DNA from: Idiomarina loihiensis
GTDB lineage: Bacteria; Pseudomonadota; Gammaproteobacteria; Enterobacterales; Alteromonadaceae
Length of the DNA: 64,000 nucleotides
Assembly (NCBI RefSeq): GCF_024584785.1
Contig: NZ_CP074112.1
Location: 2,790,001-2,854,000, forward strand
Direction: 5' to 3'
The first letter of the stretch is position 1. Every line of letters starts with the position of its first letter. The position numbers were made by a program, and so were the translations under genes. Below are positions 1 to 64,000 of the stretch, piece by piece. The notes beneath the pieces were generated by a model. That model searched no databases and was not told the origin of the DNA. It saw only the letters and a program-made list of their open reading frames with translations.

Positions 1-10
1 AGACCAGTAG
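1..10 (+). CDS. tatA: 3' end of tatA (partial)
   Basis: Only the last bases are inside the window: Asp, Gln and a TAG stop at 8-10, four bases before the tatB start. TatA nearly always precedes tatB in this operon and often ends in a short charged tail, so a tatA tail is the natural reading. This is inferred from context alone. Confidence 0.4.
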
Positions 11-13
11 ACC

Positions 14-361
14 ATGTTTGATATTGGCTTTTGGGAGCTGGTGGTAATCGCTGTGCTGGGGCTGATTGTGTTGGGTCCTGAGCGCCTGCCAGGAGCTTTG
101 CGCTCAATGCAGCGAGGGGTGAGTAAAGTCAAAGAGTTTACCAGTAACATGCAACAAGAGCTGAATCATGAGCTGCGGATTAAAGAGTTGCATGAGCATT
201 TGAAGCAAGCTGAAGAACTCGGCATGGACAAATTACCGCCCGACGTGCAGCGGTCTATTGTTGAATTACAGGCAGCCGCGCAACAAGTGCAGCGCCCTTA
301 TGCCACCCCTGCTAATACGGGCAACAGCACCGATAAACCTAAGGATTCGTCAGATGGCTAG
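14..361 (+). CDS. tatB: Sec-independent protein translocase subunit TatB
   Basis: TatB forms the substrate-receptor complex with TatC in the inner membrane and passes folded twin-arginine substrates to TatA pores. The 115-residue protein has the family's layout. A short N-terminal membrane helix (about residues 4-21) ends in the conserved Gly-Pro-Glu-Arg-Leu-Pro hinge. An amphipathic helix follows, then a long charged helix (about 40-90) and a disordered Pro/Thr/Ser-rich tail. The Phe-Asp-Ile-Gly-Phe start is typical of TatB rather than TatA. The stop overlaps the tatC start by eight bases, which suggests translational coupling. Confidence 0.95.
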
Positions 362-1118
362 TCAGATGCCCTTTTTGGAGCACTTACTAGAATTACGAAC
401 GCGGGTGCTACGAAGTCTGCTGGCGGTAGGTGTTATTTTTGCCCTGTTGGCGGCCTTTGCCAACGATCTATACCACTGGCTAGCGCTGCCTATGCTGGAG
501 AGTTTGCCGCAGGGCACCAGTATGATAGCCACCGATGTGGCCACACCATTTTTCACCCCCTTCAAGTTGGTTTTAGTAGTAGCTATTGCATTGGCTATTC
601 CATTTTTGCTGTGGCAGCTGTGGGGATTCATCGCTCCGGGTTTGTATAAACGCGAAAGGCGCTTAGTGGTGCCGCTGCTGTTAAGTAGTACGTTATTATT
701 TTATGCTGGGGTGGCGTTTGCTTACTGGGTGGTGTTGCCGTTAGCCTTAAACTTTTTAGCTGGGGCCGCTCCAGAAGGGGTGACAGTAGCAACTGATATA
801 GCTCGCTATTTAGACTTTGTGCTGGCCATTTTTATGGCGTTTGGGATTGCCTTTGAAACCCCAGTCGCTATTATTTTATTGGTTTGGAGTGGCGTAACAA
901 GCGTCGCTGCATTGCGTGCTAAGCGAGCTTATGTCATTGTAATTGCTTTTATTGTGGGCATGATTCTGACACCACCGGATGTCATCTCACAAACGTTGCT
1001 TGCTATTCCAATGTGGTTATTGTTTGAACTTGGGCTAGTTATTGCAGGTCTATATCAAAAAGCGGGAGTTAAGCCAGCTGCTGACTCCGCCGATGCAACT
1101 AATACGAATGGGAAGTAG
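354..1118 (+). CDS. tatC: Sec-independent protein translocase subunit TatC
   Basis: TatC is the polytopic core of the Tat receptor and binds the twin-arginine signal. The 254-residue protein has six predicted membrane spans. The N-terminal cytosolic motif ([10 protein letters not shown]) belongs to the signal-peptide binding site. The start at 354 was chosen because homology begins there. The reading frame stays open back to 258, but that stretch overlaps the tatB tail and looks random. The C-terminus is a short hydrophilic tail. It lies between tatB and a small periplasmic protein gene with almost no spacer. Confidence 0.95.
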
Positions 1119-1120
1119 CT

Positions 1121-1672
1121 ATGCGAAAGCTGATGTATGGGTTTGGAACAAGTGCGTTGATGTTGACGACAGTACTGACGGCCGCTTGGTCGGCGCCAGC
1201 AACGGCACAAACAGCAGTGGATGCTGAGTTGTTACGTTGTGCTGATATCAAGAATGCGTTACAGCGCTTGGTTTGTTTTGATGAACTCGCAGCACAAGTT
1301 ACCGTAGCGCAACGCGGTAGTGATGAGACTGCGGTAGCAGCTAGTGCGCCGGGTGCAAGTGGTATGAATCGCTCGGCCCGCGCGGCAGAGCGAAGCCAAG
1401 CTGATGTGAAGCAAAAATTTGGTAAGGAACATCGTACCGCAACCGAAGATGCCCCTGATCGACAGTACATTACGATTACCAAACTGGAACAAAATGCGCG
1501 CGGTTATTGGGTGGTTGAAACTGAAGATGGGCAAATCTGGGAGCAATCTGAGTCCGGAACATTTTTGTTTAAGGATGACGCACGCTACTACATTGAGCGT
1601 GGCGCCTTTACCAGTTTCTTCTTAAGTTACGAAGGCACCCCGCGACGGATTAAAGTGCGGCGCATCGATTAA
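1121..1672 (+). CDS. Periplasmic protein of unknown function in the tat operon
   Basis: A 183-residue protein that starts two bases after tatC. The first 30 residues form a classical Sec signal peptide with a likely cut after Ala-Thr-Ala-Gln. The mature N-terminus has a Cys-Ala-Asp-Ile...Arg-Leu-Val-Cys-Phe-Asp pattern (Cys40 and Cys52). This resembles the short two-cysteine 'RLaCyD' segment of several secreted proteobacterial proteins, including some VasI-like ones. The C-terminal part (about 105-183) is rich in aromatic residues and strands and ends in basic residues. I cannot assign a function. Its tight position between tatC and tatD suggests co-transcription. Confidence 0.75.
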   Translation: MRKLMYGFGTSALMLTTVLTAAWSAPATAQTAVDAELLRCADIKNALQRLVCFDELAAQVTVAQRGSDETAVAASAPGASGMNRSARAAERSQADVKQKFGKEHRTATEDAPDRQYITITKLEQNARGYWVVETEDGQIWEQSESGTFLFKDDARYYIERGAFTSFFLSYEGTPRRIKVRRID

Positions 1673-1680
1673 CTCTAAGC

Positions 1681-2469
1681 ATGAGCGCATTACGCTGGTT
1701 TGATGTTGGGGTGAATTTAACCAATCCTAAGCTACTGGTGCAAGCCGAACAGGTCATTGCACGTGGCTTAGCCGCTGGCGTTGAGCGTCAACTGGTGATT
1801 GGTACTAATGTGTTTGAAAGCGAGCAGGCACTGGCTTTGTGTGAACGTTTTCCGCAGCAGTTGGTGGCCTGTGTTGGTATTCATCCACACGATGCGGCGG
1901 CTAGCCAGCCCACCGATTTAGCCCGACTACGAGAACTAGCTCAACATCCAGCGGTGGTAGCGATTGGTGAGTGCGGGTTAGATTTTAACCGCAATTACTC
2001 GCCCGCACCTATTCAGCAGCAGGTTTTTACCGCTCAGTTGGAACTAGCTGCTGAATTGAAGTTGCCTGTTTATTTACATGAACGTGATGCACAAGCACAG
2101 CAATTAGCACTATTAAAGCCCTTCTTAAAAAGTATTCCACGGATGCTAGCGCATTGTTTTACTGGCGGCGAAAAAGAGCTTGCTAATTACCTCGATCTTG
2201 GTTGTTATATAGGCATCACGGGCTGGCTATGTGATGAACGTCGAGGAACAGAGTTACAACAGGCGGTGCCATGGATACCAGCGAACAGATTGCTGTTAGA
2301 AACCGATGCACCGTTTTTACTTCCGCGAACGATTCGACCAAGACCCAAATACAATGAACCTAGTTTACTCCCCGCTATAGGTGAGTATCTGGCGCAGCTA
2401 AGACAACAGGAAGTCACCACAATTGCTGCTCAGTGCTGGCAGAACAGCCTAGAATTTATACAACAATAG
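1681..2469 (+). CDS. tatD: TatD family metal-dependent hydrolase
   Basis: TatD is a TIM-barrel metallohydrolase with 3'-5' DNA/RNA exonuclease activity reported for the E. coli protein; it is not needed for Tat export. The 262 residues show the family blocks in order: Gly-Val-Asn-Leu-Thr near the N-terminus (true TatD proteins lack the HxH seen in paralogues), Gly-Ile-His-Pro-His-Asp, Gly-Glu-Cys-Gly-Leu-Asp, a His-Glu-Arg-Asp metal site, Ala-His-Cys-Phe-Thr-Gly, and Glu-Thr-Asp-Ala-Pro-Phe-Leu. It follows the preceding gene by eight bases, in the same tat cluster. Confidence 0.93.
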   Translation: MSALRWFDVGVNLTNPKLLVQAEQVIARGLAAGVERQLVIGTNVFESEQALALCERFPQQLVACVGIHPHDAAASQPTDLARLRELAQHPAVVAIGECGLDFNRNYSPAPIQQQVFTAQLELAAELKLPVYLHERDAQAQQLALLKPFLKSIPRMLAHCFTGGEKELANYLDLGCYIGITGWLCDERRGTELQQAVPWIPANRLLLETDAPFLLPRTIRPRPKYNEPSLLPAIGEYLAQLRQQEVTTIAAQCWQNSLEFIQQ

Positions 2470-2476
2470 GGATGCT

Positions 2477-4282
2477 ATGAACGTTTCTTGGGGCCGATGG
2501 GTAACCCTGGTGCTGCTGCTTATTATTGGTGTAGCCGTAACTGCGGTCAAAGCGCAGTCGACACCACCGAAGCCGCTACAGGTTGTTAAACCAAGCATCT
2601 ATTATCAAGCTGAAACCAATACAACCACGCTCCTAGGCTTGCTGCAACAGCCAGCCGCAGCATGGCAGCAGATGCCAGCAGGTGAGGCGGTGTCTTTTGG
2701 ATACACGCCACAGGCGTATTGGTTTAAAGTATCGGTAGGTGCTAATGACGCCGACCGCATGCTTTATTTAGGCTATCCCTTACTCGACTCGATCGACGTT
2801 TATTTTGTGCAAACAGGGCAAGTGCTGAGTCAGGTCAGCATGGGCGATCAATATCCCTTTGCGCAGCGACCCATTCACAATAAAAACTTTGTCGTTCCGC
2901 TGCCTACCCATGCAGCCCACGATATTTACCTCAGAGTCCAAACTGAAAGCTCGCTAAGGTTTCCGCTAGAGATCTGGTCACCGTTGCAATTCATGGAGTT
3001 TCATCAGTATCAGGTGGCCGCTACTGGGCTGTATTTCGGCCTGATCTTGTGCATGGTGTTTTATAACCTCTTCACCTATTTGGTCACTCGAGACCGTAGT
3101 TTCTTAAATTACTCAGCTTACACTCTCTCCGTCGGGCTGCTAATGGCCGGTTTAGATGGGGTGGGTTATCAGTACCTGTGGCCATGGTCGGTATGGATTC
3201 AAGATCGAATTGTTACCATGATAGGTAGCATCATGATTTTGTTTGCAACGCTGGTGACCATGGGCGTGTTACAAACCAAGCAGCACAGTGCCAGATTACA
3301 TAGGGTGTTGCGCTTCTTTATGGCGCTGTATGGCGTTATTTTTCTGCTCAGCTTGATTTTGCCCTACGCGGTTTTGATACCTTTTGTACTTGGTTTTGCG
3401 GTTATATGCTGTGGCTTTTTACTGAGTTGCGGCATCATTTTATGGCGCCGCGGCCTGATTTACGCGCGTATTTATACCTTCGCATTAGGCGGCTTGCTGG
3501 CCGCTATCAGTGTTAATTCCTTGGGCTACTTGGGGCTGTTTGAATCGGTTTTTGTGCAACGTTACGCCATCATGGCAGCGTCAGCATTTGAGGTGTTGCT
3601 GCTGTCTTGGGTTCTGGCATTGCGCTTTAACGAAAGTAGGCAAGAGCAGTTGGTGTTGAAAGAGCAATTAAATCATCAACTCGAAGATATGGTGACGAAA
3701 CGAACTCAAGAGCTGAAGCAGGTGATGCTACGGCTACAAAAAGCCAATCAAGAACTCGAGCAAAAGAGCAACGAAGATGGTCTGACTGGCTTGTACAATA
3801 GGCGGTTTCTGAACCAAGAATTTAAGCGCGAGTTTCGTCGGTCCATGCGCAGTGGCCGCGAACTAACGCTGATTATGCTTGATATCGATCATTTTAAACC
3901 TTTGAACGATAGCCACGGACATTTGGTGGGCGACCAAATATTAATTGAACTGGCGCAGGTGCTGCGGCAATTGCTACGTCGCGCTAGTGATACTGTTTAT
4001 CGTTATGGCGGTGAAGAATTTGTGGTGCTGCTGCCAGATACGGATGAAATTGGCGCTCGTGATATTGCCATGAAGATTGCCGAGAAGGTACGTCAGCATG
4101 CCTTTGATACGGATCAAGGGGAGATGCGCATCACCGTCAGTATGGGGGTTGCAGTAGCTCGTCCTGGGGTCTATGATCAGCCCACCCAATTACTAGCAGC
4201 CGCCGATGAAGCGCTGTACCGCGCTAAAGCTGCTGGTCGTGATCAAATTCGGGTGGTTGCTAAGCGTCTAGCGAGCGACTAA
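2477..4282 (+). CDS. Membrane diguanylate cyclase with 7TMR-DISM sensor
   Basis: This protein probably makes cyclic di-GMP from two GTP in response to a periplasmic signal. Its 601 residues read as a signal peptide (about 1-27), a 7TMR-DISMED2-type periplasmic sensory domain (about 35-165), seven membrane spans (about 180-385), a coiled linker (about 390-430) and a C-terminal GGDEF domain. The active-site loop is Gly-Gly-Glu-Glu-Phe (511-515). An Arg502-x-x-Asp505 motif five residues upstream is the product-inhibition I-site, so the enzyme should be active and feedback-limited. The stimulus is unknown. It starts seven bases after tatD and 26 bases separate it from hemB, so it probably shares the operon transcript. 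Confidence 0.9.
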   Translation: MNVSWGRWVTLVLLLIIGVAVTAVKAQSTPPKPLQVVKPSIYYQAETNTTTLLGLLQQPAAAWQQMPAGEAVSFGYTPQAYWFKVSVGANDADRMLYLGYPLLDSIDVYFVQTGQVLSQVSMGDQYPFAQRPIHNKNFVVPLPTHAAHDIYLRVQTESSLRFPLEIWSPLQFMEFHQYQVAATGLYFGLILCMVFYNLFTYLVTRDRSFLNYSAYTLSVGLLMAGLDGVGYQYLWPWSVWIQDRIVTMIGSIMILFATLVTMGVLQTKQHSARLHRVLRFFMALYGVIFLLSLILPYAVLIPFVLGFAVICCGFLLSCGIILWRRGLIYARIYTFALGGLLAAISVNSLGYLGLFESVFVQRYAIMAASAFEVLLLSWVLALRFNESRQEQLVLKEQLNHQLEDMVTKRTQELKQVMLRLQKANQELEQKSNEDGLTGLYNRRFLNQEFKREFRRSMRSGRELTLIMLDIDHFKPLNDSHGHLVGDQILIELAQVLRQLLRRASDTVYRYGGEEFVVLLPDTDEIGARDIAMKIAEKVRQHAFDTDQGEMRITVSMGVAVARPGVYDQPTQLLAAADEALYRAKAAGRDQIRVVAKRLASD

Positions 4283-4305
4283 CCGTCCGCCATCTCAGAG
4301 GATAA

Positions 4306-5313
<1,008 letters not shown>

Positions 5314-5314
5314 C

Positions 5315-6247
5315 TTAATTGTTGCTGGGTGCTGTTACTGCCGCTAGTTGTTGTAGTAACAGCCCCTCACGCAATGCTCCCGCCGCCAGATGCACCCGGT
5401 GAATGCCTAGCTCTTCGAGCAAGGCAATCAAGATACAGAGCCCACCTACAAAGACAGCCGTGCGGTCGCGCCGTAACGGAAGCTCGTGTAACCGTTGTAC
5501 ATGTCCTACAGCAATAACTTCAGCTAACACCTGCTGTAACCAAGTCGCATCTATCACTGGAGTGAGTTGTCGGCTCTGCCTTAAGTCTAACAGCGCGCGG
5601 AAGGTGCCTGAGGCGCCGCTTACGTGCTCCCATCCCAATTCTTTGAACCTACCTACATGGTCGGCCAAAAGTGCTCGTGCTGAGGCGATAGCGTCGTTAC
5701 AGGCAGTTGCTGAAATAGTTTGGTTATGAAAAAAGCGCTGTTGCCAAACCACGCAGCCTAAATCAAAACTTTCTAAGTGCAGAGGTTCAGTACCATGACC
5801 GACGATAACCTCTGTGCTGGCACCGCCGATATCCAGCACCAGTAGGGGCTTGCTCGAGCCGGCATAGGCACTCGTCGCCCCTTGGTAAATGAGTTTGGCT
5901 TCAGTGTGACCAGAAATGACTTCAATGGGACAGCCTAAAGCTTCCTCAAATTGGGCGATCATTTGCTGTTGGTTACTGGCTTTGCGCAAGGTTGCGGTAG
6001 CCACACAACGAATGTGACCCAACGGAATGTCGGCCAGCATGTTACGAAACATGGATAAGCACTGTAAGGCGCGACCAATGGCCGCATCATTGACCCATAG
6101 CTGCTGATCTAAGCCAGCAGCTAAACGGACTTTGTGGCGGTAGCGGGAGATGATCCGGTATCCGCCAGCGCGCTTGGTTGCAGCAATAATAAGATGAAAA
6201 CTATTCGAACCAAGATCAATTGCTGCAAAGCGCGCTTCCTGCGTCAT
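5315..6247 (-). CDS. gppA: Ppx/GppA family phosphatase (short form)
   Basis: An ASKHA-fold enzyme expected to act on the terminal phosphates of polyphosphate and/or on pppGpp. The N-terminal Ala-Ile-Asp-Leu-Gly-Ser-Asn-Ser-Phe-His phosphate loop and the central Leu-Asp-Ile-Gly-Gly-Ala-Ser-Thr-Glu block are both clear. At 310 residues it contains only the two actin-like domains and lacks the C-terminal HD-like domain of the roughly 500-residue E. coli Ppx and GppA. It lies six bases downstream of rhlB, as gppA does in E. coli. That synteny, not the sequence, favours the GppA name. Substrate choice cannot be told from sequence. Confidence 0.88.
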   Translation of the reverse strand: MTQEARFAAIDLGSNSFHLIIAATKRAGGYRIISRYRHKVRLAAGLDQQLWVNDAAIGRALQCLSMFRNMLADIPLGHIRCVATATLRKASNQQQMIAQFEEALGCPIEVISGHTEAKLIYQGATSAYAGSSKPLLVLDIGGASTEVIVGHGTEPLHLESFDLGCVVWQQRFFHNQTISATACNDAIASARALLADHVGRFKELGWEHVSGASGTFRALLDLRQSRQLTPVIDATWLQQVLAEVIAVGHVQRLHELPLRRDRTAVFVGGLCILIALLEELGIHRVHLAAGALREGLLLQQLAAVTAPSNN

Positions 6248-6253
6248 AAGTGA

Positions 6254-7525
6254 TTACCGCGGACTTTGTTTGCGGTTATTCTGTGGTCGCCGTTGTTGGC
6301 TGCCACCCCGACGACCACCACGCGGTCGACGTTGACTGGTACGAGGGCTACGAAGATCCGTAAGTAGAGCCTCGGGAGCATACTTAGTCACTGGAATTGC
6401 ATGGCCAATGTATTCTTCAATGGCTGGCAAATTATAGACGTATTCTTCGCAGGCTAAGTTAACCGCTTTACCACTAGCTCCAGCGCGTCCGGTTCGACCA
6501 ATCCGATGCACATAATCTTCAAAGTCATCCGGGAGGTCGTAATTATAGACATGACTCACTTCAGGAATGTGCAAGCCACGCGCGGCAACATCCGTAGCTA
6601 CTAAGAAATCAAGCTCACCCGAGGTAAATTGCTCGAGAATCTTCAAGCGCTTACGTTGTGGTACATCACCCGTCAGCAAACCCACGCGGTGACCATCAGC
6701 CTCCAACCATTGAAATACTTTTTCGCAGGTATGTTTGGTATTCGCAAAGATAATGGCTTTTTCGGGCCAATCTTCTTCAATCAGCGTAAGTAGTAGCTTT
6801 ATTTTGTCTTGCTTAGACGGGTAGAAAAGCTCCTCGGTAATACGCGTACCGGTTTTTTGTAAAGGTTCTACTTCAACTTTAGTAGGTGAGTTCATATGCT
6901 CGTAAGCCAGTTCCTGAACCCGCTGCGATAGCGTGGCAGAAAACAACAAACTCTGACGCTGCTTAGGTGGTGGCATCTTCTGGAACATGTAGCGAATGTC
7001 TTTGATAAAGCCTAAATCGAACATGCGATCGGCTTCATCTAACACCACCACTTCAATTTTATCCAGTTGGTAGATGCCTTGTTTACAGTAATCTATTAAT
7101 CTACCCGTGGTACCGATCAGAATATCAACGCCTTGTTCTAACTGCTGCCGTTGAGATTCATAACCCTCGCCCCCATAAATAATGCCAAGACGCATATCGC
7201 AATGTTTGGCAAGCAATTCAGCATCGTTAGCGATCTGAATGGCAAGCTCACGCGTAGGCGCCATAATGATGGCACGCGGATAACGTTGGTCACCAGTACG
7301 CGGTTTGTTTAACAGCGTGGTGAAAGTAGCGACTAAAAAGGCTAAAGTTTTACCTGTACCGGTTTGCGCCTGTCCTGCAACGTCTTTTCCGATTAGGGCA
7401 ATCGGTAAGCTTAATGCTTGAATAGGTGTACAATGTTCAAACCCAGCGCTTTGTAGCGCGGCTAATACCTGCGGGTGCAGGTCGAGATCGGCGAAGCGTG
7501 TCTCTGTCAAATGTGTTTTACTCAT
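6254..7525 (-). CDS. rhlB: ATP-dependent RNA helicase RhlB
   Basis: A DEAD-box helicase that in E. coli unwinds RNA for the RNase E degradosome. The 423 residues contain the Q-motif (Pro-Ile-Gln), Walker A (Ala-Gln-Thr-Gly-Thr-Gly-Lys-Thr), Asp-Glu-Ala-Asp, Ser-Ala-Thr and the helicase C-terminal His-Arg-Ile-Gly-Arg-Thr-Gly-Arg motif, in order. The tail (about 393-423) is very rich in Arg, Gly and Gln, which fits an RNA- or RNase E-binding tail. Divergence from trxA-rho and gppA downstream reproduce the E. coli rhlB locus. Confidence 0.95.
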
Positions 7526-7542
7526 GGCGTAAGCATATCAGT

Positions 7543-7587
7543 TTGCGCTAACATTCAAAAACAGAAATAATAGTGTTTTATTATTTC
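7543..7587 (+). promoter_or_regulatory. Candidate trxA promoter with overlapping inverted repeat
   Basis: TTGCGC (7543-7548) and AATAAT (7566-7571) are separated by 17 bases and could form a sigma70 promoter for trxA. A perfect 9-bp inverted repeat, GAAATAATA / TATTATTTC with a 6-base spacer (7564-7587), covers the -10. It could be an operator or simply an AT-rich hairpin in the 5' leader. The region also serves divergent rhlB. Confidence 0.45.
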
Positions 7588-7613
7588 ACGCGTATTCAGC
7601 AGCGGAGATTATC

Positions 7614-7940
7614 ATGAGTGATAAAATTGTTCAGCTAAGTGATGAAAGTTTTGAGAGCGATGTTCTTAATTCAGACAAACCAGTTTTAGTAGATTTTTGG
7701 GCAGAGTGGTGTGGCCCATGCAAAATGATTGCACCTATTCTAGATGAGATTGCCAACGACTTTGGCGATCGCATCACTGTGGGTAAATTAAACGTTGACC
7801 ACAACAATCAAACTCCGCCTAAGTACGGTATTCGTGGCATCCCAACCCTGTTGCTGTTCAAAAATGGTGAAGTGGCTGGCACTAAAGTGGGTGCCTTATC
7901 AAAAGCTCAGTTAGCTGAGTTTATTGAGCAAAATCTGTAA
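7614..7940 (+). CDS. trxA: Thioredoxin 1
   Basis: A cytosolic disulfide reductase that donates electrons to ribonucleotide reductase, PAPS reductase and others. The 108-residue protein has the Trp-Cys-Gly-Pro-Cys-Lys active site, the buried aspartate in Leu-Val-Asp-Phe-Trp-Ala, and the cis-proline loop Gly-Ile-Pro-Thr. It starts after a clear SD (GGAG near 7603) and is followed by a strong hairpin. It lies upstream of rho, as in E. coli. Confidence 0.97.
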
Positions 7941-7946
7941 TTGTTT

Positions 7947-8011
7947 GGCCCATTAAGGTTGTCTTAGATTGATCCAAGGCAACCTTGAGTGGGTCATTTC
8001 GCTATTTTTTT
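7947..8011 (+). terminator. Intrinsic terminator between trxA and rho
   Basis: A long stem pairs AAGGTTGTCTT (7955-7965) with AAGGCAACCTT (7975-7985), with one G-U pair. Flanking GGCCCA/TGGGTC extends it, and a T-run follows at 8005-8011. It should end most trxA transcripts, so rho probably has its own promoter or depends on read-through. Confidence 0.7.
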
Positions 8012-8168
8012 ATTAAAATCGACGAAAAACTGGACGTTTTTCGATTTAGGTGTTACTTTTCTTCGCATAACTTTTCTCAGGGTGCCAGCCTTCAGGTATC
8101 CGAAGCAGTCGAAATCCCTAAATTAAACAACTCAATTTTTTATTGGCCACAAAAGTCATTACCCCCCT
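8012..8168 (+). promoter_or_regulatory. rho leader region
   Basis: This untranslated stretch has a small hairpin (CGAAAAAC at 8023-8030 pairing with GTTTTTCG at 8036-8043). No Shine-Dalgarno sequence lies in front of the rho ATG. The six bases at 8162-8167 are all C and almost touch the start codon. In E. coli rho is autoregulated by attenuation in its leader, and Rho prefers C-rich RNA, so similar control here is plausible but unproven. An open frame from 7985 to 8182 crosses the rho start and does not look like protein. Confidence 0.45.
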
Positions 8169-9434
8169 ATGAACTTAACTGAATTAAAGAACAAACCAAT
8201 CAGCGAGCTGGTGCAGCTCTCAGAAACTATGGGCCTAGAATCAATGGCTCGGATGCGCAAGCAAGATATTATTTTTGCTATTCTTAAAGCTCATGCCAAA
8301 AGCGGTGAAGATATTTACGGCGATGGCGTGCTTGAGATTTTGCAAGATGGCTTCGGCTTTTTGCGCTCGGCCGATTCTTCTTATCTAGCTGGCCCTGATG
8401 ATATCTATGTGTCGCCCAGCCAGATCCGTCGTTTTAACTTACGCACGGGTGATACGGTGTCGGGTAAGATTCGCCCGCCCAAAGAAGGCGAACGTTATTT
8501 TGCTCTCCTCAAAATCCGTGAAGTAAACTTCGACAAACCTGAAAACTCCCGCAATAAAGTCCTTTTTGAAAACCTTACTCCGATTCATGCTGACGAACGT
8601 CTGCGGATGGAACGTGGAAATGGTTCAACGGAAGACATTACTGCACGGGTATTAGATTTAGCATCGCCTATAGGTAAAGGTCAGCGTGGCTTGATTGTTG
8701 CGCCACCGAAAGCTGGTAAAACCTTACTATTACAGAACATTGCGCAGTCAATAGCGGCCAATCATCCCGATTGTGTACTCATGGTATTGCTAATTGATGA
8801 GCGTCCAGAAGAAGTCACCGAGATGCATCGCTTGGTAAAAGGTGAAGTGGTTGCATCAACTTTTGATGAACCAGCTAGCCGCCACGTGCAAGTCGCTGAA
8901 ATGGTGATTGAGAAAGCTAAGCGATTGGTAGAGCATAAAAAGGATGTGGTTATCCTGCTCGACTCCATTACTCGTTTGGCGCGTGCCTACAATACCGTGA
9001 TTCCTAGCTCTGGTAAGGTGCTCACCGGTGGTGTGGACGCGAACGCGTTACATAAACCCAAGCGCTTTTTTGGTGCAGCCCGTAACATTGAAGAAGGTGG
9101 CAGCTTAACCATTATTGCTACCGCGTTGATAGATACCGGCTCGAAGATGGATGAAGTGATTTACGAAGAGTTTAAAGGTACCGGTAACATGGAACTTCAT
9201 TTAAACCGAAAAATTGCTGAAAAACGAGTCTTCCCAGCGATCGATTTTAATCGTTCAGGTACCCGTCGCGAAGAGTTACTGACCAATCAAGAAGAGCTAC
9301 AGAAGATGTGGATTCTACGCAAAATTGTACACCCAATGGGTGAAACAGAAGCGATGGAGTTCTTGATTGATAAGTTGCAAATGACCAAAACTAACGATGA
9401 ATTCTTTGAAGCGATGAAACGCCAAAAGAGCTAA
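8169..9434 (+). CDS. rho: Transcription termination factor Rho
   Basis: A hexameric RNA-dependent ATPase that ends transcription at rut sites. The 421 residues match the family length. They contain the N-terminal helical domain, the cold-shock-like RNA-binding domain (Gly-Phe-Gly-Phe-Leu-Arg at about 59-64) and the ATPase core with Walker A (Pro-Pro-Lys-Ala-Gly-Lys-Thr) and Walker B (Val-Val-Ile-Leu-Leu-Asp-Ser). The start is fixed by homology, since no SD is present. A bidirectional terminator follows. Confidence 0.97.
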
Positions 9435-9456
9435 GTCGCTCGTCTTAGTTATTAGC

Positions 9457-9493
9457 AAAAAGCCAGCTTACCTTGCTGGCTTTTTTATTTTTT
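9457..9493. terminator. Bidirectional terminator, rho / EEP phosphodiesterase
   Basis: AAAAAGCCAGC (9457-9467) and GCTGGCTTTTTT (9475-9486) form a GC-rich stem with a short loop and T-runs on both strands. It serves rho and the convergent minus-strand gene, whose TAA stop lies in the T-run. Confidence 0.85.
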
Positions 9494-10465
9494 CAGAGCC
9501 AGCTCCGTAAGCAACGCAAAATGATCGGAACCAAACGCTGGTAAGCGCTTAATCTTCACCAGCATAAAGTGGGGACTATGAAAAATGTGGTCGAGCGGCC
9601 AGCGTAGCAACGGGATTTTGGCATGAAAGGTGTTATAAATACCGCGTCCCATCCGAGGGTCTAATAATTTGCTGATACGCATAAAAGTGCGGGTTGAGCG
9701 TGACCAAGCAACGTCATTGAGATCACCCGTAACTATCACCGGGCCGGTTTCATTTAAGGCGATGCGGGCCACCGCTTGCAATTCTTTGTCACGTTCGCGC
9801 GATTTTTCGTTTTCAGTAGGACTAGGAGGTGCGGGGTGTACACAGTGCATGCGTACCTGTGAATTGGGTAACTGCAAGGTAAAATGCATCGAGGGCACTT
9901 GTGGCTCTACCATAAAGCGCGTTTCAGCATCCACTAACGGCCATTTAGAATACACCAGCATGCCGTATAAATTATCTAACGGGCAGCGCTGCACGTAAGG
10001 CAAATGATCTTGTATTTCATCAAGTTGTTGCATCCACCAAGCATCCGTTTCTACCGCTACAACAATATCGGGACGGTGTTGATGAATTAATTTCAGGAGT
10101 TTAATGGCATTGCGATTGGGCTCGAGTACATTGACCGTGAGAATCCGTAAATGATCACTGATGCTCGGCTCATGCTTGCGTCGATATCTGGCAACGGTGC
10201 GTTCAGCAAAAGGAGTGTAGGGAAAAATCCACCACAAATGCCAAGCCCCACAAGCTAGTTGTAGCGCTACTAGCACCCAGGTACTGGGTTGGTGGGCAGG
10301 CAGAAAAGTTGCACTAGCGATTAATAAGAAGAGTGCGATGGCGGTTTCTTGTAAACGCGGAAAATCCCAGATTCTGACCCACCATACTTTACTACTAGAA
10401 AATGGCGCTAAGGTTGTTATCACGAGCACTAGCGTTAGTGCAGAAATGATCCAAAATGCGAGCAT
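9485..10465 (-). CDS. Membrane-anchored endonuclease/exonuclease/phosphatase family protein
   Basis: A 326-residue protein with about three N-terminal membrane helices (about 1-20, 36-55 and 60-80) and a C-terminal EEP-fold domain (about 105-324). The catalytic blocks are visible: Asn-Val-Leu-Glu-Pro-Asn at the start, Val-Ala-Val-Glu-Thr-Asp, Gly-Asp-Leu-Asn-Asp, and the terminal Gly-Ser-Asp-His-Phe-Ala. The fold is shared by DNases, lipid phosphatases and sphingomyelinases, so the substrate is open. The membrane anchor suggests the domain works at one face of the inner membrane. It is divergent from ubiD and convergent with rho. Confidence 0.85.
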   Translation of the reverse strand: MLAFWIISALTLVLVITTLAPFSSSKVWWVRIWDFPRLQETAIALFLLIASATFLPAHQPSTWVLVALQLACGAWHLWWIFPYTPFAERTVARYRRKHEPSISDHLRILTVNVLEPNRNAIKLLKLIHQHRPDIVVAVETDAWWMQQLDEIQDHLPYVQRCPLDNLYGMLVYSKWPLVDAETRFMVEPQVPSMHFTLQLPNSQVRMHCVHPAPPSPTENEKSRERDKELQAVARIALNETGPVIVTGDLNDVAWSRSTRTFMRISKLLDPRMGRGIYNTFHAKIPLLRWPLDHIFHSPHFMLVKIKRLPAFGSDHFALLTELALKK

Positions 10466-10509
10466 TTGATTATCCTTGGTAGAATTCCTTGGTAGAAAAA
10501 CAGCTATCG

Positions 10510-10538
10510 CTGAAAACTATATCAAAAACATTTATACT
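10510..10538 (+). promoter_or_regulatory. Candidate ubiD-fre promoter
   Basis: CTGAAA (10510-10515), a 17-base spacer and TATACT (10533-10538) make a reasonable sigma70 promoter, with initiation expected near 10545. That falls upstream of both plausible ubiD starts and argues against the longest open frame, which begins at 10476. Confidence 0.5.
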
Positions 10539-10586
10539 GCGCGCCTAATTGCTTTTACAGCACCCATGCAAATAGTGAGTGTCACC

Positions 10587-12065
10587 GTGAAATATCAAGA
10601 TTTACGTGGTTTTATAGCATTATTGGAACAACGAGGCGAACTGAAGCGTATTCAGCAGCCGATTGATCCCTACCTAGAAATGACAGAAATAGCTGACAGA
10701 ACGCTCAAGGCGGGCGGTCCAGCATTGTTGTTTGAGAACGTGAAAGGCCACGATATTCCGGTGTTAGCTAATCTGTTTGGTACACCTGAACGGGTCGCAC
10801 TAGGAATGGGGCAAGACTCAGTAGCAGCGTTACGGGATGTAGGCAAGTTATTGGCTTTTTTGAAAGAGCCAGAGCCGCCTAAGGGCTTTCGAGATGCGTT
10901 AAATCTGTTGCCGTTGTATAAGAAAGTGCTAAGCATGTCTCCTAAACAACTGAAAAAGGCACCGTGCCAAGAGTTGGTCTTAACGGGTGAGCAAGTGGAT
11001 TTAACCAAGTTGCCGATACAGCATTGCTGGCCAGGCGACGTAGCTCCGCTCGTAACTTGGGGCTTGACGGTAACCAAAGGTCCTCACAAAGAACGACAAA
11101 ACCTAGGTATTTATCGACAGCAGGTGCTGGGTAAAAACAAACTCATTATGCGCTGGTTGTCGCATCGCGGTGGTGCATTGGATTTTCAAGAGTTCAAACG
11201 TCGTCATCCGGGCGAAAACTTTCCAGTAGCTGTGGCGTTAGGAGCCGACCCTGCGACCATCCTTGGCGCCGTTACGCCGGTACCAGATACGCTCTCAGAG
11301 TACGCTTTTGCTGGCCTGTTGCGTGATGGCAAGACCGAAGTAACTCAGTGCGTTAGTAACACTCTGCAAGTACCAGCTCATGCCGAAATTATTCTAGAGG
11401 GCTATATTGCGCCTGACGAAATGGCTCCAGAAGGACCTTATGGCGATCACACCGGTTATTATAACGAGGTGGATGATTTCCCTGTCTTTACCGTGACGCA
11501 TATCACCATGCGTAAGCAACCCATTTATCATAGTACTTATACCGGACGACCGCCTGATGAGCCGGCGGTGCTGGGGGTGGCGCTTAACGAAGTGTTTGTG
11601 CCGTTACTGCAGAAACAGTTTCCAGAAATTGTTGATTTTTATCTGCCACCAGAAGGCTGCTCGTACCGAGTGGCGGTGGTGACCATGAAGAAGCAATACG
11701 CCGGACACGCCAAACGAGTGATGATGGGGGTATGGAGTTTCTTACGCCAATTTATGTACACCAAGTTTGTCATTGTTTGTGATGACGACATCAATGCCCG
11801 TGATTGGAAAGATGTTATCTGGGCAATGACAACTCGGATGGATCCCGCACGCGATACGGTGTTGATAGAAAACACCCCGATTGATTATCTGGATTTTGCC
11901 TCACCAGTATCAGGGCTTGGCTCAAAAATGGGGATGGACGCAACTAATAAATGGCCAGGTGAAACCCAACGAGAATGGGGTACGCCAATTGTGATGGATG
12001 AGCAAGTCCGCGCCCGGGTAGACCAATTGTGGGATGAGCTGGATATCTTTAATACTCAGCCGTAA
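10587..12065 (+). CDS. ubiD: UbiD, 3-octaprenyl-4-hydroxybenzoate decarboxylase
   Basis: UbiD decarboxylates 3-polyprenyl-4-hydroxybenzoate in ubiquinone synthesis, using the prenylated FMN made by UbiX. From the GTG at 10587 the protein has 492 residues and aligns from Lys-Tyr-x-Asp-Leu-Arg with the E. coli enzyme. Conserved blocks include Glu-Arg-Gln-Asn-Leu-Gly-Ile-Tyr-Arg, Met-Arg-Trp-Leu-Ser-His-Arg-Gly-Gly and Glu-Gly-Pro-Tyr-Gly-Asp-His-Thr-Gly. The frame is open to 10476, and an ATG at 10566 is the main alternative start. fre follows after 31 bases, and the ubiD-fre pair is conserved in enterics. Confidence 0.94.
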
Positions 12066-12096
12066 ACACCTACAACATAGATATAGGAAAAATGTG

Positions 12097-12801
12097 ATGC
12101 AAACCATGTTGTGCCAAGTAACGGCCATCGAAGCTTTGACTGCCGCTGTGTATCGCGTGCAACTGCAACCGCCGCAAGCGATGAAATTTAAAGCGGGGCA
12201 ATATTTGCAAGTAGTGATGGGGGAGCGGGATAAACGGCCGTTCTCGATCGCCTCGTGCCCCTCAGATGGCAGTCTGTTAGAGTTACATATTGGTGCTACG
12301 CCAGAGAATAAGTACGCCTATGAGGTGCTTGAAAGCATGCGCAACAACGGCTGTATCGAGATTGAAGGACCGCTCGGCGACGCTTGGTACCGTGATGATA
12401 CGCAAAGTACTCGACCGCTTATTTTGATTGCTGGAGGCACCGGGTTTTCTTACGCATGGTCTATTGCACAGGCACATTTACAGCGCAAATCAACTCGTCC
12501 AGTCACTTTGTATTGGGGCGTGCGTAGCAGCGCTGATCTTTATTTGCATGATCAATTGCAAGCGTTAGCCGAAGCCTATCCTCATTTTTATTACCGCCCT
12601 GTGGTGCAATACCCAGAGCCCACTTGGACGGGACTTACTGGCTTGGTTCACCAAGCCGTGCTAACCGACCAAAGTGATCTTGGCGAAGCCGATGTTTATG
12701 CTGCTGGGCGCTTTGAAATGGTAAGGATTATTCGCGACGAATTTCATGCCAATGGCTTACCACTGGTCCAACTTTACGGCGATGCTCTGGCCTTTATCTA
12801 A
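12097..12801 (+). CDS. fre: NAD(P)H-flavin reductase Fre
   Basis: Fre reduces free flavins with NAD(P)H and supplies reduced flavin to other enzymes. The 234-residue protein has an N-terminal beta-barrel with Arg-Pro-Phe-Ser-Ile-Ala-Ser, where flavin binds, then a Rossmann-like half with Ala-Gly-Gly-Thr-Gly-Phe-Ser. It ends in Tyr-Gly-Asp-Ala-Leu-Ala-Phe-Ile, close to the E. coli end. The start at 12097 follows an AGGA about eight bases upstream and gives the family's usual length. The open frame continues to 12034 inside ubiD, but that part is not conserved. The Fre/UbiD linkage suggests a role in the prenyl-FMN supply for UbiD. Confidence 0.94.
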   Translation: MQTMLCQVTAIEALTAAVYRVQLQPPQAMKFKAGQYLQVVMGERDKRPFSIASCPSDGSLLELHIGATPENKYAYEVLESMRNNGCIEIEGPLGDAWYRDDTQSTRPLILIAGGTGFSYAWSIAQAHLQRKSTRPVTLYWGVRSSADLYLHDQLQALAEAYPHFYYRPVVQYPEPTWTGLTGLVHQAVLTDQSDLGEADVYAAGRFEMVRIIRDEFHANGLPLVQLYGDALAFI

Positions 12802-12829
12802 GCGTCTCTGTTATACTTTGTCCGCATTA

Positions 12830-12922
12830 CCAAGGGGTGCCGGTCGTTCACGACGACTGGCTGAGATGCAACTTGCGAACCCTTTGCACCTGATCCGGTT
12901 AATACTGGCGTAGGGATGGTAG
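12830..12922 (+). ncRNA. TPP riboswitch (THI element)
   Basis: This leader carries the hallmark blocks of the thiamine pyrophosphate aptamer in order: GGGGTGC (12834-12840), CTGAGAT (12861-12867), ACCCTTTGCACCTGATC (12879-12895) and the closing GCGTAGGGA (12908-12916). A -10-like TATACT lies at 12812. The aptamer precedes a TonB receptor, a PnuT-like transporter and a kinase, a classic thiamine-uptake set. I saw no terminator after the aptamer, so control may act on the AAGGA ribosome site at 12975, but I could not find the switching helix. Confidence 0.93.
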
Positions 12923-12988
12923 CTAACAACCTCCATTATAGACCTGCCAAGCCGGATTGTTTCTTATGTGTTTTAAGGAAATAATCCA

Positions 12989-15139
12989 ATGTTTAACTCT
13001 GTTGTACCTGTTGTTTCGAGCCTGTTAGTAGGCTTTACCCTAGTCACTAGTCTTGCCCATGCCGCCACTGAGGCCACGCAGCCAACCTCCGCTGATGACG
13101 CTGCTATCGAGTTAGAGCGTATTCGCGTGCAAGGTCAATTTCGGCAGCTAACGGTCAATGAAACCCCTACCAGTGTCGCCACTATTAGCGCAAGCATGGT
13201 GGCTGAGCGCGGCGCTATGCATCTTGATGAAGTACTGCAAGGCGTTGCTAACGTTAATTTTGCAGGGGGGAGCTCGCGCGCACGATTTATTCAAATTCGT
13301 GGTATTGGTGAGCGTAGTCAGTTTGTTGACCCTATTAATCCTTCCGTTGGTTTACTTATTGATGGTATTAATTACAGTGGGTTAGGCCAAGCCGCACAAT
13401 TGTTTGATATTAGCCAAGTTGAGATCTATCGTGGTCCCCAAAGTGGCCGCTTTGGTGCTGATGGCATGGCTGGCATGTTGGTGCTAGAAAGCACTCGAGC
13501 TAAAGCAGAACATGGTGGCGAGTGGTTACTCGGCATTGCAAACTACGGTGGTCGCCGCGCTGGCCTAGCGCTGGGTGGGGCGGTTGGTGCTTTGGGCGAC
13601 GCGCGTTTAAGTATTTATCAACAGCGGGATGATGGTTTTACCGAAAACCTCTATTTGCAACGAGACGATACCCAACAGCGTTCCGAACGTGCAGTACGTT
13701 TGAATGTTTTTACCGAGTTAGGCAGTGATTGGAGTTTACGTTCTACCCTGCATAGCTATCGGCAAGATAATGGCTACGATGCCTTTAGCCTGGATAATAC
13801 CCGGCAAAGTTATGCCGACCAACCTGGAGAAGATGATTTAACCCAGCAAGCAGTGCGCTTTGCCGCAACCTTTTCGGGTTGGCAATACAGCGAGTTGTTG
13901 CTGGCTTACAGTTATCTTAATGCTGATAGTAAGTACAGTTATGACGAAGATTGGAGCTATCCAGGGATTGCGCCGGGATGGGAATATGCCTCGGTAGATA
14001 GCTATCAACGGCAGCGCCAAGACCATAGTGTAGAAGTACGTTGGTTAAGTACACAGCCTCAAGTATGGCTGGGCTTACCAACAGATTGGGTGTTAGGGCT
14101 GTATGCCTATCAGCGTGATGAGGACATGCAACGAGATTTTATGAACTGGGATATTGACCAGCAAGATCGCTTTGTTAGTTCTTATCAAAGCCGGCACCTC
14201 GCCCTTTATGGTGAGCTGGTTCAGCAGTTAAGCGATCGCTGGCAACTCACTACCGGGCTGCGTTTAGAGCGTTATCGTAATCCTTATCAGGATAGTAATC
14301 AGGTGGCAGCTAAGCCGAGTGATTCTATGTGGGGCGGACGGCTGAGTTTAAGTTATCAAACCCCAGCGGGTGGCATGTGGTACAGCACCCTAGCGCGTGG
14401 CTATAAAACGGGTGGGGTGAATGGTGAGGCGCTGGGTAAGGTGAGTGGTCAGTTAGATACCGAGTTGGGCCAGTTCCTGCAGCAGCGGGCTACCTTTGCA
14501 CCTGAGTTGCTCACCAGTTACGAGCTTGGTTACAAATATATCAACGATAGCGATACCCTGTTGTTTAATGCAGCTTTGTTTTACCAAGACCGTAATGACG
14601 TACAGCTTAAGAGTTGGATTAATCGACAACAGCAGTTTGTTGGTTACATTGAAAACGCTGCCAGTGGCAATAGCTATGGTGCGGAATTAGAGCTACGGTA
14701 TCGCTTTACGGAGCAGTTACAGAGCTTTGCTGCATTGGGCTGGTTAGAAAGTGACATGCAAGGCTTTGTGACCGAAGATGGGGTTGACATGAGTGGTCGT
14801 GAATTGGCCTATGCACCAAATCATCAGGCCAATGTCGGCATCACTTGGCAGCCATTAGAGCAACTGTCGGTGACGCTGCAAACAGACTACAAAGATAGCT
14901 TCTATTATTCAGATTCGCATAATAGTCGTAGTGCTGCTGTACAACTTTGGCACGCCAGTGTGGATTGGCAGTTAGCAGACTGGCATTTGAGCCTGTGGGC
15001 GCGTAATCTCAGTGACCAAGACTATGGTATACGCGGCTTCTATTTTGGCAATGATCCAAGAATTGAATATGCGCCACAAACCTATGAGCAGTGGGGTGAG
15101 CCACGACGTGTGGGCTTCACCGCAAGCTATAGTTTTTAG
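12989..15139 (+). CDS. TonB-dependent outer-membrane receptor, probably for thiamine
   Basis: A 716-residue protein with a Sec signal peptide (about 1-25), a short linker with the TonB-box-like Glu-Leu-Glu-Arg-Ile-Arg-Val, a plug domain (about 50-165; Ile-Gln-Ile-Arg-Gly-Ile-Gly and Tyr-Arg-Gly-Pro-Gln) and a long beta-barrel that ends in a terminal aromatic (Tyr-Ser-Phe). This is the normal layout for energy-coupled outer-membrane import. Substrate assignment comes from context: the gene is directly under a TPP riboswitch and is followed by pnuT and a kinase. An AAGGA lies nine bases before the start. Confidence 0.9.
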   Translation: MFNSVVPVVSSLLVGFTLVTSLAHAATEATQPTSADDAAIELERIRVQGQFRQLTVNETPTSVATISASMVAERGAMHLDEVLQGVANVNFAGGSSRARFIQIRGIGERSQFVDPINPSVGLLIDGINYSGLGQAAQLFDISQVEIYRGPQSGRFGADGMAGMLVLESTRAKAEHGGEWLLGIANYGGRRAGLALGGAVGALGDARLSIYQQRDDGFTENLYLQRDDTQQRSERAVRLNVFTELGSDWSLRSTLHSYRQDNGYDAFSLDNTRQSYADQPGEDDLTQQAVRFAATFSGWQYSELLLAYSYLNADSKYSYDEDWSYPGIAPGWEYASVDSYQRQRQDHSVEVRWLSTQPQVWLGLPTDWVLGLYAYQRDEDMQRDFMNWDIDQQDRFVSSYQSRHLALYGELVQQLSDRWQLTTGLRLERYRNPYQDSNQVAAKPSDSMWGGRLSLSYQTPAGGMWYSTLARGYKTGGVNGEALGKVSGQLDTELGQFLQQRATFAPELLTSYELGYKYINDSDTLLFNAALFYQDRNDVQLKSWINRQQQFVGYIENAASGNSYGAELELRYRFTEQLQSFAALGWLESDMQGFVTEDGVDMSGRELAYAPNHQANVGITWQPLEQLSVTLQTDYKDSFYYSDSHNSRSAAVQLWHASVDWQLADWHLSLWARNLSDQDYGIRGFYFGNDPRIEYAPQTYEQWGEPRRVGFTASYSF

Positions 15140-15148
15140 GAGCAAGGG

Positions 15149-15715
15149 ATGGAAATCCTGGCGATTATTCTAGCACTTCTGTATTTACTGTTGGCGGCTC
15201 GGCAGTCGGTATGGTGTTGGTTAGCTGGCGCCTTAAGTTGCGCCATCTATGCCTGGCTGATGTTTCATGTGCAGCTGTATTTAGAAAGTGCCTTACAAGC
15301 CATCTATGTGCTATTGGCAGGTTATGGTTGGTGGCAGTGGCGCTATGGCACGGCAAGTGATAGTGCTGCTACTCAAGTAGGGTATAGTTGGCGTTGGCAT
15401 GTCATTGTTGGCGTGCTGCTGGCGCTGGTTGCGGCACTCTTGGCTTGGTTGATGCAAACCTACACACAAGCTGACCAAGTATGGCTAGACAGCTATACTA
15501 CTGTCTATAGTTTGTTTGCCACTTGGCTTCTTACGCGCAAATTATTTTCAAATTGGGTGTATTGGCTGGTGATTGATAGCGCCTATATTTATTTATATGC
15601 CATTAAGGGATTTGAGCAAACCGCTGGGCTTTATGTGGTGTATTTAGTTTTGGTAGTTTATGCAATGTGGCAATGGCGGCAAGGACAACAACAAGCATGC
15701 AACAGCAGTGGTTAA
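15149..15715 (+). CDS. pnuT: PnuT-type thiamine transporter (PnuC family)
   Basis: A 188-residue membrane protein with about seven hydrophobic spans and the PnuC-family Tyr-Gly-Trp-Trp-Gln-Trp motif around residue 58. PnuC proteins take up nicotinamide riboside by facilitated diffusion. The PnuT branch found downstream of TPP riboswitches is thought to carry thiamine. The gene is nine bases after the receptor and overlaps the kinase start by 19 bases. Transport by diffusion needs intracellular trapping, which the next gene would provide. Confidence 0.88.
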   Translation: MEILAIILALLYLLLAARQSVWCWLAGALSCAIYAWLMFHVQLYLESALQAIYVLLAGYGWWQWRYGTASDSAATQVGYSWRWHVIVGVLLALVAALLAWLMQTYTQADQVWLDSYTTVYSLFATWLLTRKLFSNWVYWLVIDSAYIYLYAIKGFEQTAGLYVVYLVLVVYAMWQWRQGQQQACNSSG

Positions 15716-16476
15716 CTAACCTCCCTATTCATGGTGTTTTAGATACGCAACCCCTTCTCAAAGGGGTTGCTAACGACGTGTATAAAATTATCACGACCGA
15801 GCAGAGTTATGTGTTAAAGCATTTCCGCTACGATCATCCTTACGGTCTTAATCGCGACCAAGAAGTAGCGTTACAACAACAACTCGCCGAGCAACAACTC
15901 GCCCCCGCCGTTCTCTATTACGATACCATTCAGGGATTGCTACTACAGCCGTTTATTAGCGGCGATGATTTAGCTCACAGCACCTTGGCTATGAGCACCA
16001 AAATCCAGCGCTTAGCCGAGGTGAGTGCCAGAATTCATCGGGTGCAAGTTGATGTGCCGGTGTGGTCGTTGCGGTCGCGGTTACAAATCTATTGTGATGC
16101 CTTAGCTCGTTATGATGAAGAGCGCGCGCGCCAGTTTCGTAAACGTATTGGGCAGCAACGCAAGTTAATTGACTGCTTTGGTATGAACCCGGTTTTTTGT
16201 CACAACGACTTAGCTTTTCATCATGTTTTTACCCGTCCGCAGTTACAGGTGATCGATTGGGAATATGCGGGTATGGGTGAACGCTATTTTGATTTGGCGA
16301 ATAGCATGTTGGCCAACGATTTTGATAACACTCAGCAACGAGCTTTTATTCATAGCTACGAAGGTGTTGCTGGTATTCATATTCACTCGCAACAATTAGC
16401 CGATTGGCTGCAGTTGGCTGAAACTGTCAGCCAATTATGGTATGAATTACATCATAACTTACAAGGCCATACTTAA
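15697..16476 (+). CDS. ThiK-like thiamine kinase (APH fold)
   Basis: A 259-residue aminoglycoside phosphotransferase-fold protein expected to phosphorylate thiamine to TMP, which would trap what PnuT imports. The N-lobe has a Gly-Val-Ala-Asn-Asp-Val loop and the ATP-binding lysine in Tyr-Val-Leu-Lys-His. The C-lobe has His169-Asn-Asp171 as the catalytic loop and Ile-Asp187-Trp-Glu-Tyr-Ala as the metal motif. The catalytic loop normally reads HxDxxxxN, but here the last position (176) is His, not Asn. The start at 15697 was preferred over the upstream open frame because family similarity begins there and it gives the usual overlapping operon junction. Choline or other small substrates are alternatives. 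Confidence 0.8.
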   Translation: MQQQWLTNLPIHGVLDTQPLLKGVANDVYKIITTEQSYVLKHFRYDHPYGLNRDQEVALQQQLAEQQLAPAVLYYDTIQGLLLQPFISGDDLAHSTLAMSTKIQRLAEVSARIHRVQVDVPVWSLRSRLQIYCDALARYDEERARQFRKRIGQQRKLIDCFGMNPVFCHNDLAFHHVFTRPQLQVIDWEYAGMGERYFDLANSMLANDFDNTQQRAFIHSYEGVAGIHIHSQQLADWLQLAETVSQLWYELHHNLQGHT

Positions 16477-16534
16477 TTGGCCGCGCCGGTGTTAGGCCGC
16501 TAGGGCCGCTAACATCGTCAACCAAGGAGCCATT

Positions 16535-17890
16535 ATGAGTAGTACCGAGCAGCAGTCGTTAACAAACAAACTCTATGGCTACCTAGCAGAAGATGAAGAT
16601 GCGCGCGTGTGCAAAGATATCCCCGACGCCGCCTGTAATGACCAACCACAAGCCTTTTTAGCTCATTTATGGGCACTTACCCTAACTAAGTTGGGTGATT
16701 CTTTAGTAAGTGCTCGGCTGGTGCTGCCGTGGATGTTAACCGCCTTAGGTGCGCCTAGCTTTTTCATCAGTGCGCTGGTGCCGCTACGTGAGTCGTTGGC
16801 TCTTTTACCGCAATTAATTATTGCCCAGCAACTGCGGCAGACCCCTGTTAGAAAATGGTTTTGGGTAGCGGGTAGCCTTGGTCAAGCCGCGGCTTTGGTG
16901 GGTATGTTGGTGGCTGTCCTTACTACTCGGGGCGAGCTGCTTGGCTGGATCGTCATTATGTTACTTACGCTCTTTAGCATTGCCCGGGGCGTCTGTTCCG
17001 TTGCTATCAAAGATGTGCAAGGTAAAACCATTTCTAAAACCAAACGCGGTCGCCTAACAGGTTTGGCGGCTTCAATCGCTGGGCTGCTATCGCTGTTAAC
17101 TGCGTTAGTGATTATTGGGGTGCCCCAGGTAGGTAGCGACAATCAAGCTAGTGAGTGGTTGTTTGCAGCGTTACTGGGTGCGGCTGCGCTCCTATGGCTG
17201 TGCGCTGCGCTGATTTATGCTGCGGTACCAGAGGTACCAGGTGCCACCGAAGGGGGCGGTAATGCTTTAGTTGAGGCACTGAAATCGTTACGTTTATTGT
17301 GGCAAGACCGTCAGTTTGGTCAGTTTGTAATAACCCGCGCGCTGCTGGTGGCTTCGGCCTTTGCCATCCCATATTTGGTGGTGATGATCCAAATGGCTGG
17401 CACCGAGCAAGGGGGTGATGGTTTGCAACTCACGAGTTTGGGCGGTTTGATGTTGGCGAGCGGGCTTGCTGGTTTACTTGCAGGTCGGTTTTGGGGGCGC
17501 TGGTCCGATCGCGCTAGCCAGCAGGTGATGTCAGTGGCCGCCTTATTAGCCACAGCGGTTATGGCAATAGCTTTGGCGGTCATGACTTTGGCTCCGGCTT
17601 GGTTAGCCCAGCCATGGGTAGGCGGTGGACTGATCTTTGCTGCAGCCGTAGCTCATCATGGGGCTCGCGTGGGCCGTAAAACTTATTTGGTGGATATGGC
17701 AACGCAGGATAATCGTGCCCAGTTTACTGCGGTGTCGAACACAGTTATTGGTGTGGTTTTATTGTTAGGCATGCTGTTAGGTGTAGTAGATAGCCTGTTA
17801 GGTATTGAAGCAGTGATGCTCACATTGATTGGTTTAGGCCTATTAGCGGCCGTGCGGGCTTGGCGGTTACCTAATGTGCAACAAGATTAA
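16535..17890 (+). CDS. Major facilitator superfamily transporter
   Basis: A 451-residue integral membrane protein with about twelve predicted spans, a central cytosolic loop (about 230-260) and an acidic soluble N-terminus of some 45 residues. No substrate-specific motif is clear to me. It starts after a good SD (AAGGAG) 58 bases downstream of the thiamine kinase. The gap holds a weak GC-rich hairpin (16490-16514) without a T-run, so read-through from the thiamine operon is possible. A role in thiamine or pyrimidine movement is only a guess from position. Confidence 0.8.
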   Translation: MSSTEQQSLTNKLYGYLAEDEDARVCKDIPDAACNDQPQAFLAHLWALTLTKLGDSLVSARLVLPWMLTALGAPSFFISALVPLRESLALLPQLIIAQQLRQTPVRKWFWVAGSLGQAAALVGMLVAVLTTRGELLGWIVIMLLTLFSIARGVCSVAIKDVQGKTISKTKRGRLTGLAASIAGLLSLLTALVIIGVPQVGSDNQASEWLFAALLGAAALLWLCAALIYAAVPEVPGATEGGGNALVEALKSLRLLWQDRQFGQFVITRALLVASAFAIPYLVVMIQMAGTEQGGDGLQLTSLGGLMLASGLAGLLAGRFWGRWSDRASQQVMSVAALLATAVMAIALAVMTLAPAWLAQPWVGGGLIFAAAVAHHGARVGRKTYLVDMATQDNRAQFTAVSNTVIGVVLLLGMLLGVVDSLLGIEAVMLTLIGLGLLAAVRAWRLPNVQQD

Positions 17891-17905
17891 TGACTAGCTG
17901 CCCTT

Positions 17906-17935
17906 CGCCGTTTTGGCTGTGGGCCAAAAGTGGCG
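17906..17935. other. Intergenic hairpin between MFS gene and DUF3185 gene
   Basis: CGCC then TTTTGGC (17906-17917) pair with GCCAAAA then GGCG (17923-17935), with a five-base loop and a small internal loop. There is no clean T-run on either strand, so this is at best a weak terminator or an mRNA-end structure between two convergent genes. Confidence 0.35.
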
Positions 17936-17986
17936 GTGAGCCGAGCTGGTTGCTCGCCAGCAAGTACTCACCGCAGCTGTGTTCAG

Positions 17987-18184
17987 TTATTTGCCACGAA
18001 TGATGCCGTAGAGGCCTACAATAACTGCAATAGCGCCGCCAATCAGATACCACATCGCGTTATCTGTGGTTTCTCCGGTTGCCATTTGGCTGAGCTCCGA
18101 TGCCGCCGAGTTATAGGCTTCCCAGCCGAAATACAACAAAATAATACCAACCACTAGTAAGACAATGCCGATAAGCTTGTTCAT
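17987..18184 (-). CDS. DUF3185 family small membrane protein
   Basis: A 65-residue protein with two membrane helices (about 4-22 and 43-62) joined by a short polar loop, and an Asn-Lys-Leu-Ile-Gly-Ile start. This is the pattern of the DUF3185 family of uncharacterised inner-membrane proteins. An AAGGAATAAACT stretch just upstream of the ATG on the minus strand supplies an SD. No function is known. It lies downstream of dps but a strong terminator separates them. Confidence 0.8.
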   Translation of the reverse strand: MNKLIGIVLLVVGIILLYFGWEAYNSAASELSQMATGETTDNAMWYLIGGAIAVIVGLYGIIRGK

Positions 18185-18263
18185 AGTTTATTCCTTATGG
18201 TCTGTTTAATTATTGCTCTTGTTATTATCGTACAGCAGTTGTAAGCATAGCAGGTTTTTTTAT

Positions 18264-18303
18264 AAAAAAAGCCCGACGCCAATAATTGGTGTCGGGCTTT
18301 TCT
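18264..18303. terminator. Terminator downstream of dps
   Basis: AAAAAAAGCCCGACGCC (18264-18280) and GGTGTCGGGCTTTT (18288-18301) form a long GC-rich stem with T-runs on both strands. On the minus strand it directly follows dps. Confidence 0.85.
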
Positions 18304-18342
18304 TTATTTTTCATTTAACTAGCTGCTAGTAAACAAATACTG

Positions 18343-18816
18343 TTAGCTCAAGTATGAGGTGAGCATCCAAGCAGTTTTCTCCTGCTCTTTGATGTAGTCA
18401 CTCATCAATGAGGATGTACCTTCATCACCGGCTTCGCTAGCAAGCTCAAGGATTTCGCGTTGCAAGCGGATAGTGACTTTGTAGCTATCAAGAATTTCAC
18501 GAACACAAGCCTTGCCATCATGAATATCTTTAGATTCTTGAATTTCGCTTGCTTCAATGTAAGTAGAATATGCGTGCAGCGGACGCTGGCCTAAGGTTAG
18601 AACACGCTCTGCAATTTCATCTACTTTCAGCAACAACTCGTTGTAGGTTTCTTCAAACTTAGCATGCAGTTCAAAGAACTCTTTACCTTTAATGTTCCAA
18701 TGGAAGCCGCGCACATTCATGTAGAAAATCTGATAGTTGGCCAGTAGTTGATTTAACCGTTCAGCAAGCTGTTCAGAATGTTTTTGGTCTAAGCCAATCA
18801 CGTTCAGCTGTTTCAT
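18343..18816 (-). CDS. dps: Dps family DNA-binding ferritin-like protein
   Basis: Dps proteins form dodecamers that oxidise and store iron with peroxide and protect DNA in stress or stationary phase. The 157 residues show the signature Phe-His-Trp-Asn-Ile-Lys-Gly, followed by the His/Glu ferroxidase ligands in His-Ala-Lys-Phe-Glu-Glu-Thr-Tyr and Lys-Val-Asp-Glu-Ile-Ala-Glu-Arg. The N-terminal tail is short with few lysines, so DNA binding may be weak. An AAGGAG-like SD precedes the start. I could not identify an OxyR or Fur site with confidence. Confidence 0.93.
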   Translation of the reverse strand: MKQLNVIGLDQKHSEQLAERLNQLLANYQIFYMNVRGFHWNIKGKEFFELHAKFEETYNELLLKVDEIAERVLTLGQRPLHAYSTYIEASEIQESKDIHDGKACVREILDSYKVTIRLQREILELASEAGDEGTSSLMSDYIKEQEKTAWMLTSYLS

Positions 18817-18905
18817 CTATGACTCCTTGTTACGCTAAGAAAAAACTTTCTCTATCACTCTATCTATGACCGAGTATAGACCTTTTCAAGGGTAATAGAA
18901 ACGGC

Positions 18906-19835
18906 TTAATTCTGCTGTAACTGCTCTAACTTGCCATCACGAATGTGCTGTTCACCTCGTTGTTTTGCCAGCTGAATTTGCTTTTCGCGTTCAGCAAATC
19001 GTTGCTTTTGCTCAGTACTGGTTTTGTCATGACAATGAGGACAGCTAACGCCTTTAACGTAATGCTCTGACTGCATTTCTTCAGCAGTAATCGGCATGCG
19101 GCAAGCGTAGCACTGATCATAGTTGCCTTGCTTCAAGCCATGGCTTACGGTCACGCGCTGATCAAACACAAAACAATCACCATGCCAGCTGGTTTCTTCT
19201 TCGGGTACTTCTTCTAAATACTTAAGAATGCCGCCCTTAAGATGGTATACCTCGTTAAAGCCAAGTGATTTTAAATAGGCTGTAGATTTTTCACAGCGAA
19301 TGCCACCAGTGCAAAACATGGCAACCTTTTTATGTTGGCTTGGGTCGAGGTGCTCTTTCACATACTCAGGAAATTCACGGAAGCTCTCGGTTTTAGGGTT
19401 GATCGCACCCTCAAAAGTTCCGACGGCGTATTCGTAGTCGTTACGAGTATCAATGAGCAGTACTTCAGGGTCGCGGATGAGAGCGTTCCAATCTTTCGGA
19501 TCTACGTAGGTGCCCACCACATTCTTCGGATCCACCCAGTCGATGCCCATGGTGACTATCTCTTTTTTAAGCTTCACTTTGGTACGGTAGAAAGCTTGGG
19601 TATCGCTGGGCGATTCTTTGTGTTCAAGATCGGCAAATACAGCTTGCTGGCGTAAAAAATCAAGGACCTTATCGATACCTGTGCGGGTACCGCAAATAGT
19701 ACCGTTAATACCTTCGCGGGCTAACAGCAAAGTACCTTTAACGTCGTTGCTGATCATGGCTTGATAGAGGGGCTCGCGAAATTCAGCAAAATCGTTAAAT
19801 TCCACAAACTTATAAAGTGCGGCGCAAATATACAT
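18906..19835 (-). CDS. trhO: tRNA uridine(34) hydroxylase TrhO (rhodanese domain)
   Basis: TrhO (YceA) makes 5-hydroxyuridine at the wobble position of certain tRNAs without oxygen-dependent cofactors. The 309 residues contain an N-terminal acylphosphatase-like domain, a central rhodanese domain (about 120-225) with the catalytic Cys in [12 protein letters not shown], and a C-terminal pair of Cys-x2-Cys motifs that may bind metal. The start at 19835 follows an AGGAAA SD and matches the family N-terminus. The open frame runs 15 codons further up without conservation. Confidence 0.92.
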
Positions 19836-19907
19836 AAGATTTCCTTTTATTGGCGATTCGGAACGTAAATCCGAGGTCAAAAAATGCGCGCATAGTCTAG
19901 CATAAAG

Positions 19908-20417
19908 TTAATCTTGAAGCAGCTGTTTCACACTATCCTCTAAATCACCCAAACCATGCTCATAGCCAATGCGTAAAGCCTGCTCAGCGCTAGCTTGTTG
20001 CAGCCAATAAGCGCGTAATGCCATCATCGCACCAACCCGATTGCCACTGGAACAATGCAGTAGGGTGGGTTGTGGCGTAGCTAAAAGCTGATCAAAGGCT
20101 TGTACCTTGGTTAGGGTTAAATCAGCAGCACCACGAATGGGTAAATGCTGATAATTTAATTGCAGTGCGGCGGCCCATTCGGGTTCAGGGTGATCAGCAA
20201 CTTCGGCATCAGAGCGTAAATTAATGACTTGGCGCACACCTAGCTGCTGTAATGCAGCCAACTGTTGTTTGGTCGGCTGGCCACTGACATAGCGGTCGGG
20301 GCTTGGTTGCAACACATCAGCTAGCGGAGTTGGCGCTGGCGTCGCTGGCGTTGGTGCGCATGCACTGAGGACACTGGTGAAGATGACTGCTGCGGCAAGT
20401 AGGGTGATGATTTTCAT
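19908..20417 (-). CDS. Lipoprotein with tyrosine-phosphatase-like domain
   Basis: A 169-residue protein with a lipoprotein signal (Leu-Ser-Ala-Cys, Cys at about 20), a Pro/Thr-rich linker, and a phosphatase-like domain with Val-Ile-Asn-Leu-Arg-Ser and the loop His-Cys-Ser-Ser-Gly-Asn-Arg-Val-Gly. The P-loop has four residues between Cys and Arg, as in the DUF442 'beta-lactamase hydrolase-like' phosphatase group, not the five of classical tyrosine phosphatases. It should sit in the periplasm on a membrane. Substrate is unknown. Confidence 0.8.
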   Translation of the reverse strand: MKIITLLAAAVIFTSVLSACAPTPATPAPTPLADVLQPSPDRYVSGQPTKQQLAALQQLGVRQVINLRSDAEVADHPEPEWAAALQLNYQHLPIRGAADLTLTKVQAFDQLLATPQPTLLHCSSGNRVGAMMALRAYWLQQASAEQALRIGYEHGLGDLEDSVKQLLQD

Positions 20418-20591
20418 GTTAGCTCCAAGTCACTACGATTCAAGATCACTTTAAACCAGGCTCGCTTAACTTACTATCGCTACCTTATTTGGGGTGATAC
20501 TAAGTAGGCGACGCATAATGTCGTTTAATCATGCTAGTTTACAGTAGTGGGTTTAGGTACGATGACGGTTAGAATAATTTAAGGATATCAA

Positions 20592-23500
20592 ATGAGTGAA
20601 ATAACGCCAGGTATGATTGTTGTACACAGCCATAGGTTAGAGGAACTAACCGATCTAGTGGTTGGTGTGACTCAGCGCTATCCTTTGCAGCCCCTAGAAA
20701 CCGAGACTGTTTTAGTGCAATCGAATGGTATTGCACAATGGTTGAAGTTGCATGTAGCACAGACCACGGGCATCGCTAGTATGTTAGAGGTGACGTTACC
20801 CGCGCGGTTTCAGTGGCGAGCTTATCGGGCCGTGCTTGGCGATCAACTACCCACCTCGTCCCCCTTTGATAAAAACCGTCTAACCTGGCGGATATTTCGG
20901 ATCTTGCCACAGCATTTGGCCGAGCCGGAATTTGCGGTGCTGCAACGCTATATGAAAGATGATAGTGACCAGCGTAAGTTGTTACAGCTAAGCCAGCGCT
21001 TGGCGGATTTGTATGATCAATATCAAATGTATCGGGCTGACTGGTTAGATAATTGGGCCGATGGCAGCAGTACCGACGTGCAGGTGGATGCTGACGATCG
21101 TTGGCAGCCGCTATTATGGCGCTATTTGCTGGCCGATGTTGGAGACCAACGTTGGAATAACCGGGCTACTTTGCATCGCGAATTCATCCAAGCGGCACAA
21201 CAGCTCACTGCCGCCAGTAGGCCCAAGAACTTACCGCGGCGAGTGATTATCTTTGGTATCTCAAGTCTGCCCGAGCAGTTACTCGAATTATTTAATGCGC
21301 TGAGCTCGTGTGTGCAGGTGATTTTGTGCGTGCACAACCCTTGTGCTGAGCATTGGAGCCATATTGTTGATAATAAGAGAATTTTGGAGCAAGAGGGATT
21401 GCATGCTGAAGCCAATCCACTGCTAGCAGCATGGGGCAAGCAAGGCCGCGATTACATTCGCTTGCTAGAGCTTGCCGATGAGTCTGCAGCAGTACGCGAA
21501 CAGCTTAATTATCTAAAATCTGATATTTTTCCGCACAGCTTGCCGCCACAACCTAGTGTTTTAAACATGCTGCAAGACGATATTCTGCACTTGCGCAGCG
21601 TGGCTGAGTCACAGCAGCAGTGGCCGCAATTACAACAGCCGCAGGCCATGCAGTTTCATTGTGCGCACAGCCCACAACGTGAAGTAGAAGTGCTTCATGA
21701 TCAGTTGTTGGCTTGGTTTGCCGAAGACGAAACCTTGCAGCCGCGCGATGTGATGGTGATGGTGCCAGATATTAACTTGTATGCACCGCATATCGATGCG
21801 GTATTTGGGCGTATCGAGCGCAGCGATCCTCGTTTCTTACCTTACACTATTGCCGACCAAGGTCAGCGTCATCGGCATCCCATCCTGATTGCGCTAGATT
21901 ATGTGTTGGCGATTCGGCAACAACGAGCCACCGCCAGTGACATCATTGACTTACTGCAAGTACCAGCGGTGGCCGCCAAACTGGGCTTGGCTGAGCAACA
22001 CTTACCCCTGCTGCAGCGCTGGATAGAGCAAGCCGGTATCCGGTGGGGGTTGGCGGCTGAGCATCGGACTGCGCTAGGATTGCCCAGTAGCGATAGTAAC
22101 AGTTGGATGTTTGGCTTGCGGCGGATGCTGCTGGGTTACGCAACCGGAGCAACCCCACTGCTAAATAGTGAGTGGCTAGAGACCGAACCCTATGCCGATG
22201 TGGCTGGTCTTGAAGCCGAAGCGGCTGGTGCTTTATTACTGTTTATTGATCGCCTCTTGGCGCATTTTAATGCCGCTGAACAACCGCGTACCCCACTGGA
22301 TTGGACCGAGTATTTAGCTGGGCTGCTTACCAGCTTATTTGTAGCTAGCAGTGATGCCGATGAAATTCTCTTGCAGCGGTTACGACAGCAATTAGAGCAA
22401 TGGTTGCAAGCTTGCGACGAAGCCGGTTTTATGCAAACTATACCGCTTACAGTGGTCACTGAAAGTTGGTTGAGTGAGGTTGATCAACCGCAGTTAAATC
22501 AACGCTTTTTAGCCGGCAGTGTGAATGTGGCAACACTGATGCCGATGCGTGCCATCCCGTTTAAAGTCGTTTGTTTGTTGGGGATGAATGATGGTGATTA
22601 TCCGCGCTCGCAAAAGCCCGTTGATTTTGATTTGATGGCGAGAGATTTTCGTCCTGGTGATCGCTCTCGTCGAGAGGATGATCGCTACTTATTTTTAGAA
22701 GCTCTGCTATCTGCGCGTGAGCGTTTTTATGTCAGCTGGCACGGGCGTAGTATTCGCGATAACTCTGAAAAGCCACCCTCGGTGTTAGTGAGCCAGCTAT
22801 TAGAACACTTGCAGCGTCTATGGGGGCCCTATGCGTGGGTACAAGAACATAAACTACAGCCGTTTAGTCGCGCTTATTTTAAAGCCAACCAACCGCAGTA
22901 CCAACAGTGGTTTACCTTTGCTGAAGAGTGGCAGGTCGTTCATAGCGAGCCAACCGATACGCTCAATCAACCGATAGTGACCTTGCCGCCTTTTGTCCAA
23001 GAGGGTGAGCTTACCGTAAGCCAATTGACGGACTTTTTTAAAGAGCCGGCCAAGTTATTGATGAACTTGCGCTTTGGGGTGTATCTACGTGAACAACAGT
23101 TAACGGCAAAGGATGACGAATGTTTTGTGCTGGATGGCTTAAGCCGCTGGCAATTAACGCAAGAGGCGCTGACAGCGGTGCACGAACCGCTGTTGCAGTC
23201 AGCTGATGCAGGGCATTGTCACATGTACTTGCAACTAGCACTGGCACGTTTACAGCGCCAAGGTAACTTGCCGCAAGGGGCTGCTGGTGAGCTCATGAAG
23301 CAGGATATCGCGGCCCAAGTACAAGCCATCATCGCCCAAGCGCAGCCACTGTTAACCGAGTATAAGCAGCCGGTGCCGGTGCAAACAATCAGGGTACAGA
23401 GTACCGAATTAACGCCACCCTTGACGGTTAGTGAAACCTTTCAGGGACTGCGGCAAAATCATGTGGGTGAGCGCTTACATTTGATCTTGAGCCCATCAAA

Positions 23501-24023
23501 ACTGGTGCACTCAATAGGTAAAGAATTACAACCACGCTTAAAGCATGCCGTGCGTTGTTACCTTGAGCATCTCTTGCTGAATACTGCGGCGCCCACGCAA
23601 ACCTTCATGTTAGGGCCGATTGGTGGTTTAAGTTTAGCGCCGCTACCTACGGCTAATGCACAGGTACAACTGCAGAATATTTTGGCGGCGGTGGCAGAAG
23701 GCTTAACCCGGCCATTACCGCTGGAGCTTGAAACTGCTGCTGCCGGGTTAGTTGCTCACCATAAGACCTTAGCTAACATGCTCAACGCAGAACAACTCGA
23801 GCTGGAGCATGATGATGCCGAGGAGGCTTACCAAGATGGCAATAGAACAGTGGCGGCGTTGGTCACCAGTAAAAGGTACGTGGCACGGTTTTATCCAACT
23901 TATGCTGAGTTAGTGGCAGATCAACAGATGCTGGCGTGGGTCAAGCGGTTGTATTTACCTTGGTTTGCCACGTTAACCGTAATTGGCCATGGTAATGAAG
24001 GTGACACAGGAGAAAGTGAATGA
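20592..24023 (+). CDS. recC: Exodeoxyribonuclease V subunit RecC
   Basis: RecC is the Chi-recognising scaffold of the RecBCD helicase-nuclease that processes double-strand breaks. The 1143-residue protein matches the family length and N-terminus (Leu-Val-Gln-Ser-Asn-Gly-Ile-Ala-Gln-Trp-Leu). It contains a helicase-like fold without catalytic motifs and conserved blocks such as Ala-Ile-Pro-Phe-Lys-Val-Val-Cys-Leu-Leu-Gly-Met-Asn-Asp-Gly-Asp-Tyr-Pro-Arg. A TAAGGA SD precedes the start. The TGA overlaps the recB ATG by four bases. Confidence 0.96.
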   Translation: MSEITPGMIVVHSHRLEELTDLVVGVTQRYPLQPLETETVLVQSNGIAQWLKLHVAQTTGIASMLEVTLPARFQWRAYRAVLGDQLPTSSPFDKNRLTWRIFRILPQHLAEPEFAVLQRYMKDDSDQRKLLQLSQRLADLYDQYQMYRADWLDNWADGSSTDVQVDADDRWQPLLWRYLLADVGDQRWNNRATLHREFIQAAQQLTAASRPKNLPRRVIIFGISSLPEQLLELFNALSSCVQVILCVHNPCAEHWSHIVDNKRILEQEGLHAEANPLLAAWGKQGRDYIRLLELADESAAVREQLNYLKSDIFPHSLPPQPSVLNMLQDDILHLRSVAESQQQWPQLQQPQAMQFHCAHSPQREVEVLHDQLLAWFAEDETLQPRDVMVMVPDINLYAPHIDAVFGRIERSDPRFLPYTIADQGQRHRHPILIALDYVLAIRQQRATASDIIDLLQVPAVAAKLGLAEQHLPLLQRWIEQAGIRWGLAAEHRTALGLPSSDSNSWMFGLRRMLLGYATGATPLLNSEWLETEPYADVAGLEAEAAGALLLFIDRLLAHFNAAEQPRTPLDWTEYLAGLLTSLFVASSDADEILLQRLRQQLEQWLQACDEAGFMQTIPLTVVTESWLSEVDQPQLNQRFLAGSVNVATLMPMRAIPFKVVCLLGMNDGDYPRSQKPVDFDLMARDFRPGDRSRREDDRYLFLEALLSARERFYVSWHGRSIRDNSEKPPSVLVSQLLEHLQRLWGPYAWVQEHKLQPFSRAYFKANQPQYQQWFTFAEEWQVVHSEPTDTLNQPIVTLPPFVQEGELTVSQLTDFFKEPAKLLMNLRFGVYLREQQLTAKDDECFVLDGLSRWQLTQEALTAVHEPLLQSADAGHCHMYLQLALARLQRQGNLPQGAAGELMKQDIAAQVQAIIAQAQPLLTEYKQPVPVQTIRVQSTELTPPLTVSETFQGLRQNHVGERLHLILSPSKLVHSIGKELQPRLKHAVRCYLEHLLLNTAAPTQTFMLGPIGGLSLAPLPTANAQVQLQNILAAVAEGLTRPLPLELETAAAGLVAHHKTLANMLNAEQLELEHDDAEEAYQDGNRTVAALVTSKRYVARFYPTYAELVADQQMLAWVKRLYLPWFATLTVIGHGNEGDTGESE

Positions 24024-27000
24024 GCATGGAACAAGCTACCGCATCGCCCGCAATTATTAGTTTAGATCCTGTAACTATGCCACTGGTGGGCAGTCGTCTG
24101 ATTGAGGCCAGTGCCGGTACCGGTAAAACTTACACCATCGCAGCTCTTTATGTGCGTCTCGTGCTCGAGCGTCGGTTGCTACCCAAGCAGATTCTTGTGG
24201 TGACTTTTACCGAAGCGGCCACCGAAGAATTACGTGATCGTATTCGTGCCACCTTAAGTGAGGCGGCCGAATATTTTCGCGATAGCCAGGCCGGCACCGA
24301 CAAAGACTATCTAGTGACCTTACGTGAGCAGCAAACGGATTTGCCAGCGGCTGCACAATTGTTAGCGCAGGCGGCTCTAAATATGGACGAAGCCGCAGTA
24401 CATACGATTCATGGCTGGTGTAATCGGATGTTGCGAGAGCATGCATTCGCGAGTGGCAGTTTATTCACTCAGCAGCTGAATACCGACAATCAGGAGCTTT
24501 GGCTACAAACAGCGCAGGACTATTGGCGCAGTTTTATTGCTCCATTAGCGGCCAACGAAGTGGCGCTTTATCAAGCTTTTATTGAAGCTTTTGCGACCCC
24601 CGCAGAGCTTTTAAAACGTGCGTTAAAGTTAGTGGCTCATACGGAGCTGTTACCTCAGGTTGTACCGCATCAATTATTGCAGCAACAAGCCGAGCAAATT
24701 GAGCAACTAAAACACACTTTTTTAGAGCTGCCTTGGGCTAAATGGAGTGATGACATTGTCGCAATCATTGGGCAATTGCGCACTGAGGGTAAACTCAAGA
24801 ATGCGAACAAAATTCAAGCCGCGTCGGTAGCTAAATGGCATCAACAGTTATTAGCTTGGGCGCAGCAACTGGCGGCTGGGCAATTGGTGTTGCAACCTAG
24901 CCTAAAGCCAGAGTCCGGATTTGTGCGGTTAACACCCGATGGCATGGACGAGGTGGTTCCTAGTGGCGTTCCAGAACATCCATTCTGGCAGAAATTTGCT
25001 GATTTGCAGCAAGCGGTAGCCAAATTGCCCGAACTCAAGACCCCCTTGCTACAACATGCGGCTCATTGGTTGCAGCAACGTTTTGCCGAGCTACAGCGTC
25101 AGCGTGCGGAAATGGGCTTCGATGACATGCTCACGCGTCTGCGTCGAGCTCTACACAGCGAGCAGGGACCGCTCTTGGCAAGCACCATCAAGCAGCAGTT
25201 TCCCGTTGCTATGATTGACGAGTTTCAAGATACCGACCCGGTACAGTACGATATTTTTGATCGGGTTTACGATATTGCTCATACCGCCGACCCGTGCGGG
25301 GTGTTTTTGATCGGCGACCCTAAACAGGCGATTTATTCGTTTCGTAATGCTGATATTTATACGTACTTAAAGGCGCGGCGGGCTACCACTGGGCGTCATT
25401 ACACCTTAGCTAAGAATTTTCGTTCTACCCATGCCATGGTTGCCGCCACCAATGGGTTATTTAAGCAGGCGGAGTCCTCGCCGCTGGGTGCGTTCATGTT
25501 TGCCGACCCCAGCAGTGCCGACAACCCCGTACCTTTTATCGAAGTGGCGGCAAATGGTCTATCGCGCACTTTTGTGGCAGCACAACAGCCACTGGCAGCG
25601 TTACAGATTGCCATGTATGACCCAGCTGACAAGACCTCGGATGGCGAATGTAAAACAGCCTTGGCGCAACACTTTGCGGCTACTATTGTGCAGCTATTGA
25701 ATGACCCAGACAGCGGTTTTAAGGCTGCGGATGGCGCCGTGCAACGGGTGCAACCAGGTGATATTGCAGTGCTTGTTAATAGCGCCAATGAAGCTCGGCT
25801 CATGCGTGATGCCTTGCGCCAGCGCCAAGTGCAAAGTGTCTATCTGTCGGATCGCGACTCTGTGTTTGCCGGCGTGGTGGCTACTGATTTACTCACCTTA
25901 TTACAAGGCTGTGCACAACCTCGTGATCCTGGCCTAGTGCGGGCAGCATTAAGCACCCAATTATTGGGTCTAAGTTTAGCTGAGCTAGATGACTATTTTA
26001 GTGATGAATTGCGCTGGGACCAATTAGCCGATCAGATGCTCGAATATCATCAACGTTGGCAGCGACAAGGGGTGTTGCCGATGCTGCAGCGGTTGCTGCA
26101 TGATTTTAAAGTGCCGGCTAGGCTGCTGCAGCAGGTACAGGGTGAGCGTCAGTTAACCGATGTATTGCATTTAGCCGAATTGTTGCAGCAGCATGCTGCG
26201 GTGACTGAAGGCATGACCGGAGTGCTACGCTATTTAGCCGAACATATTCAATTGGCGCAACAAAGTGACAGCCGCACCGATAGCTCAGAACAACAAGTAC
26301 GACTTGAAAGTGACAGCCAACTGGTGCAGGTGATCACTATCCATAAATCTAAGGGATTACAGTATCCGTTAGTCTTCTTGCCCTTTATCAGCAACGTCTG
26401 GCCGAAGCAGTTTCGGGTGCAGTATCCGGCTAGTTATCACGACGCTAATGGTGAGTTATGTTTTGCTTACGATAAGCAGGATGAAAAGGGAATTGAAGCG
26501 GCCGAGCGAGAGCGTTTAGCCGAGGATATTCGCAAACTTTATGTGGCAGCCACGCGGGCGCAATACGCCACATTTGTGGGGATTGCACCCTTTAAAGAAT
26601 TTAAGAATAGTGCCCTACATTATATTCTGGGTGGTTTTAACGGCCCCATCAAAAAACTGAGTGGGCTGCTGTTGCCCGGCACTGCTGCGGTACAACAAAT
26701 TACCGCTAGCAGCTCCCTTGAGACTTATCAGCCGCCATTGCAACAACTACCGCAGCTAGCGCATTGTCGGATGCCAGCTGGATATCAACTGCAAAGTTGG
26801 TGGGTGGCCAGTTACAGTGCCTTGAAATATGGCGAAATGAGTTTGGTTGAAGATGATTCCGATGGTTTGAATGTGCTCGAGGGCCGATACGACGATGCCC
26901 CTGAAACTAGCCCAGTGGGGCTCACCAGCGAGTTATTCGAGCAAGCGCCAGTGCTAGGAACCATTCATGGTTTTCCGAAAGGCGCTGGCCCGGGTACCTT

Positions 27001-27715
27001 TTTACACCATTTACTAGAAACAGCTGCCGATGAGGGTTTTGCCACTGTGGCGGCATCTACTGAGTTGGGTGACCAGCTGGCAGAACAAGCAAGCTTAGTT
27101 GAAACGTGGGCGGAGGAAGCCGACATGCTGGGCCACTGGCTGGTTCACTATCTGAAGACACCGTTTAAGGTAGGCGAGCATCAGCTTCGCTTAGCTGATT
27201 TAACAAACTATCAGGCTGAGCCTGAGTTTTGGTTTGAGGCTCGCAGTGTGTCGGCACAGAGTATTGACCATTTGGTGCGTAAGTACGTGCTAGTAGGGCA
27301 TCAACGCCCGCTGTTATTACCGGCAAAATTGAACGGCATGTTAAAAGGCTTTATTGACTTAGTATTTGAATTTGATGGTAAATATTATGTCGCTGATTAT
27401 AAGTCAAATTACCTTGGGGCGAATGCGGAAGCTTATACCCAAACGGCTATGCGGGATAAAATTTTAGCCAGCAGATACGATTTGCAGTACGTGATTTATA
27501 CCTTGGCCCTGCATAAACTGTTACAAGCACGATTAGGTGATGCCTATGACTACGATACTCATGTGGGTGGTGCTGTTTATCTGTTTATGCGGGGGTATGA
27601 AACCGATCATGGCGGGGCGTTTTACGACCGTCCACCGCGCGCCTTAATTCTTGAGTTAGAAGCCTTATTTATGGGCACCACAATGAGCACAGCGGAGGTG
27701 ACCCATGGCAAATAG
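24020..27715 (+). CDS. recB: Exodeoxyribonuclease V subunit RecB
   Basis: RecB is the 3'-5' helicase and sole nuclease of RecBCD, and also loads RecA. The 1231 residues begin with the UvrD-like core: Walker A in Ala-Ser-Ala-Gly-Thr-Gly-Lys-Thr, and the Walker B motif Asp-Glu-Phe-Gln-Asp-Thr-Asp. The C-terminal nuclease domain (about 1100-1200) carries Gly-Phe-Ile-Asp-Leu-Val and Asp-Tyr-Lys-Ser-Asn, the catalytic Asp/Asp/Lys set. There is no ptrA between recC and recB, unlike E. coli. It overlaps recD by 11 bases. Confidence 0.97.
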   Translation: MSMEQATASPAIISLDPVTMPLVGSRLIEASAGTGKTYTIAALYVRLVLERRLLPKQILVVTFTEAATEELRDRIRATLSEAAEYFRDSQAGTDKDYLVTLREQQTDLPAAAQLLAQAALNMDEAAVHTIHGWCNRMLREHAFASGSLFTQQLNTDNQELWLQTAQDYWRSFIAPLAANEVALYQAFIEAFATPAELLKRALKLVAHTELLPQVVPHQLLQQQAEQIEQLKHTFLELPWAKWSDDIVAIIGQLRTEGKLKNANKIQAASVAKWHQQLLAWAQQLAAGQLVLQPSLKPESGFVRLTPDGMDEVVPSGVPEHPFWQKFADLQQAVAKLPELKTPLLQHAAHWLQQRFAELQRQRAEMGFDDMLTRLRRALHSEQGPLLASTIKQQFPVAMIDEFQDTDPVQYDIFDRVYDIAHTADPCGVFLIGDPKQAIYSFRNADIYTYLKARRATTGRHYTLAKNFRSTHAMVAATNGLFKQAESSPLGAFMFADPSSADNPVPFIEVAANGLSRTFVAAQQPLAALQIAMYDPADKTSDGECKTALAQHFAATIVQLLNDPDSGFKAADGAVQRVQPGDIAVLVNSANEARLMRDALRQRQVQSVYLSDRDSVFAGVVATDLLTLLQGCAQPRDPGLVRAALSTQLLGLSLAELDDYFSDELRWDQLADQMLEYHQRWQRQGVLPMLQRLLHDFKVPARLLQQVQGERQLTDVLHLAELLQQHAAVTEGMTGVLRYLAEHIQLAQQSDSRTDSSEQQVRLESDSQLVQVITIHKSKGLQYPLVFLPFISNVWPKQFRVQYPASYHDANGELCFAYDKQDEKGIEAAERERLAEDIRKLYVAATRAQYATFVGIAPFKEFKNSALHYILGGFNGPIKKLSGLLLPGTAAVQQITASSSLETYQPPLQQLPQLAHCRMPAGYQLQSWWVASYSALKYGEMSLVEDDSDGLNVLEGRYDDAPETSPVGLTSELFEQAPVLGTIHGFPKGAGPGTFLHHLLETAADEGFATVAASTELGDQLAEQASLVETWAEEADMLGHWLVHYLKTPFKVGEHQLRLADLTNYQAEPEFWFEARSVSAQSIDHLVRKYVLVGHQRPLLLPAKLNGMLKGFIDLVFEFDGKYYVADYKSNYLGANAEAYTQTAMRDKILASRYDLQYVIYTLALHKLLQARLGDAYDYDTHVGGAVYLFMRGYETDHGGAFYDRPPRALILELEALFMGTTMSTAEVTHGK

Positions 27716-29690
27716 CCCGATGAAGTTATCTGTGGTTGAGATTCTTGAGCCAATGCATGAACAGGGTTGGATTCGCTCAATCGACTTAGCGCTGGCCAAG
27801 TACTTAGAGCAGCTGGCCGGCCCTGACGAAGAAATTTTGGTGTTATTCGGCGCATTAGTAAGTCATCAACTGGGGCGAGGTCATCCTTGTTTAGATTTGC
27901 ATGGCTTACTCTATGACCCTGAAACTACCTTAGCGTTGCCACCTGAACACGCCAGTGCGCTGGCTAGAGAGGACTGCATGCGGCCAGCAATGCTGGTGTG
28001 TTTGTACTTTCGAGATTACGGCAGCATTCCGATGCGTAGTAAATTGCTGCAGGTGTTACCAGAAGACCCCGCCGCACCGATCGGGAGTTCGAATAGCCCG
28101 TTAGTGTTAGCGCCGAACGGAAGGCTCTATTTACGTCGCTATTGGAATTATGAGCTAAGCATCAAAAATGATTTGCGACAACGTATGCGGCAGCAGCCGT
28201 CGGTGGATAGCGCTGCCCTCAAGCAGGTGCTGGATGAGTTATTTGGGCCGCTCACTGCAGCGGACGAGTATAGTTGGCAGCGTTTGGCTTGTGCGTTAGC
28301 CATGCGTAGCTGTTTTACGATTGTTACCGGCGGGCCCGGTACCGGTAAAACCTATACGGTAGTACGTCTACTTGCTACCTTACAGCGTTTGCGGGAGCAG
28401 CAACAACCGCTGCGCGTGCGTCTCGCAGCGCCTACCGGCAAAGCAGCCGCAAGAATGAGCGAAGCTATTAGCACCGAGTTAAGTAATCTTAATTGCAGTG
28501 ATGGCTTGAAGGCAGAGATCACTACCGAGGCCGTTACCTTGCATCGTTTGTTAGGCTCGCTCCCGCAGCAGCGTGGCTTCAAACATAATCACAGCCACCC
28601 GTTAGCTGCTGATGTGTTGATCATTGATGAAGCCTCAATGGTTGATATTGAAATGATGGCTGCGGTGGTTGATGCCTTACCCGCACATGCCAGGTTGATT
28701 TTGCTGGGCGATAAAGACCAACTGGCTAGTGTTGAAGCTGGCGCTGTGTTGGGACAGCTTTGTCGAGAGGCTGAGCATGGGCATTATAGCGACGCTACCG
28801 CCAATTGGCTGAATGAAACCTCAGAGCAACCTTTGCCGATGGATAAAATGGATCCGCAAGGAGAGCAATGGCCTTACTTACAACATACGGCAATGTTTCA
28901 TGTGAGCCGTCGTTTTGACCCCAACAAAGGCATTGGCAAATTAGCCAACGAGGTCAATCAGCAACAGGTGGGCTGGTTAAATGATTGGATGTACGGCCAA
29001 GAGCAAGCAACTGCCCAACAGCAGCAGTTAGATAACATTGACCTGTTGGTGGTTGAGACAGCACGCGCTCCTGCGTTTAAAGAGCTGGTACTCGAAGGCT
29101 TGAGCGGCTTGTCAGAGCTGTTACAGCAGCGCCCCGCACCTAGCGCCACCGATGTCGAATTTGATGACTGGGCGCGAATCGTTCTAACCCAGTTAGGGCA
29201 ATTTCAATTGTTAGCAGCTACGCGGGTTGGCGAGTGGGGCCTGCAGGGCTTGAACGAGCAAGTGATTCGCTGGTTGCACGGTGATTTAGAGCATGTGGAT
29301 GGTTGGTTTTACGGCCGCCCAGTGATGATAACGCAAAACGATTACAGCATGAATCTGCGTAACGGTGATATGGGTATCGTGTTGCAGCGGCGACCCGATG
29401 AGCCGCTGCGAGTGGTATTTTGGGGCGCCGACCAAGGAATACGTTGGATTGTGCCTAGTCGTTTGAGTTTTGTTGAAACCGCCTACGCCATGACGATTCA
29501 TAAGTCGCAAGGCTCGGAGTTTGCGCATACCGTGGTGGTGCTGCCAGACCGAGATATGCCGGTGTTAAGTAAAGAACTCCTTTATACTGGAATCACACGC
29601 GGCAAAACTCGAGTGAGTTTGGTTTGCGCTAATCCTTGGGTCATCATACAGGCGGTAAAACGCAAAATTTCCCGCAGTGGAGGGCTATAG
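27705..29690 (+). CDS. recD: Exodeoxyribonuclease V subunit RecD
   Basis: RecD is the 5'-3' SF1B helicase of the RecBCD complex. The 661 residues show an N-terminal RecB-binding region, Walker A in Gly-Gly-Pro-Gly-Thr-Gly-Lys-Thr (about 209-216), Walker B in Ile-Ile-Asp-Glu-Ala-Ser-Met, and the C-terminal UvrD-like motif Ala-Met-Thr-Ile-His-Lys-Ser-Gln-Gly-Ser-Glu. The overlap with recB and the very close arfB start indicate one transcript. Confidence 0.96.
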   Translation: MANSPMKLSVVEILEPMHEQGWIRSIDLALAKYLEQLAGPDEEILVLFGALVSHQLGRGHPCLDLHGLLYDPETTLALPPEHASALAREDCMRPAMLVCLYFRDYGSIPMRSKLLQVLPEDPAAPIGSSNSPLVLAPNGRLYLRRYWNYELSIKNDLRQRMRQQPSVDSAALKQVLDELFGPLTAADEYSWQRLACALAMRSCFTIVTGGPGTGKTYTVVRLLATLQRLREQQQPLRVRLAAPTGKAAARMSEAISTELSNLNCSDGLKAEITTEAVTLHRLLGSLPQQRGFKHNHSHPLAADVLIIDEASMVDIEMMAAVVDALPAHARLILLGDKDQLASVEAGAVLGQLCREAEHGHYSDATANWLNETSEQPLPMDKMDPQGEQWPYLQHTAMFHVSRRFDPNKGIGKLANEVNQQQVGWLNDWMYGQEQATAQQQQLDNIDLLVVETARAPAFKELVLEGLSGLSELLQQRPAPSATDVEFDDWARIVLTQLGQFQLLAATRVGEWGLQGLNEQVIRWLHGDLEHVDGWFYGRPVMITQNDYSMNLRNGDMGIVLQRRPDEPLRVVFWGADQGIRWIVPSRLSFVETAYAMTIHKSQGSEFAHTVVVLPDRDMPVLSKELLYTGITRGKTRVSLVCANPWVIIQAVKRKISRSGGL

Positions 29691-29692
29691 CT

Positions 29693-30112
29693 ATGGCCGC
29701 GATTATGATTTCTCAACGTGTATCGATCCCGGAACAAGAGCTTGAATGGCAGTTTGTACGCTCAAGTGGAGCAGGCGGGCAACATGTCAATAAAGTTTCC
29801 ACGGCAGCCCAACTGATTTTTGATATTCAGGCCTCGTCGTTACCTGATTTTTATAAACAGCGGCTATTGGCGAAAAGCGACCACCGTATTACTCAAAGTG
29901 GCAAAATCATCATCAAGTGCCAAGCGTCACGCAGTCAGCAAGCGAATCGTGAAGAGGCCTTGCAGCAATTTATTGACCTGGTTGCGAGCGTCAATGTGAT
30001 CCGCAAAAAGCGGATTGCCACTAAGCCAACCAAGGCCAGTCAACAGCGCCGTGTAGCCAAAAAGAAGCAGCGCGGTGATATTAAAAGTTTACGCAGAAAG
30101 CCGGCGGACTAA
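29693..30112 (+). CDS. arfB: Alternative ribosome-rescue factor / peptidyl-tRNA hydrolase ArfB
   Basis: ArfB (YaeJ) enters stalled ribosomes that lack a stop codon and hydrolyses the peptidyl-tRNA. The 139-residue protein has the class-I release factor motif Gly-Ala-Gly-Gly-Gln-His-Val-Asn-Lys and a long basic C-terminal tail (about 105-139), which in the E. coli protein occupies the empty mRNA channel. It starts two bases after the recD stop. Met at 29705 is an alternative start. The open frame reaches into recD, but that part is not conserved. Confidence 0.93.
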   Translation: MAAIMISQRVSIPEQELEWQFVRSSGAGGQHVNKVSTAAQLIFDIQASSLPDFYKQRLLAKSDHRITQSGKIIIKCQASRSQQANREEALQQFIDLVASVNVIRKKRIATKPTKASQQRRVAKKKQRGDIKSLRRKPAD

Positions 30113-30241
30113 ACACTATGTGACCTTTTTGTGATTGCGTGATGGTTAGGTTTCGGGTAATACTGAAGTACAATAATTAAACAAGCGTTTGATTAATAAT
30201 CAACGCGCCATAACAACAACCACAGAACAAAAGGTACACCT

Positions 30242-32731
30242 ATGTACACTCCTAAATTCAAACGGTCGCTGCTGGCGACCCTAGTCCTCAGTAGCTCTTT
30301 AGCTCTTGCGGCATGCGGTGATAGCGAACCGGATACGCAGCCTGAACCAGAAACACCACCCCCAGCACCCAGCGGCTTAGTGGCATTCGCGCCGAATGGC
30401 CAGCTCGATGCTAAAATTCAATGGACTGATTACGGCGTACCTTATGTAAGCGCTGACAATATGGAAAGCTTAGGCTATGGCGTAGGTTATGCTTTCGCTC
30501 AAGATAATATCTGTATATTAGCCGACCAAGTGGTGAAATTTAATTCTCAACGTGGCTATTACCACGGCCCTGATGCGGTGCCAGGTTCAGGTGATTCAGA
30601 AAATATTCTGACAGATTTTGGCTTTTTAACGTTGGGGATTCGCGAAAATGCAGAAGTAGGCTTTGAGCAAATTAGCGAAGAAACCCAAGCACTGATCACC
30701 GGTTATGCCGCCGGCTACAACCGCTATTTAGCTGATACTGGGGTAGCTAATATCGACCCCGCGTGCGCAAATGCGCCATGGGTGCAGCCGATCACGCCGA
30801 TTGATTTAATGACCTATGCGCAGGGTGTGGCTTTATTACCGGGCGCCGCTAATTTCACCGGGCCGTTATTTTTAGCCGTACCTAGTAATCAAAGTATTGT
30901 CACTGATGCTGCCACAGGCCAGCCGGTGCCATTGAAGTTTGAGCCGCAGTCGGTAGGCATTCCGGATACTAACCCGACTGAAGCGGGCTCCAACGGTTGG
31001 GCTATCGGTAAAGATCTTAGTGCCTCGGGCCAAGGGATGCTGATTGCTAATCCACATTTTCCACACTCAGGGAACCAACGTTTTTGGCAGTTTGGTATTG
31101 AGGTTCCGGGCCACTTAAAAGTGGTTGGTGGTTCGCTCTCGGGGATGCCAGGTATTATCAACATCGGCTTTAACGAGGATGTAGCTTGGACCCATACGTT
31201 TTCTACAGCATCACGCTTTACCATCCATCGCTTAACCCTGGATACCAATGACAGCACAGGCACTACCTATCTGTTAGACGGTGAACCGGTGAAAATGACC
31301 ACCAAAACTCACCAAATTCGCGTTGCTAATGGCCCTGATAGCTACATGACGCTTAGAAAAACCAGTTATTACAGCGAATTTGGCCCCCTAATTATTGTTC
31401 CTAATGCCTTGCCATGGGGGAATGATGCGACCGGTCAAGTAGCAGCCTATGCCTTGCATGATGCAAACCTTCCTAACTATGAACTGTTTGACCATTGGTT
31501 TGGGATGAACCGAGCTAGCAGTATTGCTGAATATAAACAAACCTTTGCTGACTTTACCGGAACGATATTTAACAATGCGATGGCGACGGATAAAGACGGT
31601 AATGTGTTTTTCAGCGACGGCTCTTCGGTACCTAATATTGCACCAGAAGCTCTAGCTGTTTGGTCACAGCATCCGTTGTATCAGGCTTTAACCCAGCAAT
31701 CGGGCTTATTTATCTTCCCCGGTGATGATAGTGCCTTTATGCCACAGGGTACCGTGCCTTTTGCGCAAGCACCGCAATTGGAGCGTACCGATTTTGTCCA
31801 AAACTCAAACGATAGTTTTTGGTTAACCAATCCAGAGGCACCGATTTCTGGGGTATCGCCATTGTGGGGTCCGGTCGGTAATCAGCAGTCGTTACGCTCG
31901 CGCTTAGGGCAAAAAATGCTAGCTGAGGGTGGTTCGGCAAATGGATTGTTTACCCGTGCGGACCTAGTGGATCGCTTGATTGGTAACCGCAACTATTTAG
32001 GTGAAGCCATTTTGACCGATCTACTGGCTTTATGTGACGCACAAACAACGGATGTGATAGCTCCGGCTTGTGGTGCTTTAGCGCAGTGGGACGGCTTAAT
32101 GAATGTGGACAGCGTGGGTGCCATGGTGTTCCGTGAATTTGCTTTTGAGTTTAATCGTAACCCGCAATGGCAGGTTCCTTATAACCCAGAGCTACCGCTT
32201 ACGACGCCTCATACCTTAGCTGCTAACGAGGTTGTGGTGCAGCAATTAGCCGCTGCACAGCAACGTATTATTGGCGCTGGATTAGACATTAATGCGCCCT
32301 TGGGCAGTGTGCAGTTTGTTGAGAAAAGTCTAGCTGATGGCAGCGCTTCTGGCCTGAAGCTGCCATGGGGCGGAGCTCACAATATTGAAGGTGGCTTTAA
32401 CGTATTCCGCAGCAATATGGGTAACGATGGTACGGTATTGCCGCGTCATCGCTATCCGTTATTGCCAGGATCTGACTTGAGTGCTGCCGCTGGCGGTTAC
32501 CATATTACTTATGGTTCAAGCTGGATGTTCGCTTTAGAGTTTACTGATGATGGCCCGATTGCAGAGGGTTTGTTATCTTACTCGCAAAGTTCAAACAGTG
32601 AATCAGACCACTTTATTGATCAGACCTTGCTTTACTCGAGCGAGCCACAACTACGTCCGCTGTATTTCCATCAAGCGGATATCGACGCCCATACTGAGGT
32701 TGAATTACAGCTTACTGGCAGCAGCCAGTAA
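30242..32731 (+). CDS. Penicillin acylase family lipoprotein (possible acyl-homoserine lactone acylase)
   Basis: An Ntn-hydrolase precursor of 829 residues. A lipobox (Ala-Leu-Ala-Ala-Cys, Cys at about 25) followed by a Pro/Glu-rich linker suggests anchoring to a membrane. The family's self-cleavage site is visible as Glu-Ala-Gly-Ser250-Asn-Gly-Trp. Ser250 would become the N-terminal nucleophile of the beta chain after removal of a linker. Relatives cleave penicillins, aculeacin or acyl-homoserine lactones, and exported members in marine bacteria are often AHL-acylase-like. Exact substrate is not determinable. It is convergent with the MaoC-like gene, 14 bases apart. Confidence 0.87.
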   Translation: MYTPKFKRSLLATLVLSSSLALAACGDSEPDTQPEPETPPPAPSGLVAFAPNGQLDAKIQWTDYGVPYVSADNMESLGYGVGYAFAQDNICILADQVVKFNSQRGYYHGPDAVPGSGDSENILTDFGFLTLGIRENAEVGFEQISEETQALITGYAAGYNRYLADTGVANIDPACANAPWVQPITPIDLMTYAQGVALLPGAANFTGPLFLAVPSNQSIVTDAATGQPVPLKFEPQSVGIPDTNPTEAGSNGWAIGKDLSASGQGMLIANPHFPHSGNQRFWQFGIEVPGHLKVVGGSLSGMPGIINIGFNEDVAWTHTFSTASRFTIHRLTLDTNDSTGTTYLLDGEPVKMTTKTHQIRVANGPDSYMTLRKTSYYSEFGPLIIVPNALPWGNDATGQVAAYALHDANLPNYELFDHWFGMNRASSIAEYKQTFADFTGTIFNNAMATDKDGNVFFSDGSSVPNIAPEALAVWSQHPLYQALTQQSGLFIFPGDDSAFMPQGTVPFAQAPQLERTDFVQNSNDSFWLTNPEAPISGVSPLWGPVGNQQSLRSRLGQKMLAEGGSANGLFTRADLVDRLIGNRNYLGEAILTDLLALCDAQTTDVIAPACGALAQWDGLMNVDSVGAMVFREFAFEFNRNPQWQVPYNPELPLTTPHTLAANEVVVQQLAAAQQRIIGAGLDINAPLGSVQFVEKSLADGSASGLKLPWGGAHNIEGGFNVFRSNMGNDGTVLPRHRYPLLPGSDLSAAAGGYHITYGSSWMFALEFTDDGPIAEGLLSYSQSSNSESDHFIDQTLLYSSEPQLRPLYFHQADIDAHTEVELQLTGSSQ

Positions 32732-32745
32732 GCCGTTAGCCAGGG

Positions 32746-33636
32746 TTAGTCGGCAAGAAACTGAAAGCCACCTTCAAGTCGTTGAAGGTGGTCTTCAGCT
32801 CCACAAATCTGATAACGACCACTCTGCTGTTGCTCATCTAACTGTTGCCACAAACGAATACGAGCTGGCAGGGGGATCGGACGCTTGAACGACACATCAA
32901 TGGCACGCACGGCTTTACCAGCGGCACGTTCAATTTCTGCTTGAGCTCGAGCTGCCATATACATCCCATGAATAATAGGTTGTTCAAAGCCAAACCAGCG
33001 CGAGACTAACGGATGTAGATGAATCGGGTTAAAGTCACCTGATAAGCGCGCGTATTGGCGCCCACTCGCTTCATTTAATTGCCATTCCGACAAAGCTTGC
33101 CAGGGTTCACTGGGCCCTTCGGCAACTTTCTTGTCGCGAGACGGAGCTTTTGCTGATGATTTCGGCATCACTTGATATTCGCTGGTACAGGTGACGACCA
33201 ATTGTTCGTCTTGCCAGAACTCAACGGTAAATAGCGGGCGCAAACGGCGCGGCGACACTTTGGGTCCACGCGCAGGAATAGCAATGCTTGCTTTGATAAT
33301 AAAGTCGGTATTTGTTGCCACCGCTTGATGTTGTTCTAGAGCGTTACTCACGTGCACTAGCCCAGGTGCTGGCCAAGGGAACTGTTCACCAAGCATTTGC
33401 GCTAAGTGTACGCGCTGTGCCAAACAGTACATTAAGGTTAACGGCACCTCATTACTGAATCCGGCAAAGGCTTCGTGATAGCGCTGTAAGCGCTCATTAG
33501 TAAAACCTGGAGCTTGAAACACATCACTTATTTGAAAAGCATCTGCGGCTACATCGTCTTTTCGCGCCACGGTAAATAGTGAACGAAAAAACATGCCTGG
33601 CAAATTTGGCAGTGTGGTTGGGTGTTCCATATGCAT
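32746..33636 (-). CDS. MaoC-like double hotdog dehydratase
   Basis: A 296-residue protein with two hotdog folds. The C-terminal half has the hydratase-2 motif Tyr-Ala-Arg-Leu-Ser-Gly-Asp-Phe-Asn-Pro-Ile-His, with catalytic Asp and His. The N-terminal half (about 30-150) looks like a degenerate hotdog without it. Such proteins hydrate or dehydrate acyl thioesters (acyl-CoA or acyl-ACP) in fatty acid metabolism. A basic linker of about 20 residues joins the halves. It stands alone, so the pathway is unclear. Confidence 0.85.
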   Translation of the reverse strand: MHMEHPTTLPNLPGMFFRSLFTVARKDDVAADAFQISDVFQAPGFTNERLQRYHEAFAGFSNEVPLTLMYCLAQRVHLAQMLGEQFPWPAPGLVHVSNALEQHQAVATNTDFIIKASIAIPARGPKVSPRRLRPLFTVEFWQDEQLVVTCTSEYQVMPKSSAKAPSRDKKVAEGPSEPWQALSEWQLNEASGRQYARLSGDFNPIHLHPLVSRWFGFEQPIIHGMYMAARAQAEIERAAGKAVRAIDVSFKRPIPLPARIRLWQQLDEQQQSGRYQICGAEDHLQRLEGGFQFLAD

Positions 33637-33835
33637 AACGCCAAGTCCTTAAACAAAGTCAGGGTGTATTTATACCATAAATTTGCTGGAATCAGGTTAT
33701 ACCTCTAGTAAATTCAAGCCGAAATCTAAAAATACTTATCAGAATGGAGTGTAAAAGTTTGACTAATGACCTATCTTGAATCATATTTTAGTTAATTGCG
33801 AAATACAAAAGCAAGAAAGCAGCAGGAGATTCGAG

Positions 33836-35016
33836 ATGGCTAATGTGATCGTGATAGGTGCTGGTTTAGGTGGGGTGTCCGTTGCTTTTGAGTTACGCGA
33901 ACGCGCGATGACGTGGTGATGCCAATTGCTAAGTACCTGACCAAGCGGGGGGTGGCCTTTTCTCCTGCTGGCGTAGCTGCTATCGATGCTGCGAATAATC
34001 AGTTAACTTTGGGTGATGGTAGCCATCGAGCTTTTGATTATTTAGTGATTTGTAGTGGTCCGCGGCTGGCATTTGAAGCTGTGGAAGGCAGTGGTCCAGA
34101 GGGCTTTAGTCAGTCTATTTGTACGGTGGATCATGCAGTGAAAGCGCATGAAGATGTTAAGCGTCTTTATTCAAATCCAGGCCCAGTGGTGATCGGAGCT
34201 CTGCCTGGAGCCAGTTGTTTCGGCCCTGCGTACGAGTATGTGTTGTCGTTGGAATACGAATTGCGTAAACGCAAAATCCGTGATCAAGTGCCAATTACCT
34301 TTGTGACGCCAGAGCCTTACATTGGGCATATGGGCTTAGGCGGTGTCGGTGACTCAAAAGGACTGATGGAGCATAAGTTCCGCGAGCATGGCATTCGCTG
34401 GATTTGCAACGCCAAGATCACCAAGCTCACTGACGGTGTAGTACATTTTGATGAACTCGATACCAAAGCTGAGGTAGTAGCAAGCCAGCAGCTTGAGTTT
34501 GCTCATTCGATGTTTTTACCCTCATTCAGAGGTTCAGAGGCCATTGCGGCAGTGCCAGACCTATGCAACCCCAAAGGCTTTGTGATCACTGACAAATATC
34601 AACGTTCTCCTACGTATAACAATATTTTTGCAGCCGGTGTCTGTGTTGCCTTGGCCCCTATTGAAACCACACCAGTGCCGGTTGGGGCACCTAAAACTGG
34701 CCTCATGATTGAATCAATGACGACCGCTATTGTGCATAATATTTGTGCGCTAGTAGAGGGTAAGCAGGTGGACTCAATTCCTACGCTGAGTGCTTTGTGC
34801 TTGGCAGATATGGGGAATACCGGTGCGGCATTTTTGGCAGTACCGCAAAATCCACCACGTAATCGTAATTGGACGGGCTCAGGTAAATGGGTTCATTTAG
34901 CCAAAATAGCCTTTGAGAAATACTTTATGTTTAAAGTTAAACGAGGTACTAGTGAGCCGGTATATGAGCGAATTGCACTTAAGTTTATGGGTGTAGAGCG
35001 GTTAAAAGATAAATAA
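33836..35016 (+). pseudogene. Disrupted sulfide:quinone oxidoreductase-like FAD/NAD(P) oxidoreductase
   Basis: A gene broken near its 5' end. A good start (AGGAG, then ATG at 33836) encodes Met-Ala-Asn-Val-Ile-Val-Ile-Gly-Ala-Gly-Leu-Gly-Gly, the FAD-binding fold. After about 24 residues the frame meets a TGA (33917-33919). The rest continues in another frame from about 33907 to 35016 (Asp-Asp-Val-Val-Met-Pro-Ile-Ala-Lys onward, about 369 residues) and resembles sulfide:quinone oxidoreductases throughout. Compared with the family, roughly 35-40 residues are missing at the junction. A shortened protein could start at GTG 33913 but would lack the FAD-binding N-terminus and is probably inactive. 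Confidence 0.82.
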
Positions 35017-35018
35017 AC

Positions 35019-35042
35019 AATGGCCGCTTAATAGCGGCCATT
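35019..35042. terminator. Hairpin between SQR pseudogene and small exported protein gene
   Basis: AATGGCCGCT (35019-35028) and AGCGGCCATT (35033-35042) form a perfect 10-bp stem with a four-base loop. A T-rich tract follows at 35048-35055 on the plus strand. The stem includes the last codons and the stop of the minus-strand gene. Confidence 0.55.
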
Positions 35043-35312
35043 ATCGTCTTTTTTCTTACCGTTATCGTCTTTCTTTTTCTCTTTATCTTTGAGCAGCGCT
35101 TCACGCTCGGTGGTGCGTTGCTCTTTTAGAGCTTCTTTTTCGGCTTTCATTTTTTCACGTAGGGCTTCGCGTTTGGCTTTAAGTTCTTCGCGTGCCTGTT
35201 CTGCCGTTTGTTTGCTTTGTTCCTTGGCTTGTTCGCTACTTTGTCCATGAGCTGGTTGAGCCAACAGAGCTAAGCTAGCCGCAGCTAAGATCATCATCAG
35301 AATATGTCGCAT
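35028..35312 (-). CDS. Small exported Lys/Glu-rich coiled-coil protein
   Basis: A 94-residue protein with a Sec signal peptide (about 1-23, Ala-His-Gly-Gln cut region). A highly charged helix rich in Lys, Glu, Arg, Gln and Ala (about 25-78) is probably coiled coil. The tail contains two copies of Lys-Lys-Lys-Asp-Asp-Asn-Gly. No enzyme motif is present and I do not recognise a family. A GGAGAAT SD lies before the ATG. The tail repeat could be a recent slippage product. Confidence 0.65.
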   Translation of the reverse strand: MRHILMMILAAASLALLAQPAHGQSSEQAKEQSKQTAEQAREELKAKREALREKMKAEKEALKEQRTTEREALLKDKEKKKDDNGKKKDDNGRY

Positions 35313-35527
35313 AAGTATTCTCCGCTAAGTTGAGGTCAATGCCATAACAACCAGAAAGGCATTCTAGCACATAAGTTAAGCGGATTAAGCTTGACTATAC
35401 AATGTAGCATAGTTACTTTTTGCTTTATCTTTACAGGATGGATTGCATGCGTCATGGTGTGACGCATATTGGCGGTAAGCTACAAAAGTAAAAGAAACAA
35501 TAAGTAGTTGAGACAAGGAGTATGTCT

Positions 35528-36046
35528 GTGCAGAGAGTGATGCGATATTTGATGTTGTTGCGGCATATTCCGCGGCAGCCTCAAAAGATAGATGTGAGTT
35601 CGCTATGTGATAAGCTCGTCACGCATGGGATTGATGTCAGCGTTCGTACCGTGCAACGCAATTTAGTTGAGTTGTCAGAAGTTTTCCCGCTAGTTGCAGA
35701 TGAACGCTCACGACCGTATGGATGGAGTATTGTGCAAGATGCGCCTTTATTGCCGCTGTTGTCTATTCCGTCTGATGGTAAAAGCAATTTTGCGGTGCAG
35801 ACCGTCAAACTAAAATGTCAGCCATGTTTACGACATTTTCTGAAATCGCAGCCGTTGTTGCCGAATCAGAAAATCGAAGAAAATGGTGAGTCAATTTTGT
35901 TAACGGCGCAGTTGCCTCTTTCAAAAGAGTTAATCAGTTGGGTCTTAAGTTGTGGTCCCTATGCAGAGGTACTGGAGCCTAAACAACTGCGTGTTGAGAT
36001 AGCCAAGCAGCTGCGAAAAATGGTTGAGATCTATCCGCACTCCTAG
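35528..36046 (+). CDS. Short WYL-type transcriptional regulator
   Basis: About 172 residues with an N-terminal winged helix-turn-helix (about 1-65; Val-Arg-Thr-Val-Gln-Arg-Asn-Leu is the recognition helix) and a C-terminal segment (about 90-170) like the WCX extension of WYL proteins. The central WYL ligand domain of the usual roughly 300-residue proteins appears absent. The start is decided by the SD: AGGAG ends at 35520, only one base before the ATG at 35522, but seven before the GTG at 35528, so GTG is preferred. Ogt is convergent with it. Confidence 0.72.
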   Translation: MQRVMRYLMLLRHIPRQPQKIDVSSLCDKLVTHGIDVSVRTVQRNLVELSEVFPLVADERSRPYGWSIVQDAPLLPLLSIPSDGKSNFAVQTVKLKCQPCLRHFLKSQPLLPNQKIEENGESILLTAQLPLSKELISWVLSCGPYAEVLEPKQLRVEIAKQLRKMVEIYPHS

Positions 36047-36052
36047 CGCGCA

Positions 36053-36541
36053 TTACCAACTTCCTTCCAAACGTAATAAAGCTTCTTTTTTATCTAGGCC
36101 GCCAGCGTAACCCGTAAGGGTTCCGTTGGCACCGATCACCCGATGACATGGAATTACTATCGCAATGGGGTTACGGCTATTCGCCATGCCGACAGCTCGT
36201 ACCGCTTTGGGCTTGGCGATACTGTTTGCGATGGTTTGATAGCTGACGGTAGTGCCAGAGGGAATGGTACACAGAGCTTGCCACACTTGTTGCTGAAACG
36301 CAGTGCCAGCCGCAGCTAACGGTAGGTCAAACTGGGTTAATTGTCCGGCAAAATAGGCCTCTAGTTGCTTTGCCGCTTGTTCGGTGAGGGCACTGGGTGC
36401 GGCTAAAGCATCGGGTTCAGCAACAAAATCAATAGCGGTTATGGCTTCACCAACACCCTTGATGTTGCGCTCATTCAAGTCTCTACGGCTGGTAATGATA
36501 AGCGGCCCCAATGGACTCACGATGGCTTGCTGAAAAATCAT
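36053..36541 (-). CDS. ogt: Methylated-DNA--[protein]-cysteine S-methyltransferase
   Basis: A suicide enzyme that removes O6-alkyl groups from guanine by transferring them to its own cysteine. The 162 residues include the active-site Ile-Pro-Cys-His-Arg-Val-Ile-Gly and the arginine-finger helix region Ala-Val-Arg-Ala-Val-Gly-Met-Ala-Asn-Ser. The small N-terminal domain and the absence of an AraC-type domain make it Ogt-like rather than Ada. It is 18 bases downstream of the unknown outer-membrane-like gene on the same strand. Confidence 0.93.
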   Translation of the reverse strand: MIFQQAIVSPLGPLIITSRRDLNERNIKGVGEAITAIDFVAEPDALAAPSALTEQAAKQLEAYFAGQLTQFDLPLAAAGTAFQQQVWQALCTIPSGTTVSYQTIANSIAKPKAVRAVGMANSRNPIAIVIPCHRVIGANGTLTGYAGGLDKKEALLRLEGSW

Positions 36542-36559
36542 TAAAAACCTCGTCGTGTT

Positions 36560-37570
36560 TTAGTTGCCAAATAACATCTCGATTTCAAAGCCAACTAGCC
36601 AGCGTGGCTGTCGTGTTTCGGTAACAACTTCGCGCGGCCAATGGACACCTACCCAAGTTTGAAAATACAGCCAATCGCGTGAGTAGCGACTGCGGTGGAT
36701 GGCGCGTAGCCCGACATCTTGCAGAGGAACTTGATGTCCGGTTTCGCCATACCACCAAATTTCAGCACCGATGGCGCGCTCGTGATGGTACATGTAATAG
36801 ATTTTTTCTGACGCATGCCAACGTACCCCTTCAGTGCGTTCGGCAAAGGTGCCGCGTACCCATACCTTGTTGAACCATCGGTCTGTAAGCGCGGTATCAA
36901 CAGTGACGGTTTGTGCCACGCCAAAACCATCACTATCGCGCCAAAAAGCAACGGATTGCAGTCGGTATTCGGTATTTTCATCGGCAATGGTTTCGTAACG
37001 ATAGCGTGCTCTTACGTAGGGGTCTAGATTAATTCCGCCGCGGATACCAGCGCCAAAAGATAAGCTGTGATGGTCTTCAACATAGGGATCAAAGCCAAGC
37101 CCAAGCATCCATTCTTCGTCGGCTTGGTCACGCCGAATCACCGAGGGGCGTGTTTGTTGGGTATCGTTAATAAAATCATCGAAGTCACCACGTCCGATAA
37201 TGGCAGAAAAACGACGTTTGGCATGAGGGAAAACCACTTTAGCGCGAAAACTAGAATCAATCGAAAAGCCATCGTATTCATCCCACTCTGGGGTTAGCGT
37301 CAGGCTACCACTGGCGGTGTTGTAATCTGCTGGGTTGATTTCATCGGTAAAAAACGAGTCTAGCCAACGCGCAGAGGCGTTGACTGAGTAGGTCAAACCT
37401 TCGCGAAATTTATCAACCAAGGCTGGGTCGTCGGCTTGCTCGGTCTGCTCGGCTTGTTCTGTTTGCTCCAACTGTTTGGCTTGCTCTGCTGCTTGCGCAG
37501 CTGTGCTTGAGCACCCCAGCCCAACACCGCACAGCAAACTAAAAAAAAGGCATCGCCCCAGCCGTCGCAT
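36560..37570 (-). CDS. Unknown outer-membrane-like lipoprotein
   Basis: A 336-residue protein that I do not recognise. The N-terminus is a signal sequence with a possible lipobox (Gly-Leu-Gly-Cys at about 17-20). A low-complexity Glu/Gln/Thr/Ala segment (about 28-46) with tandem Glu-Gln-Thr-Glu-Gln-Ala follows. The remainder alternates short amphipathic strands rich in Tyr, Trp and Arg with polar turns and ends near Glu-Met-Leu-Phe-Gly-Asn, which looks like an outer-membrane beta-barrel. The start follows a GGAGAAG SD. It lies 18 bases upstream of ogt and may share its transcript. Confidence 0.7.
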   Translation of the reverse strand: MRRLGRCLFFSLLCGVGLGCSSTAAQAAEQAKQLEQTEQAEQTEQADDPALVDKFREGLTYSVNASARWLDSFFTDEINPADYNTASGSLTLTPEWDEYDGFSIDSSFRAKVVFPHAKRRFSAIIGRGDFDDFINDTQQTRPSVIRRDQADEEWMLGLGFDPYVEDHHSLSFGAGIRGGINLDPYVRARYRYETIADENTEYRLQSVAFWRDSDGFGVAQTVTVDTALTDRWFNKVWVRGTFAERTEGVRWHASEKIYYMYHHERAIGAEIWWYGETGHQVPLQDVGLRAIHRSRYSRDWLYFQTWVGVHWPREVVTETRQPRWLVGFEIEMLFGN

Positions 37571-37637
37571 GTATCTTCTCCAGCTAATAGATGCCTTTGA
37601 AGATACAAGGATTATGGTAACGATGCCAGCGTCTTCA

Positions 37638-39317
37638 TTAAATGCTTACACGTTTGTATTGACGGTATTGCGGGGTCCAGAAATTGGCATCAATCTTCTG
37701 CTGCAATTGCTCGTCGCTGATCTCTAAGGCTAAGCCTTGTGCTTGGGCCACTTTAGCAACCGCAAAGGCTATTGCCTTGCTCAATTCGGCAATGGCAGTT
37801 AAGCCTGGTAACAGGCAATCGCTCTCGCCAGTAACCCTCGGTGAATGAGCTGCCAGCGTAGTACTAGCGGCCATCAGCATCTCATCACTAATGATGCGAG
37901 CTTTCACTGCCAACACACCGAGACCAATCCCCGGGAAAATATAGCTGTTATTACACTGGGCTATAGGGTACTGCTGGCCTTTATAAGTGACTGGGTCGAA
38001 CGGGCTACCGGTGGCAATAATAGCTTGTCCGTCAGTCCATTCAATGACATGGGCTGGATGCGCCTCGATCTGTCGGGATGGATTAGACAGCGGAAAAATA
38101 ATTGGCTGCTCAGTGTATTGCTGCATGGCACGAATCACCTGCTCAGTAAACAGCCCAGGTTGGCCCGATACGCCAATCAAAATGCCAGGCTGGGCACAAT
38201 GCATCACATCTAACAAGGAGGCGTAATCCCCGCTATGTTGCCAGTTTTGTAACTGGTTAAGCGGCTGCGCTAGGGCTTGCTGAAAATCGCGTGAATCTGC
38301 CATACCCTCGGTTAATAGGCCAAACCGGTCGACCATAAAAATTTGCTGGCGCGCTTGGGCATCAGTAAGGCCTTCGGCAACCATTTGCTGAATGATTTGC
38401 TCAGCGATACCACACCCGGCAGAACCCGCACCTACAAAGGTCACTTTTTGATCACGTAGGCGCACGTTTTTAGCTTTACAGGCCGCCAACAAAGTACCAA
38501 CAGTGACCGCCGCCGTACCCTGAATATCGTCGTTAAAGCAGCAGACTTCGTTGCGGTACTTACGCAAAATAGGCATAGCATTGGGTTGGGCAAAATCTTC
38601 AAACTGGATCATGGCTTCAGGCCAACGTCGCTTCAGGGCATGCATGAAGCGTTCAATGAAAGCGTCGTAGTCAGCTTGGTCAATACGCTTATGTCGAGCG
38701 CCCATGTACATAGGATCGTTTAGGAGCTTTTCGTTATTGGTACCCACATCTAAACAAACCGGCAAGGTATAGGCCGGGCTGATACCACCACAGGCGGTGT
38801 ACAAACTTAACTTACCAATGGGAATACCCATGCCGCCAATGCCTTGGTCACCTAAGCCGAGAATCCGCTCGCCATCGGTAACGACAATCACCTTAACTTT
38901 ACGTTTGGTGGCATTGCGTAAAATGTCGTCCATTTGATCTTGTTCTTCGTAAGAGATAAATAATCCGCGCGAAGAACGATAAATATCAGAGAATTGTTCA
39001 CACGCATCACCTACAGTAGGGGTGTAGATAATCGGCATCATCTCTTCGAGATTATCGGTGAGCAAGCGGTAGAAAAGAGTTTCGTTGTTATCTTGAATGG
39101 CTCGCAAATAAATATGTTTGTTGATGGCGGTATCAAAACTTGAATACTGCAGGTAACAACGCTTTACTTGTTCTTCAATCGTTTCGTATCGTGGCGGCAG
39201 TAGCCCGGTTAGATTAAAGGCGGCACGCTCGTCGCGTGTAAAAGCACTCCCCTTGTTGAGCAATGGGGTTTCTAACAGGTTGGGGCCTGCATAGGGAATA
39301 TACAACGGATTCTTCAT
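37638..39317 (-). CDS. maeA: NAD-dependent malic enzyme
   Basis: Converts malate to pyruvate and CO2 with NAD+, linking the TCA cycle to gluconeogenesis or pyruvate supply. The 559 residues match E. coli MaeA (SfcA) in length and N-terminus. Conserved pieces include Tyr-Thr-Pro-Thr-Val-Gly, [14 protein letters not shown], Asn-Asp-Asp-Ile-Gln-Gly-Thr-Ala and the dinucleotide fold Gly-Ala-Gly-Ser-Ala-Gly-Cys-Gly. An AGGAGA SD precedes the ATG. It is divergent from the OsmC gene. Confidence 0.95.
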
Positions 39318-39387
39318 GAATCATTCTCCTTGCACGAAGGGGTATTAGTTACGACGCACTATTATTGCAGAAAAATAGGAGTACGGC

Positions 39388-39831
39388 ATGGCAAATCCAG
39401 CAATTGATATAAAACTTCAGTTAATCGAGAACTACAAGTTTGAAATTGACTTCGGTGAGTTTGGGCAGATGGTCACGGATGAGCATGAGCCCGTTGGGCA
39501 TGGTGAGGGCCCAGGTCCAAGTCAGTTGTTAGCCACTGCTGTGGCGAACTGTCTAGCGGCGAGTTTAATGTTTGCTATTCGCAAGTTTAAAGGTGACCCA
39601 GGCCAAGTTTGGGCGCGTGTAAGTGGCGATCCAGAACGAGTTGATGGTCGTTGGCGCATCACTAACTTAGCGGTAGAGCTACATTTGGGGCAACCAGCTG
39701 CCAGTATCGACAAACTGGAGCGGGTGCTGGAACAGTTTGAAGATTTCTGTGTGGTTACTCAGAGCGTACGCAGTGGTATTGATGTTGCAGTCACTGTGTT
39801 AGACAGCGATGGTCAAGTGCTTAACACTTAA
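39388..39831 (+). CDS. OsmC family peroxiredoxin-like protein
   Basis: A 147-residue OsmC-fold protein. The family reduces organic or acyl hydroperoxides with a pair of cysteines, and both are present: one in Val-Ala-Asn-Cys-Leu-Ala-Ala-Ser on the central helix and one in Asp-Phe-Cys-Val-Val-Thr-Gln-Ser-Val. It resembles the general OsmC branch more than Ohr. An AGGAG-like SD lies upstream. It reads away from maeA. Confidence 0.87.
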   Translation: MANPAIDIKLQLIENYKFEIDFGEFGQMVTDEHEPVGHGEGPGPSQLLATAVANCLAASLMFAIRKFKGDPGQVWARVSGDPERVDGRWRITNLAVELHLGQPAASIDKLERVLEQFEDFCVVTQSVRSGIDVAVTVLDSDGQVLNT

Positions 39832-39850
39832 TCACGCCTGTGGGCAACCG

Positions 39851-40546
39851 TTAAGGAAAAATACGGTTGCCCTGATTCAATAAAATCCAACTGGTGAGAA
39901 TGTATTTATCATTAGAAACAGGCACAGTGCCGCGGTGTGTATGTGTAAAGTATCCGGGGGCTATCACCATCCGCCCTTGTTTGGGTTGGATAGAGCGTTG
40001 CTGGTAATAAAAATCGGTGCTTCCGCCTTGTTCTACATCATTCAAATAAAACATGAATAACAAGCTGCGATGCAGCGCTTCGGTACTGTTCTTTTCTGGA
40101 AAAACCTCACAATGCCAGTAATTATAATTGCCGCGCCCTTGCGCGTACTTTTGCGCTTGAATTGGGCCTAGTCGATACAGCAACTGCATAAAGGCCAACT
40201 CTTGTCCGGCCGCAACTTCATTAAAATTTTCGTGGGTTAGATGAACCGGTTCACCGGTGCTAGTGTGGCGAACTTGGAGACCTACCGGCGCAATCAACGC
40301 AAAGTGATATTTTTTGAAATACTCAAGCGCATAACGAGTCGTGACATCACAGATGGTGGCCAGTGGTGCGGCGTACTCTTGATGCTGGTTAAGATAGAGG
40401 TCTTCACTGATTTTCTTGTTGGTATCCACCCCACCGCCAGTGCGACCGGTCGTGAGGTGCGGGCTCTGCTCAAAAGTGTCAATAAAGTTTTGGCAAAACT
40501 CAGCAGATAGCGCGTTATCATACACTTCAATAAAATCAGTCGTCAC
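39851..40546 (-). CDS. 2-oxoglutarate/Fe(II)-dependent dioxygenase (prolyl 4-hydroxylase-like)
   Basis: A 231-residue cupin-fold oxygenase. The iron site reads His-Cys-Glu in Tyr-Trp-His-Cys-Glu-Val-Phe and the distal His in Thr-His-Thr-His-Arg-Gly-Thr, with a downstream basic residue for 2-oxoglutarate. The first acidic ligand is Glu rather than the usual Asp. Related bacterial proteins hydroxylate proteins or small metabolites; the target here is unknown. It ends 19 bases after the OsmC gene, convergently. Confidence 0.82.
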   Translation of the reverse strand: MTTDFIEVYDNALSAEFCQNFIDTFEQSPHLTTGRTGGGVDTNKKISEDLYLNQHQEYAAPLATICDVTTRYALEYFKKYHFALIAPVGLQVRHTSTGEPVHLTHENFNEVAAGQELAFMQLLYRLGPIQAQKYAQGRGNYNYWHCEVFPEKNSTEALHRSLLFMFYLNDVEQGGSTDFYYQQRSIQPKQGRMVIAPGYFTHTHRGTVPVSNDKYILTSWILLNQGNRIFP

Positions 40547-40655
40547 AGCATGCTCCAGCAGTAATAGTGTGGATGCCTACCTATATGGGTAGTCCATAAA
40601 TGGCTCATAGCCAGCTTTTTGAATGGCTTGAGCTTAGCAGGATGCGCTGCGGCTG

Positions 40656-41123
40656 TTAATCCCAATGATCAAATTGCTTACCGTAGCAAACGGGGGAGCT
40701 TGGTTCATCGCTAGCTGCTACATCTTCGGCATGTAAACGCTGAATTAGCTCATGTTGCAACACCGGCAGGTGGGATTGATGCAGGTCTTTAACAGCACTG
40801 AGCAAAGTAATAGGCCCTTGCCGAATCATGCGCATGAGTTCCAATAAGGGTTGATCTAACTCTGCTAACTCGGCTTGATAAGCGGGTACGAATTCAGCAT
40901 AACTCAATTCACCGCGATGATATTGCTGTCGTAGCTTGGTTGAGGGGCAAACTGCCTGACACCAAAGATCAATCTGAGCTTTAGTTTTGCTAAGGCCCCG
41001 TGGCCAAAGTCGATCAGCTAACACTCGTTTACCATCGTCGCTCTGAGCCGCGTCATACACTCTTTTTAACTTTATAGCGTCATTAATCTGCAATCTTGTC
41101 ACCCGTTTGTCACAAAAAGTCAT
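40656..41123 (-). CDS. DUF488 family protein
   Basis: A 155-residue protein. The conserved core starts near Ile-Lys-Leu-Lys-Arg-Val-Tyr-Asp and contains Val-Leu-Ala-Asp-Arg-Leu-Trp-Pro-Arg-Gly, Tyr-Ala-Glu-Phe and Thr-Leu-Leu-Ser-Ala-Val-Lys-Asp, all typical of DUF488 (COG3189). The function is not established. The first 15 residues are not conserved, so translation may begin at GTG 41102 or TTG 41093 instead of ATG 41123. Its 5' end lies against the exeM promoter. Confidence 0.82.
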   Translation of the reverse strand: MTFCDKRVTRLQINDAIKLKRVYDAAQSDDGKRVLADRLWPRGLSKTKAQIDLWCQAVCPSTKLRQQYHRGELSYAEFVPAYQAELAELDQPLLELMRMIRQGPITLLSAVKDLHQSHLPVLQHELIQRLHAEDVAASDEPSSPVCYGKQFDHWD

Positions 41124-41151
41124 TAAAATGTTAATCGTTCTGGGTTATAGT
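41123..41151 (+). promoter_or_regulatory. Candidate exeM promoter
   Basis: TTAAAA (41123-41128) and TATAGT (41146-41151) are 17 bases apart, which predicts initiation near 41158 and a leader of about 40 bases before the nuclease gene. Confidence 0.5.
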
Positions 41152-41197
41152 ACAAGACCCTACACTCTAGGCTTACACAACAACAAGAGATTAGACT

Positions 41198-43729
41198 ATG
41201 AAACGTCACAATATTGCTCTTGCACTTACGGCGCTTTTGGCCAGTAGCGCAGCTAGTGCAGACATTATCATTTCTGAATATATCGAAGGTTCTTCGAACA
41301 ATAAAGCGATTGAACTCTTTAATACCACCGATGCCGCAGTTGACTTAAGTCAGTACACTTTGCAACGTTTTTCTAATGGCGGCCTCGAACCGGCAAACAT
41401 TGCGTTAAGCGGTAGCCTTGCAGCTAAATCAACTTATGTACTAGTGCATTCATCAGCCAACGCTACCTTGAAAGGTTATGCTGATATCGAAACTTCTGCC
41501 ATTAGCCACAACGGTGATGATGGTTGGGCGTTGGTTAAAGGCGACGTGATTGTTGATAGCTTCGGCAAATTAGGTGAAGACCCAGGCACAGCGTGGGAAA
41601 GCGGTGACGTAACCACAATTGATATGACTCTGCGTCGTAAAGATTCAGTAATGACTGGCGATAGCAACTTTGAAGATGCCTTTGACCCAGCGCTAGAGTG
41701 GGATGCTTTTGCTAAAGATACTTTTGACGGTTTAGGTTCGCACGCTGGTTATGCTGGTAGCGATCCAGAGCCAGAGCCGGAGCCAGAACCAGAACCAACT
41801 GAGTTTGGTGTGTGTGGCGATAGCGCTCATCGCATTTCAGCGATTCAAGGCAATGCCCTATCTGAAGCTACTGGCGCCTCTCCGTTAGTGGGCCAAATCG
41901 TTATCGTTGAAGCTGTTGTGACGGGTGTGTATAAGTCAGGTGAGCGGCCATTGAATGGTTTCTTCCTGCAAGAAGAAGATGCTCATCAAGATGATGATCC
42001 GAACAGCTCAGAAGGTATCTTCGTTTATTCACCAACAGAAGCTTACACTCCAGTTGCTGGGCAGTTGGTGCGGGTACAAGGTGAAGTAGCTGAATACTTT
42101 AATGGCACTCAATTATCAAACATCAGCAACATGGTTGTTTGTGCTGAAGGCCAAGATGTGACTCCTGCGGCGTTAGAACTGCCACTGACTTCACGCGACG
42201 AGTTTGAGCGTTTTGAAGGTATGTTGGTACAAGTGCAACACCCAGTAGTAGTGACTGGTACCGACCAATTAGGCCAGTACGGTGAATTTAAAGTGGCCGA
42301 TGAGCGCCTTATGACACCTACTGAAATTGCCGCACCTGGTGAACCAGCTAAAGCGGTCGCTGCTGCCAAAGCTGCGCGTGTGTTCCGCATTGATGACGCT
42401 CGCAGCGTAACTAATGCTACCGACGTGCCTTTCCCTCCAGGCGGTTTAAGTGCCGATAACACCTTGCGTTTAGGTACAGAAATCACCAATCCACAAGGTA
42501 TCATGCACTACTCGTTTGACGAGTATCGTTTGTTACCAACTCAAGATTTACAATTTGTTGATGTCAACCCACGTACTACTGCTCCGGCAGCAGCAGAAAT
42601 GGGTGACGTGCGCGTGGCTGTCTTCAACCTGTTGAACTTGTTTAACGGTGACGGCCAAGGCGGTGGCTTCCCGACCGAGCGTGGCGCGAACAATATTCTT
42701 GAATACGATCGTCAATTACCTAAAGCAGTTGCTGCCATCCTGGGCTTACAAGCCGATGTGGTTGGTTTAATTGAGTTAGAAAATGACGGTAATGGTGAAA
42801 ACAGCATGTTGGTGCAGTTAGTTGCAGCACTTAACGACGCTGGTGACTCTGAGTGGGCCTTCGTTAACGTTGGCGGCTCAGGTATTATCGGTGGCGATGC
42901 TATTACTAACGCTATTATTTACCGTACAGACCGTGTTGCTGAAACCGGTACTGGCGTATTCACGACTCAGGTGCCGTTTGATTACGGTAGCCGTCCTCCA
43001 GTAGCACAAACCTTTAAAGACCTAGTGAACGAAGACGAATTTACCTTCGTAGTAGCGCACTTACGCTCTAAAGGCAGCTGTAGCAGCAGCGCTGCTGATG
43101 GTGACAAAGACACTGGCGATGGCCAAGGTTGCTGGAATGCGACTCGCGTAGCGGCAGTAGAGAAGTTACAAGAGTGGTTAGCAGGTCACCCAACCGGACG
43201 TACTGACGAAGACGTTATCGTGATGGGCGACATGAATGCTTACACCATGGAAGACCCAATCACGGCAATGGTTGAAGGTGGCTTTACTAACCTGAAGGCA
43301 GCCTTTGCAGAAGAAGGTCAAGCTACTCATACTTACTGGTATCGTGATGAGTCAGGTAGTCTAGACCACGCGTTCGGTTCAGAAGCTATGACTGCGAAAG
43401 TTGTTGCAGCGCAAGCTTGGCACATCAATGCTGACGAACCTAAGGTATTCGACTACAACCTTGAGTACAAAGATATCCCATTAGATACTCAGTACTATAA
43501 CGAAGACCCGTATCGTAGCTCTGACCACGATCCAGTTATCGTTGCCTTTACCACGGTTGAGTCTAACCCAGATGACGATGGCGGTACTGACCCAGACGTA
43601 GAAGATCCAGGTGCGGAAACGCCAGAAGAAGAGCATGTTAACATCGACCATGCTACTACTAGCAGCTCGTTCCCACTATGGTTCGGTTTAGTTGCGCTGT
43701 TGATGGCAGGTTTCCGTCGCCGCGCCTAA
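41198..43729 (+). CDS. exeM: Extracellular nuclease, ExeM/NucH type
   Basis: A secreted endonuclease of 843 residues, like Shewanella ExeM that degrades extracellular DNA. A Sec signal (about 1-21) is followed by a lamin-tail domain (about 22-185), an acidic Pro-Glu repeat linker (about 192-203), an OB-fold-like segment (about 210-455) and an EEP nuclease domain (about 470-785) with Gly-Leu-Ile-Glu-Leu-Glu-Asn-Asp, Met-Gly-Asp-Met-Asn-Ala-Tyr and Ser-Ser-Asp-His-Asp-Pro-Val. The C-terminus has an acidic spacer, Ser-Ser-Ser, a single hydrophobic helix and Arg-Arg-Arg-Ala, the layout of a rhombosortase-type GlyGly-CTERM tail but without the glycine pair. Confidence 0.92.
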   Translation: MKRHNIALALTALLASSAASADIIISEYIEGSSNNKAIELFNTTDAAVDLSQYTLQRFSNGGLEPANIALSGSLAAKSTYVLVHSSANATLKGYADIETSAISHNGDDGWALVKGDVIVDSFGKLGEDPGTAWESGDVTTIDMTLRRKDSVMTGDSNFEDAFDPALEWDAFAKDTFDGLGSHAGYAGSDPEPEPEPEPEPTEFGVCGDSAHRISAIQGNALSEATGASPLVGQIVIVEAVVTGVYKSGERPLNGFFLQEEDAHQDDDPNSSEGIFVYSPTEAYTPVAGQLVRVQGEVAEYFNGTQLSNISNMVVCAEGQDVTPAALELPLTSRDEFERFEGMLVQVQHPVVVTGTDQLGQYGEFKVADERLMTPTEIAAPGEPAKAVAAAKAARVFRIDDARSVTNATDVPFPPGGLSADNTLRLGTEITNPQGIMHYSFDEYRLLPTQDLQFVDVNPRTTAPAAAEMGDVRVAVFNLLNLFNGDGQGGGFPTERGANNILEYDRQLPKAVAAILGLQADVVGLIELENDGNGENSMLVQLVAALNDAGDSEWAFVNVGGSGIIGGDAITNAIIYRTDRVAETGTGVFTTQVPFDYGSRPPVAQTFKDLVNEDEFTFVVAHLRSKGSCSSSAADGDKDTGDGQGCWNATRVAAVEKLQEWLAGHPTGRTDEDVIVMGDMNAYTMEDPITAMVEGGFTNLKAAFAEEGQATHTYWYRDESGSLDHAFGSEAMTAKVVAAQAWHINADEPKVFDYNLEYKDIPLDTQYYNEDPYRSSDHDPVIVAFTTVESNPDDDGGTDPDVEDPGAETPEEEHVNIDHATTSSSFPLWFGLVALLMAGFRRRA

Positions 43730-43761
43730 GCGCTCCCACGGATTCAGTTAACGACAACTTG

Positions 43762-43797
43762 AAAAGGCGCCTGAGGATAACTCAGGCGCCTTTTATA
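43762..43797. terminator. Bidirectional terminator, exeM / rnk
   Basis: AAAAGGCGCCTGAG (43762-43775) and CTCAGGCGCCTTTT (43781-43794) form a perfect 14-bp inverted repeat with a five-base loop, with A/T ends for both strands. Confidence 0.9.
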
Positions 43798-43817
43798 TTT
43801 GGGTTAACAGTAGCTTG

Positions 43818-44210
43818 TTAAGCAGCAACAGGGGCAGGGCTGACCGCAATGATCTCCACATGACGTACGCTCCCATTGAGCGGCCAATCAATACTTTGGC
43901 CCACGCGCAAACCTATCAGTGCACTGCCAACGGGTGCGAAAATCGAAATTCCATCCTCATGATTGGCTAGCTGCTCTGGATAACACAGCGTTTTGGAAAA
44001 CTCTTTGTTCAACTCTGCAATTCTAAAAGTAACGCGCGAACCCATGGCGATGACATCGCTAGGCAAATCTTGATGCTTCACCACTTTAGCGCGAGCTAAT
44101 TCGTCTTCTAGCGCTAACACTTGCTCGTTGGCGTGTGGCATTTTTTCAATATACCGTTCAATGGTGGCGACATCGGCCGCACTTAAAATAATGTCTGGTT
44201 TGTTTTGCAT
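43818..44210 (-). CDS. rnk: Nucleoside diphosphate kinase regulator Rnk
   Basis: Rnk belongs to the GreA/GreB fold family and binds RNA polymerase; in E. coli and Pseudomonas it affects nucleotide pools and Ndk levels. The 130 residues have a short N-terminal coiled coil (about 10-50) and the C-terminal FKBP-like domain with Met-Gly-Ser-Arg-Val, Ile-Ser-Ile-Phe-Ala-Pro-Val-Gly-Ser-Ala-Leu-Ile-Gly-Leu and Trp-Pro. The coil is much shorter than in GreA, as is typical for Rnk. Confidence 0.9.
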   Translation of the reverse strand: MQNKPDIILSAADVATIERYIEKMPHANEQVLALEDELARAKVVKHQDLPSDVIAMGSRVTFRIAELNKEFSKTLCYPEQLANHEDGISIFAPVGSALIGLRVGQSIDWPLNGSVRHVEIIAVSPAPVAA

Positions 44211-44709
44211 GATCTACTCCAACTGACAGCTTAAAAAATCTTGTTAGAAGCTAACAAGTTAAGATGTAACAGTGTCTATGTTTGTATTAATCAACTACGA
44301 AAGGGTTAAATAACTAAGCTATGAAACTATCTTGCGAATGTATTACGAAAAGGACAGTCGAGTTCGTGCCGGGCGCTGCTTGCGTCCGGCCAACTTAGGA
44401 AAGGTGAGCGTGGTGCTCATTATGCGAAAGTTTGATTTGAACATGTCCTAAGTATTGATTAAATACAGGCAATCGTCAATCACCTTGAGATAAACCTATG
44501 ACTGAGTCGATATTAAGGCAGCTGCGACAATCTTGGTTACATTTCAGAATTGACTTTAACGCGCTAGCAGCGAATGATTAGGAAACCTATAGCTGATAAT
44601 TTAGCTCTATTTAAGAAGACTTAACTAACTGCATATTTAATCGGTAGGCCAAGCTGGCTTAGTTATTAAGTATCAACTTCAACAGACCAAGAGAAATGGC
44701 AGCAATATC
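44211..44709. other. 499-base gene-free gap upstream of the S46 peptidase
   Basis: No convincing gene is seen. The region holds a stable small hairpin, CCGGGCGC/GCGTCCGG with a five-base loop (44369-44389). A 27-codon open frame at 44498-44581 has no proper SD. AT-rich sequence leads up to the S46 start. It could contain the S46 promoter and a long leader, an sRNA, or the residue of a lost gene. Confidence 0.5.
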
Positions 44710-46866
44710 ATGAAAAAAACACTTATTGCGTTAGCATTGTTAAGTGCCCCGGCGCTAGCTGACGAAGGCATGTGGATGCCGCAACAACTACCTGACATCG
44801 CTAAGCAGTTAAAAGCAGCTGGCTTAAAGCTAAACCCGAAAGAGCTCACTCAGCTGACTGAGTTCCCGATGGGAGCTATCGTAAGTTTGGGCGGTTGTTC
44901 AGCATCTTTTGTGAGCCCGCAAGGGTTAGTGGCGACTAACCACCACTGTGTTTATAACAGCATTGCTTACAACTCAACTCCAGAAAACGATCTGCTGGCT
45001 AATGGTTTCTTAGCTAAAGCTCTTAGCGACGAAGTAGCGGCAGCTCCTGGTAGCCGTATTTATGTGACCAAAGCCGTTGACAATGTCACCGATAAAATCA
45101 TTGATAAAGCTACGGCTAAGCTTACTGGTCAAGCTCGTATTAATGCCATTGAGGCCAACCAAAAAGCTTTAGTAGCAGCCTGTGAAGCTGACGAAGGACA
45201 CCGCTGTACGGTCGCTTCTTACTATGGTGGTTTAGAGTTTTATCTCATTAAGCAATTAGAAATTAAAGATGTACGCTTAGTTCATGCTCCAGCCGAAGGG
45301 GTGGGCAAATTTGGTGGCGATACTGACAACTGGATGTGGCCGCGTCACACCGGTGATTACAGCTTCTATCGTGCTTATGTAAGCCCTGAAGGTAAATCAG
45401 CTGAATATTCAGAAGATAACGTGCCTTATCAGCCAGAATTTCATATCAAGTTAGCTAAAAAGCCACTGCAAGAAGGCGACTTCGTGATGGCATTAGGCTA
45501 TCCAGGCCGCACTAACCGTCATCGTCTGCCATCTGAAGTGCTAGATACCTTTGAATGGAGCTACCCGAATACGGTTAGTCGCTTTAAAGAAACGTTAGAC
45601 ATCATTGCTGAGCAAACTGCGGACAACAAAGATGCTGAACTGAAATACGCAAGCCGTGTGGCGGGTTTGAATAACTACATGAAGAACCGTCAAGGCATGC
45701 TCGATAGCTATGCAGAAAGCGATTTATTAGAGCGCAAGCAAGCTGAGCATACAGCGTTAAAAGAGTGGGTTAATAGCAATAAGAAGAATCGTGCTGCTTA
45801 TGCCGCTGATTTAGAGGCCATTGAAGCTCTTTTGAAAAAGGCCCAGGACGAAGGTCGCAAGAGTTATACGTTAGATGTGGCTACACCACGTTTATTGGGT
45901 ATGGCCAAAGCTCTGTATCGTTTGAGTAACGAGCAAACCAAGCCTAATGCGGAACGTAAAGCCGGATTCCAAGAGCGTGATTTACCACGCTACCGTGCCT
46001 TCGTTGCAGGCTTAGATCGTAGTTTTGATGTGAGCGTTGAAAAAGCCTTAGATAAGCACTTTTTAGCGCGTTACGTTGCGCTACCTAAGACCGAGCGCGA
46101 TGCTCAGTTTGATGCCGCTATGGGCATTACTGATAATATGAGCACCAACGATTTGCATGCCTTAATCGACAGCTGGTATGCCAGTACCTTATTTACTGAT
46201 GGTAAGGCTCGGGCAGCCTTGTTAGAGCAAAGTCCTGAGCAGTTTGCGCAGAGCTCTGATCCTTTCATTAAAGCGGCTGTAGCTATGTGGGATTATGACC
46301 GTGAGCAAGAAGCAGAAGCCGAAGAGCACGCAGGTAAGGTTCAGCAAGCTTACGCAAACTACATGAAAGCAAAAATCGCCTTTATGAAGGCGCAAGGTAA
46401 AGCTGTTTATCCAGATGCGAACAGCACCTTGCGGGTCACCTACGGTAATGTGACAGGACGTGCCCATGGAACTCATGATGGTACTGCGTGGACTGCCTTC
46501 ACTACCTTACGTGGGATTACCGATAAAGCTACCGGTGAGGGCGAGTTTAATGCGCCACAAGCGCAATTAGACAAGATCAAGGCAAAAGACTACGGTGATT
46601 ACTATGTTAAGAGCTTAGACTCGGTACCGGTGAATTACCTAGCAACCCTTGATATTACTGGCGGTAACTCAGGCTCTGCGGTATTAAACGATAAAGCAGA
46701 ATTAGTTGGTCTCGCCTTTGATGGAACGCTTGATTCGATTATTTCTGATTGGGATTTCAATCTAGATAATACTCGCTCTATTCAAGTAGATTCTCGCTTT
46801 ATGCTTTGGCAAATGGAAAAAGTAGACGGCGCAGATGAACTATTGCGTGAGCTTGGGGTTAAATAA
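44710..46866 (+). CDS. S46 family dipeptidyl-peptidase (DPP7-like)
   Basis: A periplasmic serine exopeptidase of 718 residues that releases dipeptides from the N-termini of oligopeptides. The Sec signal covers about residues 1-17. The chymotrypsin-fold catalytic residues are visible: His79 in Thr-Asn-His-His-Cys and Ser654 in Gly-Gly-Asn-Ser-Gly-Ser. A large helical domain is inserted between them. Eighteen residues after the serine is Gly672 in Phe-Asp-Gly; DPP7 enzymes have Gly there and acidic-specific DPP11 enzymes have Arg, so a hydrophobic P1 preference is expected. Its terminator has been split by an IS4-type element 39 bases after the stop. Confidence 0.92.
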   Translation: MKKTLIALALLSAPALADEGMWMPQQLPDIAKQLKAAGLKLNPKELTQLTEFPMGAIVSLGGCSASFVSPQGLVATNHHCVYNSIAYNSTPENDLLANGFLAKALSDEVAAAPGSRIYVTKAVDNVTDKIIDKATAKLTGQARINAIEANQKALVAACEADEGHRCTVASYYGGLEFYLIKQLEIKDVRLVHAPAEGVGKFGGDTDNWMWPRHTGDYSFYRAYVSPEGKSAEYSEDNVPYQPEFHIKLAKKPLQEGDFVMALGYPGRTNRHRLPSEVLDTFEWSYPNTVSRFKETLDIIAEQTADNKDAELKYASRVAGLNNYMKNRQGMLDSYAESDLLERKQAEHTALKEWVNSNKKNRAAYAADLEAIEALLKKAQDEGRKSYTLDVATPRLLGMAKALYRLSNEQTKPNAERKAGFQERDLPRYRAFVAGLDRSFDVSVEKALDKHFLARYVALPKTERDAQFDAAMGITDNMSTNDLHALIDSWYASTLFTDGKARAALLEQSPEQFAQSSDPFIKAAVAMWDYDREQEAEAEEHAGKVQQAYANYMKAKIAFMKAQGKAVYPDANSTLRVTYGNVTGRAHGTHDGTAWTAFTTLRGITDKATGEGEFNAPQAQLDKIKAKDYGDYYVKSLDSVPVNYLATLDITGGNSGSAVLNDKAELVGLAFDGTLDSIISDWDFNLDNTRSIQVDSRFMLWQMEKVDGADELLRELGVK

Positions 46867-46892
46867 ATACCTTGTTATAGCTAATAAAAACG

Positions 46893-46905
46893 GGCCTTTC
46901 TGGCC
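46893..46905. repeat. Left 13-bp target-site duplication of the IS4 element
   Basis: GGCCTTTCTGGCC abuts the left end of the element and recurs exactly at 48337-48349. It is itself a small palindrome and was the centre of the S46 gene's terminator hairpin. Confidence 0.92.
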
Positions 46906-46966
46906 TAATGCCGATCAGTTAAGAAATATTTTAGCGATCGGTTGACCGATCCTCCCAATGGATCAG

Positions 46967-47003
46967 AATCCGTAGTTAGTTAATTCTAGCTACGGATTTT
47001 TTT
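46967..47003 (+). terminator. Hairpin with T-run directly before the transposase start
   Basis: AATCCGTAG (46967-46975) pairs with CTACGGATT (46990-46998), and a T-run at 46997-47003 touches the ATG at 47004. It should stop transcription entering from the S46 gene and leaves no room for an SD, so outside transcripts would give little transposase. Confidence 0.75.
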
Positions 47004-48327
47004 ATGCAACTCACCACAGCACTCGCAATAGCCAATGGATATGCTCCAAACTCTGAAGAACTGGGTAAATTATCCGACATTCTTGATCCTGATTTAATTG
47101 ATGAGGCGTTTGATAAGGCCGGTGTCGGCACGGTCAGGAAAAGACGTTTACCCTTGGATATGGTGTTGTGGAGTATTATAGGCATGGCCTTATATCGCAA
47201 CACCAGCGTGTGGGACATCGTTGGACAAATGAATATTATGCTGCCTGGTCGACGGGCACTTGTAGCTCCAAGCGCTATTCCTCAAGCACGACAACGCCTT
47301 GGTGAACATGCCGTACAATCGGTATTTGAACATACGCAAGCGATTTGGAATGAACAAGCCGAGCATCCAACATGGCATGGCTTACGATTGCTTGGCGTCG
47401 ATGGTGTTGTTTGGCGAACCCTGACTCCAATGAGAATCAGCAAGCGTTCAAAAGAGTTCAAATCAATTTGGTGAGCAATATCCTCAAGTGCGCATGGTCT
47501 GCCAAATGGAATTAACGAGCCATCTTCTAACGGGAAGCCAATTTGATTGTGCTTCAACAAATGAGATGGTGCTTGCAGAAGGACTTATCGAATCGACAGC
47601 TAACCATTCATTGACCCTATTCGACCGAGGTTTTTACTCGTTAGGACTCCTTCACAAGTGGCAAAATACCGGTGTTGAACGTCACTGGCTTATTCCAATG
47701 AGAAAAGGAACTCAATATAAAGTGCTCAGGAAAATAGGCCGTCACCAAAAGCTCATTGAGCTGACAACCACGCCACAATCACGCAAAAAATATCCGAATT
47801 TACCTGAGACCATGCAAGCTCGAATGTTAACACGGACTATTGATGGTAAAGAGCGCACCATATTAACGTCGATGGTCGATCCATTGCGTTATCCAAGCGA
47901 AGATATTGTTGAGCTTTATGAGCAACGTTGGGAAATCGAACTCGGCTATCGAGAAATGAAACAAGTTTTACTTCAAAATCACTACACGCTACGGAGCAAG
48001 CGACCAGAAATGATACGTCAAGAGCTATGGGGAATACTCTTAGCGTACAATATTATTCGCTATCAGATGGTGAAAATGGCGAGCAAAATTAAAGGGATAT
48101 ATCCAAATCAACTGAGTTTTACCTCGTGTGCTACAGCTATTATTAACTGGCTATACACGGCTTCACTTAATTCAGCGGGGAATATCCCGAAAACTCTCGA
48201 ACATCTTCAAGAAATTGCAGAGCATTACGTTTTGCCAATAAGGCGAACCGAGCGGGTTTACCCACGAGAAGTTCGTTCAAAACCTCAGAAATATGCGAGA
48301 AAAAAATGCCAGTCAGCTCTTAACTGA
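47004..48327 (+). pseudogene. IS4 family transposase, frameshifted
   Basis: The first part (47004-47474) and second part (readable from about 47449, with a Met at 47488, to 48327) both match E. coli IS4 transposase (InsG) end to end. Between them the best-matching frame changes twice. Near 47420, after Arg-Thr, the matching text [11 protein letters not shown] is in a second frame. Near 47451 it passes to a third frame, [11 protein letters not shown]. Each change equals loss of one base in a C-run and an A-run. The DDE residues remain visible (Gly-Val-Asp-Gly-Val, Phe-Asp-Arg-Gly-Phe, Trp-Glu-Ile-Glu-Leu-Gly-Tyr-Arg-Glu). Either the gene is dead or these are homopolymer sequencing errors. Confidence 0.85.
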
Positions 48328-48335
48328 CTGGCATT
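48305..48335 (+). terminator. Hairpin formed by the IS right end
   Basis: AATGCCAGTCAG (48305-48316) and CTGACTGGCATT (48324-48335) form a 12-bp stem that includes the right inverted repeat and the transposase stop codon. There is no T-run inside the element, so any termination would rely on the flanking host sequence. Confidence 0.5.
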
Positions 48336-48336
48336 A

Positions 48337-48358
48337 GGCCTTTCTGGCCCGTTTTTTT
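48337..48358. terminator. Right duplication plus remaining half of the S46 terminator
   Basis: GGCCTTTCTGGCC (48337-48349) is the second target copy. It is followed by CG and seven T (48352-48358). Joining the two flanks restores a perfect stem CGGGCC-TTTCT-GGCCCG with A- and T-runs, which shows that the host site was an intrinsic terminator. The remaining copy can still fold a short GGCC stem before the T-run. Confidence 0.8.
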
Positions 48359-48373
48359 ATCCCCCATAAGGGC

Positions 48374-49969
48374 TTAATGAGTTAACAGTTGTAGTGCTTG
48401 TTCGTTCACGGAGGTGGCTTGGTTATTCAGTACCACCACGCCTTTAGAACCATCTAGATAAAAGCCCACAAAACTACTAAAGCCACCGGTTTGGCCATTG
48501 TGCCAAGCATAAGGGCGCTGCTCGTCGTCGTAACTTATCATCCACCCTAGTGCTTGCGCACAACAGCTACTTTGCTGCAGGCGTGGTTGTAGTAAGTTCG
48601 TTACGATAGGGTCTTGGTTGGCAGATTTAGCCATTAAAAATTGCACATAACGGCTCATGTCTTCGACCGTCGCCAGTACTGCTCCGGCCCCAGCTAAGCT
48701 CTGGAAAGTCCAGTGCGGTACTACCTGGCCCAAGCTATTATGGCCCTGCGCTAGGTTTAACGCGGGTGGGCTATCGGCTAAGGCTAGTTGAGCGTGAGTC
48801 ATGCCGGCTGGGGTAAATAAAACCTGCTTCAGCAATACCGCTAAGCTGGTTTGTTGCCGTTTCGCAATGGCTTCAGCCAGCACGCCATAAGCGAAGTTCG
48901 AATAGAGATGGCTGCCATCCGTGAGTTCTACCTCAGCTAAAGCTTCGGTTAATTCAGTCAGACCGTAGTGGGCATATGGATTGGTTGCCGCAGCACCATC
49001 AAAAAGATTCGCTGGCAGCCTTGGCAAGCCGCTGGTGTGGGTTGCCAGTTGTTCTAGCGTGATAGTACTGGGGGATTGGCTGAAAATACTCTGTAATTTG
49101 GTCTTAGCTTGTACGCTATCGCTAGCAATGGCATCAGCCAATAAGTAGCTCACCATGGTTTTGCTCACCGAGCCTATTTCGTACAAGGTGGTCGCGTTGT
49201 GATTGCCGTAGAAAGTAGGTTTGAAGCCACTAGCGGTGACGATAGCAGCAGCTCCGCCTTGCTCTCCAAAACTTGGTTGCTGATAATCTTGATTGTTGGC
49301 AGCCACATTTTTTAGGAGGGTAAGCGGTAAGGTCGCACCCTGTTTAAATTCGCCTTGGTAACCACCACGAATGGCGCTACCGCGATAACTAGCTTGCAGC
49401 ATTGGCGAGTTGAATTGCAGCGCCTCATCACTGATCTGTAAGTTGCTGACGGGGATACCATAGCTTTGTTGGCGCGGACTATCTAAGGTAGCGAGATAAC
49501 CTTCAGCGAGCACTGCAACATGAAGCACCAACGGCAGTTGCGTCTCCTCATCAATCGCGAGATTGCCCCGATAGGCACCTTCAAAGTTCAAGCGATTGAT
49601 AGCATCACCGGTTAGCTTATAAAAGGTGATGTCGTAATTTCGGCCTTGTTTAAATTGCCCTCTAAGGTTGCCATCCACAAGGTTGCCATCCACAAGGTTG
49701 CCGGTAAAACTCAGGCTGGCACGGTCATCAGCAAAACTGACACTGGTAGCGGATAGGTTGATGCGAGTAGGCTTGATATCAAATGCGCCTTGGTTCGGAC
49801 TATCGTAATGCAGTTGGTTGTCTCGAATGGTTAAGCCGAGGGTGATAGCAACGCCTGGTTGCACTTCTAATTTGGCGCGCCAGAGGCCATCAAGGTTGTT
49901 TGCTTGGGCGGGAATACTTGCAGCAACCAACAGCGCCACAGCAAAGAAAACTTGCAGCAGTTTACGCAT
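48374..49969 (-). CDS. Exported beta-lactamase-fold serine hydrolase
   Basis: A 531-residue protein with a Sec signal (about 1-23), a strand-rich N-terminal domain (about 25-215) and a class C beta-lactamase/esterase-type domain (about 225-530). The catalytic motifs are Ser-Val-Ser-Lys (SxxK), Tyr-Ser-Asn (YxN) and His-Asn-Gly-Gln-Thr-Gly-Gly (the KTG equivalent). Such proteins include esterases, D-aminopeptidases and PBP4*-like enzymes; beta-lactamase activity is unlikely to be the main role. The N-terminal domain contains a tandem Gly-Asn-Leu-Val-Asp repeat coded by a 15-base repeat (49664-49702). Confidence 0.85.
   Translation of the reverse strand: MRKLLQVFFAVALLVAASIPAQANNLDGLWRAKLEVQPGVAITLGLTIRDNQLHYDSPNQGAFDIKPTRINLSATSVSFADDRASLSFTGNLVDGNLVDGNLRGQFKQGRNYDITFYKLTGDAINRLNFEGAYRGNLAIDEETQLPLVLHVAVLAEGYLATLDSPRQQSYGIPVSNLQISDEALQFNSPMLQASYRGSAIRGGYQGEFKQGATLPLTLLKNVAANNQDYQQPSFGEQGGAAAIVTASGFKPTFYGNHNATTLYEIGSVSKTMVSYLLADAIASDSVQAKTKLQSIFSQSPSTITLEQLATHTSGLPRLPANLFDGAAATNPYAHYGLTELTEALAEVELTDGSHLYSNFAYGVLAEAIAKRQQTSLAVLLKQVLFTPAGMTHAQLALADSPPALNLAQGHNSLGQVVPHWTFQSLAGAGAVLATVEDMSRYVQFLMAKSANQDPIVTNLLQPRLQQSSCCAQALGWMISYDDEQRPYAWHNGQTGGFSSFVGFYLDGSKGVVVLNNQATSVNEQALQLLTH
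49664..49702. repeat. 15-bp in-frame tandem repeat
   Basis: AAGGTTGCCATCCAC is present 2.6 times in a row. The unit is a multiple of three and codes for Gly-Asn-Leu-Val-Asp, so copy-number change would not break the hydrolase gene. Confidence 0.85.
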
Positions 49970-50079
49970 AACACATACTCTTTAGTTATTGTTAGAAAGT
50001 GAGTGTGATAGTTTACCCTAATGCAGATGGCAAAAGAGCCAACCTAACAGATAGATTAGCTAACTTTGTAGAAAAACCA

Positions 50080-50751
50080 ATGAACTTTACTTACTTTTAC
50101 GAGCAGGCCGTAAAGCGGCACGGTAAGCCACTAGTGCAGCAGCGATTGCCAAAGGTAGCAACTGCTGAGCAATTAGTTGCTAGGTCTGATAATGATTATC
50201 TTGCAGAAATCACGCGTTGTGTGTTTCGAGCGGGCTTTGCATGGCAGGTTATTGAGCGAAAATGGGCGGGCTTCGAGGAGGCTTTTGCCGGCTTTTTGCC
50301 GCTTTATTGGCAGCAGGTGCCGCCAGAGCGCCTCGATGCACTTGCACAAGATGAGCGCATCGTGCGCAACCCACAGAAAATTGCCACGGTACCGGTAAAT
50401 GCGCGGATGTTAGTCGACATAGCGGAGCAGCATGGCAGCTTTGGTCAGTTTCTAGCAAACTGGCCGAGCGCCGAACAGCATCTGTTACTCGCCTATTTAA
50501 AGCAGCATGGTGCACGCTTAGGTGGCACTGCAGCCCAGCATGTGCTCAGACGAGTAGGTTGGGATGGGTATATTCTTACTCCAGATAACCTGACCGCGTT
50601 GAAGAATCATCGGTTACTGGATGCATCGCCTTACAGTAAACGTGGCGCGGCCCAAATACAGCATTGGTTTAATCAATGGCATGAGGCTACTGGATTACCT
50701 TATAGTCATCTATCGCGAATTCTGTCGATGAGTATTGATGTGCGGGGCTGA
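50080..50751 (+). CDS. DNA-3-methyladenine glycosylase I-like protein
   Basis: A 223-residue helix-hairpin-helix glycosylase-like protein. The Arg-Ala-Gly-Phe-Ala-Trp-Gln-Val-Ile-Glu-Arg-Lys-Trp segment corresponds to the base-pocket region of TAG enzymes, and Ile-Val-Arg-Asn-x-x-Lys-Ile follows. It belongs to a divergent branch that is common in marine Gammaproteobacteria, and activity on 3-methyladenine is not proven. Similarity starts at Met 50080. The frame is open to GTG 49999, but the extra 27 residues are not conserved. Confidence 0.8.
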   Translation: MNFTYFYEQAVKRHGKPLVQQRLPKVATAEQLVARSDNDYLAEITRCVFRAGFAWQVIERKWAGFEEAFAGFLPLYWQQVPPERLDALAQDERIVRNPQKIATVPVNARMLVDIAEQHGSFGQFLANWPSAEQHLLLAYLKQHGARLGGTAAQHVLRRVGWDGYILTPDNLTALKNHRLLDASPYSKRGAAQIQHWFNQWHEATGLPYSHLSRILSMSIDVRG

Positions 50752-50802
50752 CCGTTGAATTGAGGCCAGGGGAGTATCCACTGGCCTCGCGGTTGTTCTG
50801 TA

Positions 50803-52158
50803 TTAACCTCTCAGGGTGACAAACTCTTCAGCACTGGTTGGGTGCAGAGCGACGGTAGCATCAAAATCAGCTTTGGTTGCGCCCATTTTCATCGCCACGG
50901 CAAAGCCCTGTAAGATCTCGTCCATGCCTTCGCCAATGCCATGAATACCGATGACGCGCTGCTCTTTACCTACACAGATGAGCTTAAAAGTACTGAGTGC
51001 CCGATGTGGGGTAATGGCGTTATACATAGCGGCAAATTGTGAACGATAGACAGTAATATCATCGCCATGTACCTCCCGCGCTTCGGCTTCGGTAAGCCCA
51101 ACCGTGCCAATTGGAGGGTGACTAAAGACGATGGTTGGTATTTGACTGTAATCCATGTGGGCGTCAGGTAAATCAGGATTAAACAGTCGCTCCGCTAGCA
51201 GCCGCCCGGCTTTAATGGCGACAGGGGTGAGTTGTGCTTCGCCAGTAATATCACCTACGGCGTAGATACCAGCAACATTGGTATTTTGATATTTATCGGT
51301 ACGAATAAAACCCTGCTCATCGGCGTTAACGCCAGCGGCAGCTAAGTTAATCTTATCGGTTGCCGGAACACGTCCGATGGCCCAGATTAAACAATCGACA
51401 TCAGCTAACTGACGGCCATCTTCGCAATGCACCGTGAGTAAACCATCGGCTTGTTTTTCAACTTTAGCGACAATACAACCCGTGTGTAATTGCAGTTGAT
51501 CTTGTTGCATGCGCTCTAACAAGGCATCGGTAATATCTTTATCAAAGTAGCGTAAAGGGCGATCGCCACGCACTAACAAATGAGCGTCACTTCCAAGGGC
51601 GTGTAAGACTCCGGCAATTTCAACGGCAATATAGCCAGCACCAACGACCACGGCTTTTTTAGGGCGTTCTGTTAAGGCAAAAAAGCCGTCTGAATCTATC
51701 CCATGTTCAGCGCCTTCAATGGCTGGAATAAGCGGTCTTCCACCAACGGCGATGGTGATATGGTCTGCAGTAATACGCTCACCATTTACCTCAACGGTGT
51801 TGGCATCGACAAAAGTAGCAAAGCCTTCAATGAAGTCGACCCCATTGCTCGCAAAACCACGTTGGTAGCCGCCATGAATACGCTCGATGTAGGCTTCGCG
51901 ATTAGTCACTAGGGTTTGCCAGTCAAAACCTTGCTGCTTCACATCAAAGCCATAGGCTGAGCTATATTTGAGGGCTTCGGCGATATGGGCGCCATACCAC
52001 ATGACTTTTTTAGGTACACAGCCTACGTTAACACAAGTGCCACCTACGGCTTTTGCTTCGATAACAGCGGCTTTAGCACCGCGAATAGCGGCACGGTTGG
52101 CTGAAGCTATGCCGCCACTGCCGGCGCCGATGGCAAGGTAATCGTAATGTCGAGTCAT
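50803..52158 (-). CDS. gorA: Glutathione-disulfide reductase
   Basis: Regenerates glutathione from its disulfide with NADPH. The 451 residues match E. coli Gor. They contain the FAD fold Gly-Ala-Gly-Ser-Gly-Gly-Ile, the redox pair [12 protein letters not shown], the NADPH fold Gly-Ala-Gly-Tyr-Ile-Ala-Val-Glu and the dimer-interface His-Pro-Thr-Ser-Ala-Glu-Glu-Phe near the C-terminus. It is divergent from the YgjP-type gene. Confidence 0.95.
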
Positions 52159-52289
52159 GCGGGTACTCCTAATTCATGCAAGATTGCTGCTTTAATGATA
52201 CAAATGAATGCTATGATCGCTGAAATCGTGGCAAGGTGCAATGCAAGGCGTACAGCAATTCACTCCTTAACAAGGAATTACGTAATCTC

Positions 52290-53033
52290 GTGTCAGTTCA
52301 GTCGTTACCAGCAACACAAAAACTGCCCAGCTACCAATTAGTGCGTAGCAAAAAGCGCCGTTCTATCGCAATCAAAGTGGTACATGGGCAGGTACAGGTG
52401 CGGGCGCCGCAGCGGGTCAGCGACGCTGAAATAAACCGCTTGGTGCAGGCGAAAGCAACCTGGATTGCTGAGCACGTTGAGCGCCAGCAACAGCAACTGC
52501 AAGGGCTAGCGCCACGCCTGTGGCAATCGGGTGAGCGCCTGCGCTGGTTGGGGCAACCGCTGCAGCTCAAAGTAAGCCAAGCTGGGCGTAAAACCTGTGA
52601 GCGCTATGGGCGCGAATTATTTGTGACGGTAACTGCGCGCAGTAATTCGCAGCAGGAGCCCCGACGTACTGTTATCGCATGGTATCAACGACAGGCACTG
52701 CAATGGTTAGACGATTTTTTTGCACACTGGCCGGCTGAGCATGGCCTGCAGCCACAAAGTTGGTCGGTTGGTGATTTTACCAGTAAATGGGGTCATTGTA
52801 CGCGGCAGCATCAGCTGCGCTTTAGTTGGCGGTTGTGGATGGCACCTGCATGGATCGTGACCAATGTGGTGATTCATGAACTGTGCCATCTGCAAGAATT
52901 TAATCACAGCAAGGCATTCTGGCAGTTGGTGGCAAAACATTCAGCAAGCTACCAAGAAGCCGAACAGTGGTTGCGCACTTACGGTAGTACGCTTATGCAC
53001 AACCACTATTTAGACTACACCGATGCTGATTAG
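52290..53033 (+). CDS. YgjP-like zinc metallopeptidase (DUF45)
   Basis: A soluble protein of about 247 residues with the SprT/YgjP signature His-Glu-Leu-Cys-His-Leu-Gln-Glu-Phe-Asn-His-Ser-Lys-Ala-Phe-Trp. The two His and Glu of HExxH and the third His bind zinc. The N-terminal half has the usual Arg-Ser-Lys-Lys-Arg-Arg-Ser-Ile-Ala-Ile-Lys-Val and Val-Arg-Ala-Pro blocks. The start is uncertain. GTG 52290 gives the family length and has an AAGGAA about 13 bases upstream; GTG 52236 would add 18 unconserved residues. Its stop faces the DPP IV stop seven bases away. Confidence 0.8.
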   Translation: MSVQSLPATQKLPSYQLVRSKKRRSIAIKVVHGQVQVRAPQRVSDAEINRLVQAKATWIAEHVERQQQQLQGLAPRLWQSGERLRWLGQPLQLKVSQAGRKTCERYGRELFVTVTARSNSQQEPRRTVIAWYQRQALQWLDDFFAHWPAEHGLQPQSWSVGDFTSKWGHCTRQHQLRFSWRLWMAPAWIVTNVVIHELCHLQEFNHSKAFWQLVAKHSASYQEAEQWLRTYGSTLMHNHYLDYTDAD

Positions 53034-53040
53034 CACCAAG

Positions 53041-55341
53041 CTAGCGAGCTCCAGCGGGCAGGTGCTCTTGTAAAAACTCAGCCATCATGGTGCGTAAATG
53101 CAAGGTGGTACCAGCACCTTCGTAGATACCATGCGAGCGATTTGGATAAGCAAAATAATCAAATTGTTTACCATGCTTAATCAGCTCATTAACGAGACGT
53201 TCGCTGCCTTGAAAATGCACGTTGTCATCGCCGGTACCATGTACTAATAAGAGTTTCCCTTGTAAATTAGCTGCATGAGTGAGGGCTGACGTTTCACGAT
53301 AGCTGGCCGCAGCCTCGGGTAGGAGACCAGAGTAACGTTCCTGATAAATAGTGTCATACAAAGTTAAATCAGGCACTGGCGCTAACGCCATCCCCAGGTG
53401 GTAGGATTCTGGGTAGCGGAATAACGCATTCAAGGTTTGCGACCCACCACCACTGTGACCCCAGATAGCAACGCGGTCAGCATCAATAAAAGACCAACGT
53501 TCGAGCATCGCTTGTAAGGCATCGTGCTGATCGCGTACCGTGACTACTCCTAGTTGTTGATAAATCGAACGCCGCCACTCATAGCCTCGCGGTGAACGAG
53601 TTCCACGGTTATCAATAGAAGCAACTAAGTAACCTTGCTGGGCTAAATAGTTGTGGAATAAAAAGCGTTCGCCACCCCAACTATTGCTTACGGTTTGGCC
53701 CCACGGCTCACCATAGACATAGAACAAAATTGGATATTTTTTGCTTGGATCAAAATCTGCCGGCTTGATTAAGAAGCCATCGAGCAGCAAGCCATCTTGG
53801 GCGGCAACTTGAAAGAATTCAAAATCGCCGCGTTGCAGTTGGTCGAAGTTTTGCTGAGCGCTCTGATTGTCTTTGATAATACGCAGCGATTGGTGTTCAG
53901 GCAGCTTGATCATATCCACGACCGGCATGGTGTCGATATCTGAAAAAGTGTGCACCGCGTAGTTCGCATCCGCCGAAAGTTGATAGCTGTGAGTGCCAGG
54001 CTGAGCAGGTGTAAGGCGTTCAAGTTTACCGCTGCCGTCTAAGCTGGCGCGGAACAAATAGCGTTCTAATGGGGTGTCAGGAGACGCAATAAAGTAGACC
54101 CAGCCACTAGCGGGATTAATTTGCAGCACTTCAATAACATCCCACTGCCCGCGAGTGATGGTACGAAGTCTACCCGTGTCACGTTGTACGACGTAAAGGT
54201 GACGGAAACCACTACGCTCACTTAGCCACGTAAATGCAGAGCCTTCATCAATAAATTGCACATCGTCTACATACTCAGCCCAGCTTTCTGTAGTTTCATC
54301 CAGCAGCTTCTGGACGGCACCGCTGTTAGCATTGGCGAGAAAAACAGTATTAACTGCTTGTGACCGAGTTAACTGTTGAATTAATAACGAATCACTATTG
54401 CCAGCCCACTGCATGCGGACTAAATAATGTTGACGTGGATCACCTGGTACATTCATCCAAGTGGTGTTACCGCCGCTAGCAGGCATCACCCCAATACGCA
54501 TGGAGGCATTGGTTTCACCCACCTTAGGGTAGGGGAATTGCTTCAGTGTGGGATACAAGCTATCAGTATTGTTGATCATGGTAAATAAGGGAGTACCGGC
54601 GGTATCTAACTGCCAGTAGGCGATGGATTGACCATCCGGGCTCCAACGAAAACCATCACGTAAAAAGAATTCTTCTTCATTGACCCAATCAAAGGTACCG
54701 TTAACGATAGTATCATTGCCGTCTTTGGTTAAAGCCGTAATCCGCTTGCTAGCAAGATCTTCGACGTAAATATTATTCTTCATCACGTAGGCCACCCGCT
54801 TAGCTTGCGGGTCAAACTTAGCAAATTGCAGTGTTGATGGTTCAGCGTTACCTCCAAGCTGCTGTAACTGCTTGGTCTTTAAATCAAACACCCAATAATC
54901 GCCCAACGTATGAGTGCGCCATGAGCGTTTGGTGTTGGTGAAGATGAGCAGCTTTTGGCCATCTTCAGACCAGCTGTAATCAGCAATGCTAAGAGGTTCT
55001 GCGTCGGTACTAGGGCGCAAATCTGCAGCTGCAACAAGCAGGGTGCGTTGTTGGGTTTCAGGATGGTATCGAACTAAATCTTGCCCCCCATCGGTGGCAT
55101 TTTCAAGCACCGTGTAACCACTGCCGTCGGCTAACCAACGAGTAGGGCCGACGCCACGAGCTGCATAGTCAGAACTGTTATATAGCCGCTCAAACTGAAT
55201 TTGCGCGCCAGCTTGGGTAGCAACAACCGGGGCTGGTTGAGTGCTATCGCTTGGTAAGGAGCTACAGCCGGCAGCAATAAATATACTAGTTAATGCGATG
55301 ACGCCGTGGCGTATCCAAGCACGAGAACTGCTATGTGTCAT
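53041..55341 (-). CDS. Dipeptidyl peptidase IV (S9 family)
   Basis: Removes Xaa-Pro dipeptides from peptide N-termini in the periplasm. The 766 residues start with a lipoprotein signal (Ala-Ala-Gly-Cys at about 23-26). An eight-bladed propeller (about 60-480; DPP IV N-terminal type, with the substrate Glu-Glu motif in Trp-Val-Asn-Glu-Glu-Glu-Phe) precedes an alpha/beta hydrolase domain with Gly-His-Ser-Gly-Gly-Gly as nucleophile elbow and a terminal Ser-His-Gly-Ile histidine. With the S46 enzyme and OpdA it makes a peptide-use set. It is divergent from opdA; its start lies 115 bases from the opdA start. Confidence 0.92.
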   Translation of the reverse strand: MTHSSSRAWIRHGVIALTSIFIAAGCSSLPSDSTQPAPVVATQAGAQIQFERLYNSSDYAARGVGPTRWLADGSGYTVLENATDGGQDLVRYHPETQQRTLLVAAADLRPSTDAEPLSIADYSWSEDGQKLLIFTNTKRSWRTHTLGDYWVFDLKTKQLQQLGGNAEPSTLQFAKFDPQAKRVAYVMKNNIYVEDLASKRITALTKDGNDTIVNGTFDWVNEEEFFLRDGFRWSPDGQSIAYWQLDTAGTPLFTMINNTDSLYPTLKQFPYPKVGETNASMRIGVMPASGGNTTWMNVPGDPRQHYLVRMQWAGNSDSLLIQQLTRSQAVNTVFLANANSGAVQKLLDETTESWAEYVDDVQFIDEGSAFTWLSERSGFRHLYVVQRDTGRLRTITRGQWDVIEVLQINPASGWVYFIASPDTPLERYLFRASLDGSGKLERLTPAQPGTHSYQLSADANYAVHTFSDIDTMPVVDMIKLPEHQSLRIIKDNQSAQQNFDQLQRGDFEFFQVAAQDGLLLDGFLIKPADFDPSKKYPILFYVYGEPWGQTVSNSWGGERFLFHNYLAQQGYLVASIDNRGTRSPRGYEWRRSIYQQLGVVTVRDQHDALQAMLERWSFIDADRVAIWGHSGGGSQTLNALFRYPESYHLGMALAPVPDLTLYDTIYQERYSGLLPEAAASYRETSALTHAANLQGKLLLVHGTGDDNVHFQGSERLVNELIKHGKQFDYFAYPNRSHGIYEGAGTTLHLRTMMAEFLQEHLPAGAR

Positions 55342-55455
55342 ACGGACTTCCTGTTATTGTTAGGCCTTGTTAAATGCGCCAATCATCCCTACATAAGGAT
55401 GATGAAACATCAACGACGCGAATTATTTATACAGCATTATTCAAGAGGATGCGCT

Positions 55456-57534
55456 ATGAGTCAAAACCCTTTGCTCAGTGATTACCATTTACCGCCTTTT
55501 AGCAGCATTAAAGCGGAGCACATTGTACCGGCTATCACTCAGCGTATTGCAGACTGCAAGGCAACTATTGAGGCTGTATTAGGGCAACCTGAACGCACTT
55601 GGGAGGCTTTAGTAGCGCCACTTGAAGAAGTGGATGACAAGCTTGAGCGTAGTTGGGCACCGGTTTCTCATTTGAATGCCGTGGTAAGCTCAGCCGAGTT
55701 GCGCAGTGCCCATGATCAATGTTTACCGCTGCTCTCTGAATATGGCACCTATGTCGGCCAACACGAAGGCCTGTATCAAGCCTTTAAAACCCTAGCAGAT
55801 AGCGCTAGTTTTACTGAGCTTAGCCAAGCCCAACGTAAAGTTATTACCGATACCTTACGTGATTTTGAGTTGTCGGGGGTGGCGTTAACGGGAGTAGCGA
55901 AACAACGCTATGCTGACATTCAAGCAAGGCTGTCAGAGTTATCCTCACAGTTTAGCAATAACTTACTAGATGCGACCGATAATTGGCACTTTTTAGTGAC
56001 GCCAGAACAGCAACAGCAAGCCGATTGGTTAGCCGGGCTACCTGAAAGTGCGGTCGCTGCTGCTGCGGCGGCTGCGGCCGAGCACAATCAACAAGGCTGG
56101 CGCTTTGGTCTTGATATCCCCAGCTACCTGCCAGTGATGACGTATGCTGATTATGAACCGCTTCGACAAACCATGTACGAAGCCTTCACTACGCGGGCGT
56201 CGGAGCAAGGGCCACAAGCTGGTCAGTATGATAACTCCGAACTGATGGATGAAATTTTGGCATTGCGGCATGAGTTGGCACAATTGCTTGGTTTTGCGAA
56301 TTATGCTGAATTATCTCTTGCCACCAAAATGGCGGATAGCCCTGCTCAAGTTGAAGGCTTTTTGCAAGACCTCGCAGAGAAGTCGCTGCCTCAAGCGAAA
56401 CAAGAATATCAGCAGCTGGTCGAGTTTGCTGCGCAGCAAGGTAAAACTGACCTTGCTGCTTGGGATGTTCCTTATTACAGCGAGAAGCTGAAACAGCAAG
56501 AATATGCTATCTCGGACGAAGAGCTACGGCCGTATTTTCCTGAGCAACAGGTTATCAATGGCTTATTCCGCGTGGTTGAAACTCTGTTTGGGTTAAAGAT
56601 TGAGGCCAGCCAAGCTTTTGAAGGTTGGCATGAGCATGTACGCTATTACCAAATCAGTGACAATAATGGCGATCTGCGTGGTAGTTTCTTCCTTGATCTT
56701 TATGCGCGAAGCGGCAAACGCGGTGGCGCTTGGATGGCTGACTGTGCGGTACGCAGGATAACCACCCAGCAATCATTGCAACTACCGGTAGCCTTTTTAA
56801 CCTGTAATTTTAATAAGCCCGTAGGTGACAAACCGGCCCTGTTTACCCATGACGAAGTGCTCACTCTGTTTCATGAATTCGGCCATGGTTTACACCATAT
56901 GCTAACCAAAATAGACGTTGCTGGGGTATCAGGAATCAATGGTGTCGCTTGGGATGCGGTAGAGTTACCGTCGCAATTTTTAGAAAATTGGTGTTGGGAG
57001 CCGGATGCCTTAGCGATGATCTCTGGTCATTACGAAACCGGTGAACCGCTACCAACTCAGTTACTTGACAACATGCTAGCTGCACGGAACTTTCAATCGG
57101 CCATGCAAATGGTACGACAACTGGAGTTTAGTCTGTTTGATTTGCGTATTCATCGCGATTTCGACCCGCAACAAAAACAACAAATTCAAACGATTTTAGA
57201 TCAAGTGCGCGAGCAAGTGGCAGTGCGTAAGCCGCCGGCAAGTAATCGTTTTCAGCATAGCTTTGGACATATTTTTGCTGGCGGTTATGCAGCTGGTTAT
57301 TACAGCTACAAATGGGCTGAGGTCCTTTCGGCGGATGCTTTTGCGCGTTTTGAAGAAGACGGCATCTTTAATCGGCGCACGGGCCAAGACTTTTTGCGCA
57401 GCATCCTAGAACGGGGTGGCTCGCAGGATGCTATGGAGCTGTTCAAAGCATTTCGTGGGCGAGAACCACAAGTGGATGCATTATTGCGTCACAGCGGCAT
57501 TACCTCGTTTGAGCAGTTGGTAGCCGCCGAGTAG
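55456..57534 (+). CDS. prlC: Oligopeptidase A (M3 metallopeptidase)
   Basis: A cytosolic zinc peptidase that degrades short peptides such as cleaved signal peptides. The 692 residues align with E. coli OpdA/PrlC (680). The zinc motif Leu-Phe-His-Glu-Phe-Gly-His-Gly-Leu-His and the downstream ligand in Leu-Glu-Asn-Trp-Cys-Trp-Glu-Pro are present. The start at 55456 is supported by an AAGAGGA SD. The frame extends back to 55306, but that would overlap the divergent DPP IV start and lacks similarity. A strong terminator follows. Confidence 0.95.
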   Translation: MSQNPLLSDYHLPPFSSIKAEHIVPAITQRIADCKATIEAVLGQPERTWEALVAPLEEVDDKLERSWAPVSHLNAVVSSAELRSAHDQCLPLLSEYGTYVGQHEGLYQAFKTLADSASFTELSQAQRKVITDTLRDFELSGVALTGVAKQRYADIQARLSELSSQFSNNLLDATDNWHFLVTPEQQQQADWLAGLPESAVAAAAAAAAEHNQQGWRFGLDIPSYLPVMTYADYEPLRQTMYEAFTTRASEQGPQAGQYDNSELMDEILALRHELAQLLGFANYAELSLATKMADSPAQVEGFLQDLAEKSLPQAKQEYQQLVEFAAQQGKTDLAAWDVPYYSEKLKQQEYAISDEELRPYFPEQQVINGLFRVVETLFGLKIEASQAFEGWHEHVRYYQISDNNGDLRGSFFLDLYARSGKRGGAWMADCAVRRITTQQSLQLPVAFLTCNFNKPVGDKPALFTHDEVLTLFHEFGHGLHHMLTKIDVAGVSGINGVAWDAVELPSQFLENWCWEPDALAMISGHYETGEPLPTQLLDNMLAARNFQSAMQMVRQLEFSLFDLRIHRDFDPQQKQQIQTILDQVREQVAVRKPPASNRFQHSFGHIFAGGYAAGYYSYKWAEVLSADAFARFEEDGIFNRRTGQDFLRSILERGGSQDAMELFKAFRGREPQVDALLRHSGITSFEQLVAAE

Positions 57535-57544
57535 GGTAAAGCAC

Positions 57545-57577
57545 AAAAAAAGCCAGCTAAAAAGCTGGCTTTTTTGC
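57545..57577. terminator. Bidirectional terminator, prlC / DUF2970 gene
   Basis: AAAAAAGCCAGCT and AGCTGGCTTTTTT (57546-57575) form a 12-bp stem with a four-A loop and T-runs for both strands. The same AAAAAGCCAGC stem is used after rho (9457), which suggests a favoured terminator sequence. Confidence 0.9.
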
Positions 57578-57592
57578 TAATAGCAGTTGCTA

Positions 57593-57811
57593 TCAACTCG
57601 CTAGAATCGTGTTAACAAGCAGCACTAAGCCTAATACGAACAACACCGCAAAGACCACGCCAATGCCAATAAACAACAAGGGGTTGCCTTTGTTGAAATC
57701 GCGCTTGCGATTGGCTTCGGTTTGCACCCCAAACATGGCTGCTAGGACACTGACAATGACGGCCAATAAACCAGGTTTTTCAACATGAGTATTATCGACG
57801 CTAGGCAGCAT
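57593..57811 (-). CDS. DUF2970 family small membrane protein
   Basis: A 72-residue protein with a first hydrophobic segment (about 14-30), a conserved polar stretch (Gly-Val-Gln-Thr-Glu-Ala-Asn-Arg-Lys-Arg-Asp-Phe-Asn-Lys-Gly-Asn-Pro) and a C-terminal membrane helix (about 46-70). This matches the DUF2970 family. No function is known. It is 19 bases downstream of another small exported protein gene on the same strand. Confidence 0.8.
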   Translation of the reverse strand: MLPSVDNTHVEKPGLLAVIVSVLAAMFGVQTEANRKRDFNKGNPLLFIGIGVVFAVLFVLGLVLLVNTILAS

Positions 57812-57830
57812 AAGCAGGTCTACTTTTAGG

Positions 57831-58130
57831 CTATTGAAGTGGATTTTCGTAGTGGCGCTTAGACTTGTCTTTACTGTTGAAAAGTAGCTCGAACAAATCT
57901 AAAAAGTGAAACTGCGTCGAGCGGCTTTGCCCAGTAAACCACGCATGCCAAGAAACTTGCTTGGCTGGCGCAACACAAGCTTCTAGTGAACTGTGCTGTT
58001 CACTGACATCTAATAACTGCTCGCACTGTTGGGTGTAATTGCTAGCTGTCGTTTGCCATGCTGGTGCTAGAAAAGCGCCAGACAAAATCGTGCCAGTAAT
58101 AACTGCAATTATTATTAATCGCAACTTCAT
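57831..58130 (-). CDS. Small exported protein of unknown function
   Basis: A 99-residue protein with an N-terminal signal peptide or anchor (about 1-26, Ala-Pro-Ala-Trp) and a short mature part with two cysteines (in Gln-Gln-Cys-Glu-Gln and Leu-Glu-Ala-Cys-Val-Ala), which could form a disulfide. I do not recognise a family. A GGAGGTCAGTT stretch before the ATG on the minus strand is a strong SD, which supports translation. It probably shares a transcript with the DUF2970 gene. Confidence 0.65.
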   Translation of the reverse strand: MKLRLIIIAVITGTILSGAFLAPAWQTTASNYTQQCEQLLDVSEQHSSLEACVAPAKQVSWHAWFTGQSRSTQFHFLDLFELLFNSKDKSKRHYENPLQ

Positions 58131-58332
58131 AACTGACCTCCATTTAAATAAGGGTTGATTCGGCTTTAGCTAAATTTATCGATGAGGTGAATCACGTAAA
58201 TTTGGTTAACAATTAGACTACTAAAATAGCAGGAATAAGGTTCATTCGCCACTCTTAAAAACGCATTTTTTTGACTGCTAAGCGCACTTAGCTCTGTTAC
58301 ACTTAGTGGATATTTCGCTAGCAGAGGTTTTT

Positions 58333-59001
58333 ATGGCTGACTATCTTATTGCTCCGTCTATTCTCTCAGCTGATTTTGCGCGGCTGGGTGAAGAGGTTGA
58401 CGCAGTGTTGCAGGCGGGCGCTGATGTCGTTCATTTTGATGTGATGGACAACCATTTTGTGCCGAACTTAACCATCGGCCCAATGGTATGTAAAGCGCTA
58501 CGAGACTACGGTATTAAAGCTCCTATTGATGTCCATTTAATGGTACAACCGGTAGACCGAATGATTGATGATTTTGCGGCCGCTGGCGCTTCCATCATCA
58601 CCTTTCATCCTGAAGCCTCAACCCATATCGATCGCTCTTTGCAGCAGATAAAAGCGGCTGGCTGCCAGGCCGGCTTGGTATTTAATCCGGCCACGCCCCT
58701 GCACTATCTAGATTATGTGATGGATAAACTCGACGTTATTTTGTTAATGTCGGTGAACCCAGGATTTGGTGGGCAGTCGTTTATTCCGTCGACGCTAGCG
58801 AAACTAAAACAAGTTAGGCAGCGTATTGATGCCAGTGGACGCGACATTCGGCTAGAAATTGATGGCGGTGTCAAAGTCGATAATATTGCCGAAATTGCGG
58901 CGGCAGGCGCTGATATGTTTGTGGCGGGTTCGGCGATTTTCAATCAGCCTGATTATGCAGCTGTGATAGCAGCGATGCGCAATGAGTTAGCTAAAGTTTA
59001 A
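58333..59001 (+). CDS. rpe: Ribulose-phosphate 3-epimerase
   Basis: Interconverts ribulose 5-phosphate and xylulose 5-phosphate in the pentose phosphate pathway. The 222-residue TIM barrel contains Ile-Ala-Pro-Ser-Ile-Leu-Ser-Ala-Asp, the metal-binding His-Phe-Asp-Val-Met-Asp, [10 protein letters not shown] and Glu-Ile-Asp-Gly-Gly-Val. Met 58333 follows an AGAGG SD; the frame is open nine codons further. In enterics rpe is followed by gph and trpS; here gph is missing and trpS follows directly. Confidence 0.95.
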
Positions 59002-59028
59002 TGAATTATTTAATGGAATCTTTTCAGC

Positions 59029-60033
59029 ATGAGTAAACCTATCGTATTAAGTGGCTGTCAGCCGTCAGGACAATTATCTATTGGTAACTACATTGGTGCG
59101 TTACGCCAGTGGGTAAAAATGCAGGATACTCATGATTGTCGGTTTATGTTGGTGGATTTACATGCCATCACGGTACGCCAAGACCCAGCTCAGCTACGTT
59201 CAGCCACACTGGATGGGCTAGCACTTTATATGGCGTGTGGGTTAGATCCTCAAAAAAGTGTGATTTTTGTCCAGTCCCATGTACCAGAGCATGCGCAGCT
59301 AGCTTGGGTGCTCAATTGTTACACCCAAATGGGTGAATTGAATCGGATGACCCAGTTTAAAGATAAATCAGATCGTCACGCCAATAATATTAATGCAGGT
59401 CTATACACTTACCCAGCATTGATGGCAGCAGATATTTTGTTATATCAAGCGAACGAAGTGCCGGTGGGTAATGATCAGAAGCAGCATTTAGAACTGGCTC
59501 GCGATGTGGCTACCCGATTTAATAATCTGTATGGCGATGTTTTTACCATTCCTGATCCTTTCATTCCAGAAGTGGGTGCACGGGTTATGAGCTTGCAAGA
59601 TCCGAATAAAAAGATGTCAAAGTCAGACGACAACGAGAATAATTTTATTGGCTTGTTAGAAGACCCGAAAAAAATCGAGAAGAAATTAAAACGAGCTGTA
59701 ACTGATTCAGATGAGCAGGCACGGATTTATTTTAATCCAGAAGAGAAGCCGGGCGTTTCAAACTTACTGTCGATCATGTCGGCTGCTACGGGGCAACCTA
59801 TCGCTGAGTTAGTACCTAGTTTTGAAGGTAAAATGTACGGACATCTGAAAAAAGAAACCGCAGAAGCTGTGGTTGCCATGTTGGAGCCTATTCAGCAGCG
59901 TTATCATGAGTACCGTAATAACCTTGATTATTTGAATCAGGTGATGGCAGCGGGAGCTACTGCCGCGAGTGAACATGCGGCAGCAACTCTGCGTAAAGTC
60001 TATGATGTGATTGGTTTTGTGCCACGCCCTTAA
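59029..60033 (+). CDS. trpS: Tryptophanyl-tRNA synthetase
   Basis: Charges tRNA-Trp with tryptophan. The 334 residues are normal for the bacterial class Ic enzyme. The HIGH-equivalent is Ser-Ile-Gly-Asn-Tyr, in [11 protein letters not shown], and Lys-Met-Ser-Lys-Ser is present. Val-Pro-Val-Gly-x-Asp-Gln-Lys-Gln-His lies between them. It is 27 bases after rpe. Confidence 0.97.
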
Positions 60034-60062
60034 GTTCGAGACAAAAGTAGTGAGACGCGCTG

Positions 60063-60674
60063 GTGTTATTACTGATCGATAATTATGACTCCTTTACTCA
60101 CAATGTCGCGCGCTACTTTTGGGAGCTAGGTGCGAACCTAAAAGTAGTGCGTAACGATCAGATAACCCTTGCTGAAATCGCTGCGCTACCACTGACTGGT
60201 TTGGTGATTTCTCCAGGCCCTTGCACGCCAGATGATGCTGGGATTAGTCTTGCCGCTATTAGAGAATTTGCAGGACATGTTCCGATTCTAGGCGTGTGTT
60301 TAGGGCATCAAGCCATCGCGCAGGTGTTTGGCGGGAAAGTCGTGCGTGCCGGCACCGTCATGCACGGTAAAACTTCGTTGTTGCAGCATCAACAGCAAGG
60401 GCTGTTTGCCGGTTTGCCTACTCCATTCAAGGTGGCTCGTTATCATTCCTTGCTGGTACAGCCAGACAGCCTGCCGCCAGAATTAGTGGTTGATGCTTGG
60501 GTTGAGACTGCTGCTGGCGAGATCGAAATCATGGCACTGCGACATCAGCAGCTTCCGGTCTGGGGCGTGCAATATCATCCTGAGGCGATAGAAACTGAAT
60601 TCGGGCATGAGCTATTTGCCGCCTTTTTACGCCATTGTCAGGCTCCCGATGAAACCCAGTTAGCAACGCCTTAA
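60063..60674 (+). CDS. pabA: Aminodeoxychorismate/anthranilate synthase glutaminase subunit
   Basis: A class I glutamine amidotransferase that gives ammonia to PabB (folate) and perhaps TrpE. The 203 residues show the triad: Cys in Gly-Val-Cys-Leu-Gly-His-Gln-Ala, and His and Glu in Gln-Tyr-His-Pro-Glu-Ala-Ile. The start is a GTG at 60063. The trpS-pabA-astC/argD order occurs in related bacteria, and this subunit may be shared between folate and tryptophan synthesis. Confidence 0.92.
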
Positions 60675-60708
60675 GAACAACTTAATATGCAGCAAAAGGG
60701 CTAGCTGA

Positions 60709-60722
60709 TGCATAATTATGCA
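60709..60722. promoter_or_regulatory. Candidate ArgR box upstream of the ast operon
   Basis: TGCATAATTATGCA is a perfect 14-bp palindrome that fits the arginine repressor consensus (TGxATxxxxATxCA). It lies about 95 bases upstream of the predicted ast promoter -10. ArgR activates ast genes in Salmonella from upstream sites, so the location makes sense. Only one clear box is visible, with a half-like TATGCA at 60686-60691. Confidence 0.55.
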
Positions 60723-60777
60723 GCGGCTCTGCAAGCTTAGCTAACCACCTCTCTAGCCCGCATTTTTTCTACGCTGT

Positions 60778-60800
60778 AAGCACGACAACGGTGCTTTTTT
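60778..60800 (+). terminator. Terminator between pabA and astC
   Basis: AAGCAC (60778-60783) pairs with GTGCTT (60791-60796) around a seven-base loop, followed by T to 60800. The stem is short. It overlaps the candidate astC -35. Confidence 0.6.
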
Positions 60801-60810
60801 CTGCGATAAT
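60782..60810 (+). promoter_or_regulatory. Candidate astC promoter
   Basis: ACGACA (60782-60787) and GATAAT (60805-60810) are spaced by 17 bases. The expected start point is near 60817. A small hairpin, GCACTT/AAGTGC (60815-60828), lies at the start of the leader. Confidence 0.5.
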
Positions 60811-60840
60811 AGCTGCACTTAAAAGTGCTTTAATCGATAA

Positions 60841-62070
<1,230 letters not shown>

Positions 62071-62088
62071 TCCTCACGGAGACACTTT

Positions 62089-64000
<1,912 letters not shown>

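Follow-up and report, generated by a model that had tools for sequence, protein, structure and literature searches.

Why does an insertion sequence in Idiomarina loihiensis sit exactly at the centre of an intrinsic terminator? The element lies in the 64,000-nucleotide stretch of contig NZ_CP074112.1 that was analysed (the window), and a preliminary description of this DNA proposed that structured termination sites may be a preferred landing place for such elements. We compare the window copy with its relatives in the same genome and in other genomes. The comparison argues for a cut-and-paste element of the IS4 subgroup whose transposase very probably selects intrinsic terminators as target DNA.

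The window element and its target

A perfect 13-bp direct repeat, GGCCTTTCTGGCC, at positions 46893-46905 (repeat list, D6) and 48337-48349 brackets an insertion sequence of 1431 bp on the plus strand (46906-48336). The ends of the element are TAATGCCGATCAGTTAAG and TAATGCCAGTCAGTTAAG, with the left terminal inverted repeat at 46906-46923 (plus strand) and the right one at 48319-48336 (minus strand). Outside the duplication lie, on the left, the A-run of a split terminator with the outer 5′ half of its stem (AAAAACG, 46886-46892, from the sequence and the empty-site fold) and, on the right, the outer 3′ stem half and T-run (CGTTTTTTT, 48350-48358, from the sequence). The joined flanks read AAAAACGGGCC-TTTCT-GGCCCGTTTTTTT, bordered by a tract on either side, and the folding energy is -17.9 kcal/mol; the split terminator has a 6-bp GC stem and 7 T's. 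The duplication is the apex of this terminator, GGCC-TTTCT-GGCC, laid out as 4 bp of stem, a 5-nt loop and 4 bp of stem. The repeat and the fold bear out the preliminary description, which had placed an IS4-type element at the centre of the terminator and had read the duplication as the hairpin apex.

The A-run begins 20 nt past the stop codon of a peptidase S46 gene (44710-46866, plus strand; PF10459, E 2.4e-245). Of 25 genomes in the genus, 12 others gave a match to this gene, and in 9 of these 12 a hairpin with a T-run, judged by eye, follows shortly 3′ of the stop. Because of this position and of the terminators beside the orthologues, the target was most likely the intrinsic terminator of the S46 gene. 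On the far side of the element lies a convergent gene for a serine hydrolase of the beta-lactamase family (48374-49969, minus strand; PF00144).

The transposase of the window copy is frameshifted. Its N-terminal fragment, recognised from the intact homologue L002, occupies the ORF at 47004-47474, and its C-terminal fragment the ORF at 47488-48327 (ORF list), both on the plus strand. L002 is a single ORF that matches NF033592, the NCBI IS4 transposase model (E 4.5e-86), and contains the Pfam domains Nterm_IS4 (PF13006, 2.1e-26) and DDE_Tnp_1. D133 and D208 are conserved in it, and the Y-(2)-R-(3)-E-(6)-K signature is present (Y306, R309, E313, and K320), with conforming DDE spacing; we infer the roles of these residues in L002.

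For the IS4 subgroup, the available passages of De Palmenaer et al. 2008 (PMC2266710) give ends of the form -AATR, a length of 1400-1650 bp, a YREK motif, and duplications of 10-13 bp. Both ends of the element read TAATGCC, in agreement with -AATR, the four copies in its own genome are 1431-1433 bp long, and their duplications are 13, 10, 10, and 11 bp (9-14 bp in the whole panel). Since ends, size, and duplication lengths fit this tabulation, the window element is assigned to subgroup IS4 of the IS4 family. The family named in the preliminary description stands; within it the element is of subgroup IS4 and not IS231, as the CAT ends of the IS231 subgroup are replaced here by TAATG.

All four copies found in the own genome are centred on terminators. 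A pair of copies with about 88% identity lies directly 3′ of the two elongation factor Tu genes, which suggests that the paralogous terminators were hit by separate insertions. The transposase is intact in L002 and L004 and broken in L003; the two intact copies could still mobilise L003 and the window copy.

Insertion sites across genomes

Relatives were collected from several sources. In the family sample, at least 134 of 395 genomes have a match, and 80 regions were hand-picked from the matches listed. Other regions come from a species-genome scan (80 of 183 confirmed relatives), an Aeromonas caviae record, E. coli, and further genomes of the phylum. A set of 165 loci comprises 90 with a target duplication (80 distinct sites), 69 with ends and no duplication, and 6 with no ends. 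A site counts as a terminator when RNAfold gives a hairpin at most 1.5 nt from the duplication centre, with at least five pairs and at least three GC pairs, and when at least six T in eight are found on either strand.

By this final test, which was fixed after the sites had been inspected, a terminator is centred on the duplication at 118 of 129 distinct sites, selected by hand and non-randomly from the matches listed (76/80, 9/12 in E. coli, 15/19, and 18/18). Random positions of the same DNA have a centred terminator in 81 of 20,000 cases. The same test finds none at 11 sites occupied by other IS4-family groups, four of which (G400) hold elements under the family-model cut-off (41.5 bits vs 115). 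With this survey of other copies and other genomes, the preference for terminators proposed in the preliminary description extends far beyond the window copy.

Two earlier versions of the test were abandoned. A perfect-stem hairpin finder, which scored 60/80 sites by a loose and 49/80 by a strict setting (background, 309 and 7 of 165,680 positions), missed GU pairs, mismatches, and long loops, and an intermediate RNAfold test labelled some clear terminators as hairpin only. Flags for overlap with ORFs (39/129 sites) were also discarded, being judged unreliable in GC-rich genomes.

The terminator test fails at 11 of the 129 sites. In E. coli, 16 loci give 12 distinct sites, since three loci duplicate others and L263 has no direct duplication. 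A hairpin is missing at three of the 12, the K-12, paaE, and yicI copies, of which two are inside genes. Among the nine terminator rows for E. coli, three have the element in the raiA-bamD terminator in the same orientation and may go back to a single event; counted once, they would give 7/10. The preliminary description had named copies at unstructured sites and differing duplication lengths as evidence against its proposal; such sites do occur, as a minority, and the lengths do vary (9-14 bp), yet in step with the hairpin.

At L263 (E. coli adhE-tdk), the loop sequence of the terminator is AGAA to one side of the IS4 copy and TTCT to the other, which looks like an inversion of the apex on one side. 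A second copy in E. coli, L261, occupies the same terminator in the opposite orientation.

Flanks available from one end only give a similar picture within the genus: a hairpin is at the end in 24/24 and an A-run is also present in 21/24, compared with 103 of 9,352 background stretches. Among the 69 loci with ends and no duplication, the 36 rows with a repeat identity of at least 13 were re-read (33 others were left out); 6 are false end pairs, 19 lie at contig ends (16 pass the flank test), and 11 have two flanks (10 distinct). An A-run and an apex hairpin are present on both flanks of L118, L143, L162, L193, and L218, nearly so in L156 and L196, and on one side only in L130. L109 and L141 fail, the latter being a Vibrio penaeicida copy with neither an exact duplication nor a hairpin. 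In L118, L162, L193, and L218 the two flanks resemble halves of two different terminators, as expected from recombination between copies.

In another set of 40 regions, three gave no boundary, and L337-L340 and L342 were excluded, their boundaries being unsure. On re-inspection, the sites of L342 and L339 lie outside any terminator. L337, L338, and L340 showed no credible ends; judged by eye, two of them (L337 and L340) resemble IS4-type transposases. Distant relatives are represented by one site each: the Photobacterium and Acinetobacter plasmid copies are inside terminators, an E. coli plasmid copy is in a hairpin without a T-run, and the Rhodococcus (actinobacterial) and cyanobacterial copies are at unstructured sites with no hairpin. 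No convincing ends were found for the Burkholderia, Streptomyces, and Frondihabitans copies.

The Aeromonas caviae record NZ_AP026896.1 (L224; 4.94 Mb) is labelled a plasmid though chromosome-sized, and carries two IS4-type elements, one in 4 copies and one in about 15. Another member of the IS4 family, distinct from these and roughly 1.2 kb long (G657; L334-L336), which we take from its target to be IS186-like, has no terminator at its 3 sites by the same test. Its duplication is a G/C-run palindrome at two of the three (GGGGAAATCCCC; CCCCGATGGG), without A/T arms, and G657 is perhaps another palindrome-targeting group.

Sequence and structure of the target

What feature of the terminator is read? 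Positions -7 to -5 relative to the edge of the duplication carry the strongest signal of all, with 90-94% A when both edges are pooled, and stem positions show little beyond a preference for G/C. When arms are exchanged between sites, complementarity decreases from 0.75 to 0.40 (sd 0.02; 1000 shuffles, 80 sites), indicating that pairing persists in the absence of any consensus in the stem. The strength of the A signal raises a rather unlikely alternative, in which the transposase reads only the A-tract and T-tract, as bent double-stranded DNA, around a GC-rich centre; hairpins would then be incidental, terminators being the commonest such sequences. The hairpin-less paaE and yicI sites retain A/T arms, and thus arms can suffice. 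Emphasis on the arms is also found in the available passages of the 2008 survey (PMC2266710).

The fall in complementarity on arm exchange speaks against this alternative, and so does a comparison of 98 insertion sites, those of E. coli and Aeromonas excluded, with background sequence that has the same arms. The arm pattern is present at 91/98 insertion sites, with a hairpin at 88 of the 91 and at all 78 that have AAAA/TTTT arms. Background matches to AAAA-N14..21-TTTT have a centred hairpin in 32/220 cases, in 27/99 when the centre is GC-rich, and in 15/32 when they are also noncoding by a mask based on crude ORF calls (78/78 vs 15/32, Fisher p 1.5e-11). On these counts, A/T tracts alone do not explain the terminator preference.

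The geometry of insertion bears on the same question. Duplication length rises with the distance from tract to tract (rho 0.53, p 1e-9, n=115), and the left spacer equals the right spacer at 76/115 sites. A ruler based on the loop was rejected, as its correlation is weak (rho 0.27, vs 0.55 for tract distance, n=85). By the crude finder, the duplication is exactly on the hairpin dyad at 54/80 sites. The two strand-transfer points flank the hairpin centre symmetrically, in most cases 2-4 nt within the A-tract on one side and the T-tract on the other. Together with the arm exchange, these features suggest that the terminator is likely recognised through DNA structure. A symmetric transposase dimer could place both cuts just within the tracts, at an offset that hardly varies, and the palindrome could favour the transposase-target complex; self-complementarity of the DNA, and not a base consensus in the stem, would then govern targeting.

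The signal could also come from transcription, with the transposase finding paused or terminating RNA polymerase, or the nascent hairpin, and not the DNA itself. The terminators hit include those of elongation factor Tu and, in E. coli, adhE and crr, genes that we presume to be highly expressed. The orientation of the elements is not biased towards whichever tract is longer (45 vs 54, 30 equal, p=0.42), and hairpins without a strong T-run are targeted as well (L138, L231, L239, and L240), so that coupling to transcription appears improbable. It is more improbable still that insertion is broad and that selection purges gene-breaking copies: terminators are gene-safe, and an ORF of at least 90 aa ends within 150 nt at 112/129 sites (a count without a background figure), but purging can neither centre the duplication on the dyad nor tie its length to tract spacing, and the pattern is absent from other IS4-family groups.

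Predicted inward-facing terminators and transposase promoter

An element that selects terminators would destroy the one it enters. The window element carries a predicted inward-facing terminator at each end. The left one (46965-47003, plus strand; repeat list, I6) is directly before the ATG, with a hairpin at 46965-47000 and a T-run to 47003, and folds at -20.4 kcal/mol. The right one (48298-48335, minus strand; I7) has its hairpin at 48305-48335, in which the right repeat pairs with its inner complement, and its T-run at 48304-48298, and folds at -21.0 kcal/mol. The corresponding values are -17.9 kcal/mol for the destroyed terminator and -6.4 and -7.2 kcal/mol for its remnants.

The arrangement is general among the relatives. 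An inward hairpin with a T-run is present at the left end of 61/62 and the right end of 62/62 non-redundant elements (in the orientation of the transposase), the left one as a rule just upstream of the start codon. The same finder scores 26/496 internal segments, and 16/62 and 1/62 end regions read outward. With stems of at least nine pairs, the counts remain 61/62 and 62/62, compared with 6/496 internal segments. In several elements (among them L067, L199, L216, L310, L320, and L326) the best right hairpin is further in and not formed from the terminal repeat, which suggests that its function has been selected for. The left stem has 21 distinct 5′ arms with pairing maintained, and pairing decreases to 0.72 when arms are swapped; as the left stems were found by pairing, only this drop is informative. 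No inward terminators are present in the 8 other-group elements from five genomes, and none were found in the Acinetobacter copy located inside a terminator. Because the element has its own inward terminators, the change in read-through at the window site is probably small. The inward pair would replace the destroyed host terminator in both directions.

The left terminator overlaps a predicted transposase promoter. In the window copy, the -35 box is TTGACC (46942-46947, plus strand), and the -10 box, CAGAAT (46964-46969, plus strand), overlaps the start of the terminator hairpin, following the 16-bp spacing pattern. The best -35/-10 pair is spaced by exactly 16 bp in 61/62 non-redundant elements, at varying distances from the element end, and its -35 is mostly TTGAC, TTGAA, or TTGAT. 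The promoter score is about 1.2 sd above that of shuffled sequence (8.2 vs 7.1, sd 0.95), and the fixed spacing is the stronger point. The -10 begins at most 3 nt from the first hairpin base in 59/61 elements, and the predicted start would leave 2-4 nt of the 5′ arm in 53/61.

An RNA entering from outside would contain the whole hairpin and stop, whereas the element's own RNA would not, because it starts inside the 5′ arm. We infer from this layout that host read-through would be halted upstream of the transposase gene and that the element's own transcript would escape termination. In IS10 and IS50, the transposase is guarded against read-through by the same principle.

Phylogeny of the transposases

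A tree of 65 transposases separates 61 rows from 4 other-group rows with support of 98/97; the tree is midpoint-rooted, and long branches meet at this split. The 61 rows comprise 52 with terminator sites, 3 with non-terminator sites, and 6 distant relatives, and the non-terminator sites are scattered within this part of the tree. Terminator targeting seems to be an old trait of the IS4 subgroup in gammaproteobacteria, one that the family as a whole does not share.

Nterm_IS4 (PF13006) is present in 6/6 tested terminator-type transposases, L002 included, and in 0/4 other-group transposases, two of which have DUF4372 and two neither domain. In view of this distribution, the targeting function may lie in PF13006.

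Discussion

The selection of intrinsic terminators by the transposase would account for the sites, and the layout of the element suggests a fuller model, which we offer tentatively as a plausible one: a DDE transposase reads self-complementary (cruciform- or hairpin-capable) terminator DNA, the tract distance sets the duplication, and matched inward terminators, with a promoter that starts within one of them, make the insertion a replacement of terminator for terminator and any 3′ gene end a possible safe harbour.

If terminator selection is true, the intrinsic terminator is the defined target of a widespread lineage to which IS4, the founding element, belongs, and the conserved 'target arms' of 2008 are accounted for. 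The element would adjoin highly expressed genes with little damage and could spread at low cost to the host. Places of insertion would become predictable, and the element would offer a natural means to mark or map terminators. The choice of target by DNA structure would be testable in E. coli K-12. The putative promoter within a terminator arm would be a compact way to ignore read-through yet keep the element's own expression.

Several known systems share parts of this picture. De Palmenaer et al. 2008 (PMC2266710) describe conserved 'target arms' in the IS4 subgroup; in the main text as available, the word 'terminator' is absent and 'palindrom' appears only in a program name, and its passages on the subgroup do not describe element-borne terminators with an overlapping promoter. 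E. coli IS4 resembles the window element in its Nterm_IS4 and DDE domains, end terminators, promoter layout, and 9/12 terminator sites; it differs in that 3/12 sites, the K-12 site included, have no hairpin. IS4 was reportedly found in the pheST attenuator in 1984. IS231A, whose target is GGG-N5-CCC and which is said to have been the subject of a study on bent target DNA, belongs to the same family and shares a palindromic target and a variable duplication of 10-12 bp, but it is of another subgroup, with CAT ends; we know of no A/T arms or link to terminators for it. Group IIC introns insert adjoining intrinsic-terminator hairpins; they are retroelements with an RNA-based mechanism and no DDE transposase.

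Tn916 is likewise mobile and has a terminator that insulates it from incoming transcription (PMC11658703), but near one end only, and it is an integrative conjugative element for which the passages available mention no terminator targeting. The BrickBuilt MITE of Porphyromonas gingivalis (PMC4596501) is non-autonomous and, in the case described in the available text, is beside and not inside a terminator. Among open-licence titles and the openings of abstracts, terminators are not named as a target of IS4-type elements; a prior description is possible, as the subscription literature is mostly outside that range. Compared with these systems, the window element is a member of a known IS subgroup; its target appears to be newly recognised, and its regulatory layout matches that target.
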